Below, one piece after another: positions 1 through 64,000 of a stretch of 64,000 nt of DNA. The DNA is taken from the NCBI RefSeq assembly GCF_048128805.1, contig NC_136008.1:20626459-20690458 (forward strand). The letters run 5' to 3'. The notes beneath the pieces were generated by a model that did no database searches, was not told where the DNA came from, and saw only the letters and a list, made by a program, of their open reading frames with translations. This DNA comes from Centroberyx gerrardi (taxonomy: Eukaryota > Chordata > Actinopteri > Beryciformes > Berycidae). The translations under genes and the position numbers were made by a program. Numbering within the stretch: the stretch's first letter is position 1; each line of letters opens with the position of its first letter.

Positions 1-2657
1 GAGGCCTACCAGGAGCGGTGCCTGAAAAGAGGCAGGGGCGATCACAGAGGCCTGATCTTCTCTCAGACCATTTGAATTACTCATAGCTGAAAAGGTGTTA
101 TGACATTTTCACCAAATGATACAAAAAGAAACTTTAAGTAGGGCTTGGACAAAATCCAGACAAAAATCCAGGGTCAGGTCATGGCTGCCATGCCAGGCCA
201 AGAACGACGGTTCTTGGCAGTCTGGGAGGGTGTTGCCCTGGTGTTGTGAATGGTGATGGAGAGGTCAGACTGGGCAGGGTTTGCTAGGAAGGAACAGTAG
301 TCAGACTTGCTAGGGTTGAGACGCATGCCTTAAAATATAATCCCAGTGTTTTTGGTAAATTTGTGCCAGTGGTCTAGGTTGCCCCTCTCCTTTCCATTCC
401 TCCTGCTGCTGTCTGCACACAGTCAGCATAGTTGGAGATATCAGGGCTTGTTTTCCTGCCTTCAGAAGCCATTCGCTGCCATTCATTCTTGTACAGTATG
501 AAAAACAACTTACACAGAGCGAGAGAATCCATCACAGCAAACATGAAGACTTCATTTGGTTTTGTCAAAATTTCCGTTTTATCCTCATTTCATTGTGCCA
601 AGTTTAAGGTTTTCATATCAGCGCTGCATTACGTTCCGCTCTGCTTACTGTCAATCACCTGACACCCACAGGAAGAAATGGAAGACTCCGCCAGGAAATA
701 ATCCGTCAAAAACATGTCGCCTTACTAACTTCTGTCTTTTTATTTAGGGTGTCTTTGTTAGCCAGGACAGCAGTTGATTTCAATCTAGGTTTGATATCGT
801 ATTTTAAAAACAACAACAAACAAGTAAATGTTAAAAAAAAAGCAGAATTCCATAGTATTGCATGCATTGCAAAATATTGGGGGGAATGTAAACTAGACAT
901 AGATACCAGTAAACTCTAAATGACACAGATGTTCTCCTTTAAACTGTGTCAGAAAGAGTTGTATTTTTTGTGTCTACTGTACTAAATATATACCTACTGT
1001 ATATGGTATGGTAGTTTCGGGCTTGTAACTCAAAAAAGTAATATATTATTAATGACTCGCTAGTCATTTCAAAACTAATGTTATCTTTACTTAAGGCAGC
1101 AGTAATTTGTTATACTACACAATGCGATAATCCCAAAATTGGTGGTTGCATCCTCTCAATCGTTGATGTCCAATGTTCTTGTCATCTTTTTGTTTCATTA
1201 AATCAAAATAGTGAAAATACTTGCATCCAAAGAAAATTTGCTTTTCTGCCATTTCACATCTAAGATAGCTGACTATGAGAGGACGACTAGTTATGAGGAA
1301 CACGAATCAGGGGAGGGGGCTGGGATATCGTTTTTAGATAATTCAACTTCAATCTGATTTAGACAAAAGTAACAACTTTTGTTTTTCTTTATTATTATTA
1401 CAGAAAATGAAATAGTAACACTACTCTTTACTGAGAAAAGTAATAATATTTCTGTAATGCATTACAAGCTAAGCAAAACTGATCACTACATCCATACCTA
1501 TATTTATTGTTTCCACACTTATGGTTGCCTATACTCTTTAGTGGAATTCTCCACTGTATAGGGTTTACCTGGGCAAAGAGGTGTGACTGCTTATGCTTTG
1601 ACTTGTCAGATATGAATCATACAGATTAAATGGAAAAGGGGGTGGAGGGGGGGGAGACAGAGAGATAGAAGGAGAGTCAGTGGTTTTGTGCCTGTGGGGA
1701 CGTGGATGAAGGCTTGAAGAGTCATTACATGAAGAAGAGAGTGGCGTGTAAGTGACGGCATGTCATTTGGTCGTTGAACACGCTCTACCCTCAAATTCAC
1801 ACCGTCCCACAATCAGCTGAGCGCGCAGATGAAAGGAGCGAGACAGCGACAACTCGGGGAGAGAGAGAAAAAAATAGAGATAGAGAAAGAAAAGAAAGAG
1901 AGAAAAAAAAAAACTGCCCCAGCAAAAATTGGCGGTGGATAATTAGAGGGCAGGATCTTGTCATGCCATGCGATTACTCAATTCCTGTGATATCCCTGAG
2001 AAGCTCCAGCCGGCCAGGTCTATAATCTAAGACGCTGCCGTGGAAGAAGGGAGCAAGCAGACAGACGGATGCATCGAGAGGAGGGCTGTGAGTTCACAAT
2101 GTCATGAGTAAATCATGACCACGAGAGGATATGGGGAGGTGTTTTTCCCCACTTGCAGACGCTCACTATACATCCTGCAAGTTCATATTTACAGAAATAT
2201 TGTGACAGAAAACAGTAGAGTAGCTGTGAAACCAAATATGAGAAAGATTTGTATCCAGCTTTTAAGAAATAAAATAATTCGAACCATCCAAGTTCAAAGG
2301 TGAATACCGAAGTTACAATAAGAATCGCTGAAGGATACAAACCACAAAAAAGTATTCAGTGCATGAGTCATGTTGCCTGGGGGAGTATGGGAGTATGAAA
2401 CCTTGTTAAGAGTCCCGTAAATCTGGAACATCTAAATTACACCTTTGATTATTAATTACCCAAAAAGAAGCCATCTATTATTGAAACCACGTCATCCTGC
2501 TATTGGCGGAGCAGCCAGCCAGTGATTCAGAATGGTGAAGCACAGGAAACTACTCTGGCAAATTACACACAGGGCAGGAAGAGTGTGAAGCATGCATAGG
2601 GAAAACAACGAAAGCCCCAGTCACACAGACTGGATGGAAACAGGAGGGCTGTGCTCT
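1..2657. other. Gene-free stretch
   Basis: AT-rich DNA with only short, unrelated frames. GA-rich sequence at about 1850-1915 and a (TG)n tract starting near 2658. No gene, RNA gene or clear transposon seen. Confidence 0.6.
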
Positions 2658-2713
2658 GCGTGTGTGTGTGTGTGTGCGTGTGTGTGTGTATGTGTGTCTA
2701 TTAGTGTGTGTAT

Positions 2714-3246
2714 TAGGGTTCGACTGATATGGGTTTTTGAAGGCCGATAATGATACCAATGTTTTTGGATTGAATCTGCCGATAGCTGATGTTTTATGTC
2801 AATATTTAATATCTGCTAAGTCATTGTCATGCCAAATTGTTTTTAAATTGTCAAAAAATTATCCAAAACTCAGCATTTGTCCCAGAATTTTATTTTTGTC
2901 AGGGTGGAAAAGCCTCTGAAACAGCATTTAGACCATCATGGGACACTAAAACTCTCCACTGAAACCCAGGATAATACTACTATTACTACTATAGAATAAT
3001 AATAATAATAATAATAATAATACATTAATGCATACTTGTGTGGAATCTGACCAAAATATTGGAATCAATTCAGATTAAGGGTTTCCCATTGACAACCAAT
3101 GTAGTATTGATCAATTCTACAATAAATATATAATCAAGCAAACGGCATCATATCCATCATGTCAGAGGTGGACGACACTGACTGGCCCATATTCTATTTT
3201 TAATAAACAGCCAATATCAGCAAACCAATATATCTGTCTAGCCCTA
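2714..3246. mobile_element. hAT-like nonautonomous DNA transposon, 533 bp, with 8 bp target duplication
   Basis: The ends are imperfect inverted repeats: TAGGGTTCGACTGATAT at the left and, reversed, TAGGGCTAGACAGATAT at the right. GTGTGTAT occurs on both sides (2706-2713 and 3247-3254), an 8 bp duplication as for hAT elements, though the left flank is a TG repeat and could mimic it. There is no transposase. An (AAT)n tract lies inside at 2993-3023. Confidence 0.7.
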
Positions 3247-3456
3247 GTGTGTATATGTGTATTTTTGTGTGTGAGAGAGAGAAATCAGAGAGAGCGAGAA
3301 CAACCTACATCAAACAGCGCTGCTGCTAGTTTGCCAGTGACAGCATCTTATACACATCTGCTGGTTTGATTCAGAACGGCCCGACTTCTGTGGATCAATT
3401 AGCACTTTCTCTGAGTAGCTGCATCCGCTCCGTCTGGCTGGAGATTTATGCCTGGG

Positions 3457-3460
3457 AGAA

Positions 3461-3497
<37 letters not shown>

Positions 3498-3808
3498 GAG
3501 AGAAAGCGCTCTCTGATTTCAGCCTCTCTCTTGTTTTTTTTTTTCTTCTTTCCTCTTCCTCCTCTCAGACCAAATCCCACCTCCTCTACCTTCCTACCGC
3601 CTTCCATTTCGGCGGTGATCTATGAAAACATACAAACATGACACTGAGCCTATGATAAACACCAGGTCTGTATTTCGGGAGGAGAGGAAATCAACTCCAG
3701 TTCAGGATGTGACCGCTACCTCTGCCCAGATCAATCATACTCCAGCAGACCTGCATGTGGGGGGCAACCATATCAGTATAGGCAGGGGGGGGGGGGGGGG
3801 GGGGGGGG
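3457..3808. repeat. (GA)n at 3457-3504 and G24 at 3785-3808
   Basis: Simple repeats in gene-free DNA. The G24 homopolymer length is prone to sequencing error. Confidence 0.9.
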
Positions 3809-6800
3809 TTGGGAGGTATACACACACACACATGCACACACACAAACAAAAGCTCTGGTATACACTTCTCTGTGCGGTGCAATGCACACACAAACAGTTA
3901 ACAAGTCTCCCAGGCAGGCAGGTAAAGAATGAGCCCGCTGCAACTGGATTCCAGGGCCACGGTGCTCCGTTTACACTTTCAACTCCCCCTTCCTTATCTC
4001 CCAGATTAGCTCGATAAGAGAATTATGAAGCCAGACGGACATCTAAAGCTTCCTGGGGGGTCAACGGCGTGATGAGAGACAGCCAGGGAGGGGAGACGGC
4101 CGCCTCTGAAACGCTTAACCCACCCACAACATACACGCGCGCGCACACACACACACACGTACGCTCACACGCACAGACCCCCACCCAAGGGCCCTACTCA
4201 TTCCTTGCCCCGTCATCCCTTCTCTCCTTTATCAGAAAGAGAAGGAGAGGGAAACAAAGCGCGCGGGTGAAAGGAGGAGGGAGGTAAAGGAAGGGGGTGC
4301 ATGCAGATAGCCTTGCTTCTGTGACTTCCTTCCTGAACATTCCAGGTTTTGTGACCCTACTTCAAGGACAAAGGGCTGAAACCCGCTTCCCTCCTTCTTC
4401 TCGAAATCCAGAGGAAAGGGGGGAAAAAATGAGAGTTTCTCTCCAAGTTGCAGGATGTAAAGAACGATAAATCAGGGAGGTCAGGGAGTCACCTGCACAC
4501 AAGAGCAACTCCGCACTGTGCAGGTACAAACATCTGGGGATGAAATGTCCATGAAATGCATGAAACAGTGGAGTAAAATATCCTTGTGCTGCTTTAGTAG
4601 GTCTGTAGTCCTATTTAAAGCACTCAAATGCAGATGAGCGTTATAATATGGAAAACTACAGTAGGTTTTTTATTCAAAGATAAACAAAGTAAGAAATCAT
4701 TGTCTCTAAGAGGACAAACAAATCAAACTGTAACCTATACTGACATAGGTAAAACCATAACAAATAACAAATCCTGGATGAAAGATGAATATCTACATGG
4801 CAGTATTTAAAGTTTGTAAAACATGTACTGGGTACATTGGGAGTCAAATCAAGCAGGTGACCGTTAGTTAGAGCAGAATAATAACAGTACATCTACTGAC
4901 CATCTAAATCACTTCTGCAAGATGTTTTAGACACTCAAAAAAGTATGGCCGACAGCGACATGGTCATCCTCCTGGTCATGAAATCGCATGTCAGTGAAAA
5001 GGTTGGCATTTTCCCGACCACAGCGCTCTCAAACCCAGCAGAGAGCCACATCTCATCCATGGTTTTCTCCTGGCAGTAGGGAGCCGGTGCCCTCGCCCAT
5101 CACCCCTCCCTCCCCTGGGCACGCTCGTACACCGTGCCAGAACCCGAGAGTTTTAAAGAGCCTCCGAAGGAACAAATACGTCATGCGAATCGCTACCACC
5201 GCAACGTGCGCTGCTACCCCACCCTAAACCCCAACCCCAGCCCTCTCCCCCCGTTTCCCCCCAACTCAAAAACCAGCGAGTCTCGGGCGTCCGTCCATCC
5301 CGTGATTCATCCTCCAGCTCTGTCATCTGTGACTGGTGACGCGCCCTGTTGCCCGGGGCATAATTAAACCTCTTTCAGAGATTGCAGCTGTATCAACACC
5401 TCCGGTTTCTGGTCTCCCGCTCTTCACCGAGTCGCCGGTGTCATCTTCGTCCGTCGACCGGGCACAAAGGTGCGCGAGTGCCCCCCTCGACCCCTAATCT
5501 CCAACCCTCGTACCTCCACCCCTGGCCCGGACCAGCCACCCGCCCATGCCATGCTAATTTAATCCAACAACACTTCCTATAGCAGCCTGTTAATGTCAGA
5601 GTGGATTTCCTCTGCGTTCTCGGTGACCCAGAAAAGAGCACCACCCTGCCACTTCGCCAGGAACCTTCCTTGGTTTAGTGTTTCCCAACAAACGGCAAAT
5701 ATGCTTCAAAACCAATAAACCTACCCCTGATATTTATTAGGCTGTTATTCAAGTATTCCCTCCCTACTCAGCCAAATGCCGACACACACACGCATGCACG
5801 CGCCTCGCAATTGTATGCACACGCACTCACACACACACGCCGGCAGCCGCGCACTTTTTCCCATACGCAAACACCTTTCATCGGCCACAGAAATATTAGT
5901 AATTCTAATGAGGGCCAGAAGATTAAAGAGTAGCATTGTCTTGGGTGTTACAGTACACGGCTAGCCTTACTATGAGGAGCAGAGGTCAAGCAGAGGAACA
6001 CGGAGGGAGGAAATTGAGAACACGGCTTGATTAAAGGCCTCTGGAACATCTAACCTTTGACTGAGCAGAGACTCACGAGCGCCCCGACTGCATATGCTGC
6101 CTGGCCCGGGTCATTTATGTGTATTAGGGTACACTAGGGAACGGGACCTCCAATATGACCTGGAAAGAAAAGAGGAGGTGGGGATGGGGAGGATATTCAG
6201 GGGCTCCGTCTCACATCCCTTGCCCAGACATCTGGGGACAAACCGGTAAAGGCAGCAGCCAGCTTGGCAGCGGCGGTTATTGTTTGGCTCATGCAACTCT
6301 GCAGAATGACATTGGCACGTAGGGAACGTACCGATCCGGTTTTGTATGGAAAGAGCAGGCACACGGTGAACATTGCCTTCGCTCCTTCCCTTCCCGTTGG
6401 TGTTTTCCTCACCAATTTGATTATTTAGTTTCTGTGGTATGCAGTTTCTGATGCGCGGTACCTGAACATGGTATTTGTCCCGAAAGCATACGAAAGATTA
6501 TGAATTCTGAAGAAGAGTGGAGACTTCCATGAGCAAAATAACATGAAAGTGAATCAGAATATCATTTTGACCCCAAAAAAAGTTCTAATCAGCACCATCA
6601 GACTCACGCATTACAATTCAATCTCTCTTTCAGCTGACCAAGGTGTAAAAACAAGCAGGTTGCACACCAAAAACAACTTTATTGCGACACATCTCCACCT
6701 CTTCCTCTCATTCAGTCAAGAGACTGTTTCCTTGTGTCCCCTGACCCCCACCCAACAGTTGCTTATCAATCCTCCCTCAGCTCCGTCATCAATCTCTCAG

Positions 6801-7436
6801 TGAAAATTCCTCGTTTCTACCCGGCGGCAGTTGTTTCCTCGGCTGCCAGTGTGTTTGCTAAGACCCTGCGACAGCTCCCCCTTTCCTGCCGGGTTGGTCG
6901 GAGGCTAATAAAACTGTCCTGGTCAGTCATAAGACACCCTGAGAGAGAGAAAGAGAGGGGCGTGGGGGGCGTGGGGGGGGGGGGGGGGGGGGGGGTCCAG
7001 GGTCAAGGCTCAGAACAGGCCCAGTCGGACCTGACTGGCTCAGCCGAGGGGAGGGTCTCGCTGCGGACCTCCAAACCTGGAGGATGATAAATGGCATTTA
7101 AAGGAGACAGTAAAACACAACTATTGCATAAAGTCATCAGTTAAAGTTAATTACAAAATATATGGGGGTTTGATTGAATGGGTCCCCGGGGAGTGATCAG
7201 GGAGAGAAGCCGCAGGCTAGCCGTAGACAGTCGTCCGATGAGCGGTGGTGACTCACACACATTCCCTGGACTGAGACCTGGACTGTGTAAAGGGCTTCAG
7301 TGAGTGGGGATGATTCATTCTGGGCTGCCATGAAAGCAAAACCTACGAGCCAATGTTGGTCACTAACCTAGTAGAGTCTTGATGAGCAATCTGGAGATAT
7401 TCCTGCAATGCAGTCAAGGGCATTTTTTCTGAATAT
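3809..7436. other. Gene-free stretch, partly CpG/C-rich
   Basis: Contains (CA)-rich tracts near 3822-3850, 4137-4160 and 5780-5840, and a C-rich moderately CpG-rich block at about 5040-5560. No supported coding exon. Confidence 0.55.
6973..6995. repeat. G23 homopolymer
   Basis: Uninterrupted run of G after a G-rich stretch. Length uncertain in any assembly. Confidence 0.9.
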
Positions 7437-7690
7437 TTAAAGCTGCGCTAGGCAAGATTTTTATGTAAAAATACATGTCTCATCAGTCTAAATCACAAAA
7501 TGGGGCTGCAACAGAGAAGAATGTCTCGTAGATTTGCTGTATTTGCTCAAATTTTTACTTCTATTTGGATGTCAGGTATGGTCACTGGCAGGAACGCGCT
7601 CCGTCCTGAGAAATCTGGTCTCACAAACGATGGCTGAACTTTTTCACCAGTTCCACCCGCGCCACACACTAAGAAGAAATTTATGTGGGA
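7437..7690 (+). mobile_element. TTAA-flanked MITE, left part (family with 14487 and 50692 copies)
   Basis: Starts TTAAAGCTGCGCTAGGCAAG and continues through TACATGTCTCATCAGTCTAAA, a TGGGGCTGCAAC block and GTAGATTTGC. All of these are shared with the reversed copy at 50692-50963. No right end is seen, so it is truncated. Confidence 0.65.
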
Positions 7691-7903
7691 GGATTTTGCA
7701 GTTTACAGACACGATTTCTGGGTATTGAAGTCCGCAACATAACGTATTGAAGTCCTCACAAGCATCTTTTGATCAGCAGGCCCAGCAGGAATCAGGGGAA
7801 ATGAAAGATTATCTGTTGTAAGTGAGAATAGATCATGAAAACATGGTAACGATGGCATGGAAGTTTGTGTGAATGCCTTTGTGTAAGTGCATGCTTCCGC
7901 GCA

Positions 7904-7951
<48 letters not shown>
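7904..7951. repeat. (TG)n microsatellite
   Basis: Nearly pure TG repeat of about 48 bp with one TTT interruption. Confidence 0.95.
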
Positions 7952-7952
<1 letters not shown>

Positions 7953-8711
7953 AGTGTGTGTTTAGGGGGATCTGCTATGTTTCAGACAGCGGGCTTTGTT
8001 ACTGCTTCTGAGTGTTGGGGTGCAGCCGTGTGTGCAATCAGGCTGCGTTTCTTTCTAATTCTCAATAAGTCTGTTTTTTGGCCTCTTGTAACTCAGCAGC
8101 AACTCACAGACACAATCACACATTCTTAAACGCACACACAGAGATACAGAGAAACACGCACAGAACAACTTTTGTACTACTTTCCAAACCAAATGATTTA
8201 AGCCGGATCCACATTCAACCAGCGGGCGCCATGTGTTTCTCATGTTGGCCCGACGGTCCCTTTTCATGAGATCTTCATGTTTTATTTCAGAGTAAAAGGC
8301 ACAGAAAGTATAATCTCTGTGTATCATGTTATAATGTGCAAATCACGCCGAGGGAAAATGTTAGAAAAGAAAAGAGGGGGGAAAAAAGGGGGGTGGGGGT
8401 GTATAAATCTTCCCGGGGTTTTTGCAGGGAAGGAAACTCTTATGCTGAAGAACAAGAAGCACATGTAGCGAGCAAGCTACCAGGAAATTGGTATAGTCTT
8501 GTATGATTTTATAGGGATCTTGGGCATGCCCTTCACATTAATTAGGATGTGGAGTGCGGAGGTATTTTTTACAGGAAACTAAGTATGGAACCCCTGCTGT
8601 CTGCCTCAGGGCTCAAACTCCTGAGTCAAAAACCTAGAGGACTCTGTAACCAAAGTAAAGCAGGATAATGCAGGTCATATGCACACAAACACACTGACAC
8701 ACATGAGCATG

Positions 8712-8739
<28 letters not shown>
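8712..8739. repeat. (CA)n microsatellite
   Basis: Pure CA run of 28 bp. Confidence 0.95.
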
Positions 8740-8742
<3 letters not shown>

Positions 8743-9052
8743 GCACGCATACTGTATACACACGCATACTCAAGCCCACATTCTTCGTTGAGGACAAACG
8801 AATGAGAGAATGAGCTTTAGGAAGGTTTAGCGGCCAGTGCAGGTACATTTTTTAAGACTTTATAACGTGGAGTTTCTAGTTAATCTCATTTGCGGAATCA
8901 CCACACACGTTGTTTGTTTTGTTTTCCGCGTTGTGGTGATGTTGTTAGGGAAATGTTTGCTAATGACAGTCTGTGCTACCCCTCTGTGGGCAGATAAAGA
9001 GTAAGTTTGTGGTAGAAAATATCCTCAAATTGGTTTATTCCGATTCTAAATC

Positions 9053-9182
9053 AGTGTGTGTGTGTGTGTGTGTGTGTGCAAGTGTGTGTATGTGTGGGTA
9101 AGGGTGCTGGTTTTTAATGCTTAAATTCGTACCCCAGATCCGCATTCCGGCTCTGGTCCCCCTCTCTCTTCTCTTAGCCCTT

Positions 9183-9224
<42 letters not shown>

Positions 9225-9420
9225 GACTGCCCATTTGCACACTCCTCTCCTCTCTGCCCACCCAGGTAGTTCTTCAAAAGTACACAGTGGTAACTTCATC
9301 CTCTGTCTACTCAAATATGGCACTGCTGAAATGCCTGCGTTCAATCGCAACCTAAACGGAGACCAAAGGGAACTCAGAAAACATGCCAGCGTACCTCTAA
9401 TTTGACATCTCATTCTTGCA

Positions 9421-9449
<29 letters not shown>
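9053..9449. repeat. Three (TG)n tracts: 9053-9078, 9184-9223, 9419-9449
   Basis: Three separate TG microsatellites within 400 bp, with non-repetitive DNA between. The open frames across them are repeat artefacts. Confidence 0.95.
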
Positions 9450-9451
<2 letters not shown>

Positions 9452-9872
9452 ACATGCTCGCGTATGCGCCGTACATGCCGATGTGTATTTCTGCATGTAG
9501 ACCAGTGGCTGCGGGAGTGGAGGGGGTCTTGTTTGACGACAAAGCGCAGATAAAATCCCGCTGTTCCTCCCATAAATACTTTTTTTTTTCCGGCCCTTTT
9601 TTTTGCACTCCCACGCAGAAGAACCCGAAGGTAGATCCGCAAAACGGCGAGGAGGAAGAGCCGCCGGAGTGTGTAGCACAGTGTCAGGACAAGCTGTGTC
9701 TAAACGTCTCGATGTATGTTTACACAATCTAATGCACAAGTTCAAAGGTGAAGGGGAAAAGGGCTTTTAATGTTTCCGGGTTTATTTATTCAGCCTAGTG
9801 TCTGGCTAAGAACTCACTCCCCCACCGCCCCTCCACCCCCCCCCCACACACACACACACCCCTCCACCCCAA

Positions 9873-9896
9873 CCCCCCCCCCCCCCCCCCCCCCCC
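9873..9896. repeat. C24 homopolymer beside a (CA)n/C-rich tract
   Basis: C-rich from about 9825, with a pure C24 run at 9873-9896. Confidence 0.9.
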
Positions 9897-12516
9897 ACCG
9901 CCTTCACTTCGGGCCCTCCTGGAGGGGTTCCCACCTCGAATGACATCGCAGAGCCCCCGATCCGATTGGTGAAGAGCACAATGCGGTCTGTGTGAGGAGG
10001 AAAAAAGGGCCGTAACTTCTATCCACATGTTTTCCAAGGCACGTTAAGTACACACGGTAGTATATAAGGGCAATAAATCACCAAACAGCTCCACCACAAC
10101 AGTCCCACTCATATCTGAGGGGGGAGAGGGGGAGCGGGGAGGGGAGGGGGGCGACCTCTGTTATCGATTTCAAATAGCTCGTGTAATTTTCTTTACAAGC
10201 GAAGGTCACGGCGGGTATAATGATAAGTTGCTTCGTTCTGAAAAGAGAAGTGAAATCTGAATTATGTGTGGAAACTTGAGCGCATGAGTGCATCTGTATC
10301 ACATATGTAAAAATGAAAAAAACAACAACAACTTTGAGCTAAATATATGTTGCTCTTGTTCTGGGCAGATGTTCAAAGTAGCATCCATGGTGCACGCGCA
10401 CGCACACACACACACACATACTATAAAAATTGCTTTAGGTAAGTAAATACAGTATGCCAAGCCTTAACTGTTGTTCCTGTGAGCGCAGTCAATCATAAAC
10501 AGTTGAGACATTTTATTTGGCCAGCTAGCTGTTAGTGGATAGTGTTGGCGGTCTGGCCAGAGAGTTGTAAAATTGACATGTCTGTAAATTCATGCATTTA
10601 TTGACACAAATTAATAGATGCGATGCCTTTCTTCGCTATTTCATTCTACATATTTCTCTACATTCTCAACCACTTGGACAGATTTTGGACAAGACTCCCA
10701 GTCTAAGAGATGTGCTATTTTAAAGAGGCAAGTTTCAAAATCTTCTACTAGAATGTTGCAGCCAGACTAAACAGAAAACAGAAAAGTTTACTGTGCACAG
10801 ATGCACTCGAGTTCAGTTTGAGTCCAGGAATTCAAGCCAAATAGTCATGGCTGACTGTATATTATTGCTATCAAGGGCCTCTCTTCTTCAGACAAGGACA
10901 AACCATTACATTATGCAGTGGAGGGAATGTTTTAGAGGGGACAGCTAATGCTCATTACTTCTTGCAGTTTACTGGCTACCATCACCTCACTACCTGAGAA
11001 GTGAAAATAACATTACAGTCATAACAAATTCCCACCATGTGCATCTATGAGGAGGACTAAAGTTGACAGATCTCATATACAAGACCCAATCCAATCCAAG
11101 ACCAGACACAGCAACTCCGTCTCCAAAGACATTTTCACATGTAGAGCAGTGACTCTGAACGCTGGAGCGGTTTCCCCCTTAGTTTGGTTCACTAAGCCGT
11201 ATGAGAACACAGCAATCGGACCGAAACCTCGTTGAGAGGCTGGTTTCTCACTACGTTTCCAAACCAACCTGTGTTTGGAGGGAGAAAGCGCTCCGACCGT
11301 GATCCCGCCAAACTACAGGAAGCACTGTGCATTATGGGCTAAACGCGGCGTGAATTATGGGTTAAGGATGAGTTTCACCCCAGAATAAAGTCCTTTCACG
11401 CACCAAATTTCTGACCGGCGAAGGAAATGGCTGCTCCCACGTGGCTTTTGTTGATGAATAATATTTTGCTTGTGTAAATGCTGCAAAAGCACCAACTCAT
11501 CCCCTGATTCGGGCGAAAGCAAACAGACTGTAGCTTTGAAATCTCATTTTCTCACGTCCCCCCCCCCCCCTAGTCTTCCCCTCCTCCTGCCCATGTTAAC
11601 GAGATGTGCCAGTCACAGGACACCCTGCTGGCTGCGCAGAGCATCGCCTCAGAGGGACAGATGAGGAGTAGCCTGTGCCGATCAGCCTGGCTGGAATTCA
11701 GGAATGCCCTCCTTCTCCACCTCCTCATCCTCCTCCTCCGCCTCCCTGCCTAATAGCTCATACCAAACTCACCAGGAGATCTGTGACCGCACCATCCTCA
11801 GAGCATGAGAAGACTGCCACCACCTTCCCCAGAGGTGGAGCGCTATGAGTGCAAATGTTTTGCATCTGTGCGCTCTCTATCTGTGCATGCCACACTGCCA
11901 TTTCTGCATAAGCTGAATGTAATGGGCTATTTGGTATTCTCCAAGGTTAAAGTTTAATGTAGTACTTTGAGGTTTTCGCCTTGCAAACAGGAAAAGACAA
12001 GCAACATTAGCAGCTGCATTGTTCTTTCTCTTTCAAACATGTCTGTCATGTAGAGTTCATTCATATTCATTCATATTTCATAGAGAAACTATTGATTATG
12101 CCCAGTAGGGAAGCCATGCAGCATCTTGTGCCCATTTGTTAACTGGTGTAATTTAAAAGCAGTAAATAGCGCAATGATATGAAACTATTCATTATTGCTT
12201 GTTATGAGGTTTTATTAAAAACAGTGAAAAGATGTTTCACTACTGTTCTGGTATTTTTATGATTTTATTTTTATGAGAACTTTATTTTTCCCTCTTTCCG
12301 TTTTGCTTCTTGCTTCAGTTTACATCCTCTTTACTGCCTCCTTTCTGGAGTTCAGCTGGAAATGCTCTGTTTCTCTCCGCAAGAATTTTATTACTCTCTT
12401 ACAGAGTGTTGAGACACAAAACACTTAACCAGTGCTGGAAGAGATGGCAGGACGGGACTGACAAACAGGAACACAAAGCCTTGGAGGAATGAGGGGGAGA
12501 GAGACAGCAAGGGAGA

Positions 12517-12520
<4 letters not shown>

Positions 12521-12557
<37 letters not shown>
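12521..12557. repeat. (GA)n microsatellite
   Basis: GA repeat following GA-rich DNA from 12490. Confidence 0.95.
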
Positions 12558-12561
<4 letters not shown>

Positions 12562-13914
12562 CTTGTGTACGGCCAACACATGTGAATGTGATGACCAAGC
12601 ACAGTTGAATATTTCTTCTTCTATTTTTTTTTATTTAAAGTCATTGCACAATATTACAGGAAGTATACATGGCCTCTAAAGGACCTACATGGTGTTAAAT
12701 GTACCTGTTCTGCCCGATTCTGTGTTTTGCTCCAATACAGTTGTGACGAGTTACATCTCACATGGCTAATGCTTTGCAGCGCCTCTGCAGCATCTGTTCA
12801 GTGTCTGTCTGAGGGTGGATGTGCATTTTTAGGGCCAGTAAGTGGAGAAGCGACAGCGGTGGATGGGATAGTTTGCCCCAAATTAATCAGATTCAGTGCA
12901 ATAACCCTGCAATCCTAGAAGTCTGAAGAGAAGCTCAAGATCTTAATTCAGACTTGCATTTCAAACCCCTCTGAAGTAGACAAAGAGGTAATTTGCGAAG
13001 GCATCTGGATCCTGTGGCAAAGCCGGCGAGGCAGTGGAGTGCGTTCCCATCCCAGCCCTCTTCTAACCCCCCACCCCCCCCCCTGCTCCCCCAGCCCCCT
13101 TCCCCTCCAACCGCCACCCTAGTCTGTTTATCATAGGATCTCCAACACACGATCAAACATGAAAGGATGAGTGCTCGCAAGAGCCTTTTTAGATTTTGTG
13201 GAAATGTGACATCTCTGGAAACATTTAGCCTGTCATAGCTGCTGCTGCTCTTCAAAGAGCTCGGAGAGGAATAGATTAATGCTGCTTCTGTAACAAACCT
13301 TCTTCCTGTCTGTCCTCCCCTCCTACTAAACAGACCGGCTCCCTATATCTACTGTAACCATACAGAGAGATTAGAGACTCTATAGTAATAAGGCAGCAAA
13401 TCATTTTAAGATGGCATGTGTGCATGCATCAGCATTGTGTTGGCCGTGGTTTCAAACTGATAAGGCATTTGTGCTTAATTTCTGTCACGTGTTGGCCTCT
13501 ATATTCCAATATGTAATGTAGATCTAAACTAATCTAAAGGTCTTAATTTGATTTTTGCCATCTAAATATGAACAGCATGTGAACACATACAACAAATTAA
13601 GTTGTTTTCATATAGACAGTCTATGCCAAGTGTCACACAGTGTTTCCTTTTCCTAGTTTAGAACAGTGTTTTATAGACCAATAGGTGTGTGTAGTATGTT
13701 TTCTGCATCATTATAGGTGAATGTGAATACATATAAATGCAGTAAAGTATCTCTGACAAAGTGGGTACAAACTGGGTGACAAAGTTACACAAAAGTTTCT
13801 GCTCAGTTTAGCCTTTAACTAGATCCATTCCATGCCAGTCTATTGGAGAAAAAAGTGATTTTGCTCACATGCCAGCTACACTAATTGGTGCAAAGTCTGA
13901 GTTAGACCCTGTGT

Positions 13915-14095
13915 CTGCAAAACACCCATCCTGCTGAAGTGTCCTTGAGCAAGACGCTGAATCCCCACCAGCTCCAGTGTTGTTGTTCTGCAGCTGAGCC
14001 TGACCTGTGACCTCCCTGTGGAGACAGGGAAGAACAAAGAGAATTTCCCTACAGGGATTAATAGAGTGTCACATTATTATTATGTTGACATTTCC
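13915..14095 (+). repeat. Non-LTR retroelement/SINE-like tail
   Basis: CTGCTGAAGTGTCCTTGAGC, AAGACGCTGAATCCCCA and GAATTTCCCTACAGGGATTA followed by ATTATTATTAT resemble a common fish LINE/SINE 3' end ending in a short tandem tail. The family name is not certain. Confidence 0.5.
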
Positions 14096-14486
14096 TCATA
14101 TCATACTGAATACTTGCTGATGCTGGTTCTTGACAAGACTACATTTTAAGGGTTTCATTCCAAAATGCTATGTATCCATGTTGGGAAAATCTTTGCAAAA
14201 TCAAATGTGATTTTATCCTCAAAAACATAGCTGTTTTGTAAGTAAAGGTAAATAAAGGCTCCTGACTTTAATAGTTACCCATAATGGACGTTACTTGAAT
14301 ACCAGCCATCATGTGTGAGGTATCTCATTTTGGAATGAAACTCCTCATTTGAACTACTTCATACTGCGCATGCAAGAACCCAATTTTGGTCTCTGGGTGG
14401 AGAGAACACCATTTTATTCTTCATGGTAATCTCATAGCTGTTGACTACCTGGACATTAATGCAGTTCATTGACTTTGAAATTATAT

Positions 14487-15079
14487 TTAAAGCTGCACTA
14501 GGCAACTTTGCACAATGGCGACTCCAAATGGCAACGAGAGGCAACTGTTTGAATAATTTGAACTTTATGGTTTAATGTGGTACTTCAAATTGATACCATA
14601 CAATACTGATTCAACCTATAGCCAGTTCATGAAAACTTTTACATTTGCTGTTCTAAACACCTGTGCAGGGATCCTTTTTTCCAGGGAAAAAATGCCTTTT
14701 TTTACTTTTACAGAAGACACAACAGCAGTTTGTTTGGAATACATATTAGAAGGTAGGTAGAAGAAATATGAGAAGCTGCAGTCTACACTGAGGGTCTTTA
14801 TTACTACAGTATATTGGACCGGTGCCGACATTGAGTGCGAAACACCAAAGCAATGACCGCTTTTCACCAAAGGTGTCACCAAAATCAAGAAAAACAAGAA
14901 TCTCGCGGATTATCACTTGAAGTTTAAATTTGTCAGTGATCATACCTGACACCAGAGTTTCATTTGGGCAAATACAGTGAATCTATCTAGAGGGACGTTG
15001 TTCTCGCTTCCAGCCTTACTTTTTGATTTAGAGAAAACGTGTGCATTGTTGATTAAAATCTTGCCTAGTGCAACTTTAA
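14487..15079. mobile_element. TTAA-flanked MITE, 593 bp, both ends present
   Basis: Left end TTAAAGCTGCACTAGGCAA and right end TTGCCTAGTGCAACTTTAA form near-perfect terminal inverted repeats inside TTAA, the target duplication typical of piggyBac-type elements. The interior differs from the other copies. No transposase. Confidence 0.75.
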
Positions 15080-15435
15080 CTCAGACTATTGCTTAAAACG
15101 TGCCTATGTGCTTTTTTGGAATCTTCAGAAAATATACCTAACCTAGTTAAATTAATGTTATTATCTTAATGAGGAGGAGGTAGGTCAGTCAGAGCTCAGG
15201 TGAGAAGGGTCTAGTGCACATCAGACACCAGATACAGGCTTGGAGGTGAGTGCTTTTGCTAATACTATAGACAACTACAGAGAGAAAGAGACACACACAC
15301 ACAGATAGAGAGAGAGAGAGAGTCAGACAGAGAGAAAGGAATGCTGTTTACTCATTGCACTCATCCATAAGAGGGCTCCATCTCAACAGTCAGTCAGCCG
15401 GACGTTCCCTTGTGTTCAGCACCGCATCCAGCCAA

Positions 15436-15610
15436 CCCCCCCCCCCCCCCCCCCCCCCAACAACCCCCACCCCTGCCCCCAAACCCCCCCAAACCCCCCA
15501 AAACCCTAAACCGCCACCACTTTACCAACACAAAAAGATGCAGCACGGCACTTTCCTTTTCACCCTAGCATGCAACTGCTCCCCCCGCACCCTCCCCCCC
15601 CCCCCCCCCC
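15436..15610. repeat. C-rich block with C23 (15436-15458) and C17 (15594-15610)
   Basis: Two pure C homopolymers in a C/A-rich, Pro-coding-like but noncoding region. Confidence 0.9.
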
Positions 15611-18600
15611 GGCCCCCACCCCCCCCTTTCCCACCTTTGTATCAGTTGAAAGGCATATGGTTACTGCCATCCGATTCCCCCCGGCTGAAAGTGCCTTTCA
15701 CTTTACCGCAGTTCACAAAGAGGTCAGACTACGGCAAACAGAAATATTGTGTGAGAGCTCACTTTTTTTGTGCCTAAGCTAAGAGATGTGAGAGACACAA
15801 GAATAGCCGGGGAAGGAGAGTCCCTGATAAAGTTACATCTGGTCAAACAAACCTCACTCCATTCCTCATGCCAGAGGAGGAGAATTTATGTTGCAGTGGA
15901 TAAAGAGCGGTATTTGCGGGAATTGACAGAAGCTAACCTCGGACATGGTCGGCCATACATCATTCACTCAGCTCCACATCCACGCACCGAGTTTTGAAGC
16001 CAGGTTGGATTTCCTAACGTAGCGCAAAGTGCTGCCACAGAAATGTTCTGTTTGGAGCCACAGCGAGTCGAATGGTGACGAATTCGGGAAGGAGAAAACG
16101 AGGGCATCCTGTCTAAAGTAACTGTCACAATGGGAAAATCAATCAGCGATGGGACGGACAGGGTTGATCGGAGCGAGGTGTCAGAAATATCACAGCGGCC
16201 GGTGTGTGTAACATGATGAGGCTGTGTTTCGGTCACAAAGCCCTGGGTCCTGTGGGCTATCTAGTCCCTCCAGCTCTCTTTGTGCTCCTCTGGTAAATGA
16301 TTAATAATGAGTGTTCCTCTGCTGACCTTGTTTGTTAAAAGACTTGTACCTGACAACTTTCCACAGTTTGTGCACGAAAGGAAAACTATTTCTGACACGG
16401 ACAGGGACCTACTCCTATTTCAGAATGTCTCCTCGTGCCGGTTAAATGAGTCGTAAAATAAGTTGAGCCCTTTGAAGCTTTTCAATCTCTGCTCTAGTGT
16501 CCCCATTGTTAACCTTAATAATTGTAGCCATGAGTTGCAGGGGAAATTTTCAGCACGCAGCCCTGTAATTACGCTGCCTATTCATGCACCAATTTATGAC
16601 CAATATTTTTCTAGGCATAAAAGCTACTGAACTGAACATTTGATTTCCAACAGGAACTCTGGGGAACCACACCAAAACAGCCTCTGGAAAGAAACCGCGC
16701 AGCCAAAGAGACTTCAGCACTTCAAACACTTCACTGCGAGCTAAAAGAGATTAATTCTGAAAAGCTAACTGGTGTTTACTCTGCCCTTTATGATGGTTAC
16801 TTTCAGTAGGATAACATTTGGTGAGAAAGTGTCAGACTCGGTTTGACTCTGGGCCTGCTGCCTCCCCACAGACCGGGGACTCTTCGAGGAGGTCTTCCCC
16901 CAGCGAACTCCCTCCCCCCCTGGGGAATAGGCTGACGACCGGCCTGGAAGCGTGCCTTGTTCCACGGGGCCATCAAACATTTATTCATCTCATAAGCTGC
17001 TGCCAACAACCTCAGTTTACAGCCGTGGGCACAGGCAGCGAGCTGGGAGCTGAGCGAGGGAGGGCAAGTCAGATGCACAATTATGACAGTCATATAAAAG
17101 ATAATGCTGTCACATTTGAATTTATAAGCCTTTCTGTTTTGCTGTGTGTAAACATGGGTGTGCGTGCATCTGTGTGTGTGTGTGTGTGTGTGTGTAATAG
17201 GGAATACGGGGGGGGTTGCATCCTTGAATGGAAGACTGACTTGCACCATAAATCTGTCCCTCATCGGGAAGACAAAATGAAAAGAGTCCCGTCATAAAAC
17301 ATCTGTAACGGCTCCATCCACCACCAACGCGTAATGGGGCAATTACCAGGAAGGGGGCTGGGACAGCATGAAGCCTTTTACTCTCTTTGTGCGTGTGTGT
17401 TTCGGCTTGTGCGTGTTCATATGCATACATCTGTGTGCGTGTATACATATATAGTGTTTGCGTGTGCATTCCAGCTAAGCACCAACACATGAAAAGAGCC
17501 ATAAAAGAGGCACAGACTGAGCGATAATCCAACAACTTCCACTTTCACATGATTACTGAACCTGGATCCCAAAAACAAAAGACTCTCCTCCTCTGTCGTG
17601 ACCCAGGCAAACGGTCAAAAACAAGCCGGTGTTTGTTCCCCCGAGCGGCCACTCTCCGCTCTGTACGGCTGACAGACGGGCACATCTAATCTGAAATTGC
17701 ATTATTGATGCCTGATCTTTCGCGAGGCCGAGCCTGGGCCCTGTGTCTTCCACACCTCGTAATCAAGCATAATTGAGGTTAACTGTACGGCATGGCTGAA
17801 ACGCTAGACAGGTAAGCCGCAGCCTCTCATGATTAATGTAGTGTGTTAGTGCTCCGGGCTCTGACCTTTTGAGATAGGCCAGGCACCATTTTTAAGTGAA
17901 AGCTCTGCCTCTGCTGAGTTGTGGAGTTGTCCATCAAGTACCCCCCCTCCCCTCCCCCCCCCCCTCACACCCCACCCCACGCCCCCCACCCACCATCATC
18001 CCCTTCCAAAGTCAGATCCTTGTCTTGCTGCCTCATTGCCCCTGACCCATGTTTGTTTGCCTACATGTCTCCTTTTACAATACAGAACCAAAACCTCTGT
18101 TTACCACTCGGGTCATTCCTTAAATTAGGGGCCTATTCTTGTGGATAAAGGTGAAAACAGTTACTGGACGTGGATGAAGCTTCTTCTGTGTTGTTCCAGA
18201 CACTTTTTTCTTACCTTTGAGACATAAAGGTATTGGCTATTCTGGGGTTTGTCTTGTGATTGAATTTCTGTCTGATCCTTTTGTCAAGTTACACTGCAAG
18301 TCAAAGCCTGTATGGTTGGCCTGTTTTGTCCTCCAGCTGGTTGAGTGGCCACAGCAGTGAATGCCATTGTCCAGGCCCTATTGGTCAATGACCCTCCCTC
18401 TCCTCTCCACAAGCCTCCACGGATGTGAATTGGCAGGGAGGTCATGTCCTTGATTTGCTCCCAAACATAAGCATTGTCAGAGTTAACTAAGTAAATTTAC
18501 TTTTGACTCGAGCTCATTCAGACTCTTACACAAACACACACACGCACACGGACACTCGGGCACATGCCCAAACAAAAAGATGAACTATAAGCATACAAAA

Positions 18601-19579
18601 AAGACAATCTCCCCTTCTGCTGAGTGTACGGAGATTTGCGGGGGAATCTGAAGGTGTACTTGTGAATCGGGGATGGCTAGGACACAGGTCACCATCTGTA
18701 ACATAGACCAGGGGTAGTAAATGGATGAGGAGGGGTGAAAGGGCGCCCGGAGACATTCCTTTAGAAAATAAACAGAAAGAAAAGGGCTTCGCCGGACAGG
18801 TACTCCAAGCAGATCTATCAACTTGACTTCATCTTTTGCTGATGCATTTAATGCTACATCTCTCGATCTTTCCCAGGTATAAAAACCACAAACGACTTCT
18901 CTAGTGTCACAACCTGTGAAAGTGAAGTTTCTACTGCAATTTGCTGTAAAATACACTGGCATTAGTGATGTAGGACTGCTGTCTCACGTTTCAACAGCCC
19001 AATTGGGAGTGGGTTTAATGCAATTAGCAGGTTATCTATGGTGAAGTGGAGGTGTCTGCTGTCTCGCTGTTACCGTATGGTCTGGCTGGAGGGTGGGATG
19101 GGCTGCTGTAGGACCACAGAGGTAGAGGCAGAGGAAGAGACAGGCAGATGCTCCATTAGAGGAAACACCCTGTTCTTTTGTTATGCCGTGGCTGCTCCAT
19201 CCTGGTTTAATTTCTGTCTCTGCTTAAAGAGCAGCTGCCAAGGGCAACCACCACTCTCTTAAACCAGAGATCTTTACGTTTTTGGGGAGTGATTTCAAAA
19301 GTTTCAAACTTAAGCTCTGTTTCATACCGGAGGGTGTCAAGACGTGGAGTTGTTCTTTTTTCAACTTGAGTCTGGAGAAAAAAACAGAATCACAGGAAAA
19401 AAATGTGACCTCTGGCATTAAGGCACAAGCAAGTGTATTTAATGTTTGGATCCGCCCCTGCCTTTGTGTTGAGGCCAGTGGTTCAATGAAAGGCGGCAGT
19501 AGGGGTCACTCCAGGCATCTGCTGCTCTTCTGCACCACTCATCTGTCCATCTGTGTATGCTGCTGCCCTTCTGTCCCCG

Positions 19580-19617
19580 ACACACACACACACACATATA
19601 TATATATAGAGAGAGAG
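19580..19617. repeat. Compound (CA)n(TA)n(GA)n microsatellite
   Basis: Three dinucleotide tracts directly joined. The adjoining plus-strand frame is a repeat artefact. Confidence 0.9.
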
Positions 19618-22198
19618 AAAGACACTCTCTTGCTATCTATTTCGCGCTCTCATGTTTGTTTGTGAACACATGAGTTAGTGAAGGAGCGTGTGATGAGTGT
19701 GTTTGTGTGTTTTTACTCTGTAAGTCTGTATAATCTGGAGAGGAAGCACCTTGCGCCGGCCTGTGGAGCGCAGGATGGTGGCTGGAGAAAGGTGTCACGC
19801 TTTATTACAAGGGGAATAAACCGTGAACCATAATGGAGAGAACCAGAAGAAACCAGAGAACGAGAGACCCCTCGAGAGACCAAAAAAAAAAAAAAAAATC
19901 TGTGAGAAGAGAAACAGACACTGAAAATCGTCGATAAATAAATTCCTATTGGATGTCATCAATAGCAGAGAAGGCCAGTTCCAGAGTCAGGCCTCGGCTG
20001 CGTCCAAGCTCTTCCCTTTCTCTTCTCCTGCTGCATTCAAATTTCAGTCCGTTCAACAAATCAAAGAGATCTAATTCCTCACAATAAATTTTCTAATTCT
20101 CTTTAATGCCCATTTAGCAAATTTTTGCTTGCTATAGAGGTCCTGGCTGTCTGAAAGATGAGCTTGATTTATCCCCTTCCTGTCGTTGATGAGGACATCA
20201 CTGATAACGGCGAGGTTAAGTATGAGGAACATTTATGTCTCCATACGAGCCAAGACGTTCTTGGAGAGGCTCCCGGTCTTTCCACTAGGAGCAACACCTT
20301 GTAGATCTTCACTCATGCAGCCTACCAGTGCGTCACAGATCTCCAAGAGGAGCCTCCACGCACAGATGTGGGGTGTCAAGACTATTTGTGTTATACATTC
20401 TCCACATTTCTGATGAAAAGGACCTGTCCCCTCGCCAATTTCAGTTTGCTTAAACTAATATATTAGGAAGAAGTTTCAAATAAACACAACTCTCTTTTGC
20501 TCTCCCTCTGCCTCGGCGTGGAGAGACAATAAGGCGGTTGTGATGAAGAACTTTATAGGAACATTTAACTTAAGAGTGAGGGATTGAGGCGCGTAAACAA
20601 AGCATTCCTTTCCCTTTCATCACCGTTTAACTGTTCCCCTGCATTCGGTCTCACGTTCGGGCCAGTGCCCACCAGACCGGGGAACTTGTCAAATAAATAT
20701 AAATCAAAAAAAATAAAAAAGTTTACTCCACAAGTTACCATGGAGTTGCATTTCATGTCTGTACGCTCCCTGGAGAAATGTAACGAGTGTCTGATGAAGC
20801 CGCATTATAAATTAGCACCATTTCTAATGTGGAATCAGCCATAAAGAAGCCCTCATCTTTCCCTCTGGAGTGACTCAGGGTGGCGCACAGTATCCCACAA
20901 AGTGCACTTGTGTGTGAGCCAGAGGATAGCATGGCTAGTAGTAGCACATAGCATCCTGATGATGCTGTTCCAGACATAGCCTGAAGGGCCATTTGGTTAT
21001 ACTCAGGGGAATGGTTGTTGTGTCAGTCATATGCAGCGACTGCTAAAGAGTGCACTTAGCATCCTCTATTTCCCCCAGCAAGCATGTGGGGAGTGACATG
21101 ATACTGTACAAGAGCCTGGACAACATATAACATTTCAAAGCAATTTCCTAATTGTTTCCAGGCCAAGGTCGATAGCCTATATGGAAGCAATCCCTTCTTT
21201 CAAACTTTTTCATCCGCAGATTGGGAAACATTAAAGTGTTAAGTAAACTTGACCCAGGCTGGCTAATTCATTGGGAAATAGCTGTGGTTCATACATTCAG
21301 TGCCATATCAGTGACAGTCAGTGTATTTCCTTCTACTTGGATGGTCACCATATGTTTACATAGTTTTTTTGTGGAGCAGTCCTGAGCCAGACAGTCACTG
21401 AACAATGGCATTTGTTGTCTATGATGAGAGAGTGGACTGTTTACAGAGGGGGGAGAATAGTGGATTAACCATTATACCTGAAGGCAAAGGTCTCTGAGAG
21501 CTGCGCTCCATATGCACTGTACACATCTTATGGGCAACAGGCATCAGGAAATTAACCAATCCTCTTATGTTTATTCCAATAAAACTCTAACCTTGTAAAG
21601 TTCCACATAGGTTCATTAAATTGTCACTATATTTCCTGAAGAACTGACATTCAGTATAGTTTATGAATGTCACAGTCAACCTTAAAACAAATAAAACACA
21701 ATGCTTTTCTACAAGCTAAGCATGTCATTCAAGCATATTTAATGGTTAATTGAGAAATATATCACCGTTTTCAGGAAGATTTTTGTAAGACTGATGTTAA
21801 AAATGCATAGATATAGGCTCTAGAAAAAGAACAATATACAAAATGATCTCTTATCTCTTAGTTATTTACAGGCTTTAAAAAAAATAGCAATAATGTGGTT
21901 ACTTCTTTTTCTCATACTTAATCCACAGATGAAAAGGAAACTTTCTTGACCTCTTATTTCAGTCAGAAAGAAAATGCCCTTCAATGTTCTTGTTGGATTT
22001 TGAATTGGCAAGGTTTTGGATAATTCAAACCCTCATTTGCAGCGTGACTGACGTTGATGATACTTCCTCTTTAAAACACTTGAAATAAAATGAAATTATG
22101 TTTTCAGCCACAGAGGCTCACAGCACAGTTTTGGAGAGAAATGAGGGTGGAATTAATCAGCAGAAGTACAAGACTGGTGGATTTGTTTTGGATTGGAT

Positions 22199-23326
22199 TT
22201 TATTTGTACAGTAATGGTGTGGAATATTATCCAATAATATATGTATATAAATGATTTTATATATCATTGTAAAAGCTCTTTACACTCTAACTGAATGCAC
22301 CTCAAAACTCAGATCCTATATGCAATTATGAGGTAGACATTAATAATGGTATTTCCACCCTCTGCAAAAATATTGAATACACCTTAAATTACTCTTATCA
22401 ATGTAAGAAATATATGATTATCATGAAACTCTGTACATCACAAATAATAAAATAATTATAGAATAGAAATTATACCGATTTGAGTGCATTTGTATATTTA
22501 CAAAGAAATGCCTTTTCTCATTTCTCCATTCGTTGCACTTTGTAAAGTTTTCGACTGTACAAATATTTACAGCTCAAAATAACGAACAGCAGTGCATTCA
22601 AAGCTAATGTGCATTTAAATATCGTCTCGTTTGCGAGTCTTTTTTTTTCGTCAGTCGATTTATCAAAGAAGACAAAACTCTTGCTGACCGCATGTCCTTG
22701 GCGCAGTCAGTTGTGGAAGTGCATTTCGTAAAGATGCAGACTTTGAGCAAAAAGTTCGCCTCAGTAATGTGTGCTTTTTTTTTTTTTTTACAACAGGGTC
22801 CCAATCAGTCCACTTTGAATGGAGGCACAATCTGGTTTTGTGTCCGTTACGTCCAATGTCCATTCTGTCCGCAAAGGCGCGCGACGCTTCTCCCCACGCA
22901 GCGCCTCGCCCGGTGCGCACCTCTCCGCTAAATGGGAGCAAACTGGTCTCCAGTAAGGGAAAATCTCTTGAAGGCATTACCACCGCCGCGCTATCTCCTT
23001 TCCTCAGACCAGTGTGTGTGTTTGGTAGATTAGACATTCACCTTCTTTTTTGGAAAATAGGCACTTGCTCGGGCCTGTAATGGCTCCAGCTGGACAGTGG
23101 CAATTACAGCCTGGATGCACATCGCCAAAGCAGTCCGCCTGGCAGAGCCGCGACAAAGCGCTGACAGGCAAAACCCAGTGTCCTCTGGCTTCGGCACGAA
23201 CAGGTGCACCGGTGGACTCAGTAGGCTCCCATCTCGCCTTGGTGATCAGTTATAGAAAACAGGCGATGATGCGCCACACACACCAAGTTCCCATTCCTTG
23301 TGCCATATGGGCACGTCTCTTTCTCT

Positions 23327-23406
<80 letters not shown>

Positions 23407-23723
23407 GGGCATGGGAAACAAAAGCCTATGTGATGAGTGACAACTTGTTGCATGGTTGGAAAAGTAGGCGTAACACTTTGAGACATGGAGTGATAATTAT
23501 TGTGACTGTAACTGAGTCTGAACTAACAGAATAAATAGCAAATATCGCCTCTGTGCGCATCCCTTTTGAATAAAGACAAGGCATTGCAGACCTGTGAGGA
23601 AAAGCACATGCTTGCCAAACTTTATATCTTCGACCTGGGACCCATCTGGACTTATCTTTGACTTCTTGACTTTAAAGGAGGTTCATTTATTTTGTTTTTT
23701 TTTACTTGCAGGAATAAGGGCCG
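22199..23723 (-). other. gdf6a: Probable 3' UTR of gdf6a
   Basis: The block below the stop codon is AT-rich and has no coding frame. On the minus strand it holds UGUAAAUA Pumilio-type motifs at about 22490-22500 and 22558-22567, and an AATAAA-like signal near 22199-22204. The far end is a guess from that signal. A (CT)n/(TTTC)n tract at 23316-23402 lies inside it. Confidence 0.45.
23316..23402. repeat. (TTTC)n/(CT)n tract in the presumed gdf6a 3' UTR
   Basis: About 85 bp of polypyrimidine on the plus strand, so polypurine (GA)n in the gdf6a transcript if the UTR call is right. Confidence 0.95.
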
Positions 23724-24724
23724 CTACCTGCACCCGCACTGCTCCACCACCATGTCCTCGTACTGTTTGTACACCACGTTATTGCCCGAGTCGATGTACA
23801 GGATGCTGATGGGGCTGAGTTTGGTGGGGACGCAGCAGCTGGGCGGGGTGCTGTTGGGGTCCATGGAGTTCATGAGAGTCTGGATGATGGCGTGGTTGGT
23901 CGGCTCGAGGTGCGACCTGAGGGGGAAATCGCACACCCCCTCGCAGTGGTACGCCTCGTAATCCAGGGGCGCGATGATCCAGTCGTCCCAGCCCAGCTCT
24001 TTGAAATTCACATGCAGCGCCTTTTTGCTGCACCGGGACTTGGACTTTTTCCCGTGTCTCTTCCCGTGCCGGTTGCTCAGCGCGGTCCTCCGCCGCCGCC
24101 TCGGCCCCTCTCCCTTCACCCCCCTCACCGGCACCCCCGCCGCCGCCGCCGCCGCCGCCGCCGCCCCCCCCTCCTTCGCCGCCACCCCCGCCTCCCCCTC
24201 CTCCTTCTCGCCGACGGACCGCCGCGACTTGATCTTCTCCTTCATCTCGTTGAACAGGTTCTCCCTCTTCTTGGACCGGGTGTAGGCGACCAGGATGGCC
24301 TTCTCCTGCTGGGACCGGCCGCTCCGGTCCAGCCCCAGCTGCCTCAGGTCCACCTCCGTGTCTGATTTACCGAGCGTGACCCTCAGCTGGAAGCAGAGCT
24401 GGTTGCCCTGCTGCTGGTGATGATGGTGATGATGATGGTGGTGATGATGATGGTGGGTTTTAAACATTTCCCACACGTCCAACACCTCCCACCCGGGCTT
24501 TGCGGAGTCCAGCGGGTCCAGCGACCTGGAGTCCAGCAGCCTGTCGGAGCGGCAGGGGAAGAGCTGGATGTCGTAGAGGCCCGGCGTCTGCAGGGACGTC
24601 TGGAAATCCCCGGGCGCTTTCCTAAATATCCTTAATTCCGCTCCGACCAGCTCCTCTTTGTCTGAAAGGGTTGAGACATCAAACAGATACTTTTGTCTTC
24701 GCAGAGGAGAGTGCAAAAGATCGT
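23724..24724 (-). CDS. gdf6a: gdf6a coding exon 2 (prodomain remainder, furin site, mature ligand)
   Basis: The acceptor is TCCTTGCAG just upstream of 24724, and the exon opens [17 protein letters not shown] as in other GDF6 proteins. The His13 run is at 24417-24455 and the GCC-rich Ala run at about 24137-24165. The mature ligand of about 120 residues begins after RRRRR and ends [11 protein letters not shown] at a TAG stop. The local GC content is much higher than in the surrounding AT-rich DNA. The long plus-strand open frames over this exon are only its GC-rich antisense. Confidence 0.95.
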
Positions 24725-24846
24725 CTGCAAGGATAAAAAAAGAAAATAATTGCAGTCAGATTCACTTAGGGTGTACAGTGTTCAGAGGGATGGAGGGAGG
24801 GAGGGAGGGAGGGGGGACTCACATTCTCCCACAGAGGAGAGGCCTT

Positions 24847-24912
<66 letters not shown>

Positions 24913-27255
24913 TCTTTCTTGTTTTTCAGATGTCCACTCTGAGTCTGGCCTGAGCCAAACTGCAGCTGACAAATCCTCAAATTGGATAAACATAAAAAAT
25001 AAAACTCACGGTCAACATCATGCTTGGTATTATCGTTGTTAAAAAGCTTTGTTGGCCATCCAGCTTTATTCCTAAATTGTAATAACTCTAATAACTCTAA
25101 CAGGGAGGTAAGCCCATCTTGGCCATTTTCCTCCTGTTAGAGAACACTCTGATAATTTGATTTGATTAAATTGATCAAATAGCCAAGTAACCTCCAGATC
25201 TATTTGATAAATAAAATGGTTTGGAACATATCTCGATTATATAATATTAAGGTTAATTTAGAGAATGAAATTGATTATATTCGGTCTAATTTTACATCCT
25301 ACAAATTAAAGTTCTTAGCTTATGTAGCGAACGTTTTAAAACGTATGCAAAGCACACAAGGTTCATGTCATATAAGGGAACCATCCATTCCGGCATGTTC
25401 CCCAAACACATGCAAACCTTTGAATGATCACCTTGTAGGCTATTATTATATTTTCCCGCTAATCACCTACAATATATAGGGCCAAATTTAAACATTGTAA
25501 TAACAACTGTACTAATAATCTAATTAAACCTGCTGATATTTTAAGACCACGTCACTTTTAAGCAAAGTCAAAAGATTTTAATGAAAATAGTTCTGCTTTA
25601 ATTTTACTTGATGACAGATTAATTATTAATTTCCCCCTCTTTGGCAGAAAGGAGGGAAACTTTGCTCTTTACTCTTTCAAAATGTCTTAAATCTTGAAGC
25701 GCCGGTCAAATCAGAATAACAGAAATGTGATTAGTTTTCTTCTGTGTGTTGGAAAAGTTTTTGGAGGGCTCTTGCAGAGTTGTGAGGCAGAAAAACAAGG
25801 GGCCTAGTGATGTGAAGGCCCCTGGGTGCTGCCAGACACAACGGACCAAAGGCGACATACTGTACACTCAACTGAACAATACACAATTAATGCATTATTC
25901 CCTGCTGGAGACCCAGGAGGCCTGCAAATATTTCATCAAGGCGAACCAGTGAGCCTGGGATGTAGCGTTATGGAGCAACGCATAAAAGGCGTTTACAGTT
26001 TTATTGCTTCACAAAATACCTTCTAAATATCAGTTTGACAAATAAAGGCAGCAGCTTCTCCAAATGGCATTTCAAAAGCGTTTTCGATTAGGACTGTTTA
26101 TATTTGTAACATGTTATCATGTATAGGCTGCATTTTAAAGGTGATGAAAGAAGCCTATAAATAAATTTGGGTTTCTTCAAATGGCTCCACTGCAAAACAA
26201 ATGTCTATTTTAACAAGTCGTTTAGGGTTTGGGTCTTAAATCTTAATTTTCTGAAAACAAGTGAAGAATTCTGCCAAAAGGAGTGAGATTTTTTGCACTT
26301 TTTTTCAATGCAGTTTCACTTGTTTCTGGAATTTTCTAGAAACGAATAGAAATAAGGCAGCTCAGCTCACTCCACTAGCATAAAGAAAATGTCACTTAAT
26401 TTAACACAATTCTTGAAAAACAAATTGATTTACACTGGAAACAAGTGACACAGTCTCACCTCACTGTCAGATTTTCTCTCTTGTTTCAAGGAAAATAAAG
26501 ATTTTAAGATTCAATACTGAATCGAGCGACTTATTTGGATATTTAATAAAGAGATTTTTGCAGTGTTTGTATAATTAACACTTGTTGCCTCTGTTGAGCG
26601 TCACCATTTCTGGCTGTACGTGTACAGAGTCGTTTTTAAAAAAGAGAATGGTGACATGGCTACACTTAAACACGACTGTGATATCCTAATTTGTAAAGTT
26701 ATTCCAAATGGATATTTGAATCCGGTTGCCAGTTTTCCCCCCTGTGAACCCTGCGGAGTGAACCAGTAAAAGCAGATTGAAACCTGGTGCTTGTTTCACT
26801 AACTTTGCGCGTATGGTCTGCATTAGGATTTCTTTTTTTTTATAAGACCTCAAACAAATCGAATGCAAGGTCACCAAATAATTAACAGTTCTGAATTCCC
26901 ATCTTCCTCATTAAAGCACTTCCCCTCTTATATTTCATCTCATCTTGCCAACGACAACACTCCCGGTGAAACGGGCCTGTGCTGATTGTACAGCCTGTTA
27001 AAATTATTGACAGATACTCGCGTTGACAGTAAAAAATGTATAAACTTTTTTTTATTAGTGATATTTTTTAAAAAGACATTTTTTTCCACTGCGTGTAGAT
27101 GCTGGATGGTAGGTCCGTCGTAACAACAGAAAAGGTAAAAGCCCAGTAGGTTTTATTGCTTGGTAACAGCGGCGTCCATGCACTTTTGTTTGACCTTGTT
27201 GGTTGTATTTGAACAAATGCAAAACATGTTTTTAATTGTCATATATGCCTCTGTT

Positions 27256-27337
<82 letters not shown>

Positions 27338-29844
27338 CCAGCCTGCACCATCTGCGCTTTAATGAGTTACCCCAAGTGCCAAAAGTAATTTTCAGATTCG
27401 GGTTATTCTTTTCTGATCTTGCCTTTTCTGACCCCCAGGAAACGCCCTGCCTGGTTTTTACCTACATACTGTTAGGGTGAAAGCCAAAGAACTAGTAGAT
27501 CATGGATGCACTAAAAAGTGTCTCTGGAGGAATAATGCGTAAAAGACGCCAACTTTGTTTACTCTGCGCATCAAAGCCGCCCCCAATGTATTTCTTTCCT
27601 GGTGTATTTCAGCAAAGAATAATCTCAGCTGAGGTTCACTCTGCAGGTTAATGCAATACAACACTTTGGGGATGCTGGGAGGAATCCCAAAAGAAACCAA
27701 GGCACTGAGCTGAGAGAACGGGAAGAAAAATAATTTTCCGTAATTAAAGTGGCGGTCGCACAGGGAGGTTACGCAGTAAAATACTAACCACTTCATAGCG
27801 GAGGAAGTGCTCTTTCATTTTTTCCCCTCGTCGTTTTTGGTGATGTGCCATTATGGCTGAGCTGGGTCATTATGGGAGAATAGACAGTGTTTGATATGTT
27901 ATGACATGAACACTCAATTAGATCACCGAGTTCAAATACTCCAATCAGCGGTTCGATGCCAAGCAGCTCTCAGAGGGTCCAGCTAGGGGTCAGAGCCAGT
28001 GACACATCACATCAAAATCACAGGAGAAAGTGAGGCGTTTTTCCTATCAAATCAGTTCACGCTGCAAAAAATATCCATCCGAGCAAGCCATGTAGCCCCA
28101 TATTCACTCTTAAAATCTATGTTTTCTTACAATAAGCGAACAGTTCTGCCAATAGGGTGAGAAAACACCACTTGTTTCCAATGCAGTTTCATTTATTTTC
28201 CAGAAACGAGCGTCAATATCTTGAAACAAGGCAGAATGAGGCAGATTATCCCACTATGCATCAGGAAAATGACACTTCAGTCGACAAAATTCTTGAAACA
28301 AGTCGATTTGCAGTGGGAGCAGGTTAAGTCACCTCACCGCCTCGGTAGACTTTTTCACTTGCGTCAAGAAAAATAAGATTTTACGAGCCGACAGTGGATT
28401 AAACAACCTGTCAAGACGGATATTTTTTGCAGCGCGCAGTTTGTCTGTGAGAGCTGCAGCCTCGGAGTGTCGCGAACAGGAGGGAATGCAAACAAAGATA
28501 GCTTTTATTTCTCCTGCAAAGATTAACTCGGCTTATGTCCCCCTGTGTGTGTTCGATGTGTTTGTGTTTATCAGAGTGTGTTTGTCCTCTCAGGCCAGTC
28601 ACATCACTTGGTTACACATGTTAACTGACCCAAACACCTGCTTCTCACACCGACCCGCTCTGCCCCGGCCCCCGTCTTCCTTTGTCAGCCCAGTTGGCCA
28701 TACTGGGCACCATCATGGAAACAGCTTTCACTGTGATATACGTGCCAGTTTCAGCCATTCTTCACAGTTTGCACTTTAAAAGTCCCCGCTGATTCAGGCA
28801 CTGTTTGCGTTTGGAGATCAATGCAAAAATTTCAAAAATCAAGTAGCCTACTTTTATATTTCCCCCCCAAAAAAAGTTTCATTTCCATTCAAGTGGAACA
28901 CTAACTGTTCCCAACTAGTTTTTGGTGCAGCCTGCACCGACAGTGATTTACAACCTTCATTTAGAGAAACGCCTCAATTAGTGTTTTATTGTCGTGTTAC
29001 CTGGGGGTTAATTTAAGTGTAATATAACTTAATACTTTGCAAAAGTTACGTGCTTCGGCGGCTCTTTAAAATGCGTCCCATGTGTTCAAAGAGCTCCGAG
29101 TGCGCCAGCAAAATTTAATGCAGTCCTTATAAACAGAAAACAGCCCTGCAGCCTCCGAAATCGATGCATTTTTATTGAGGCTCAGTGCGTATGAGATATT
29201 GGACTTTTGTGCGCGTAAAACTGCGTGTTTGCATATTTTATATTTATTTCTCAAGCGTAAAAGTAGCCACCGGCAGCATCGACTCACAGTTTTTTTTAAA
29301 TCTCGTGGTTTTATAGGAATTATCTTTTAAACTAGATTTTCTCAAGATTTGCACAATATTTTGTCATGTTGTGGAGGAGAATATTAGGCTACTCTGATGA
29401 GAAAAACGGTGCCACACGCAAAAACAAGGCAACACAGTCATACAAGATTGAGTTGATGGAGCGGGCAGCCTACTGAAACCAACCTGTTCCTCTGTCCACA
29501 AAACTTGTTATGGTGTTGGCAGATTTAGAGGAGCGGAAAAAGCTTGCGTTTAGTCCGAGCTTCTCTGCAGCCGAGTATGTCCTGTATATAGAGAGCATGT
29601 AATCGTGGGGCACAACAGCGTCCTTTAGGTCTTCTCGGTGGTGGCCCACGATGGGATGCGAAGACGCGAAGATCTCTTTTAGAAATTTGGTTGACCTTTG
29701 TCCGTCCTGATGAGGGATCCTGGCTCCCTTGTTCCTCCTCGGCGCAGAGGGAGAGAGGATAGCAGCTGACTGGAAACACGGTATATTCCCAAGGAAAACG
29801 AGGAACAGGCCCAGATATAGCGTTACGACTCGAAATGCGTCCAT
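23724..29844 (-). CDS. gdf6a: Growth/differentiation factor 6 (BMP-family ligand), complete two-exon gene
   Basis: Secreted TGF-beta/BMP ligand. Family knowledge: GDF6 dimers signal through BMP receptors and Smad1/5/8, with roles in dorsal eye, skull and joint patterning. The coding parts are 29484-29844 and 23724-24724, joined inside an Asp codon (G|AC). Together they give 1362 nt, or 453 aa plus stop, close to the 455 aa of human GDF6. Seen in order: hydrophobic signal peptide (about residues 1-27), prodomain with an N-glycosylation site (LGLNASFF), a 13-His run followed by three Gln, an Ala9 run, a five-Arg furin-type site, then the mature domain. The mature part starts near [16 protein letters not shown] and carries the cystine-knot pattern (CSKK, CEGVC, SCC, CGCR). 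It is nearly identical to GDF6 rather than GDF5 or GDF7. The 'a' in the symbol is inferred from neighbouring sybu/ebag9 and the high mature-domain match. A gdf6b assignment is not excluded. Confidence 0.95.
24850..24908. repeat. (CT)n tract close to gdf6a exon 2
   Basis: 59 bp CT repeat, 126 bp upstream of exon 2 on the gene's own strand, where it reads as (GA)n. Confidence 0.95.
26188..26565. mobile_element. CACTGCAAAA-type MITE, copy 1 (gdf6a intron)
   Basis: Begins CACTGCAAAACAAATGTC and ends GATTTTTGCAGTG (inverted). The interior (AATGCAGTTTCACTTGTTTC, AATTCTTGAAAAACAAATTG) is shared with the copy at 28060-28434 in the same orientation. It carries no coding capacity, and the TIR style suggests hAT. 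Confidence 0.75.
27257..27336. repeat. Long (GA)n tract in the gdf6a intron
   Basis: About 80 bp of uninterrupted GA repeat on the plus strand, reading (CT)n in the transcript. Confidence 0.95.
28060..28434. mobile_element. CACTGCAAAA-type MITE, copy 2 (gdf6a intron)
   Basis: Left end CGCTGCAAAAAATATCC and right end GGATATTTTTTGCAGCG are perfect 17 bp inverted repeats. The interior aligns along its length with the 26188 copy (AATGCAGTTTCATTTATTTT, GAAACAAGGCAGAATGAGGC). Confidence 0.8.
29484..29844 (-). CDS. gdf6a: gdf6a coding exon 1 (signal peptide and N-terminal prodomain)
   Basis: Start chosen at the ATG read from 29844 ([20 protein letters not shown]), because it opens directly into a signal peptide; the frame stays open upstream but has no further ATG and is (CA)n-derived. 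The exon encodes 120 codons plus one base and ends ...FVDRGT with the donor GTTGGT. GDF5/6/7 genes share this single intron position in the prodomain. The segment [20 protein letters not shown] is typical of the prodomain. Confidence 0.93.
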
Positions 29845-30082
29845 GGCTGGAGAGTCACCGGGAGATGTTAAGAAACTCTTTCCCTCCCCACACACACACA
29901 CACGCACAATGAAGTCGGATTTCGGGCCGCTGGAGCCGGAGACGGTGTGCGCGTCAGGGTCGGAGAGCTGCTACTTTTGCGCTCCCCCTTGTCGCACCAG
30001 AAGAAGTGCGTTTTGCGCTCTGGACTTCACACAAGAGCGGAGACTGTTGGACCGACAGAAACACGCCCACATGGCCGCGCAG

Positions 30083-30430
30083 AGCAGGGCTTGCCAAACC
30101 ATTTCGTGTCACGGACCCCCAAATAGACACACACACTAGGCCCCACGGACCCCCACTGGAGAAGAGTCAGGCCCAAGGACCCATATGGGAAGGTTTTTGT
30201 TGTTGTTGCTTTAGTAATGATTTGTAGAACTGTCTGTACTGTGCGTGGGAGATACTAGTGGTGAGATTATTCAATTCTGTGAATAGAATAGCCATTCTTA
30301 AACTTTCTCCAGTTGGGATATCAGTTATGGTGAATTCAATCTTAGTGAAATTAAACACTTCCTCATTTTTATGGGATCCCTAAGAGCCCCCCCCCCCCCC
30401 CCCCCTCAGTCTTTAGAGAGCCACTGCTTC
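30083..30430. mobile_element. hAT-like relic with TTTCGTGTCACGGACCCCC end
   Basis: Starts AGCAGGGCTTGCCAAACC followed by ATTTCGTGTCACGGACCCCC and ends GAGCCACTGCTTCAGA, a decayed inverted match. A C20 run lies near the right end. The interior CTGTCTGTACTG is shared with the relic at 59312. It abuts the orphan frame at 30432. Confidence 0.55.
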
Positions 30431-30431
30431 A

Positions 30432-30722
30432 GACTACGGAGACATTTCTGACCAGCAAACAGACGCTTCCCAGTTTACGCTACAGGAGGCCAAGTTTAAA
30501 AGGTACAATAAGATGTTGACCAAGGTCAGCAGGTCGACACAGTTTCCAGAGGAGCTGAAACAGAGTAGAACCCACCCTGATCAGAAAGTCCTCAACAGGC
30601 TGAAAGCTTCCAAAGACACATCAAATCAGATCAGATAAGATTTTACGCACAGAGTTTTTGGCTACACGAGGAGCCACTGTGCCCAGTTTGCTTCTAAATT
30701 AAAAAAAAAAAAAAAAAAAAAA
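30432..30722 (+). pseudogene. Orphan coding-like frame followed by poly(A): possible retrocopy fragment
   Basis: An open frame ends at TAA 30636-30638 with strongly protein-like composition (YGDISDQQTDASQ, KFKRYNKMLTKVS, FPEELKQSRTHPDQKVLNRL). About 60 nt of noncoding sequence then leads to AATTAAAA and a 22 A tract at 30701-30722. No start codon or upstream exon is seen. The arrangement suits a 5'-truncated processed retrocopy. A genuine last exon of an unknown gene is the alternative. I do not recognise the family. Confidence 0.35.
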
Positions 30723-31774
30723 GTTTCGTTTTTTTTAGACACAGGGCAATTTTTGTAATAGAACTTTACACACTTTAATAAGCATTTAATACAAACCTTC
30801 AGTACTACTTGATGCTATAGAAATATAAGGAAGTTATAAAATGCGGTTCTTTCTGGGTGAATTTGTGTGTTGAGTCAATGTCATTTGCATAATGAGTGAC
30901 AGGACAGAGAAACAAACCTCCAGTATCAGAGTGGCTAAATAACCTGAGGGCTGCAAGTCTCTCATATTCAAATGTGGTGGTGCGAACACAGCTACGGGCA
31001 AGACAATTTGCATCAGACGCCTTTTGAATGACTCCAGCGACCTCTACTGGCGATGGGGCTGAACTACAAGTATAGAGCAATAATGACGCCTGCTGTGCCT
31101 CTGTGAAGAAATGTAATGCTGCATTCACGTCGTCTGGGGAAAAATAAGATTGAAAGGACTTGATGTTTAGCAAGTAGTTGTCCTGTCATGGCATTTTAAG
31201 AGTTGTGAAACGTTAGTAAATCCAAATTATACTGAGCAAGAGCAGTGTGCGGGATTTTGTTCCTTTGAAATAAGACGTATTAATTCGACGCACCTGCACA
31301 AGTTTGGAGGTGTGAATATTTTCTCTACTGAAGAGTTGTGATCACAAAGTGACTAAGGTAATGAAAATCGTTCATTTTATTTGTTTTATTTGAAATGAAT
31401 ATGTCATTGCCTACATGTGTGTGATGGTATTTCCTTGTTGGTGAAGGTCTCAGTTCAGTAAGTTGGAGAAATGAGCGTCCATCACCAAACCCCAAGATCC
31501 CAAGTATTTACCACCTGGAAGCTGCTGTGAACTTCATGTTCAAGTAGGAAGCTTGTATCTACCGTCTTTCCCATGTGGCCTGAATGCAGCAGTAGAGTCT
31601 GCCTGGATCACCAGCAGGGTACGTGCCTGGGGCCCCGGACCACGAAGGACCTACTGTAGATACATTTATAATTTACTTGTTAAGTTGCCCTCTTATTGCA
31701 TGCTATCTTGGCATTCTCCACCAGTTGTACATTGAGCATTATTTGGGCATGGGCAGCAACTGTGGCACTGTATT

Positions 31775-31866
31775 TTTTAGAAACAAGTGTGAATTTCCTG
31801 AAGCAAGGCAGAATACAGCAGATCTCTCCACTGGTATCAAAAACAAAATTACACTTGTGTGAGTCC
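31775..31866. mobile_element. CACTGCAAAA-type MITE, internal fragment
   Basis: GAAACAAGTGTGAATTTCCT, AAGCAAGGCAGAATACAGCA and the following CTCCACTGGTATCAAAAAC/ACACTT match the middle of the 26188 and 28060 copies. Both ends are missing. Confidence 0.55.
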
Positions 31867-31930
31867 ATTTTTGATCGTTTTTGATTGTAATTTGGGTGTA
31901 TGTTTGTATGTGTGTGTGCCTGTGCGTGTT

Positions 31931-31935
<5 letters not shown>

Positions 31936-31962
<27 letters not shown>
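31936..31962. repeat. (TG)n microsatellite
   Basis: TG repeat of 27 bp with TG-rich flanks from 31910. Confidence 0.95.
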
Positions 31963-33484
31963 ATTTCAGAGGAAAAAAGTATAAAATAAAAATAGTGTAA
32001 AATACTCTTGCTGAGAGATGACACTTTATACACTTGAAGTGTGGTGTGCAATAAATAAATAGGCCTACCTGACAGAAACAATTGATGAGGGTCAATGATT
32101 CCTATAAAATCATATAGGAAATGCATAGGGTTCATTTTTGATCACCTTGGGGTAGTAATTCAAAAGTTCTATTTTGTTAAAAAGTAAAATATCTAGGTAA
32201 AAAATCTGAATGGAGGGGTAGCCTCCATTCAGAGTTTTGAGGAATAGCTAGAATAGGAAATGTTTTAATTTAATTTTCGACCCCCTTATGCATTGTTTAA
32301 AGACAATTAGCTTTGGTGACCTGGTACTAACTGCCACACACAGCATCACAGTACCTCTGTAGTTCCAGCAGAGGGCGTCAGTTCTACATTTATGTGGCAG
32401 GAGTTAAGAAGACGAGCGGCTCCTCTCTGGGTCACATGCTGAGATTTTGTTCAGTATTTCCCAGCGGCCAGTGACTCTTCAGGAATCCACTTTCACGCGC
32501 TTGTCAATGATGATCCCCTGATGTAAGTGAGGCAGGATAAAAGACTAACGTACTCACTGATTACCGAGGTGTTGTCAGTTAAATCTGATTTCCTTACACT
32601 GACAAGGTAGATGTGTGCAACTGCGTCACTGATTCAAGCCATCTCTTAACGCTCAAAAGTGGTAAATTTGTTCTTGTAAATTACATCATGTGTTAATATA
32701 ACTGTTTTATTGTCATTCAAAGTGCGGGCGTTGTGTTTTTATATCAAAGAAACATCAATTAGGACAAGACGGCGCCCTGCTGGTGACCTCTCTGGTTTCA
32801 GCACCATGGAGAGCCGACACTCACTCTGACTGACAGACCTGAGTGACTATACTTCAACTGCCACCACACATATGTATGTATAATAGTCCTATAATGCAAT
32901 TTAATACATCTGGCATATGTATGTCACGTTGTGCATTTAGTTGCCATAGCTCGTATTATTATAACGTGACCCAGTGAAGGCTAAATATAGCCTGGAGGGA
33001 GGATTATATTCCACAAATCCATCCATGACTATAAAGCATTGCTTATATTAAATTCAATGTTTTTGTGAGTGATAGCGTACGTCCTGGCAAGCTATTTCAA
33101 AATGTAAATATATTGTGTCCTGGGGATGAGCACATAGGTTACAAAACAATAATAAATGTATCCATGAATAATGTATCCTGGAATAAGGTCATATTTTAAA
33201 ATACACTCTGGGAGAAGATATCTAAGGATAAGATACATTTAAATGTATTTCTGTATCATGGATGTAAATGATGCACAAGACTTGTGCATGTATGCTTTCC
33301 AAACGTGTCAGTACATGACATATGGAGTATATTCCAGTATATGCTTGATGTTCCTGTGGCTTAGGTTCTTCCAACATACATGTCAGGGAGCGGGAGAGTC
33401 CGTGGTTAAGTAATGCCGTATGCGTTATGTAACACACTTGGGATGGTAGGCTAGTCATATTGTACGTGCACTGTCAGAGGTCTC

Positions 33485-33700
33485 GCTTCTTGTCCAATCG
33501 TGTGTGTCCACAGGATGAACGCACGCGCCTCTCCGCCCGACATCAAAACAGGCGGAGAGGAGCCAGTTAGTTTCTCCACAGCCAGACCGCAGGAGCAGAG
33601 GCGGCGGAACGACCCTTTGTGCTTCACCGATTTGCGCGCATCCTTCTGCGACTGGAGGAATCACCATCAAACATCCAGGCAAGGTTTTCTTTTTGTTTCA
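33485..33700 (+). promoter_or_regulatory. GC-rich patch, possible upstream exon/promoter of sybu
   Basis: A short GC- and CpG-rich island in AT-rich DNA, about 4.6 kb upstream of the sybu start exon, which needs an upstream noncoding exon. A CCACAG acceptor-like site precedes it and a weak GC-type donor (CCAG|GCAAGG) follows. The plus-strand open frame here matches no family I know and is not called as a protein. Confidence 0.3.
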
Positions 33701-34556
33701 CTTTCAGTTAGAATAATTCTGCGGCGAGCCATAGGTGCTATTAAAAAAAGAAAAACAAATCAAATGTGGAGCTGTCGCCTTGGCCAGGATTCTCGGATGG
33801 AAGCAGGTGGATTCTGAAATACTGTTGACAAATGAAGTTCGGTGATGCTTCTATAAATTTGGATATTTGCGCACTGAACAAATGTTTGCTGGGTGAAATC
33901 TGGCCAAATGAGGTTTGAACTTGTTTTCAGCATCACGGATCGCATCCCACACTTCATCTGCCTTTATTTCTGGTGGCATCCCAGCTCCCCCCTCCCATCC
34001 TATTTTGGGTTTTTGGAAAAACATCCCCAATGTAAAGCAGGCAGTGGGGGCGCTAGATGAAACAAAACAAAAACCCACTGCTGGTTACTAGCCTATACAA
34101 AATGACAAATTGTAAAATCAGCCTTTGGAATGCAGTGTGGGGGAAAAGATCAGGCTGTGTATTATCAGAATACAAAAAACTAAAAGCCTTGTTACCCAGT
34201 AAAAGATTGCTCTGAAGTGAATTAGGGGAAACAAAGGGAGACATGAAAACATGTACACAGAAAAAGGAGGGTTCTTCATGGGTTCTCTGGCTAGGGTAGT
34301 TATTCTATATCATGACTTAAAAGGACCATCTGATTTGTTAAAATTTAAACAAAACTAGAAAATCAGAATAATTAACCTAGGGTGGTTCTTAAAAAGTTCA
34401 TCACAGCACCAAGATTAATGCCATGGTACAAGATTAAAAAAAACATTTTCTGGCAACATTTTTTAAGAGTGTATGTATGGGTTTCATTATGCTTAATGCA
34501 TATTGGAATGTTTAGACCTACTGAAAGTGGTGTTACTCATACATGACCTCATAAGA

Positions 34557-34562
34557 TGATAG

Positions 34563-34594
<32 letters not shown>

Positions 34595-34613
34595 GTGATG
34601 GCGATGATGATGA
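34557..34613. repeat. (GAT)n microsatellite
   Basis: Trinucleotide repeat of about 57 bp with a few changes. Confidence 0.95.
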
Positions 34614-36059
34614 AGTACTCTGCCATTGTTTAAGGTCCATGCAATGATCTCAGCACAAAAGTGAATAATAATATTTCTGAGCTGAGTCGGGCAGAAAAGA
34701 TACTTCACACCTCAGGTCAAATGAAATTTGAGATGAAGATCAATTTCATATATAAAAAAAAAAAAAAGAAGGTATAAATCCTTCAATTTTCAGAGAACAG
34801 TTATTCCATGCACAACAGATCCAAGCGAGAGAAAAAAAAGAAAAAGAGGGAGCATATGGACGTACATGCCCGGTTAAGCTCATGTTCTCAGTAAAGTAGT
34901 GTGTGGCTTTCAGTTCAGATGTCGTCATCGCAGAAATTATATAACTTTACACCTCGTGAACGATCAAGTCAGCAGAACAAACGGACTGAACGCATTATGG
35001 GATAAATATCAGATTTGAATAAGCGGCTTCAAACGACTCCATATGCATGAGCAACGTTAGAAAGCAAACAGACTGGGATGGGATGGATTATGAGAAGGCA
35101 TCGGTCACACCCGCTCCATGCTGTTTTTATCGTAATCGTCTGGATAAAGGAAATAGATTCTGAGTAGATGTTTACCAGTCATGTGCGCATTCTCTCAGCA
35201 GTGTGCATCCTATAGCTCTTATCCTCTCCATGCTGAGATGACCCAACTGTCCCTTCCTCAGTACAACTACTTCCTAAAATAGCCAACAATACTCTCCCTC
35301 CCCCCAGGCTTATGTTGTTCTGTTTTATAGACCATAGCGTACAGTGATGCAGGAGTTTTTGGGGTGATTGTGGATCACCTATGCAGGCAGTTTGGCTCTT
35401 CATCATGCTTAAGAGAGTCGAAAATCCTGTGTTTGCAACATAGATAATGCTTAGGCCGTCTCTCAGCAGGTAGCCAATCAACATTGTCTGGAGTCCAGCA
35501 GAGGATCCGGGTGGGAGACCGAGCTGATTGCATAATCCTGCTTTATGGGGGTCTGGGATGGGGCAGGAGCAGGGTGAGCCGCAATCACAACAGGCAGAAG
35601 CTGCTAGCAGGAGTGTTGAGAAAAAAAAGAAAAAAAAAACACTTATCTATAGGGAGCGGAGCATGCATGGGCAGGCTTCTGTATCAAAACATCTCACTGG
35701 GTTTCAGAGGCTGGCAAATCTCTCTAGACCTTCAGTATGTGGCTCACGCTGCTGTGGGACCAGCAGCAGCAGAAGAAGAAGACAGTCAGGCGCTGGAACA
35801 AATGATTTGAGACATTCCAAAATACTCCCAAAATACTCTATTCAGCTCCTACATCTCATCCCGGATGCTGCAACCCACCTCATCTTCATTCCCCCTCCTG
35901 CCCTCCCCCTTCTTTCTTTCCCCTACTTGCTTTAATATGCGTTTGTCTTGAAGTATCAACCCTCTCATCCTTCTCTCCTCAGCTCGTATTTCTTTTCCTA
36001 GCACTTCACTATCTTACAGTATCATTGTAGGCTCACTGGAAGATTTTCTTACATCCATT

Positions 36060-36175
36060 GTCAGGGAACTATGAATGTTAGTGGTCTAGGAATTTAAGCT
36101 TAATCTACTGTTGCACTCCTTGTAAGTCGCTCTGGATAAGAGCATCAGCTTAATGCCTAAAATGTAAAAAATTGT
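36060..36175 (+). repeat. LINE2/V-SINE-type 3' tail
   Basis: TTGTAAGTCGCTCTGGATAA, GAGCATCAGCTTAATGCC and TAAAATGTAAA form the well-known fish L2/V-SINE 3' tail, here with a few changes. Confidence 0.65.
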
Positions 36176-38086
36176 AGACGCACTGCTAGAATTGTCTATA
36201 AATTCTAGGCAGTAGTACGTGGTTAAGTATATACAGAAGCTCCGTCTGTTTGCACACACTGGCTCAAGGACAACTGTTCATTGAGAATGAGAAAAACAGT
36301 AGAAAATGGATTTCGCCTTGTAAGACTGAATAGTAACACTCCCACATCACCTCGGCACACTCCGGCTATTTGCAAAGTGAAGGACAGCATCTGAGATGAG
36401 TAATGGAAGCCTGCACTGTGTGCAAATTTAATTGGCCCCATCTAGCCTGACTTGTTCATGCAGCTTTTTCCCTCTGTTGCTAAGACTGTTGCTAGGGTAT
36501 GGGTTTGGTTGCTCTGCCCCGCTTGTGCCTAATCTGATTCTGTTGTGAGGCAGAGTGCCAGTCTGCCAAGCAGCCTCAGTATCGCTTTGATGACACTGTG
36601 ATGGTTTCGTTGTCTGTGGAAATGCAGATGGTGAAATTGCAGGCAAGAGAGTGCCGCGCAATCTATAGGTCAGACAATACTGAAACCCATATGTGAAGGT
36701 GGAGGAGTTTGATTCCTATGTTTACTCTCTGGTGTTCGCCTGTCTAAAGAAAGAGGATATTAAAATATACAGTCACACTGTAGGTATTTCAGTGTCCTCC
36801 TTCAGACAATATATTGTGAAATGAAGTTGCTTTCACTCACATTGCAGCTGGAGTGGGAGCTTGCTTGTGGAAACCAGATGATCTAGTCGGGACCAACTTC
36901 CATCAAGGGTGGCAGCCAAAATGTAAAAAAAGATACCATCTGGACTAAGGGAGGGAAGATGGGCTCAGATTCAGTGATGCGACGGCAACACGCAGGCCTT
37001 AGGGTCAATTACATCATTCCCGATACAAAAAAAGAAAAACGCGGCAAACACGTATGCACTTACGTAACTGACCCCCTTAGGCGAGGATGCTAAGAGGCAC
37101 AGCATTCAACAGGCGGGAGAAAGTGAAATGATTGTGTAAAATTCAGTCAAGCATGAGAGGAATTTTGAATTATTTAGCCCTACAGCATCAATAAAATATC
37201 CCGCTTCTGTGTTTGTATGTGCATGTATAAAATGGAAAGTACAGTGTCAGGGTGAAATTCATTCCCACTTTTTGAATTCAGTGATCTGCTTTTGCCCCAG
37301 TATTGACATAGGATATTGTGGATATAATACTGTTCCAGTCATTATATCTCCATGACAGCAGCACTTCATAACCCTTGGCTGGCAGCCCCATAGTTTTGGC
37401 ACAGAACTGTCCTTTTGGCACAGGATGCCAATAAAGAAAGTTAGCCTACTTTTGTCATGCATTGCTTAGCAGAATGACAAGCTGGATACTTCTTCTCTGG
37501 TACTATCTTCATTTTGAGATGACTCTGTGATGAAAAGACAAAATATCAAATGCAGATTAGACATCTTTCTTCATTATTCCAACTATATAGGTTCCAAAAT
37601 CTGAACTCCTGTGATACCATAAGCAGAAGTAGATTATTAGAACAGCCATGTTATTTGAAATCAGCTCTTAAAACTGATTTCTATAGGTTTGCTTTCATGC
37701 AATGACTTTTATCCTATTATTTTTACTATTATATGTTTTTTCCCATTCAATTCTTATCCTTTATATCTTGTGGCACATTCTTGTTTTTACTCATGAATTA
37801 ATTTTATGAGTATGAGGTTTGCTTCTATTTGATTGTTAAAGCACTTTGTAAATTGTTTTTAAGAAGTGCTACACTTTTTAACGCATACAAGTTTATCATT
37901 ATTAGTATTATTATTGAACAAATGCTAGTGTGCAAGCCTAAAGCACAATGGAGAACAGGTCAACTTGGGATGCTTGGGAAGGTTTATTTGTAGGAAGAAA
38001 TACACAGGGTTTGTTTCATAAGGTCATGAATTCATGGTGCTTTGGTCGCTGCTGGCTCTGTGCTCGTTGTGCCATCTGTACCAGGC

Positions 38087-39192
38087 GGTGTGTGTGTGTG
38101 TGTGTGTGGGAGGAAGGGGGGGGCATTAGTGGCGTAACAGATTTCAGACAGACTCGGCCTTGTTTGTGAGGGTTTGAGTGCCACGTCAAGACGATGCCAC
38201 ATGCACAGTTCACAGAAATATGACTCACCTGGTTTCTCTCGCCTTCTCCATTCCACCTTTAGGGGAAAACGCGGCGTGAAGCACAATGGGACCGTTCCAG
38301 GAATATGAGGTGAGTCTTTTCATTGCTTCAGATTCAGATTTCTGCATGCTGATTGCTTTTTGATACTACATAGTGTGATGTATACTATGAATTTAATATG
38401 ATAAAGATTTATATCAGCCTTAGAAGGTGGGTAAACTCTATTCTGTGGTAAACTGAGTTGAGGTGGGTTTACATCCCTGCCTGTAGCTTTGACACATGTT
38501 GGTTTGAACAGGAAAAGAAGTCACCGGAGAAAGGAAGCCCCCGCAGCCGCATCCCACGCTTGGTCCTCCATCCCTTCCCGCCCAAAGACAAAGGATCGCC
38601 GCTGTCCGATTCACCTTTTTCGGAGGAGGAGGGGAAGGAGTGCGACATCAGCTCAGATCACTCCAAAAGGACCATCAGCACCAACAGCTTTTGCTCTGGT
38701 AAGAAGTTCAGCTCCAATCCAAAGACGGCTGTGTTCACACCTGATATAAGCCTCAGATACTTGGCTGTGTAAACTCTGGCACAGGACACTGTTTTTTCCC
38801 TCCAAAAACCATAACGTTTGTCACTTTTCTGAGAACCACATTAATCTGGTACTCTAATTAAAATAGAATTTTTCATTAATCAGTTCATGAACAATCACTA
38901 CCATTTATGGGCTGTCAGGTACAAAATTGTATTGCAGTGCTCTTGATCTTACCAGGTCATATTATGCAAACATAAAATCCTTGTAAAATGTAGTGAAAGC
39001 AAGTAAAACCCAGAATTTGAAACAGCATGGTTGTCATGCTGGATTATACAAACTCAAATAAGAAACAGCTCTATAATGTGTTAATCCACATTTGCCACTT
39101 TAAGAGTTATCAGTTACAGCAAATTAGAGCCACAGATTACAGGTTACACTCCAAAATGCCTGTGTGTATGTGTGTGTGTGTGTGTGTGTGTG
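38087..39192. repeat. (TG)n tracts around sybu exons 1-2 (38087-38108 and 39159-39192)
   Basis: Two short TG microsatellites, the first upstream of the start exon and the second in intron 2. Confidence 0.85.
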
Positions 39193-42100
39193 GGTATGGG
39201 TGTACACTATATAGACTACAACACAGCAATCCAACCATTCCACAACCACTTGTGAAAGTGATGAGCCATGGTGAAAACCGTTGTTGGAGTTATCTCTCAG
39301 ATAACGCCAAGGCTGGACCTTGAGCTTTGATTGACTGCTTGTGTTCGCTGCCTGCCTGCCTGCCTGTTCTTGGCTATTACTGTCTGTGTGCCTGTCTACA
39401 ATAGATGACACCGGCTGCCCCACTAGTCAGTCTGTGTCCCCCTCCAAAACCCCGTCAGGCTCAGAGCACAGTCCCCACGGCTCGCCATTAACCCCCGAAC
39501 GCAAGACCAAAGTGAAGAGGGTGAGGGTGATGGCGGAGTGGAGCGCCGAGCGGACCGCCCCGAGGCACAAGAGGGAGCCCAGATCTGCCATGAAACCCAG
39601 AGGTAAAGAGGAATTCGGGTTGGGGTGCTTTAAAATTGTCACATGGCAGCTTGCAGACACAGGTTAACATATGTAGGTCCATCAGTATTGTCCAGGTTTA
39701 CAGCAAGTCTCTCAGTTTAAATAACTAAAAGAAGAAAAACAGGTGTTTACATACACATTTTACAATATGCGTTCAGCTGATTATCTTATCCAGAGAATCA
39801 TTAGAATAAACAAACATATAATCAATTCCTAGATCACCTAAAAATGACAAGCAACCAAAATGAGGTGCAAAGGCCTTAGTGCCATTACATTACATTACAT
39901 TATGTAATTTAGCAGACACTTTGTGCATTTTGTCAACAGTCAATCCAACTGTATATCACAGTCCTCATCAGCTCAGCCTTTAATAGGAATACGTAGCATT
40001 CGTAGAATCAGTTATTGTTTTTTTTTATTAAGAGTAGAAGGGGAAGAATTGTACAATATTCCTGCGACCATAGAGCCGTCATGTAAAAGCAAAGTGCTAG
40101 GAAAATATTTTTTTTAGAGCAAGTACAGCGTGGAAATCATTCAGTGATCAACAGTGTAAACTTGAAATCTTGACTTTATATCTATATGTCTATATTATAT
40201 TCTACATGATCTGACCTTATGTGTAAATAATTCATATACGTTGATTGTACGTGAATGTATTGTACATGGACAGACTTACAGCACGCTGTTCATATATGTA
40301 CTTCTACGTGCCAATGATTCCCTAAAGACCAAAGTACAATAAGTGTGTATTTGTCAGATGTCAGCAGCTAGCAGCTTTCCAGACATGTTGAGCTCAGCAG
40401 ACACTGGCTGGGAAGCAGCTGCTTGGTAAAGGAGAGAGTAATGACTTGAGTGAGTTGCTGTCTGTGCATCTGTGCTGTGTTAACATATCAGGAACACTAC
40501 ACTTCAATGTTTATCCCCCAGCGGAATTACCTTCCTCTCTTTTAATCTGTGCAAATGAAATCCGCCGGCAGACAAAACTGCTTGATCATAAGTCAGAAAA
40601 CTTGAAGTAAGCTGATTGGTTGATGAAAAGGTTCAGGGGCTTAGCCAATTAGGCTGATTAGCAGGAGTTTACTAGTCTGATTGAATGTGCACCGACCCTC
40701 AGTTGACTCACCAAGTGCTAGAGGATCACTTAGTTTTGCATTGTTTTGTTTGTCACAGTCACCAGTGGGCACAATACTATGGTTTTATTTGATGGGAAGA
40801 GATGCTACTCAGGTATGGCTTTAAATTGAATCTCCATTCATTGCAATGCAACAGTATGGTGCCTGTGATTCTCTGCACAAGCAATTTGGGTGGCTGGTGT
40901 TCCAGGCTTCAGTAAAGTGCTGAGGTGTTTTATATTAAGTGTCTGTGCTGCAACATTTGGGTAGATTGCATTATTTCAGTTGTACATTTGCTTTGTTTCC
41001 ATAGCTGATGTACTTGTGATGTGAGTTGACCTTTCCTTTGCAAAGTTTTGCACATTTGCAACATTACACATAACTGTGGGGTGTTATTTGTTAATTTTGG
41101 AGTGATGGCAGCATTTGTAACCCTATGAGATTAGCTCATTTGTATGTCTGCCTACTTCAAACTCACTTTAGTCTAACAAAGGGTATAGCATATGGGGAGC
41201 AGTCCATCAGACAGCTGCTGTATGAGAGGTATCTGTTTGAGGCTCTGCTTTCTGGCTTCAGGGAGACTTAGCGGAGGTCCTGCTTACAGAAACTGTAACA
41301 TGATAGTCTCTGCTTGATCCTGCACTTGATCCTAACAAGGCAGGATGGGGCTGCTGGAAGGTGCTTGTTAGTTTGGCCACCATTTCAAACTGTTGTGGAA
41401 AGGAGAAGCTAGGATGAACAGACATGACGGGAATCAAGAAAATTGGTCACAAATGCCCAGTGTGTGGCCTTGAAAATACAGAATGTTAAGCGTGTGTGTG
41501 TGTGTGTTTTCATGTGGAGCTCGGTGTAGGGGTTTGTTGCTTAAGTCCAGCAGCTTGGTAACACACTGATGCCTCTCCCTGCAGGTAGTGAGGCAGACTT
41601 CAGCTCTTCCAGCAGCACAGGCAGCCTAAAGACCAGGGAGAGCCTTGCATCCAGTTCTGCTGGAAAGAAAACTCCACGCAGGTATGTGGTGCATCTATTC
41701 TGTTTGGTTCAGTGGTGTGATCAGTTTCCTTACTGTGCCAAAGATGGTCTCCGAAACAGATGGCTGCATTTACGCTGAGACCTGAAAGGGAAGCATTTAC
41801 CATGCAGAAAAAATATGTGCATTTAGTCATAAACTCATGAAAATTATCTATATTTTTTTTTTCTTGTTTTCCTGCTTTATCAAGTCGTGGCGCTCACATC
41901 AGACCCCTCCCAGTGTTCAAACCAGCAGGGAGTCCTACAGCCAACCGCGATGCAGAGCTGTACGCTCCCTACCGGACTCCTCCCAGAATCCCCTCCTCAA
42001 CCAACAGTAGTAGCAACTCCAGCCCCACCTCCAGGTACACAAACATGTTTAATAATCATTTAACAAGGACTGTGATTTGAAATTTGCGGGGCGAAATGTT

Positions 42101-45100
42101 ATATATTGTGATCGGTCATTACTACCTCTTCATCATGTCTAACCTTTCAACATTTCTCCACTCTCATTTATTACACTTCTCTGCTCCACTCTCCACTTGA
42201 AAGAAGTGAGTACATTTTGGAGATTGGGAGGTTTGGGCTGTGGCAATGTGCAGCATAAAGTGAGTGGGCGGGTGGTTGGTTGGATTAGGCTCAGACTGTT
42301 TTATCATTTCCTCTCTTGCAGCTGCCTGGGATTATATATCGGTCATGATTTGGCTGTGGATGGGATTATTGAGGATTTAATAAAGCAAATGTCTGAATTT
42401 GGTACCCAGACAGTGACTCTACAGACTGCAGCTGAGTTGAAACTGAATTTGTGTGTGCATGCACCTTGGTTTGGGGGAGAGGAAAGGGTCATAAATATTT
42501 CATCATAACTGAATCAATAGATGAACTGAGCAGCCTGCAACTCTTGACTATTTGGGTCTGTCTTGCATTTCTGGCATGGTGCTGCTGGCTCCTTGTTACA
42601 TGGTGACAGAATATTTACTCCATCGGCTTTGTTTCTATGGCAGCTAAACCCTGCATAAGGATAAACCCAAAACTCCTCTCTTAGCCTTGTAAAATAAAAA
42701 ACAAATCCAGCCCACAGCTTTTTTTGACTTCTTTTTATGCAGCAGCACAATCGACCCTCTTTATCTTGTGTTTACAACATCCATAAATGCATTATAATCT
42801 CCGCTCTCGTCACTTAAGGACATTTTCATCCCTCAGTCAGCTCTCCTCTGCCTGGCTAGGTGTCATGTGACACGTTTCTCTCTCACTAGCTACCTTCTGC
42901 GGGGCTGTTTCTATTTCTGGCAGGGATGCAGAGCGCTCACATCAAAGCCTCAAGTATCCCAGGTTGCTAGGATATTGTGCTAGCGGTGAAGCCTGCTTGG
43001 AAGAGAGGGGCTTGCTGCTTTGCATATTGGCCAAATCCACCCACTCATCCTCAACAGGAAAAAAAAATCCTTTTATCAGTTCTCTTTGAACATCATAAAA
43101 TATATGATCACAGGACTTTCCCAAACATGCACAGGGCATTTGAATGTTAATGTGGTTAGTGTCTAGAATTTGTAAGACAAATTAATGCAAGTTGGGTTTT
43201 TTTTTTTTTTTTTTTACGATGGCGTTTCCTAGCTGACTCTGCTAGCATTTAGATAACCAAGCATTTTAGTTTATTTTTTGTCTCTAGTCTGCATGCTGGT
43301 AATCCTGTGTCAGACAGTAATTCCAGGCTTCAGAGAGCATCTGCCATGACAGCACTCTCTCAGCCAGACTGAACTAAGTAATTACCTTCTGCAGGCAGGG
43401 ATTCGTGTCAAATTGGGTTGTTTTTGTTTTTTGCTGTTGCTTCAAAATGGCTAGTTGGCGACTGTGATGAATACTGTTGGTCTTCAAGAAGTGTAAAGTT
43501 GGCCTTCCACCAAGAGAGCTTATCTAATGTTTGTGCATCATCATCTTTCTGCCCAGCAGAAGGGTGAGCCTGGGCCGCTACCACTCCTGTGGAGACAACC
43601 ACGGCATCAGACCCCCAAACCCCGAGCAGTACCTCACGCCTCTGCAGCAGAAGGAGGTGGCCATCCGGCACCTGAAGACCAAGCTGCTGGAGTCCGAGAA
43701 CAGAGTTCATGACAGGTTGGTTAATATTCTGCAACACAGGAGCACCTCTAACTGTATCTTTTTATGACTTTAAGGTAGGAGGGCGGTGGTTATACCAGGA
43801 GAAGGTGATACCATCGTTGTGACATAATCGCAGTATACTGCAGATGTTGTGGTCAGCTGTTTAAATCTTCTGAAGTGTGAACCCAATGTGAAAGTGCTAT
43901 TACGTAACATAACAAATCGGTGTGATGCTTCTAGAGTCATTTTTCACAGGGAACTTGCACTATATGTGACGACAACCCATCCAGCTTAGTAAAACCCGGT
44001 CCTTTAGGGATTTGTCTTTGCTACCCTTTTATCTTTGAGTAACTCTGGGCGTGTTCTTTCTCCCTTTTTTATATTTAGAGAGACCGAGATCGAGGAGCTG
44101 AAGTCCCAACTGGGCAGGATGAGGGAGGATTGGATCGAGGAGGAGTGCCACCGGGTGGAGGCTCAGCTGTCCCTGAAAGAGGCTCGCAAGGAGATCAAGC
44201 AGCTGCGTCAGGTGGTGGAAACCATGAAGAGCAGCCTGATGGAGAAGGACAAGGGAATACAGAAGTACTTCATTGACATCAACATCCAGAACCGGAAGCT
44301 GGAGTCCCTGCTGCAGAGCATGGAGCTTGCCCAGAGCGGCTCCAACCTCCAAGACGAACCCACCCTGGACTTCATCTGCGACTCCCCTGATGGCGGCGGG
44401 AAGAAGATGGAGGAAGAGGGAGGGCTGGAGCTGGGGGACCAGGCGGCGGAGGAGATGGCGGACAGCGGGCTGCTGGTAAACGACGAGATGGCCAACAGAG
44501 CGGACATTTTGGAGCAGGTCTTCATGTCCACTGCGGTGGATTTCAGTCAGGACTCTAGTGGCAAGCTGAGGGCAGGGGCAGAGCCTGGGCCTGGGGTGTC
44601 CGCGGTGCTGGAAGAGGGCGAGGATACATCTCCACCAAATATCGTTTCCACCACTGTCACCATCTCCTCCAGCACCTCCCCTCCGACAGAGCAGCCCGTC
44701 ACGGAAGACAAGGGAGTGCAGACCGACGTGATGTCCATGTCTCCGGACCTCCAGGCTCTGCTCCTCCAGCTGCTGAAGTTTCACGGGGGAACAGTGGGGG
44801 ACGCAGCGCTCTCGGCCTCCGGCGGTCTCCTGGGACTCCCAAACCTCCCCACCCCCACCCCCACCAATCTGACAGACTCGACGCCTAGCAGCCCCGCCCC
44901 CCCAGAGAGCCCCGACACCTCCACCGATTCCGGCATGTGCTGCTCGGAGCCTGCGGAGAGCCGAAGGTTCATGGAGGAGTTGGATTTTGGTGTCGGCGAG
45001 GAGGAGCCGTGCGTGCCGCCTGGATTGGCCGTGGTCGGCAAGCGCTACTGGAGCAACAGCTTCCTGGTCGATCTGGTTGCCGTCGCGGCGCCCGTGTTGC

Positions 45101-45237
45101 CTACGGTGGCCTGGCTGTACTCGCGGCACGGCGTGGACGGAAGTGCTCCGGTGTACAATATTGCTGCTCTCATCAGGGGCTGCTGCATCATGGGATTGCA
45201 CTCTCTTCGTCACGTCACTCACAGGCCAGATGTGTAA
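38263..45237 (+). CDS. sybu: Syntabulin (kinesin-1 adaptor), seven coding exons
   Basis: Family knowledge: syntabulin links syntaxin-bearing vesicles and mitochondria to kinesin-1 for microtubule transport. The zebrafish orthologue (tokkaebi) is a maternal gene for dorsal determination. Coding parts: 38286-38309, 38512-38698, 39405-39602, 41585-41681, 41885-42034, 43560-43715 and 44079-45237. They total 1971 nt, or 656 aa (human 663). The start ATG (MGPFQEYE) matches the human MGPL start. The first exon begins after an acceptor at 38262, so upstream noncoding exon(s) must exist. Recognisable blocks: SRIPRLVLHPF, SDSPFSEEE, DDTGCPTSQSVSPSKTPS, GSEADFSSSSSTGS, RPPNPEQYLTPLQQKEV. A long coiled coil covers about residues 244-357, and a hydrophobic C-terminal anchor about 597-618. 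Exon 6 has a tandem acceptor (CAGCAG). Confidence 0.93.
39884..39925 (-). repeat. Short reversed L2/V-SINE tail fragment in sybu intron 3
   Basis: Repeated TTACA units followed by TGTAATTTAGCAGACACTTT read, on the minus strand, as the (TGTAA)n end of the fish L2/V-SINE tail. Most of the element is missing. Confidence 0.45.
43197..43215. repeat. T19 homopolymer in sybu intron 5
   Basis: Pure T run. No gene signal nearby. Confidence 0.9.
44079..45237 (+). CDS. sybu: sybu terminal exon: coiled coil, acidic linker and membrane anchor
   Basis: Large last exon entered through acceptor TATATTTAG. It begins ETEIEELKSQLGRMREDWIE, the core of the syntabulin/syntaphilin coiled coil, and continues through EARKEIKQLRQVVETMKSSL and KGIQKYFIDINIQNRKLESL. 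A long acidic, Ser/Thr/Pro-rich, poorly conserved middle includes the KGVQTDV motif. It ends with the membrane-anchor region (SFLVDLVAVAAPVLPTVAWL) and a second hydrophobic stretch (VYNIAALIRGCCIMGLHSL) before the TAA stop. Confidence 0.95.
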
Positions 45238-46190
45238 TGGCCTCCAACCCGCATGCACATGCCTAACCTTCTACTAAAAGCACTTCAGCATCTTTTCAAG
45301 AGTATTCGTGAGATTTCTTTAGTTTTTCTACACTTGATTATATCAATGCAGTAATTTTGGTTCCCACACTGTTACTTTGCACTGTACAATTGCCATGAGT
45401 TGAGGCAAAATGGTGACATGAAAGGGATTATTTATGAAAGGGTTATTTATGTATTTATTTTCTTTATCCTTTATGTGTATATATATGCCGATCATCTGGG
45501 TAGATGGTTATGTGTTATCATTGTCCTGTGCTGTCCCTAGCTGCCCTTGTGTACAAAAAAAATCCATTTTGTTTTTTCTTAAAGTGGTAGGATGTATGAG
45601 ACTTTAGGAGGTGTAAGATTGAATGTTAGTTTGAGTTTATGATGGGTTCTGAAATTTCAACTGTTCGAGTCATTGTTCAAAAAGAAACCTTAAACCTTCA
45701 GCCAAAGCTTTAATGTCAATTCACTGTTAATGTTTTGTGAAGAAGTATTTTTCTCCCTGGGAGTAGAGCTTTTTATGGTACAGCCTGTGTATTGTTCATA
45801 GAAATAAGTTGACGCTTCAAAGCAATTGACACTTGTTACGTGCCTGAGCTATGTGCAATACTGGTGGTTTACATCAAATGTCCTTGTATCTTTATTATTA
45901 AAGCATGATAATCCCAGTCACGCTTTTTGACTCTTGACATTTTTGATCTGGGATTGAAAGGGAATTGGTTAGCATGGAAAAACTGTTCAGTAAAGGAAGT
46001 AAACCAAAGATATCCCATAGACTTGTCCATTAATCTTTATAGACTTTACAGATGCATCTGCACTTGAGATGCCTAAAACTACCTAAATAATGTAGGTGGC
46101 AGTACATCTTGTTCAAACCGCTGCCAAACATTAGAACAGCCCACGTTTCTTCATCTGCACAAGTTCCCATGAATAAATAAAAAGGAAAAT
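45238..46190 (+). other. sybu: Probable 3' UTR of sybu
   Basis: AT-rich noncoding DNA after the stop. It has AU-rich elements (overlapping ATTTA motifs at about 45428-45465) and possible poly(A) signals: ATTAAA at about 45898 and overlapping AATAAA at 46172-46181. The true end cannot be fixed by eye. Confidence 0.5.
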
Positions 46191-49136
46191 ATCTTCAGTC
46201 TGAGCCCAAGCACAACCAACCAGTGTCCTCATGACAGTGCATGTTATGTAAAAGCTTTCTCAAGCAGCATTTTCAAACATCCCTTGGGTTCTGAAGCTGA
46301 CAATGTGAGTGCATTAGATCCACTTTACCGGAACCTCTGAAGCTGTAAAATGCTGCTCCACACCCTTACACCAATAAAAACTGGGTCAGTGCCAGAGCAG
46401 CTGTATGTCTGCCTATACCCAAATAACCTACTGATGTTTTCTTCGCTCGTCATGACATAACATGTATCCATATTCAGCATGAACATGAAAATCTCACGAA
46501 AAGACTGATTCATTTAAAATAGGCCAGCTAAGACTTGAGGCCTTTGCTATGCCGAGGCTACATTTCCGCTCTGCCATATGGGGATCTATCCTCAGTTGCA
46601 TAACCATGACCCCTCGGCTCATTAAAGCACCAACAGAGTAATGAATCATCCCAGATGCTGTAATCCCTACACCCAAGTCTGTTAGCAGCCAGTGGAAGGT
46701 AGATTAAAAGGAGCAGGCAGCAACAGGCTTAGGAGAAATCAAACCAGCTGACAAAATACCAGTCGAGTTAGATCGACATATATATGCTTTACAAGCCTTT
46801 GATGGGAATTGTTATTCACACAGCCTTCACCAGACAATCTCATTTTGAAATGGAAGATTAACCGCCAGCGATCTCTCATCGGGCTCGCTCCCTTTCCAAA
46901 ACACTGATGAACTGCCTTTTCCCCTCTTGAAAGTGGGTCAGTCTCTGGGAGGTTTTGTCAGGCAGGAGAGCGTCTTCAGTCAGATGGTGGTGACAGTATC
47001 AGATGAGTGACGGCAACCATCCGTCAATGTAGGTTAAGGGCCACCTTTAATCGTTGGACATTACTGTTATGCGATATTAAAAAGCCCAAACCTATATGTA
47101 GTGCCCATATTAGATGAGTCATCCATGTAATCTTTTAACACATTAGGTTTAGATAGTGTCTTCCAAATTACATAACAGCCAACTGAGTCATGTACCAAAT
47201 TTATTCACCCCTAGAGGGATGAATCACATCATTTTATTAAAAACCTGTCTAGAACTAATACAGCAGGTATACAATCTCCTAAACCTTTTGGATTGAGCTT
47301 GTAGCCTCATACTATTTAAATGCAAGTCCTCGGTGGTGCTCAACCATGCCAATCCTTATAATCCAAGGTCATACTCATAGAGGGGAAAAAAAAGAAAAAG
47401 GGTTCCAGGATTCATTTTTGGAAAATGTGCAAAAATAAAACAGAACCTTTATTGACAAAACAGAGCAACATGCAGCTTTTCCCAGTGGTAAAAGTTGGCA
47501 AAAGAGCATTTCCAAAGAAAAATTAGGGAAGATTCATGAAGACTATTTGGGAAGTTGTCCCAAAGACTATTTGCTGAATTCCCTTAAGCTAAAAACCTCC
47601 CTTCAGTTAAATTCTTGAACCTGATCATGCACAAATCTGTTACTTTATCATAATTACTATTTTCAGGAATTTATCACCTCTCTGAAACTGTCAATTAATC
47701 ATTTAACAGATAAGCTCAACCCAGTATTACCAGTGTAACCATACGAGCACCGCACTGCTTTGCTAATTGTAACATTCAGTATTAAAAGCAGCCTCCCTTG
47801 CCTCCCTCCTCGGCATTTACTGGAACAAGTCCTAAGAGACCAAGACATCATATCATTTCTGCACATTTCAGTTCATACAGCTCTTCCTCCACATGCCAAT
47901 GTTTCCATGACAACAGCTTGCCGATCGGCACTGCAAACCAATCTTACCAGCACTGGCCAGTAATTTCATTACAGAGATGCATAACAGGCTGCTCAGTCTA
48001 AACCATCAACTTCAGCTGTTAGCTTTCCGTTTTTAGGTGAGAGAGGGAGAAAGACGCACCGAGTGTCATTTTCCATCCTCTTACTGATCTTACAATATAC
48101 TGTAATGATGATCCATGTTTTATAAAGACAGTGTGTGCAGTGATTGCATCAATTATGTAAGAAATCATTGAGTAAAGCAAAATTCCCTTAACCAAAAAAC
48201 AAAACAAAACAAAAAAGACATGCGCAAGTTTAGTGTCTATGCTTGTGTATTACAATGCAAGGATAAAACTGGGTAGTAGGATACTTTGATTCAACGTCAA
48301 CAGTTGACAAAGGAGAAGAATGGCAGATCAGTAGCCATGAGATTACCATAGGAACCCACAGCTAACTTTTGTGGTAGGACTTAATTCCATTCTATAGTCT
48401 CTTGAGCCATTTATCCATACTCCTTGTGAAAATCTTCAGCCTTCATTTCAATGCAGATTTCCAGTGTAATAAGGGCTGCACAGCACAGGTAGGTACATGG
48501 AATATTAAGCAACATCAATTAGAAAAAATGTGTTTTCAAACAACGAAAGAGCAATTAAATATAAAACACAATAATCAAGCAAACCAAGGGATGTCGCTGG
48601 TATACAGTGACGCTTAAAATTAATTACACTCCTTTGTCCTTAGAGGTTATAAATAAGACAAAGAAAAGAAATTGCACTCCCTATTAGAGAGTCAAGGTGT
48701 ACTATAGGTACCAGTTTATTTACAATCGTTCCTGGGAAAACCAAAATAGAACATTTTCCTACGCAATCTAATAGATGAAATCAGAATCTAAACGGTATGC
48801 CATCTAATGCTGCATCTCATTTTCAGCCTAATCTAAGATGAATTGGCATTGTACAAATATTACTCTCCCTGAAAACCAAAATGACCATGCCACATGAACA
48901 GCAAGTACACCAGGTACGTTATCTGCCCTCGAATGTGGCATTTCACATTGCTGTGGCTGGAAAACAATGACTAAAATGGCTGCTGGTGGAAACGGGGTGG
49001 AGAAGGAGGACAGTTGGCTATCAGATGACTAGTGTAGGGAGATAATCCTGGTTTGATGATTTTAAGATGAAGTAACGATTGATTCAGCGTCTTTCCCCCC
49101 CATCCCTCAGGCTCAAAATTGAGCATTCCTAAAATG
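46191..49136. other. sybu-ebag9 tail-to-tail intergenic region
   Basis: No protein-coding frame is supported here. Part is probably ebag9 3' UTR on the minus strand, since TTTATT (a reverse-strand AATAAA) occurs near 48714 and near 47449. The rest is AT-rich single-copy-looking DNA. Confidence 0.5.
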
Positions 49137-52100
49137 TTACGAGAGCTTGACGGCAATCTTCTGCTCCTTCTTCATCATCCTCTGAGCATCTTTCTCCATC
49201 TTCTTCCTCTGCTGCTCCATGGAGCGCTTTTCTCTCTCTGCCAGCTTCTGTTGTCTGGTACACAAAGACAAAACAAACGCAGGATTGCAAGCCATGTCAT
49301 TACAGTGCACATCAACAGAAGCTAGGTCAGCTTGGCTTGGAGTAAAAAAAAGCATCTTGTTCCCCCTCTCATGTGTTATAATAAAAGCATACACTGACAC
49401 CTGCTGGGCATTAAGTGAACCTACAGCCCTCTGAACAAAAAGTTGACATGTTCGCAGACTGTGAATGTCCATTTGTACAATTTAAATTCCGCATAATAAG
49501 TCTAGCCAAAATCTTGACTCATCATAAGACTGTGAACGCCCGTTTATGTAGTGTCAAAAGCCCAAGCAATGCAGATATCAATAAAATGTGCCAAAATGAC
49601 ACTATAACAGCTTCAGCATGATAGTCAACTGTGAAGGCCTGCTGATATTCTACTGATAGTATCGGGTGATCCATCTCCCAGGCACTCATCCATGGATCAG
49701 CAAATGAAGCTGTCCCTATATCGATACTTAACTGCCATGCACTTTGGTACTATATTAAACTTCTGTCAAAATGATGAAATGCTGCGATTTGTGAAGTTCA
49801 TAGTCATAGCACCTTTGTTTAGAAGAGGAGCCCCGGTTATGCAGGCTAAATGTCATTCTGTTTTATTAGGCTTAACCTTCTGTACCATTATTTATCTGTT
49901 ATTCTGAATAAGCTGTTATCTGTTAACCTATTCTGAATAAGCCGCTTTTATCTGTTAATATTTTTTCTATTTGATCGAGGACGGTTATACAATGGACAAT
50001 GCATAATTTGATCAAATTTGTAAAAAACAAACAATTGATACACTTGTTCCAGTAATTGTTTTATAATAGGCCAATACTAGGCAGCATAAATGACAAAATT
50101 GAGTAGCACTGGGATCGGTACTCGGATTGGCCAATCTAATTATAAAGGACTCAGTACTCATATCGATTCTGAAAAATTGGTATCGGTGCACCTCTATGTA
50201 CTACAAAAAAGCGTTGATGAATTCTTGACATGTCGTTACCTGAGCACCTCCTCTGCCTCCCAGGCAGCATCAGACTCGTCCTCCCAGGCGTTGGTGTCCT
50301 CCTGCCAGTTGTCCATTTCCCCGAGCTCAGCCTGCACAGCATAGGATCATTTCCCATTTCAATCACGAAGACGACCAGCGTCACAAGACATTTCAGCTAC
50401 AAAGGCTAAAAAGCCTCGTTCTCAAGCCAAAACAGTAAATGACAAGTATTTTGCATCATGTATTACCTCTTCACAAGACATTTCAGTTACATCTCTGCTG
50501 TAATTAGCTAGATTATTTGTCTCTACTGTGAAAATGTGACTTTATTGTTTGTGGCAATTACAGGCTTGCGTATTTCAAGGGGACGGGAGGGGTGGAGGTT
50601 GTGCCAGAGACTTGCGTAGGAGATCGTTCTATCAACGTTATTGCAATTCCTACTGGTCACTGATAAAGGTAATAGTTTACTTAATACCCCTTTAACTGCA
50701 ACTACTGCACAATCTATAAGCACGAGAGGGAGAGAGACTAGTCAGAGCAAGTCGTCTGTCAGAAAGCAGTGTGTATGATCTTCTACTGTGAGACTCTGGG
50801 CGGAGAAATGCATATACCCGACAACAGAATTTCTTTTGGGCAAATCTACGGCATCTCAATGAGTGGGGATGGGACGCTCTTCTCAGCTGCAGCCCCACTT
50901 TGTGATTTAGGCTGATAAGGCAGGTGTATTTTTACATGAAAGTCTTGCCTATTGCAGCTTTAACAAACCCACTTCATATGGCTAATAATTTACATAAGTT
51001 TTACTTTAATCACAGCAAGTTTTTCAAATAAGATTAAATTTTGGGATAAAACTTTGTACACGAGGACTGGGGTCCCTAAACATTTTCCACTTCAAACCCA
51101 CTTCCACTTCAGACCTAGTTCAGTTTTGGGGGATTTATCAATTTTTCCTACTTACCCAGAGTCAGATGAACTCGTGGATGCCATTTTTATGTCTCTACAT
51201 GCAGTTTGCTTAGCTCAATTGCTGGAAGTCTACAGGATTGAGTAGCAGCTCCTCTCAAAAGTAGGGAAATAGACTTCCTCAGTATATTCTGGCTCAAATA
51301 AAAACGGCTTCCTAAAAATCCAACATGATTAGCCTGTTGCAATTTTCGATTGCAAAGACCAATGGCTACGTGGCTAGCTAGATGGCTCCTGAGTTCTGAG
51401 TTTACAAAATTGCACTCTAGTGAGAAGAGAGCAGAGGCAGAACCTAATGGTATGTTCAAGACAACTGGGAACTGGGGAACTTCCTACTTGGAACCATGGA
51501 AGTATTATATTGGTGGGAATATACAAGAAGTCCGGCCAGGACTTATGAAGTTGATATAATCTAACTTCTTTATGTTTAGTTGAATTAATAACTAATTAAT
51601 AACTTTATAAATAATAATGTATAGCTTTGTTAGACCAGCCATCATCTTTGGAGAAGTTAAAAGGTCTAATACCTGGCATCCTGGCAGCTCAATGGTCTGG
51701 GTCCGGGTACGTAGAAAAGATAGCCAAATTCCCCAAAAACCGAACTATCCCTTTAATTTCTTGACTTGGTTTGAAGATTTAAGTCTGTCATCGCTTGTTA
51801 TCTGATGCTTATTTTTACAACAACAAATACCATTAGGTGAAAGGTCTGCATAAAATGTGTAGTTGTGTATTCCGACTGAACTGCAATTTCTTTTCATACT
51901 TTTGATCATATACATTTTGCATATGTTTTCAGACATTCCAGACCAGCGCATCAACCCTGGATGTCTCAGTGACAGAGGAAGGCCTGCCTGAGGCTTCAGA
52001 GGGTAAGACTCAGACTCACTGAGGGAGGAATGAAGGACATCATGTCCTGAGAGGCTGCCAGTCTGCTGGAGAAACCTGCTGAGCCATCGGGCACCAGGTA

Positions 52101-54313
52101 GTTTAACGGCTCCCTCTTCTTCAGCACTATCTGTAACATGGAAAACCAAGAGAAAGGGGCAAACACTTAACTTCAGCAGATTACAAGACCATTATAAGCA
52201 TAGATAAACTTTTCTTATAAAATAATCAAACATCAGAAAGTTGTGTGACAACTTAATATCACGTCATTAATTGCTCCATATTAAAAAAAATCATAACCAT
52301 AACATTCTACCATCTTTCATTGCAAGATAACTTCTATTTAACATTCACTTGTTTATTTATGTCACTGAAAGTAACTGTTTCATCTAATTTGAGCTGCAGT
52401 ACAACATCCTCCAGGAGACGTCCACAAAGGTTACAAACTCGAAAATGTATATATTCTGTATATCAATATTTTGGCATCTGATCAGTAATATCTGATCTTG
52501 GACTGTACCTTCTGTGTTTTCCTGATGGTGGGGGCCATGTCTTTGAAGTAGTCAGGCTCTTCTTCTCCATCGCTGGGTGAAGGGGGAACGTTTCCGTTGC
52601 CGCCCTCAATCTTGATACTAGTGGGAGCTTCTTCATCCCAAGAGCTCCATTCTTCAATCTCTGCCTGCACAGACTAGAGAATAAAACACAATGGGACCCA
52701 ATTTCAGAAGTGGAAATTAGGAAATCGACAAGGCATAGGATACTTTGACCGAAACCAATGACACAAATTTGATATTTCTGAAGTGTTTAGAACAGAGGTT
52801 GACTGATGTATAAATTAGGTGATAAATTACATCAGATTAGAGCTTTTTGCAAATCATAATCTGCTGTCTGCATGAGTTTGGTAACAGGAATAGTTGTGAT
52901 GACAAGACAATTCTGCCATCCATTACGAAATCAGGAAATCATCTCGCCTAGGGCGTCAAAAGGGCCAGAACCGCCACTGCTCTTAACTGTCATGACAACC
53001 AAACTTGCTGGGAAGTCATAGCAATGCGTTTGAAATGGCTGTTCAAGGTTGAAGCAAGGCTTAACTGTCATTTGGGGGTCCAAGATAACATTTTATGGGG
53101 AAAAAATGTTATTTCAAAACACTGGCAAATATTGGTTATTTAAAATAATCTCTATCACCACATTTATACAGTATGTTCACATCACAATATTAATAAAAAT
53201 ATGTGAGCGTATGTTTTTAATTTTGTTCCATTTCTCCTCCATCTTCAGTCACAATACTAGCTCATAAAGCCATACCCATCAATCCCAGAATTTCAGGCTT
53301 GCTCTGGATTACTCTGATTAGATGAAATGCATGCAAATTTTGAAATTCTGTCCATTACTTCAGTCTTCAGTTTGACTTGCCAAATGGACAGTTTTGTGCT
53401 TCCACTGTGCTAAAACGCACATGGAGAGAGGCCTACTGGGCAGCTGCTGTTGACTGATACAATACTGACCTGTTTTGGTACAGATGATGAAAAGTCCACT
53501 GTGGTTGGGAGAGTTATTTGATCACCACTGAGCTTACGCCCCCTTCCAGTCCTGTAGAGGAATTCAAAAAATAAAGAATACAAAATAATTAAAAAAAAAA
53601 GACAAATAACCCATTTAATGCAAAAAAAAAAAAAGTAGCAGCAACCCAAGGAACACCATTACCAGACATTTAGGTAATACATACATTCCCTTCTCTCGCG
53701 TGGGGACACCAAACTCAAAAAAAGTATGTGTACAAATCTGGAAATTGAATGCTGCTTTGCTTATCATCACACATATATACTTTGTAGAACATGAATTAAG
53801 ATCCTTTCTAAATCGCTAGGTCCCACTGGTAAATCAGCATACATGTAATCCACCAAGCACCTCTTACTTCAATAAAATGTCAACATTTAAAATTGGTTTA
53901 ATTGTTATTTCCACAATCTACTTCCACCAAAATACACCATGGCGGGCAGTGGCAAGCAACGTGAACCAGTTCTCAAAGTTGAAATTTTATTGAAATAAAG
54001 TGCTGCTTGGTGGATCAGATGTATGCCAAATTTACCATTAAAAATCTCACAATTTCTAAAAGGTCTTAGGTCATGTTAAAGGAGGTATGCATGTTTGTCA
54101 ATAAGCAATGCAACATTAAATTGCCCGAATGTTGAATAGAGTTTGGTGTGACGTTCTCTCCATATAAGAGAACAGCATGCGTTGGACATTATTTTCCAAA
54201 GTGTTCAGTTGTGCTTACCTGCATATCAACCGTTTAAAGAAAGAAAGCAAGTTGGCTAGACATGTGCAGATCTTGAAAAGGCGGAACTGAGTGATGGCCA
54301 TGATGAAATTGAG
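49137..54313 (-). CDS. ebag9: EBAG9/RCAS1 (estrogen receptor-binding site associated antigen 9), six coding exons
   Basis: Family knowledge: a small Golgi/secretory-pathway protein that modulates regulated exocytosis. Coding parts in transcript order: 54219-54301, 53470-53551, 52509-52673, 52020-52130, 50240-50331 and 49137-49254. They total 651 nt, or 216 aa (human 213). The N-terminus MAITQFRLFKICTCLANLLS is the conserved Cys-rich membrane-associated segment. Then follow GRGRKLSGDQITLPTTVDF, EEWSSWDEEAPTSIKIEGGN, DYFKDMAPTIRKTQK, KKREPLNYLVPDGSAGFSSR and the Trp/acidic DNWQEDTNAWEDE. The C-terminal basic coiled coil runs QQKLAEREKRS to KLS. Exon 1 starts 12 bp upstream of the ATG at an acceptor (TTTCACCAG), so a noncoding first exon lies further upstream. 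Exon 3 could instead start at 52664, which removes SVQ. A transposon relic sits in intron 1 and several others lie in introns 4 and 5. Confidence 0.93.
49650..50199. mobile_element. Possible hAT-type element with GGTGCACCGATACC end (ebag9 intron 5)
   Basis: The right end reads, reversed, AGAGGTGCACCGATACCAAT, typical of fish hAT relics. The left border near GATAGTATCGGGTGATCC is tentative. It ends 41 bp from exon 5. Confidence 0.45.
50692..50963 (-). mobile_element. TTAA-flanked MITE, 272 bp, in ebag9 intron 4
   Basis: Right end TCTTGCCTATTGCAGCTTTAA is the reverse complement of the left end at 7437. Left end TTAACTGCAACTACTGCACA is more decayed. The block next to the right end (GATTTAGGCTGATAAGGC, GCAGCCCCA) matches the 7437 copy reversed. 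Confidence 0.7.
51112..51758 (-). mobile_element. Fish MITE of the AAAGGGATAGTTCGG type, in ebag9 intron 4
   Basis: The right end reads, reversed, TTAAAGGGATAGTTCGGTTT. The left end (TAGTTCAGTTTTGGGGGATT) is a degenerate inverted match. The interior GAGTCAGATGAACTCGTGG and CATTTTTATGTCTCTACATG are familiar from a common teleost MITE, from memory only. Confidence 0.65.
53822..54180 (+). repeat. Unclassified dispersed repeat, copy 1 (ebag9 intron 1)
   Basis: Shares TTGAAATAAAGTGCTGCTTGG, TAAAAGGTCTTAGGTCATG, GCAACATTAAATTG and GTTTGGTGTGACGTTCTCTC with the copies at 54716 and 57241. There are no clear inverted ends. Confidence 0.65.
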
Positions 54314-54715
54314 CTGGTGAAAAAGAAAAGAGAAAATATTAGGAATTGGATTGACATTGATAAAATGGTCTCTTACTTTGCCTCCCACCCCCAGGGTATG
54401 TATTATGCCACGTCTTCACTAGAGTAATATTTTGCAGGGTTGCATGAAATCAGCTATAGCTGTTCAGCAGCCCTTAAAAAGCAATGTGTTGGCGTATATG
54501 GACAATGAATACCAAGAACCGTCAGTCATGCTATTCCCTAGCTCTTGCATGAAGAGCCCGTAAAGCCTCCATAAAAACTCCATAATACAAAAATGTGAAT
54601 TGTATGTGTCCTTGCTTGTCGGCAAAAGGGCATGCATGGTAGAAGATGACTTAAAACCTGAATCATAAAAAGCAAAAAGCACTCATTTCAATGACATTTT
54701 ATAATGGGTTCGTCA

Positions 54716-54985
54716 CTTATTCCTACAATTTCCTTCTACCAAAATACATCATGGAGGGCAGTAGTGACAAATGTGAACCGATTCTAAAAGTTGACATTTA
54801 AAAAAAAAAAAAGTGGTGCTTGGTGGATTACTTTCATGCCGAATTTGCCAGTAGACCCTGAGGATTCCTAAATGACCTTAAGTCATGTTCTAACGGGTAT
54901 GAATGTTTGCCGATAAGCAAAGAAATATTAAATTGACATATTTTTTAATAGCGTTTGGCATGACGTTCTCCTACACCACAGAACG
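54716..54985 (+). repeat. Unclassified dispersed repeat, copy 2 (upstream of ebag9 coding exon 1)
   Basis: Matches copy 1 through CTTCTACCAAAATACATCAT, GGTGCTTGGTGGATTAC, CCTTAAGTCATGTTC and GTTTGGCATGACGTTCTC. Confidence 0.65.
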
Positions 54986-55339
54986 GAACGTATCGAGCTA
55001 GTTCCAAGGATGCATTAGCTAACTAATCTAGCTATATGTCTCAAGATTAGCTTTTTGCACATCTTTATCATTGGTGCAGATACTCACCATGCACGGTGTC
55101 AATACACAGTATGCAGAGCAGCTGGTTTTGATATTTTCTTGAGTGTCAGAAGAAACGAGTTCATTTATTTGGCTAACCGTAGCTTGCTAGCTTAGCTCAC
55201 AGAAAAACATGATATCTCTATATCCTATAATTGTCTTTGCAAGACGACACATTTGCAGTAGCTATATTGTTGTCATGTCAAAAGCATGGGAGAGTCGGCT
55301 GCTGACTCCAGTTAGGTTTCATGATAAAACCCCTAAAAA

Positions 55340-55400
55340 TGTGTCGTCGCTTGTTCACTGTCCCATGGCTGCCATCTTTGAACTGGGAGGAGCAGGAACA
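55340..55400 (-). promoter_or_regulatory. Possible ebag9 promoter with YY1-like site
   Basis: On the minus strand this reads AAAGATGGCAGCCATGGG, a close match to the AAGATGGC core of YY1 sites found at many housekeeping start sites. It lies about 1 kb upstream of the ebag9 coding exon. An unseen noncoding first exon is required by the acceptor at 54313. The identification rests on the motif and position only. Confidence 0.3.
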
Positions 55401-56539
55401 GGGAAGTACAGCAGCGGCGTGGACCTGCTACCTTCAAGTGCTGTCAGAAAAGTCGAAATAAAATAAATCTATGTTTAGAAAATGTCTGTCAATAGTAAAA
55501 GTGGGCCCAATTCCAGTCTGCAAATGTGGACTTTAACCCTCATGTGTGCGCTTTCCTATTACTTTGCCTGACACAGAGAGCAGTGTGAATGGTAAGTGCC
55601 AAAATTAAGGAGAAGCAAGCAAATGCGTCATTTTGACTATCCACACTCCATCACGTCTGTTTGTGCTGCTTTGCATGCATGATCCAGCCCGAACACCTTT
55701 TCTGACCTCTACAGACCTGAAACAAAGTTGTTTTTATAAGAAACAACTCACCACGAAAAACATTGTTTAGCTGTGGATGGAAATGGGTGTTTACGAGGAG
55801 CACTTGAAGGTAGCAACCTACCCATCCTCATGACAGAACTAATCTCAGAACTAACATTCAAAACGCATTTAATCACCTGTGTACATATCTTTGTATACTT
55901 GTGTATATGGTTCCGTGTTTAATTTGCAATTATACAAAAGAGATAAACAAAGAAAAAAAACAATAACAAAACACAAAAGCACAGCAGCAGAGCAAATGAG
56001 GCAATACCAAACTGCATCCATGACTCAACGGAAAAAAACAAGTAGGCTATAATATAGTAAGTAGTAATTTGCACTAAGTAATACAAGCGATATGCGATAA
56101 CAAATGAACCAGTGTCTGCCTCGAATATGCGCCCCCTTGAAATGCAGAAGACTGTGTGGTTTGATCTGTACGCAGGGCTGAGCCGGATAAACCGGGCGGG
56201 AGATTAGTTTGCCCTTAATGCATTTTATTCAATGATCAAGTTGCTTATATGACTACACGAGTTGAAATAAAATACAAAAAATAACTTGTACCGTCAAAGA
56301 CTCTTGCCTGTCAGACATTTTATCCCAGTTATTCACTCAGTGGTGGCTAGTTAATAAATATGTCATATAATGTATCACACAAAAATGAAATTACATAATT
56401 GAATTTGCCTAGCTCATAAATAACCGCAGGTATCGCAACTGACGACGTTTTACAAGAAACGTGCCCTCCGTTTAAGCTTTGTTGGCTGCAATGTAAGCGG
56501 GCGTGAAACGCTGGAAAATAAACTTAACGCACCCCTGTC

Positions 56540-56683
56540 GTCAGTACAATTCATCCAATCAGCTCACGACGTGGGTGGAAGTGGCTGATTTGAAAACCGG
56601 GTAAACCCAAACAGGCAGTTCAAATTGAGTCTTTATCGTGCCGTAAACGTAAAACGAGATTAATTTGTGACACCGTAAACATG
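56540..56683 (+). promoter_or_regulatory. ttk: ttk promoter: CCAAT box plus CHR-like element
   Basis: CCAAT at 56555-56559 lies 30 bp upstream of TTTGAA at 56589-56594, a match to the cell-cycle gene homology region (CHR). NF-Y CCAAT boxes spaced about 30 bp from a CDE/CHR are the hallmark of G2/M genes repressed by DREAM, a class to which TTK belongs. The first exon ends ...AAACATG with donor GTGAG at 56684. The start site is inferred to lie between the CHR and the ATG. Confidence 0.55.
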
Positions 56684-59600
56684 GTGAGATGGATTTGATA
56701 AAAATGTTTTGTTAGAATATTATTTAGGGTGTGTTTAGATATGTTGGACTTTGAATATCTGAATTCCGGAGTGAATTACGAGGGAACTAGTTTGCTAACC
56801 TAGTTAACCTTTAGCCAGATCGCTACATTTAAGCTAACTTAGGTTAGATGGTAAACACAAGACATACTTCGTTATTCGGCTGGTTGTTAGAATTTGTTTG
56901 ATCGGCTAACTTAGTGATCTGAAACAAACTAATGTTACCGTTGACGTTATATTTGACCCAGCTAGCTAACCAAATATGAGTCATTGCACATTTACGCAGC
57001 ATAGCCGAGCTAACGTTAGTGTTACCACAATATTGTATTGTTGTAGTGTATTAGGACTAAATCACAGCCTGCAAACTGTCACTGTCATTCCCGTTGACAC
57101 ATCTAGCCCCATACGTACAGGAAGATCTTTATGCCACACTCCATTATAAATATGGCAATTTAATGATGTCTTGTTTTTCGCCAAATGTACATACCAGATA
57201 GAACATAGGCTACGTTAAGCTAATTTATTAAACGTTAGGGTCTACTGGTAAAGTCGGCAAACCGATATTCGCCAAGCAGCACTTTATTTTAATACAATTT
57301 CAGTTTTTAGAATTGTTTTACACTGCTCGCTACCTCTCTACCCCTGGCCCAAGTAGATGGTGGGAATAACGGTCTAAATAAAATAAATTTCATTGAAATA
57401 AGTGCTGCTTGGTGTGTTGAATTTATGCTGAATTGAAGAGAGGCTTCTAAGGACATGTAAAAGGTCTGTATACTAGGTATGTGCCTTTGCTAAGGAGACA
57501 TTAAACTGCCAGATTTTTGAAAGGAGTTTTGGTGTGACTTTCTCTCCATGCAAAAGAGGGCACATATCTGGGCTAACTCATATGGTGTACCTTCACCTAT
57601 CCCTCAATTTCAGATGGAGGAAGAGGAGCATACAGACAGAAAGCAGCAACTTGCCATGCTTTATCAAAAGCTCAACAAAATTAAAAAGTATCTCAACGAA
57701 GGTAAGTGTTTATCCAATTGTCCTCCTGTCATTGTGAGATGAAAATACATCAGTCTGTTTTTTTTTTGGTTTGTTTTTTTTTTTTTTTTTATTTGTCAGT
57801 ATGGGATAAACTGATCGTAATACCTCACACTTTTGTTACAGATGACACCGACAATATTAACCAGGTCATCGGCTCAAACTCTCCCGAAACTTGTCTGACA
57901 TATCTGATGGACCTGGAGAAGAAAGGTGACCCTCACCTGGATCGTAACCATCTCACCAGGCTCATGGACTTTTATACCAGAGTGTTCTCAAATATGCCAT
58001 TGGGAAAGCACTGTCAAAATGAGAGCTATGCCAGGATGTTGGTCAGATTTGCAGAGCTGAAAGCGTGAGTAGCTATAATGTTTAGCCTACTCTTTCAAGA
58101 CCTTCTTTAACCTCTTTCCGCCTCCGATTGCATCAGTCGATTGGGTAGGCCTGAAGCTGAAATAATCAATCAACTTAAGTCATTTTGATATGCTTATCAA
58201 TTGACAGCTTGGTGGATATAAAGCCTTTTTTCCCCCTTTTTTTTCTTCTACTAGAATCCAGGATGTCAATGAGGCAGAAGCCAACTTCAATGTGGCAAGA
58301 TCTCACAGCCAGAATTTTGCATTTGTCCACATTGCACATGCACAGTTTGAGCATTCTCAAGGTAGAGAGAGATGCCTTTTGTTGCTCTCGAAAATATGAA
58401 CAAATATATAAAGACTATAACTCATGACTTGAGTTATTATGTGTGATGTTTCAGTGTCTGCTGTCTCATCTTACCAGGCAACACAAAGAGAGCCATTTAC
58501 ATTTTGCAGAGGGCAATTGAACTGGATGCCAAACCGAAAGAAGTGCTGGAGGCTGCCTTACAAAGCCTGCAGACAGGAAAAGCACAACTTGTCTGTTCTG
58601 AGGATAAGGAAAATGTACCAGGTCAGTATTTATTATGTTTGACACCATGGCATAAAACACAGTTGACCCACTTAATTGATGATGTACAATGAATTAGTTC
58701 TGAAAATCACTGTTATAACCAAAAAATGTTATCCTTGTTCTTTTGTTCGTAGTATGCTTTTCCCAACTGATTTCCATACTTTCTTATGTTTTCTCTTCAC
58801 CAGTATTACCCAACAATAATTTGCACGATTCTGCCAAACATGGCTCAGAATTCCAAAAGGTCTGCAAGAACTCAGACGGGACAGGCGACTTACAGCTCCC
58901 CACTATTTTTGGTTCAGGGTAAGAATAAAACAAGTGCTTTCAATTTTAACCAGGTATTTATTTTGTTCTAAAACATAAAATCTTACATCCATCCCTCTTC
59001 TCCGGCCCTCAGGACAGAGCCCCTGAGTGGATCATCAGATGACCAGCTGCCAGGATGGAGGTCTGGATCTCAGTGCAAGAGAGCTGTTGGCTTGGTGAGA
59101 GTTGGATTTCATCCTGCCAGTATTTTTTCCCTATACTTGGCCAAAGGGTAGATGCAACTGATTACTGATCAGTCTTTGAAGTTGTGCTCTGACCTTTTGC
59201 TTTCCAGCCAGGGAGAGTTCCCATAGTTTCCCTCTCTATCCCAGAAATGAATGTTGACGACAGCGATGGGATACCCTCAAAGAAAAGTGATACATTCTTG
59301 TCCAGGTAATTATGTAGGACGGGGATTTCCACATTTTTTCATGACAAGGACCCACAGATAATTAGGCATTCGACCATGAACTTCTATATTATTTTGTCCT
59401 GAGGAATGGCATCTGAGAAGATTTTTGTTGCTAGCTATGGCTTTGTACATATGACATAACTGTCTGTACTGGAGGTGGGGAGGTAGCAGTAGGTATACTG
59501 AAACCTAGGATGAAAATAGTCATCACTGATGGAGGACACACACTTTTATGTTGTCTCAAACTGCTTAATATACTTTGCATTGTAATTCCTGAGTATATCA

Positions 59601-62600
59601 CTCCACTGTGTAATTGAAAGTATTGTAATGCCTTTTTCATGGCATTGCATTGTTGTTACCTAAGTGGAATTTTAGTTGTGACTGTTTGTAGTTATGTAGG
59701 CCACATTATGAGTCTTAACTGTTTCATTTTGTTTCAGGCAAACATCTGGTTCAAGTACCAGCTCAATGTTTGCTTTATCGTCCTCCAAGAAAACTGCTGT
59801 TGATGGAGATTTCCTCAGTCTTAAAGTGAGTAAAAAGTGAGCTTGTTTTTGTGGTTACTGGTTTTGGTGTCTAGTTGGCCAAAGAAATATTAAAGGAACA
59901 CTTCACAATTTTTTAACCTTATCTCCATATATTGGTCCTCACTAATACATGCAAATTCAAAAAGATTTTTGAATTTTGGGACTTCCCACAGCCCGTCTCC
60001 AAGACACAGCAAGTAGACAGACATGATGCTGTATTAGTGAGGACCAATATACGGAGATATGGTTAAAAAATAGCAAAGTGTTTCTTTAAATCTGTCTTTT
60101 GCATTGCTGTGTTCCCAGCCAACAATTACCAGTCCAATGCCTCGCCCCTGGGAGGACCAGACAACGGTGGACTCCACCACCACACTCCTTTACAGGCAGG
60201 ACAGGAGGGACACCTCTAGGATGGAAGGTACTATATCATCGAGAGAGTATGGCACACCGTACATCCAGCGCTGTGTAGTATTTAGACATTCTTACTGCAG
60301 AGCTGTGTGGACAATGGGACATTTACAGTAATTTTGTGTCGTTTTGATAAGTTTTGTTTTTCCCTGGCAGATACAACTTACAATTTCTACCAGATCATCA
60401 ATTCAAATTCCCCCGAGTCGTGTCGGACATATCTGCTGAACCTGGAGAAGAGAGGCAACCCTCACACAGACGTGAACCTCCTTACTAAGCTAAAGGACTG
60501 CTATTCTAAAGTCTTCTCCAGAATGCCAATAGGAAAATACAGCAAGAACGAGAGCTACGCCAGAATACTGGTCAGATATGCTGAACTCAAGGGGTGAGTG
60601 TGGATGGAAATATCTACATTATAGTAAAGGCATTTTGGGATGGGTTTGTGGAGGAAGTATCAATTCTAGGTGTGGTATTGATGGTATGGGGGTGACTAGT
60701 GCCTGAACTGGTATACTATATCCATTAAAGGTAAAAATGCATGGCATGTATTCATACATAGCCTCAGGTATACAAGTGTGTGTCACTGGATGTATTGGCC
60801 ATCTGATCTTGTTCTGTAGGGTCAAAGAATATGCGTGCTATCCTGTAACCCTGACCAAGGCTGTTGCAGCCAGAACATGTTGGCTTTTAACATCAAAGCG
60901 TTGTCAGTTGTTCTCTAAGAGTAGCTGCTTTTTTTTCATTCTTCTGTAGGATTGAAGACCCAGACGAAGCACAGGACCACTTCATAGTTGCAAGATCCAA
61001 CTGCAAAGGCTTTGCCTTTGTCCACGTGGCACACGCCCAGTTCGAGGTCTCTCAAGGTATACTTCTCCATATACAGTATTATTATTTATTGTAGTTGTTT
61101 TACAGAAACCTGATATGTTGAATAGATACACTCAGCACATTTCGTATTTGTCAGTTAAAGCTCCCGAGCTAGTAATTCTGTGTGTCTTTCTTAACGGTGT
61201 TCTTAAATGCATTACCGTATACATTTATTTACAGTCATTTGGCAATAGTGACAGCAGGTGCTGTCACAACAGGCCATCAACAATTTAAAGATGTGCACGT
61301 CCAAATGCTCCTCCACTTGTCTAGACAGCCCTTGTGTAAAATCAGTATTTTTTAAAATGCCAGGATGTTATACTGTTTTTTTTTTAGTTTATATGATTAG
61401 ACATTGACAAAATGCTATCCAAGGAATAGTTTAAAAAAACTACTCATAATGTAGTGCATAACTGTCAAATTAACCATCATAATCAGAGAAAGTTACAACA
61501 ATGTGACACAAGTCGTGTATCAACATTATGTCCTCAGCATGGTTTAAATGTAGTATATTTCAATTGGCATGTTTACAATATAATTATCAGGATATAACAC
61601 AGTTAATTTAGATGATACTTACCGCCAGAATTGCATATTGGCAGTATTTAGACACAGTGACTATTTTTGCTGTGAGCAGGACAAGAAATGTGCATTTTAT
61701 AGGAGCATGGTTGTGTAAATCTTGTGTAAATCTCTCACTTTTCTTCCTGGTTCCCCTTAAGGTAATGTGAACAAAGCAACTTCAATTCTACACAAAGCCC
61801 AGGCCTTAAATGCTAGGCCAGGCAAGGTGCTGGAGGTGGCCATGCGTAACCTTAAAGCTGGGGAAAAACAGCTGGTACCCACCGAGGAGGAGGAGTGCTC
61901 CCCAGGTAGAGTTCAGAGTCAGCTTCCTAATGGTATCAAACTACTGACCGTATGTCTGATTCATTCTCTAGGTCAAACTAGTGGGTGTAGTTAGTCAATT
62001 TTTATAACCATCTTTCTTTCTTCTAGATTTGCAGAGCCATGGTCCACGAAGGGTGGCAACTTGTGGGGGGAAACAGGAGTTGCAGATTCCTGCTCGGGTG
62101 TCTGTGAACCGGTCTGTGGAGCAGCCTAAACCTGCCAGCAAGGAGCCTTTATCGGCGTGGAAGATGCCAGCTCTTGTTGGCCGGCATTTTTCTCCAGAGG
62201 TTAGATACATTATTTTGGGGTTTCAGTCAAAAAAAACTGTCTTGCTAGCTGTGTTTCCAACTGTTAAATGAATTTCAAGCAAACTTTTGAAATGTCGTAA
62301 ACAAAAGTGAATTAGGTGAATTTCCATCAGCTGGGTTGAAGCATCCATGAGAAAAATGGAATGGAGTCTTTTATTAGTAGTATTTGGCAAGCTGTTATAG
62401 TTCTTATCTGTCAGTTAATGTTGGACATATTTAATGCGACTAATGGCCAAACAACCACGACGGGCAACCTTATACATGGGAGATACAGTCAGCAGGTATA
62501 ATATTTCATGGTATTAGAGTGACACTTGAGAACTCTTGAACAGTTGTGCAATGAGATCGAACCAAGCCTGCATCATTATTTATTCAACAAATGTGGTTCA

Positions 62601-64000
62601 GTCAGAATTTATCGGATAATTTCTTTATTGATAAAAAACTTTTCCTCTTTTTAGCAACATTGAGGAAATTTGATCAAAATTTGCCGTTTCCATTCCAAAC
62701 CCACCTACTGTTTGTTGTTCCTCCTACTGTTTTTATGACCATTTCAAGTCATTTCTACAATTAAACTGATCCTATGTATTTTAGTCTCCCAACCATACCC
62801 CAGTGTTCACTAAATAATTTTCTTCCTAGGATAAACACACTACACCTCCTGACCCTCGACCTGTTCCCCGTCTGCTGGACTCCCTCCCCACTCCATCCCT
62901 CCCTCTTCCATCCAGACTGAACCCACCTATGGTCTGCCAGACGCCCAACAACTACAAAAATCCCTGTGCTAACAGGTAACATCTTGACTTGTGTCTGCAG
63001 GTCCTGAAAAAGCTTTAAAATCAAGGTTGTAGAAGTTGTTGCATACAGGCATTTTGAGTCTTTAATTCACTTTTTCCGGTGATGCCTATTTGAAATAAAT
63101 AGTTGTCTGAACAGAAACTTTACTCTGTGGGTTAAGTTTGGTTATCTAGTTGGGAAAGTTAGGGGAGTTACCTAGTTTCCATCTTTTTCTTTCTCCCCCT
63201 CAGTTTTATCACCCCGGTTGTAAAGAGAGACCCTGAATCAGCTTCTTCTGCCGCACACAGAGCCGGACCCACCCAGCAACCCTGCACACCTCTAAACCAA
63301 GTGTCCTACTTCCAAACCCCACAGGTACCAGATGCCCTGTGCCTTTGCAGTCATTGAATACATTGCTTTTATTTTGTGGACTCAGAAGACACAATAGAGC
63401 TGGAACGTCACATGGTACTGTGAAAAATATTATTCCCATGTCACCAACCACCTGATGTTATTCTATAGTGGATGACTTCCTAACAGTATCAAGAAGACTA
63501 AGTGACTTCTACTGGATTTGAAACATTGTGTCCATTGTGTAACTGTAATTGTCATTGATTATGAATATTTCAACCTCCGTATAGAGAAGTAAGCTTTTTC
63601 ACCGTCAGGTAGGGATGTTTCCATCACAGCTACTACAATACCCATAAGCCCAGCTAGCTTCTTATCAGTGTAAGTAAGTGTTAGCAGAGGCGAAAACCAT
63701 TATAAATCTGGACATGTACAGCAGTGTAGCTTGTCATGCTACATTATATGCTCTGCAGAGGCTCGATAATGAACAAATTAGCCAGGCTTGTCATGTCAAG
63801 CCAAAAATAACATAACGGCTTGCAAACTGGCACAAAACTTTGCAGCATTGTTGTGAGTTTTGACCACTGTGTCTGTGGCTTCTTCCAGCCGACTAGTAAA
63901 CATTTAAACACACTGTGGCACAAAATTCTGGAACTTGTACCTTTTGACTTTTTTTGCGTTTTTCTTTCAGAAATATAAACACGCAAATGCATTTAGTTTA
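56681..64000 (+). CDS. ttk: TTK/Mps1 dual-specificity kinase, 5' part (kinase domain beyond window), with duplicated TPR module
   Basis: Family knowledge: kinetochore kinase of the spindle assembly checkpoint. Coding parts: ATG only at 56681-56683 (exon 1), then 57614-57701, 57842-58064, 58255-58361, 58478-58621, 58804-58918, 59013-59094, 59208-59305, 59738-59825, 60119-60227, 60371-60593, 60950-61056, 61762-61905, 62027-62199, 62830-62975 and 63204-63324. From the exon 2 ATG they give 1968 nt, exactly 656 codons with no stop. TTK is recognised from KNESYARILVRYAELKG, NCKGFAFVHVAHAQFE, GRVP, RQTS and FITPVVK, each with a human TTK counterpart. TPR block A covers about residues 30-187 and block B about 352-509. 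The start may be exon 1 ATG or the adjoining exon 2 ATG. The gene is cut off by the window end before the kinase domain. Confidence 0.92.
57241..57560 (+). repeat. Unclassified dispersed repeat, copy 3 (ttk intron 1)
   Basis: Matches copy 1 through CTACTGGTAAA, TTGAAATAAGTGCTGCTTGG, GACATTAAACTGCCAG and TTTTGGTGTGACTTTCTCTC. It ends about 54 bp before ttk exon 2, so it probably lies close to the branch-point region. Confidence 0.65.
57842..58621 (+). other. ttk: ttk TPR module copy A (exons 3, 4, 5)
   Basis: Exons of 223, 107 and 144 nt. Exon 3 encodes NSPETCLTYLMDLEKKGDP and QNESYARMLVRFAELKA, exon 4 IQDVNEAEANFNVARSHSQN and FAFVHIAHAQFEHSQ, exon 5 GNTKRAIYILQRAIELDAKP. This corresponds to the human N-terminal TPR domain, which supports kinetochore localisation and dimerisation. 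Copy A sits in the usual N-terminal place. It departs from human more than copy B in the second exon, which has SHSQN where human and copy B have an N-C-K core. Confidence 0.93.
59312..59560. mobile_element. hAT-like relic in ttk intron 8, same family as 30083
   Basis: Begins GACGGGGATTTCCACATTTT, TCATGACAAGGACCCAC, then TTTTTGTTGCTAGC and AACTGTCTGTACTGGAGG, paralleling the 30083 element in the same order. The right end is unclear. Confidence 0.45.
59890..60089. mobile_element. ttk: 200 bp hairpin MITE flanked by TTAA, in ttk intron 9
   Basis: Bounded by TTAA at 59890-59893 and 60086-60089. The first about 60 bp (AGGAACACTTCACAATTTTT ... CTCCATATATTGGTCCTCAC) is the inverted complement of the last about 60 bp with few mismatches, leaving a short loop. 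It ends 29 bp before exon 10. Confidence 0.8.
60371..61905 (+). other. ttk: ttk TPR module copy B (exons 11, 12, 13)
   Basis: Exons of 223, 107 and 144 nt, the same lengths and phases as exons 3-5. Exon 11 encodes NSPESCRTYLLNLEKRGNP and KNESYARILVRYAELKG, exon 12 IEDPDEAQDHFIVARSNCKG and FAFVHVAHAQFEVSQ, exon 13 GNVNKATSILHKAQALNARP. By eye exon 11 matches exon 3 at about 45 of 71 residues. Several positions (DPDEA, NCK, SQGNV, RNL) are closer to human TTK than copy A is. Frames are intact and all splice sites are GT-AG, so the copy looks functional. Confidence 0.93.
62027..63324 (+). other. ttk: ttk exons 14-16: linker before the kinase domain
   Basis: Exons 62027-62199, 62830-62975 and 63204-63324 encode a Pro-rich, basic, low-complexity linker. 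CQTPNNYKNPCANSFITPVV aligns with the human CKTP...RTPVVK region shortly before the kinase domain. The downstream frame continues in phase 0 past 63324. Confidence 0.85.
63971..64000 (+). CDS. ttk: Possible next ttk exon at window edge
   Basis: A polypyrimidine tract and TTTCAG at 63964-63970 precede an open phase-0 frame (KYKHANAFSL). This phase would continue exon 16. Only 30 nt are visible and I see no clear match to human TTK, so it may be a chance acceptor. Confidence 0.3.

Follow-up and report, generated by a model that had tools for sequence, protein, structure and literature searches.

The ttk gene of Centroberyx gerrardi raises the question of whether one Mps1 kinase chain in this fish carries two TPR modules and, if so, what the second one may do. 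The stretch of DNA analysed here, referred to as the window, comprises 64,000 nucleotides and contains part of the gene on its forward strand. Exon boundaries were placed by hand from splice signals and reading frame. Exon 2 (57614..57701), the first coding exon of the model, has GT-AG boundaries and an open frame and encodes a single-copy N-terminal extension (NTE) of only 29 residues ahead of module 1. The first, middle, and last parts of module 1 are encoded by exon 3 (57842..58064; 223 nt, start phase 1), exon 4 (58255..58361; 107 nt, start phase 2), and exon 5 (58478..58621; 144 nt, phase 1 to 1). The corresponding parts of module 2 are encoded by exon 11 (60371..60593; 223 nt, start phase 1), exon 12 (60950..61056; 107 nt, start phase 2), and exon 13 (61762..61905; 144 nt, phase 1 to 1). 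The modules are separated by a single-copy linker, exons 6-10 (58804-58918, 59013-59094, 59208-59305, 59738-59825, and 60119-60227), which presumably includes the middle region, as judged by eye from likeness to the human sequence. Exons 14-16 (62027-62199, 62830-62975, and 63204-63324) form the linker toward the kinase domain, and exons 17-25 lie beyond the window, at window-equivalent positions 64217-67020.

One reading frame runs through both modules into an intact kinase domain just past the window and encodes 1005 aa, with module 2 starting 322 residues after the start of module 1. The kinase part matches human TTK (PDB 2zmc) with an E-value of 1.2e-149 and displays the catalytic motifs AVKHVN, HSDLKPANF, DFGIAN, and QVGTLNYMPPEAI; it is a C-terminal kinase domain of the type found in Mps1/TTK kinases. 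A search of this genome revealed one ttk locus, and all six genomic matches to module 2 were exons of these two modules. No relatives were found in viral contigs, where none of 10 pattern matches was confirmed.

The two exon sets are alike in several respects. The equal exon sizes and intron phases reported in the preliminary description were confirmed, as were its open frames and proper splice sites: all introns of exons 3-5 and 11-13 are GT-AG, and in both sets the start phases are 1/2/1 and the end phase is 1. Its by-eye count of about 45 of 71 identical residues between exons 3 and 11 became 47 of 74 upon alignment; the values for exons 4/12 and 5/13 are 22 of 36 and 21 of 48. Overall, the modules share 90 of 158 residues, in agreement with the proposed homology of the TPR blocks. 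Chance similarity was rejected, since the BLOSUM62 score is 465 and none of 500 shuffles exceeded 52. A DNA-level repeat finder detected the pairs of exons 3/11 (72% over 232 nt) and 4/12 (73% over 94 nt) but reported none for exons 5/13. The term tandem duplication, used initially, holds for the duplicated module but is imprecise as to adjacency because exons 6-10 sit between the copies. As predicted from the gene model, this is an internal, non-adjacent cassette duplication of the TPR module.

Both modules match the human MPS1/TTK TPR (PDB 4h7x, 4h7y, and 4b94) over nearly its whole length, with 121.7 bits (E = 2.6e-34) for module 1 and 140.6 bits (E = 3.2e-40) for module 2 against 4h7x. Human MPS1 is described as having a single TPR domain, made up of three TPRs plus a seventh helix, behind an NTE of approximately 60 residues (PMC6119859). 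The human chain therefore carries one module, in contrast to the two modules predicted in one open frame of C. gerrardi ttk. According to the same source, the N-terminal TPR of Mps1 is present in vertebrates and was lost in many other lineages; here, this vertebrate-type domain occurs twice. We regard the two-TPR layout, as read from the gene model, as a real variation of the known protein Mps1, with a candidate effect on function.

The N-terminal part displays a distant likeness to the TPR of BUB1/BUBR1 through a sub-cut-off score. The Mad3/BUB1 homology region 1 of BUB1/BUBR1 was not recognized: PF08311 scored 25.6 bits with the 656-residue N-terminal part, 13.1 with module 1, and 19.2 with module 2 (cut-off 31.4). 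The HAT-repeat family PF23241 reached 28.5 bits with the N-terminal part, under its cut-off. Every other Pfam match was also below cut-off, and NCBIfam gave three weak matches. Among BUB1 chains in the PDB, module 1 had a match at E = 0.21 only, and module 2 had none at E up to 1. The TPRs of MPS1 and BUB1/BUBR1 are reported to be of high structural similarity, their shared ancestry being referred to as unpublished data (PMC6119859).

Two copies in an assembly might also represent an assembly error, or module 2 might be a dead leftover absent from the mRNA. The introns of the two sets differ in length (140/143, 190/356, 116/705, and 182/121 nt for set 1/set 2), and BLAST comparison of the introns flanking both sets gave no match better than E = 0.10. 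Between the modules, pN is 0.240 and pS is 0.771 (pN/pS 0.23-0.40 over 500 bootstraps), with a Fisher p of 4e-22 for replacement versus silent change on rounded counts; silent sites are past the range of correction, and dS proper is therefore not given. Saturated silent sites, constrained replacement sites, and unlike introns together point to an old duplication rather than an assembly error. With frame, splice sites, and phases all intact, an artefact or a dead copy is exceedingly improbable, and the assembly error that the preliminary description had named as one possible refutation is in practice excluded by the introns and silent sites.

Both copies appear to have been retained under purifying selection. 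In neutral simulations at a distance of 1.5, only 2 of 2000 copies stayed open and the top identity was 0.178 versus the observed 0.57. At a distance of 0.3, the mean identity (0.519) came near the observed value and the frame stayed open in 27 of 2000 copies, so that only saturation at silent sites and the intact frame speak against this low distance. The Tajima test, with 19 and 14 unique changes in the two modules, gave no significant sign that either copy decays faster (chi-square 0.76). In the segment NESYAR..SQGN, picked post hoc once the alignment was known, 29 of 53 columns are invariant in both modules and human TTK versus 25 of 93 elsewhere.

Since the modules start and end in phase 1, a copy could insert into intron 10, itself of phase 1, and leave the frame intact. 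Comparison of exons 6-10 with exons 14-16 gave E = 1.1, a value not outside those that 100 shuffles produced (lowest 0.014, median 5.3). Comparison with the region 60594-62830 gave two weak matches only (E = 0.50 and 6.6). Thus, these comparisons detected no trace of a wider tandem duplication that took in exons 6-10, and they do not distinguish copying of the three-exon cassette from a larger duplication that was later trimmed by loss.

The distance between the modules (0.62) is smaller than their distances to human TTK (0.89 and 0.80), with a ratio of 0.73 (95% interval 0.54-0.96). These clock-based distances suggest that the duplication occurred later than the split of fish and tetrapods, yet is old within ray-finned fish. 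It is quite unlikely that it predates this split and that the human line lost the second module: both modules differ in length from human TTK by the same one residue and agree against it at 30 columns, compared to 14 and 19 for the other pairings. Such an early origin draws on the 378 of 5000 bootstraps (unrooted) in which the inter-module distance was not the smallest of the three.

We take zebrafish Ttk/Mps1 (the nightcap gene) to have about 980 residues and a kinase-domain change at isoleucine 843; in C. gerrardi, PPEAI ends in isoleucine 844 of a 1005-residue protein. If right, these figures imply a second module in zebrafish too. The string I843K occurred in none of the papers searched. 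Zebrafish Mps1 appears in a supplementary alignment cited in PMC4373099. A second TPR in Mps1 was found in none of the literature matches listed, which covered titles, beginnings of abstracts, and few subscription papers; its absence from the literature is thereby unproven.

The phase symmetry of the cassette also invites the idea of control by splicing, with module 2 (or 1) spliced in selectively by tissue or stage, for instance in germ line or early embryo, and one-TPR and two-TPR kinases side by side. The frame stays open to the end, with 847 aa left in either case, when exons 11-13 or exons 3-5 are skipped, and skipping of exon 3, 4, 11, or 12 alone shifts it. However, skipping of exon 5 or 13 alone, or of exons 11 and 12 together, is also in frame, and the symmetric phases are by themselves enough to account for tolerance of the duplication. 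We consider such a cassette unlikely.

What module 2 may do has to be judged from work on the human protein, in which the function of the TPR is debated between direct binding of Ndc80, restraint of the N-terminal extension, and formation of dimers. A review states that the TPR promotes Mps1 homodimers (PMC3513839), the evidence for this is elsewhere called conflicting (PMC6119859), and a further report describes dimerisation as mainly C-terminal, the N-terminal part being weak (PMC7493027). Of the initial statement on human TTK, the single module stood, the literature is divided on the dimerisation role, and intramolecular pairing becomes the weaker half of the proposal that two modules could alter kinetochore affinity or pairing. 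In PMC7493027, the TPR contacts the Ndc80 complex directly and is recovered in Ndc80C pull-downs, docking of human Mps1 becomes stronger with every module added, and localisation increases when the N-terminal 300 residues are forced to dimerise. The same paper recounts that another group detected no direct TPR-Ndc80C binding and that, for the Kops group, the TPR inhibits the N-terminal extension; on the latter view, a second TPR could weaken docking. Human Mps1 lacking residues 1-30 is reported there to be nearly invisible at kinetochores.

In C. gerrardi, exon 2 may hold a helix-1-like stretch, judged by eye against human NTE helix-1. A tblastn search with the human sequence used in this comparison gave no match in exon 2, and a PDB search returned no chain covering the stretch. 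Module 2 is without NTE helix-1. This lack speaks against an avidity role of module 2, as does the near loss of kinetochore signal from human Mps1 without residues 1-30.

The likeliest role of module 2, by analogy with human Mps1, is that of an extra Ndc80-complex contact for avidity. A phase-symmetric three-exon cassette, encoding the TPR module and about ten preceding residues, would have been copied long ago into an intron of phase 1, the one that lay between what are now exons 10 and 14. The protein would be made with both modules in the order N-terminal helix, TPR1, middle region, TPR2, and kinase. TPR2 would then weakly bind the Hec1/Nuf2 heads of the Ndc80 complex as a second site; a single chain would thereby offer more contact sites and gain avidity at unattached kinetochores, and the N-terminal helix dominant in human docking would stay single, adjoining TPR1. 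We assign a probability of roughly 0.55 to this reading as a whole, namely a working ttk with an old cassette duplication, probably of ray-finned origin, both copies selected and TPR2 serving as a second Ndc80 contact.

A division of labour, in which one module docks or restrains the N-terminal extension and the other serves self-association, nuclear import, or centrosome targeting, is a possible though doubtful alternative. It would fit the 68 of 158 residues at which the modules differ, and the closer likeness to human TTK of module 2, though it is module 1 that adjoins the N-terminal extension. However, rates do not differ significantly and one invariant core is common to both modules, which suggests shared, not split, constraint. 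As for nuclear import, which has been tied to an LXXLL motif in human Mps1 (PMC4373099), the exact motif occurs in neither module but once in the human stretch compared.

A vertebrate with two constrained TPR copies per chain offers a natural test of the disputed TPR role, and the two-TPR ttk is a good test object in fish. Tentatively, a two-TPR Mps1 may be fixed across much of the ray-finned fish, including zebrafish, with module 2 as an independent Ndc80 receptor beyond the middle region that would confer built-in bivalency. If true, these kinases would reach high kinetochore affinity without dimerisation, and fish checkpoints would switch on and off by rules unlike those in human cells. If zebrafish has the second module, conclusions from mps1 mutants and drug tests would concern a protein built unlike the human one.

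The forward strand of the window carries a ttk/Mps1 gene from position 57614 onward. Fifteen of its coding exons, numbered 2-16, are located within the window, with GT-AG boundaries throughout that were placed manually, guided by splice signals and the reading frame. These exons encode 656 residues in a single uninterrupted frame. The remainder of the gene follows directly past the window end; with L009, the continuing sequence that carries exons 17-25, the frame closes after exon 25 and the full product in this hand-set model comprises 1005 residues. Its kinase part matches human TTK with an E value of 1.2e-149, and the motifs AVKHVN, HSDLKPANF, DFGIAN, and QVGTLNYMPPEAI were found. Its kinase and TPR place the product in the Mps1/TTK family.

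An ATG immediately precedes a GT donor-like site at about 56680, upstream of exon 2; if exon 1 ends there, translation would begin one residue further upstream in the same frame. Intron 9 contains an inverted repeat (59890-60089; 60-nt arms, 90% complementary, 80 nt spacing), which resembles a small hairpin or an element of the MITE type. The neighboring features include, on the reverse strand, a TGF-beta ligand gene (23727-24755; Pfam TGF_beta, 126.5 bits) and a segment without a Pfam match (29473-29970), which we take to be joined to it as one gdf6-like gene, and, on the forward strand, a syntaphilin-family gene (44008-45234; Pfam, 297.1 bits).

The TPR module of ttk is present twice. Exons 3-4-5 (module 1; 57842-58064, 58255-58361, 58478-58621) and exons 11-12-13 (module 2; 60371-60593, 60950-61056, 61762-61905) each measure 223, 107, and 144 nt, with the same phases. 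Aligned without gaps, the two modules are identical in 90 of 158 residues (47/74, 22/36, and 21/48 for exon pairs 3/11, 4/12, and 5/13, respectively), with a score of 465 versus a maximum of 52 across 500 shuffles. Both match the human TTK TPR domain of known structure (121.7 bits for module 1; 140.6 bits for module 2). Because of the equal exon lengths and phases, the alignment score, and the human matches, the duplication proposed in the preliminary description is right. Its wording as a tandem duplication holds for the duplication and fails for adjacency, since exons 6-10 separate the copies. Without module 2 the product would have 847 residues; human TTK has 857.

Each module comprises 474 nt and both starts and ends in phase 1. 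Exon 10 also ends, and exon 14 starts, in phase 1, so a cassette copied between them stays in frame. By the same symmetry, loss of exons 11-13, or of exons 3-5, leaves the frame intact to the end, and regulated skipping of a module is a live alternative to the docking role proposed below. The frame is also kept on loss of exon 5 or 13 singly, or of exons 11 and 12 together, and is shifted by loss of exon 3, 4, 11, or 12 singly, or of exons 12 and 13 together. A 20-nt near copy (80%) of the exon 12 acceptor region, located 130 nt upstream in intron 11 (60809-60828), is a possible decoy acceptor. The sequence gives no clear sign that a larger block was duplicated: exons 6-10 matched exons 14-16 with an E value of 1.1, which does not stand out from those of 100 shuffles (median 5.3, lowest 0.014).

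Introns at matching positions of the two modules are unequal in length, and BLAST between them gave E values of 0.10 at best. Silent differences between the modules are saturated (pS 0.771, beyond dS correction), replacement differences are few (pN 0.240), and pN/pS, a pairwise figure that spans both modules jointly, is 0.23-0.40 (500 bootstraps; Fisher p 4e-22, rounded counts). In a crude neutral simulation, open frames persisted in 27, 7, and 6 of 2000 copies at distances of 0.3, 0.6, and 1.0 (mean identity 0.519, 0.300, and 0.168) and in 2 of 2000 at 1.5 (identity at most 0.178); the observed identity is 0.57. In the relative-rate test against human, module 1 had 19 changes of its own and module 2 had 14 (chi-square 0.76); thus, neither module stands out as freely decaying. 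Given these results, an assembly duplicate is excluded, and survival of either module as a dead leftover is very unlikely. The duplication is internal, real, old, constrained, and amenable to experiment.

Over 146 comparable columns, Kimura-type distances were 0.62 between the modules, 0.89 between module 1 and human, and 0.80 between module 2 and human. The intermodule distance was the smallest of the three in 4622 of 5000 bootstraps and amounts to 0.73 (95% 0.54-0.96) of the mean human distance. These distances, together with a one-residue length difference from human common to both modules, suggest that the module was duplicated later than the fish-tetrapod split, yet deep within ray-finned fish; as a clock argument on three unrooted sequences, this date is the least firm element of the evolutionary case. 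Module 2, searched against the 778,876,752-base genome, gave six matches (E up to 1), namely the three exons of each module. No further copy was therefore seen among the best-scored candidates at this threshold, which a very diverged copy could escape.

Kinase-domain matches in the same genome (G000) include twelve of equal score at a constant 4282-base step (G000:C23:10422155-10470195), which are either recent tandem copies of a kinase gene or a feature of the assembly. Ten kinase-domain matches, all of 137.3 bits and with 335-aa open frames, occur on seven contigs (C2, C7, C15, C21, C23, C24, and C47); they represent a multi-copy kinase gene that is dispersed over the genome, perhaps by a mobile element.

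Within the NESYAR...SQGN stretch, both modules and human TTK agree at 29 of 53 columns, and outside it at 25 of 93 (Fisher p 0.0012, for a stretch picked post hoc from the alignment). Before this stretch, 15 of 48 columns are common to the fish modules only and 14 to all three. Exact LXXLL is absent from modules 1 and 2; the human stretch compared has one. About 10 residues preceding the TPR, which by eye match the helix-2 region of the human N-terminal extension (NTE), are also present in module 2. Exon 2, which by eye resembles NTE helix-1, is single-copy and outside the duplication; it gave no tblastn match with the human protein as query.

Kinetochore docking in human cells is described as drawing on the NTE, the TPR, and the post-TPR region, none of which gives a visible kinetochore signal by itself; residues 1-30 are critical, and the TPR is pulled down by the Ndc80 complex (Ndc80C) (PMC7493027). 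The same source reports that localisation is boosted when the N-terminal 300 residues are induced to dimerise and that natural dimerisation is chiefly C-terminal, the N-terminal part being weak. It also relates dissenting views: one group detected no TPR-Ndc80C binding, and another holds that the TPR restrains the NTE. One review calls the evidence for TPR dimerisation conflicting and states that a TPR ligand was yet to be identified at its date (PMC6119859); an older one states that TPRs promote homodimers (PMC3513839). On balance, and inferring each functional step, we expect that the TPR of module 2 would offer one extra weak Ndc80C contact, across the middle region from module 1, and would thereby raise avidity. 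A division of labour between the two modules is a live alternative.

The TPR domain is considered ancient and lost in many lineages (PMC6119859), and an alignment including zebrafish is cited as supplementary material in PMC4373099. Human MPS1 has one TPR, whereas the C. gerrardi gene model has two. Gain of a TPR in Mps1 is not mentioned in the titles and abstract beginnings of the literature matches listed. Zebrafish Ttk has about 980 residues, and its nightcap change affects isoleucine 843 in the kinase domain; the isoleucine of PPEAI is residue 844 in the product described here. The string I843K was not found in the literature searched. If these zebrafish values hold, zebrafish shares the two-module layout, which would then have long been present in public databases.
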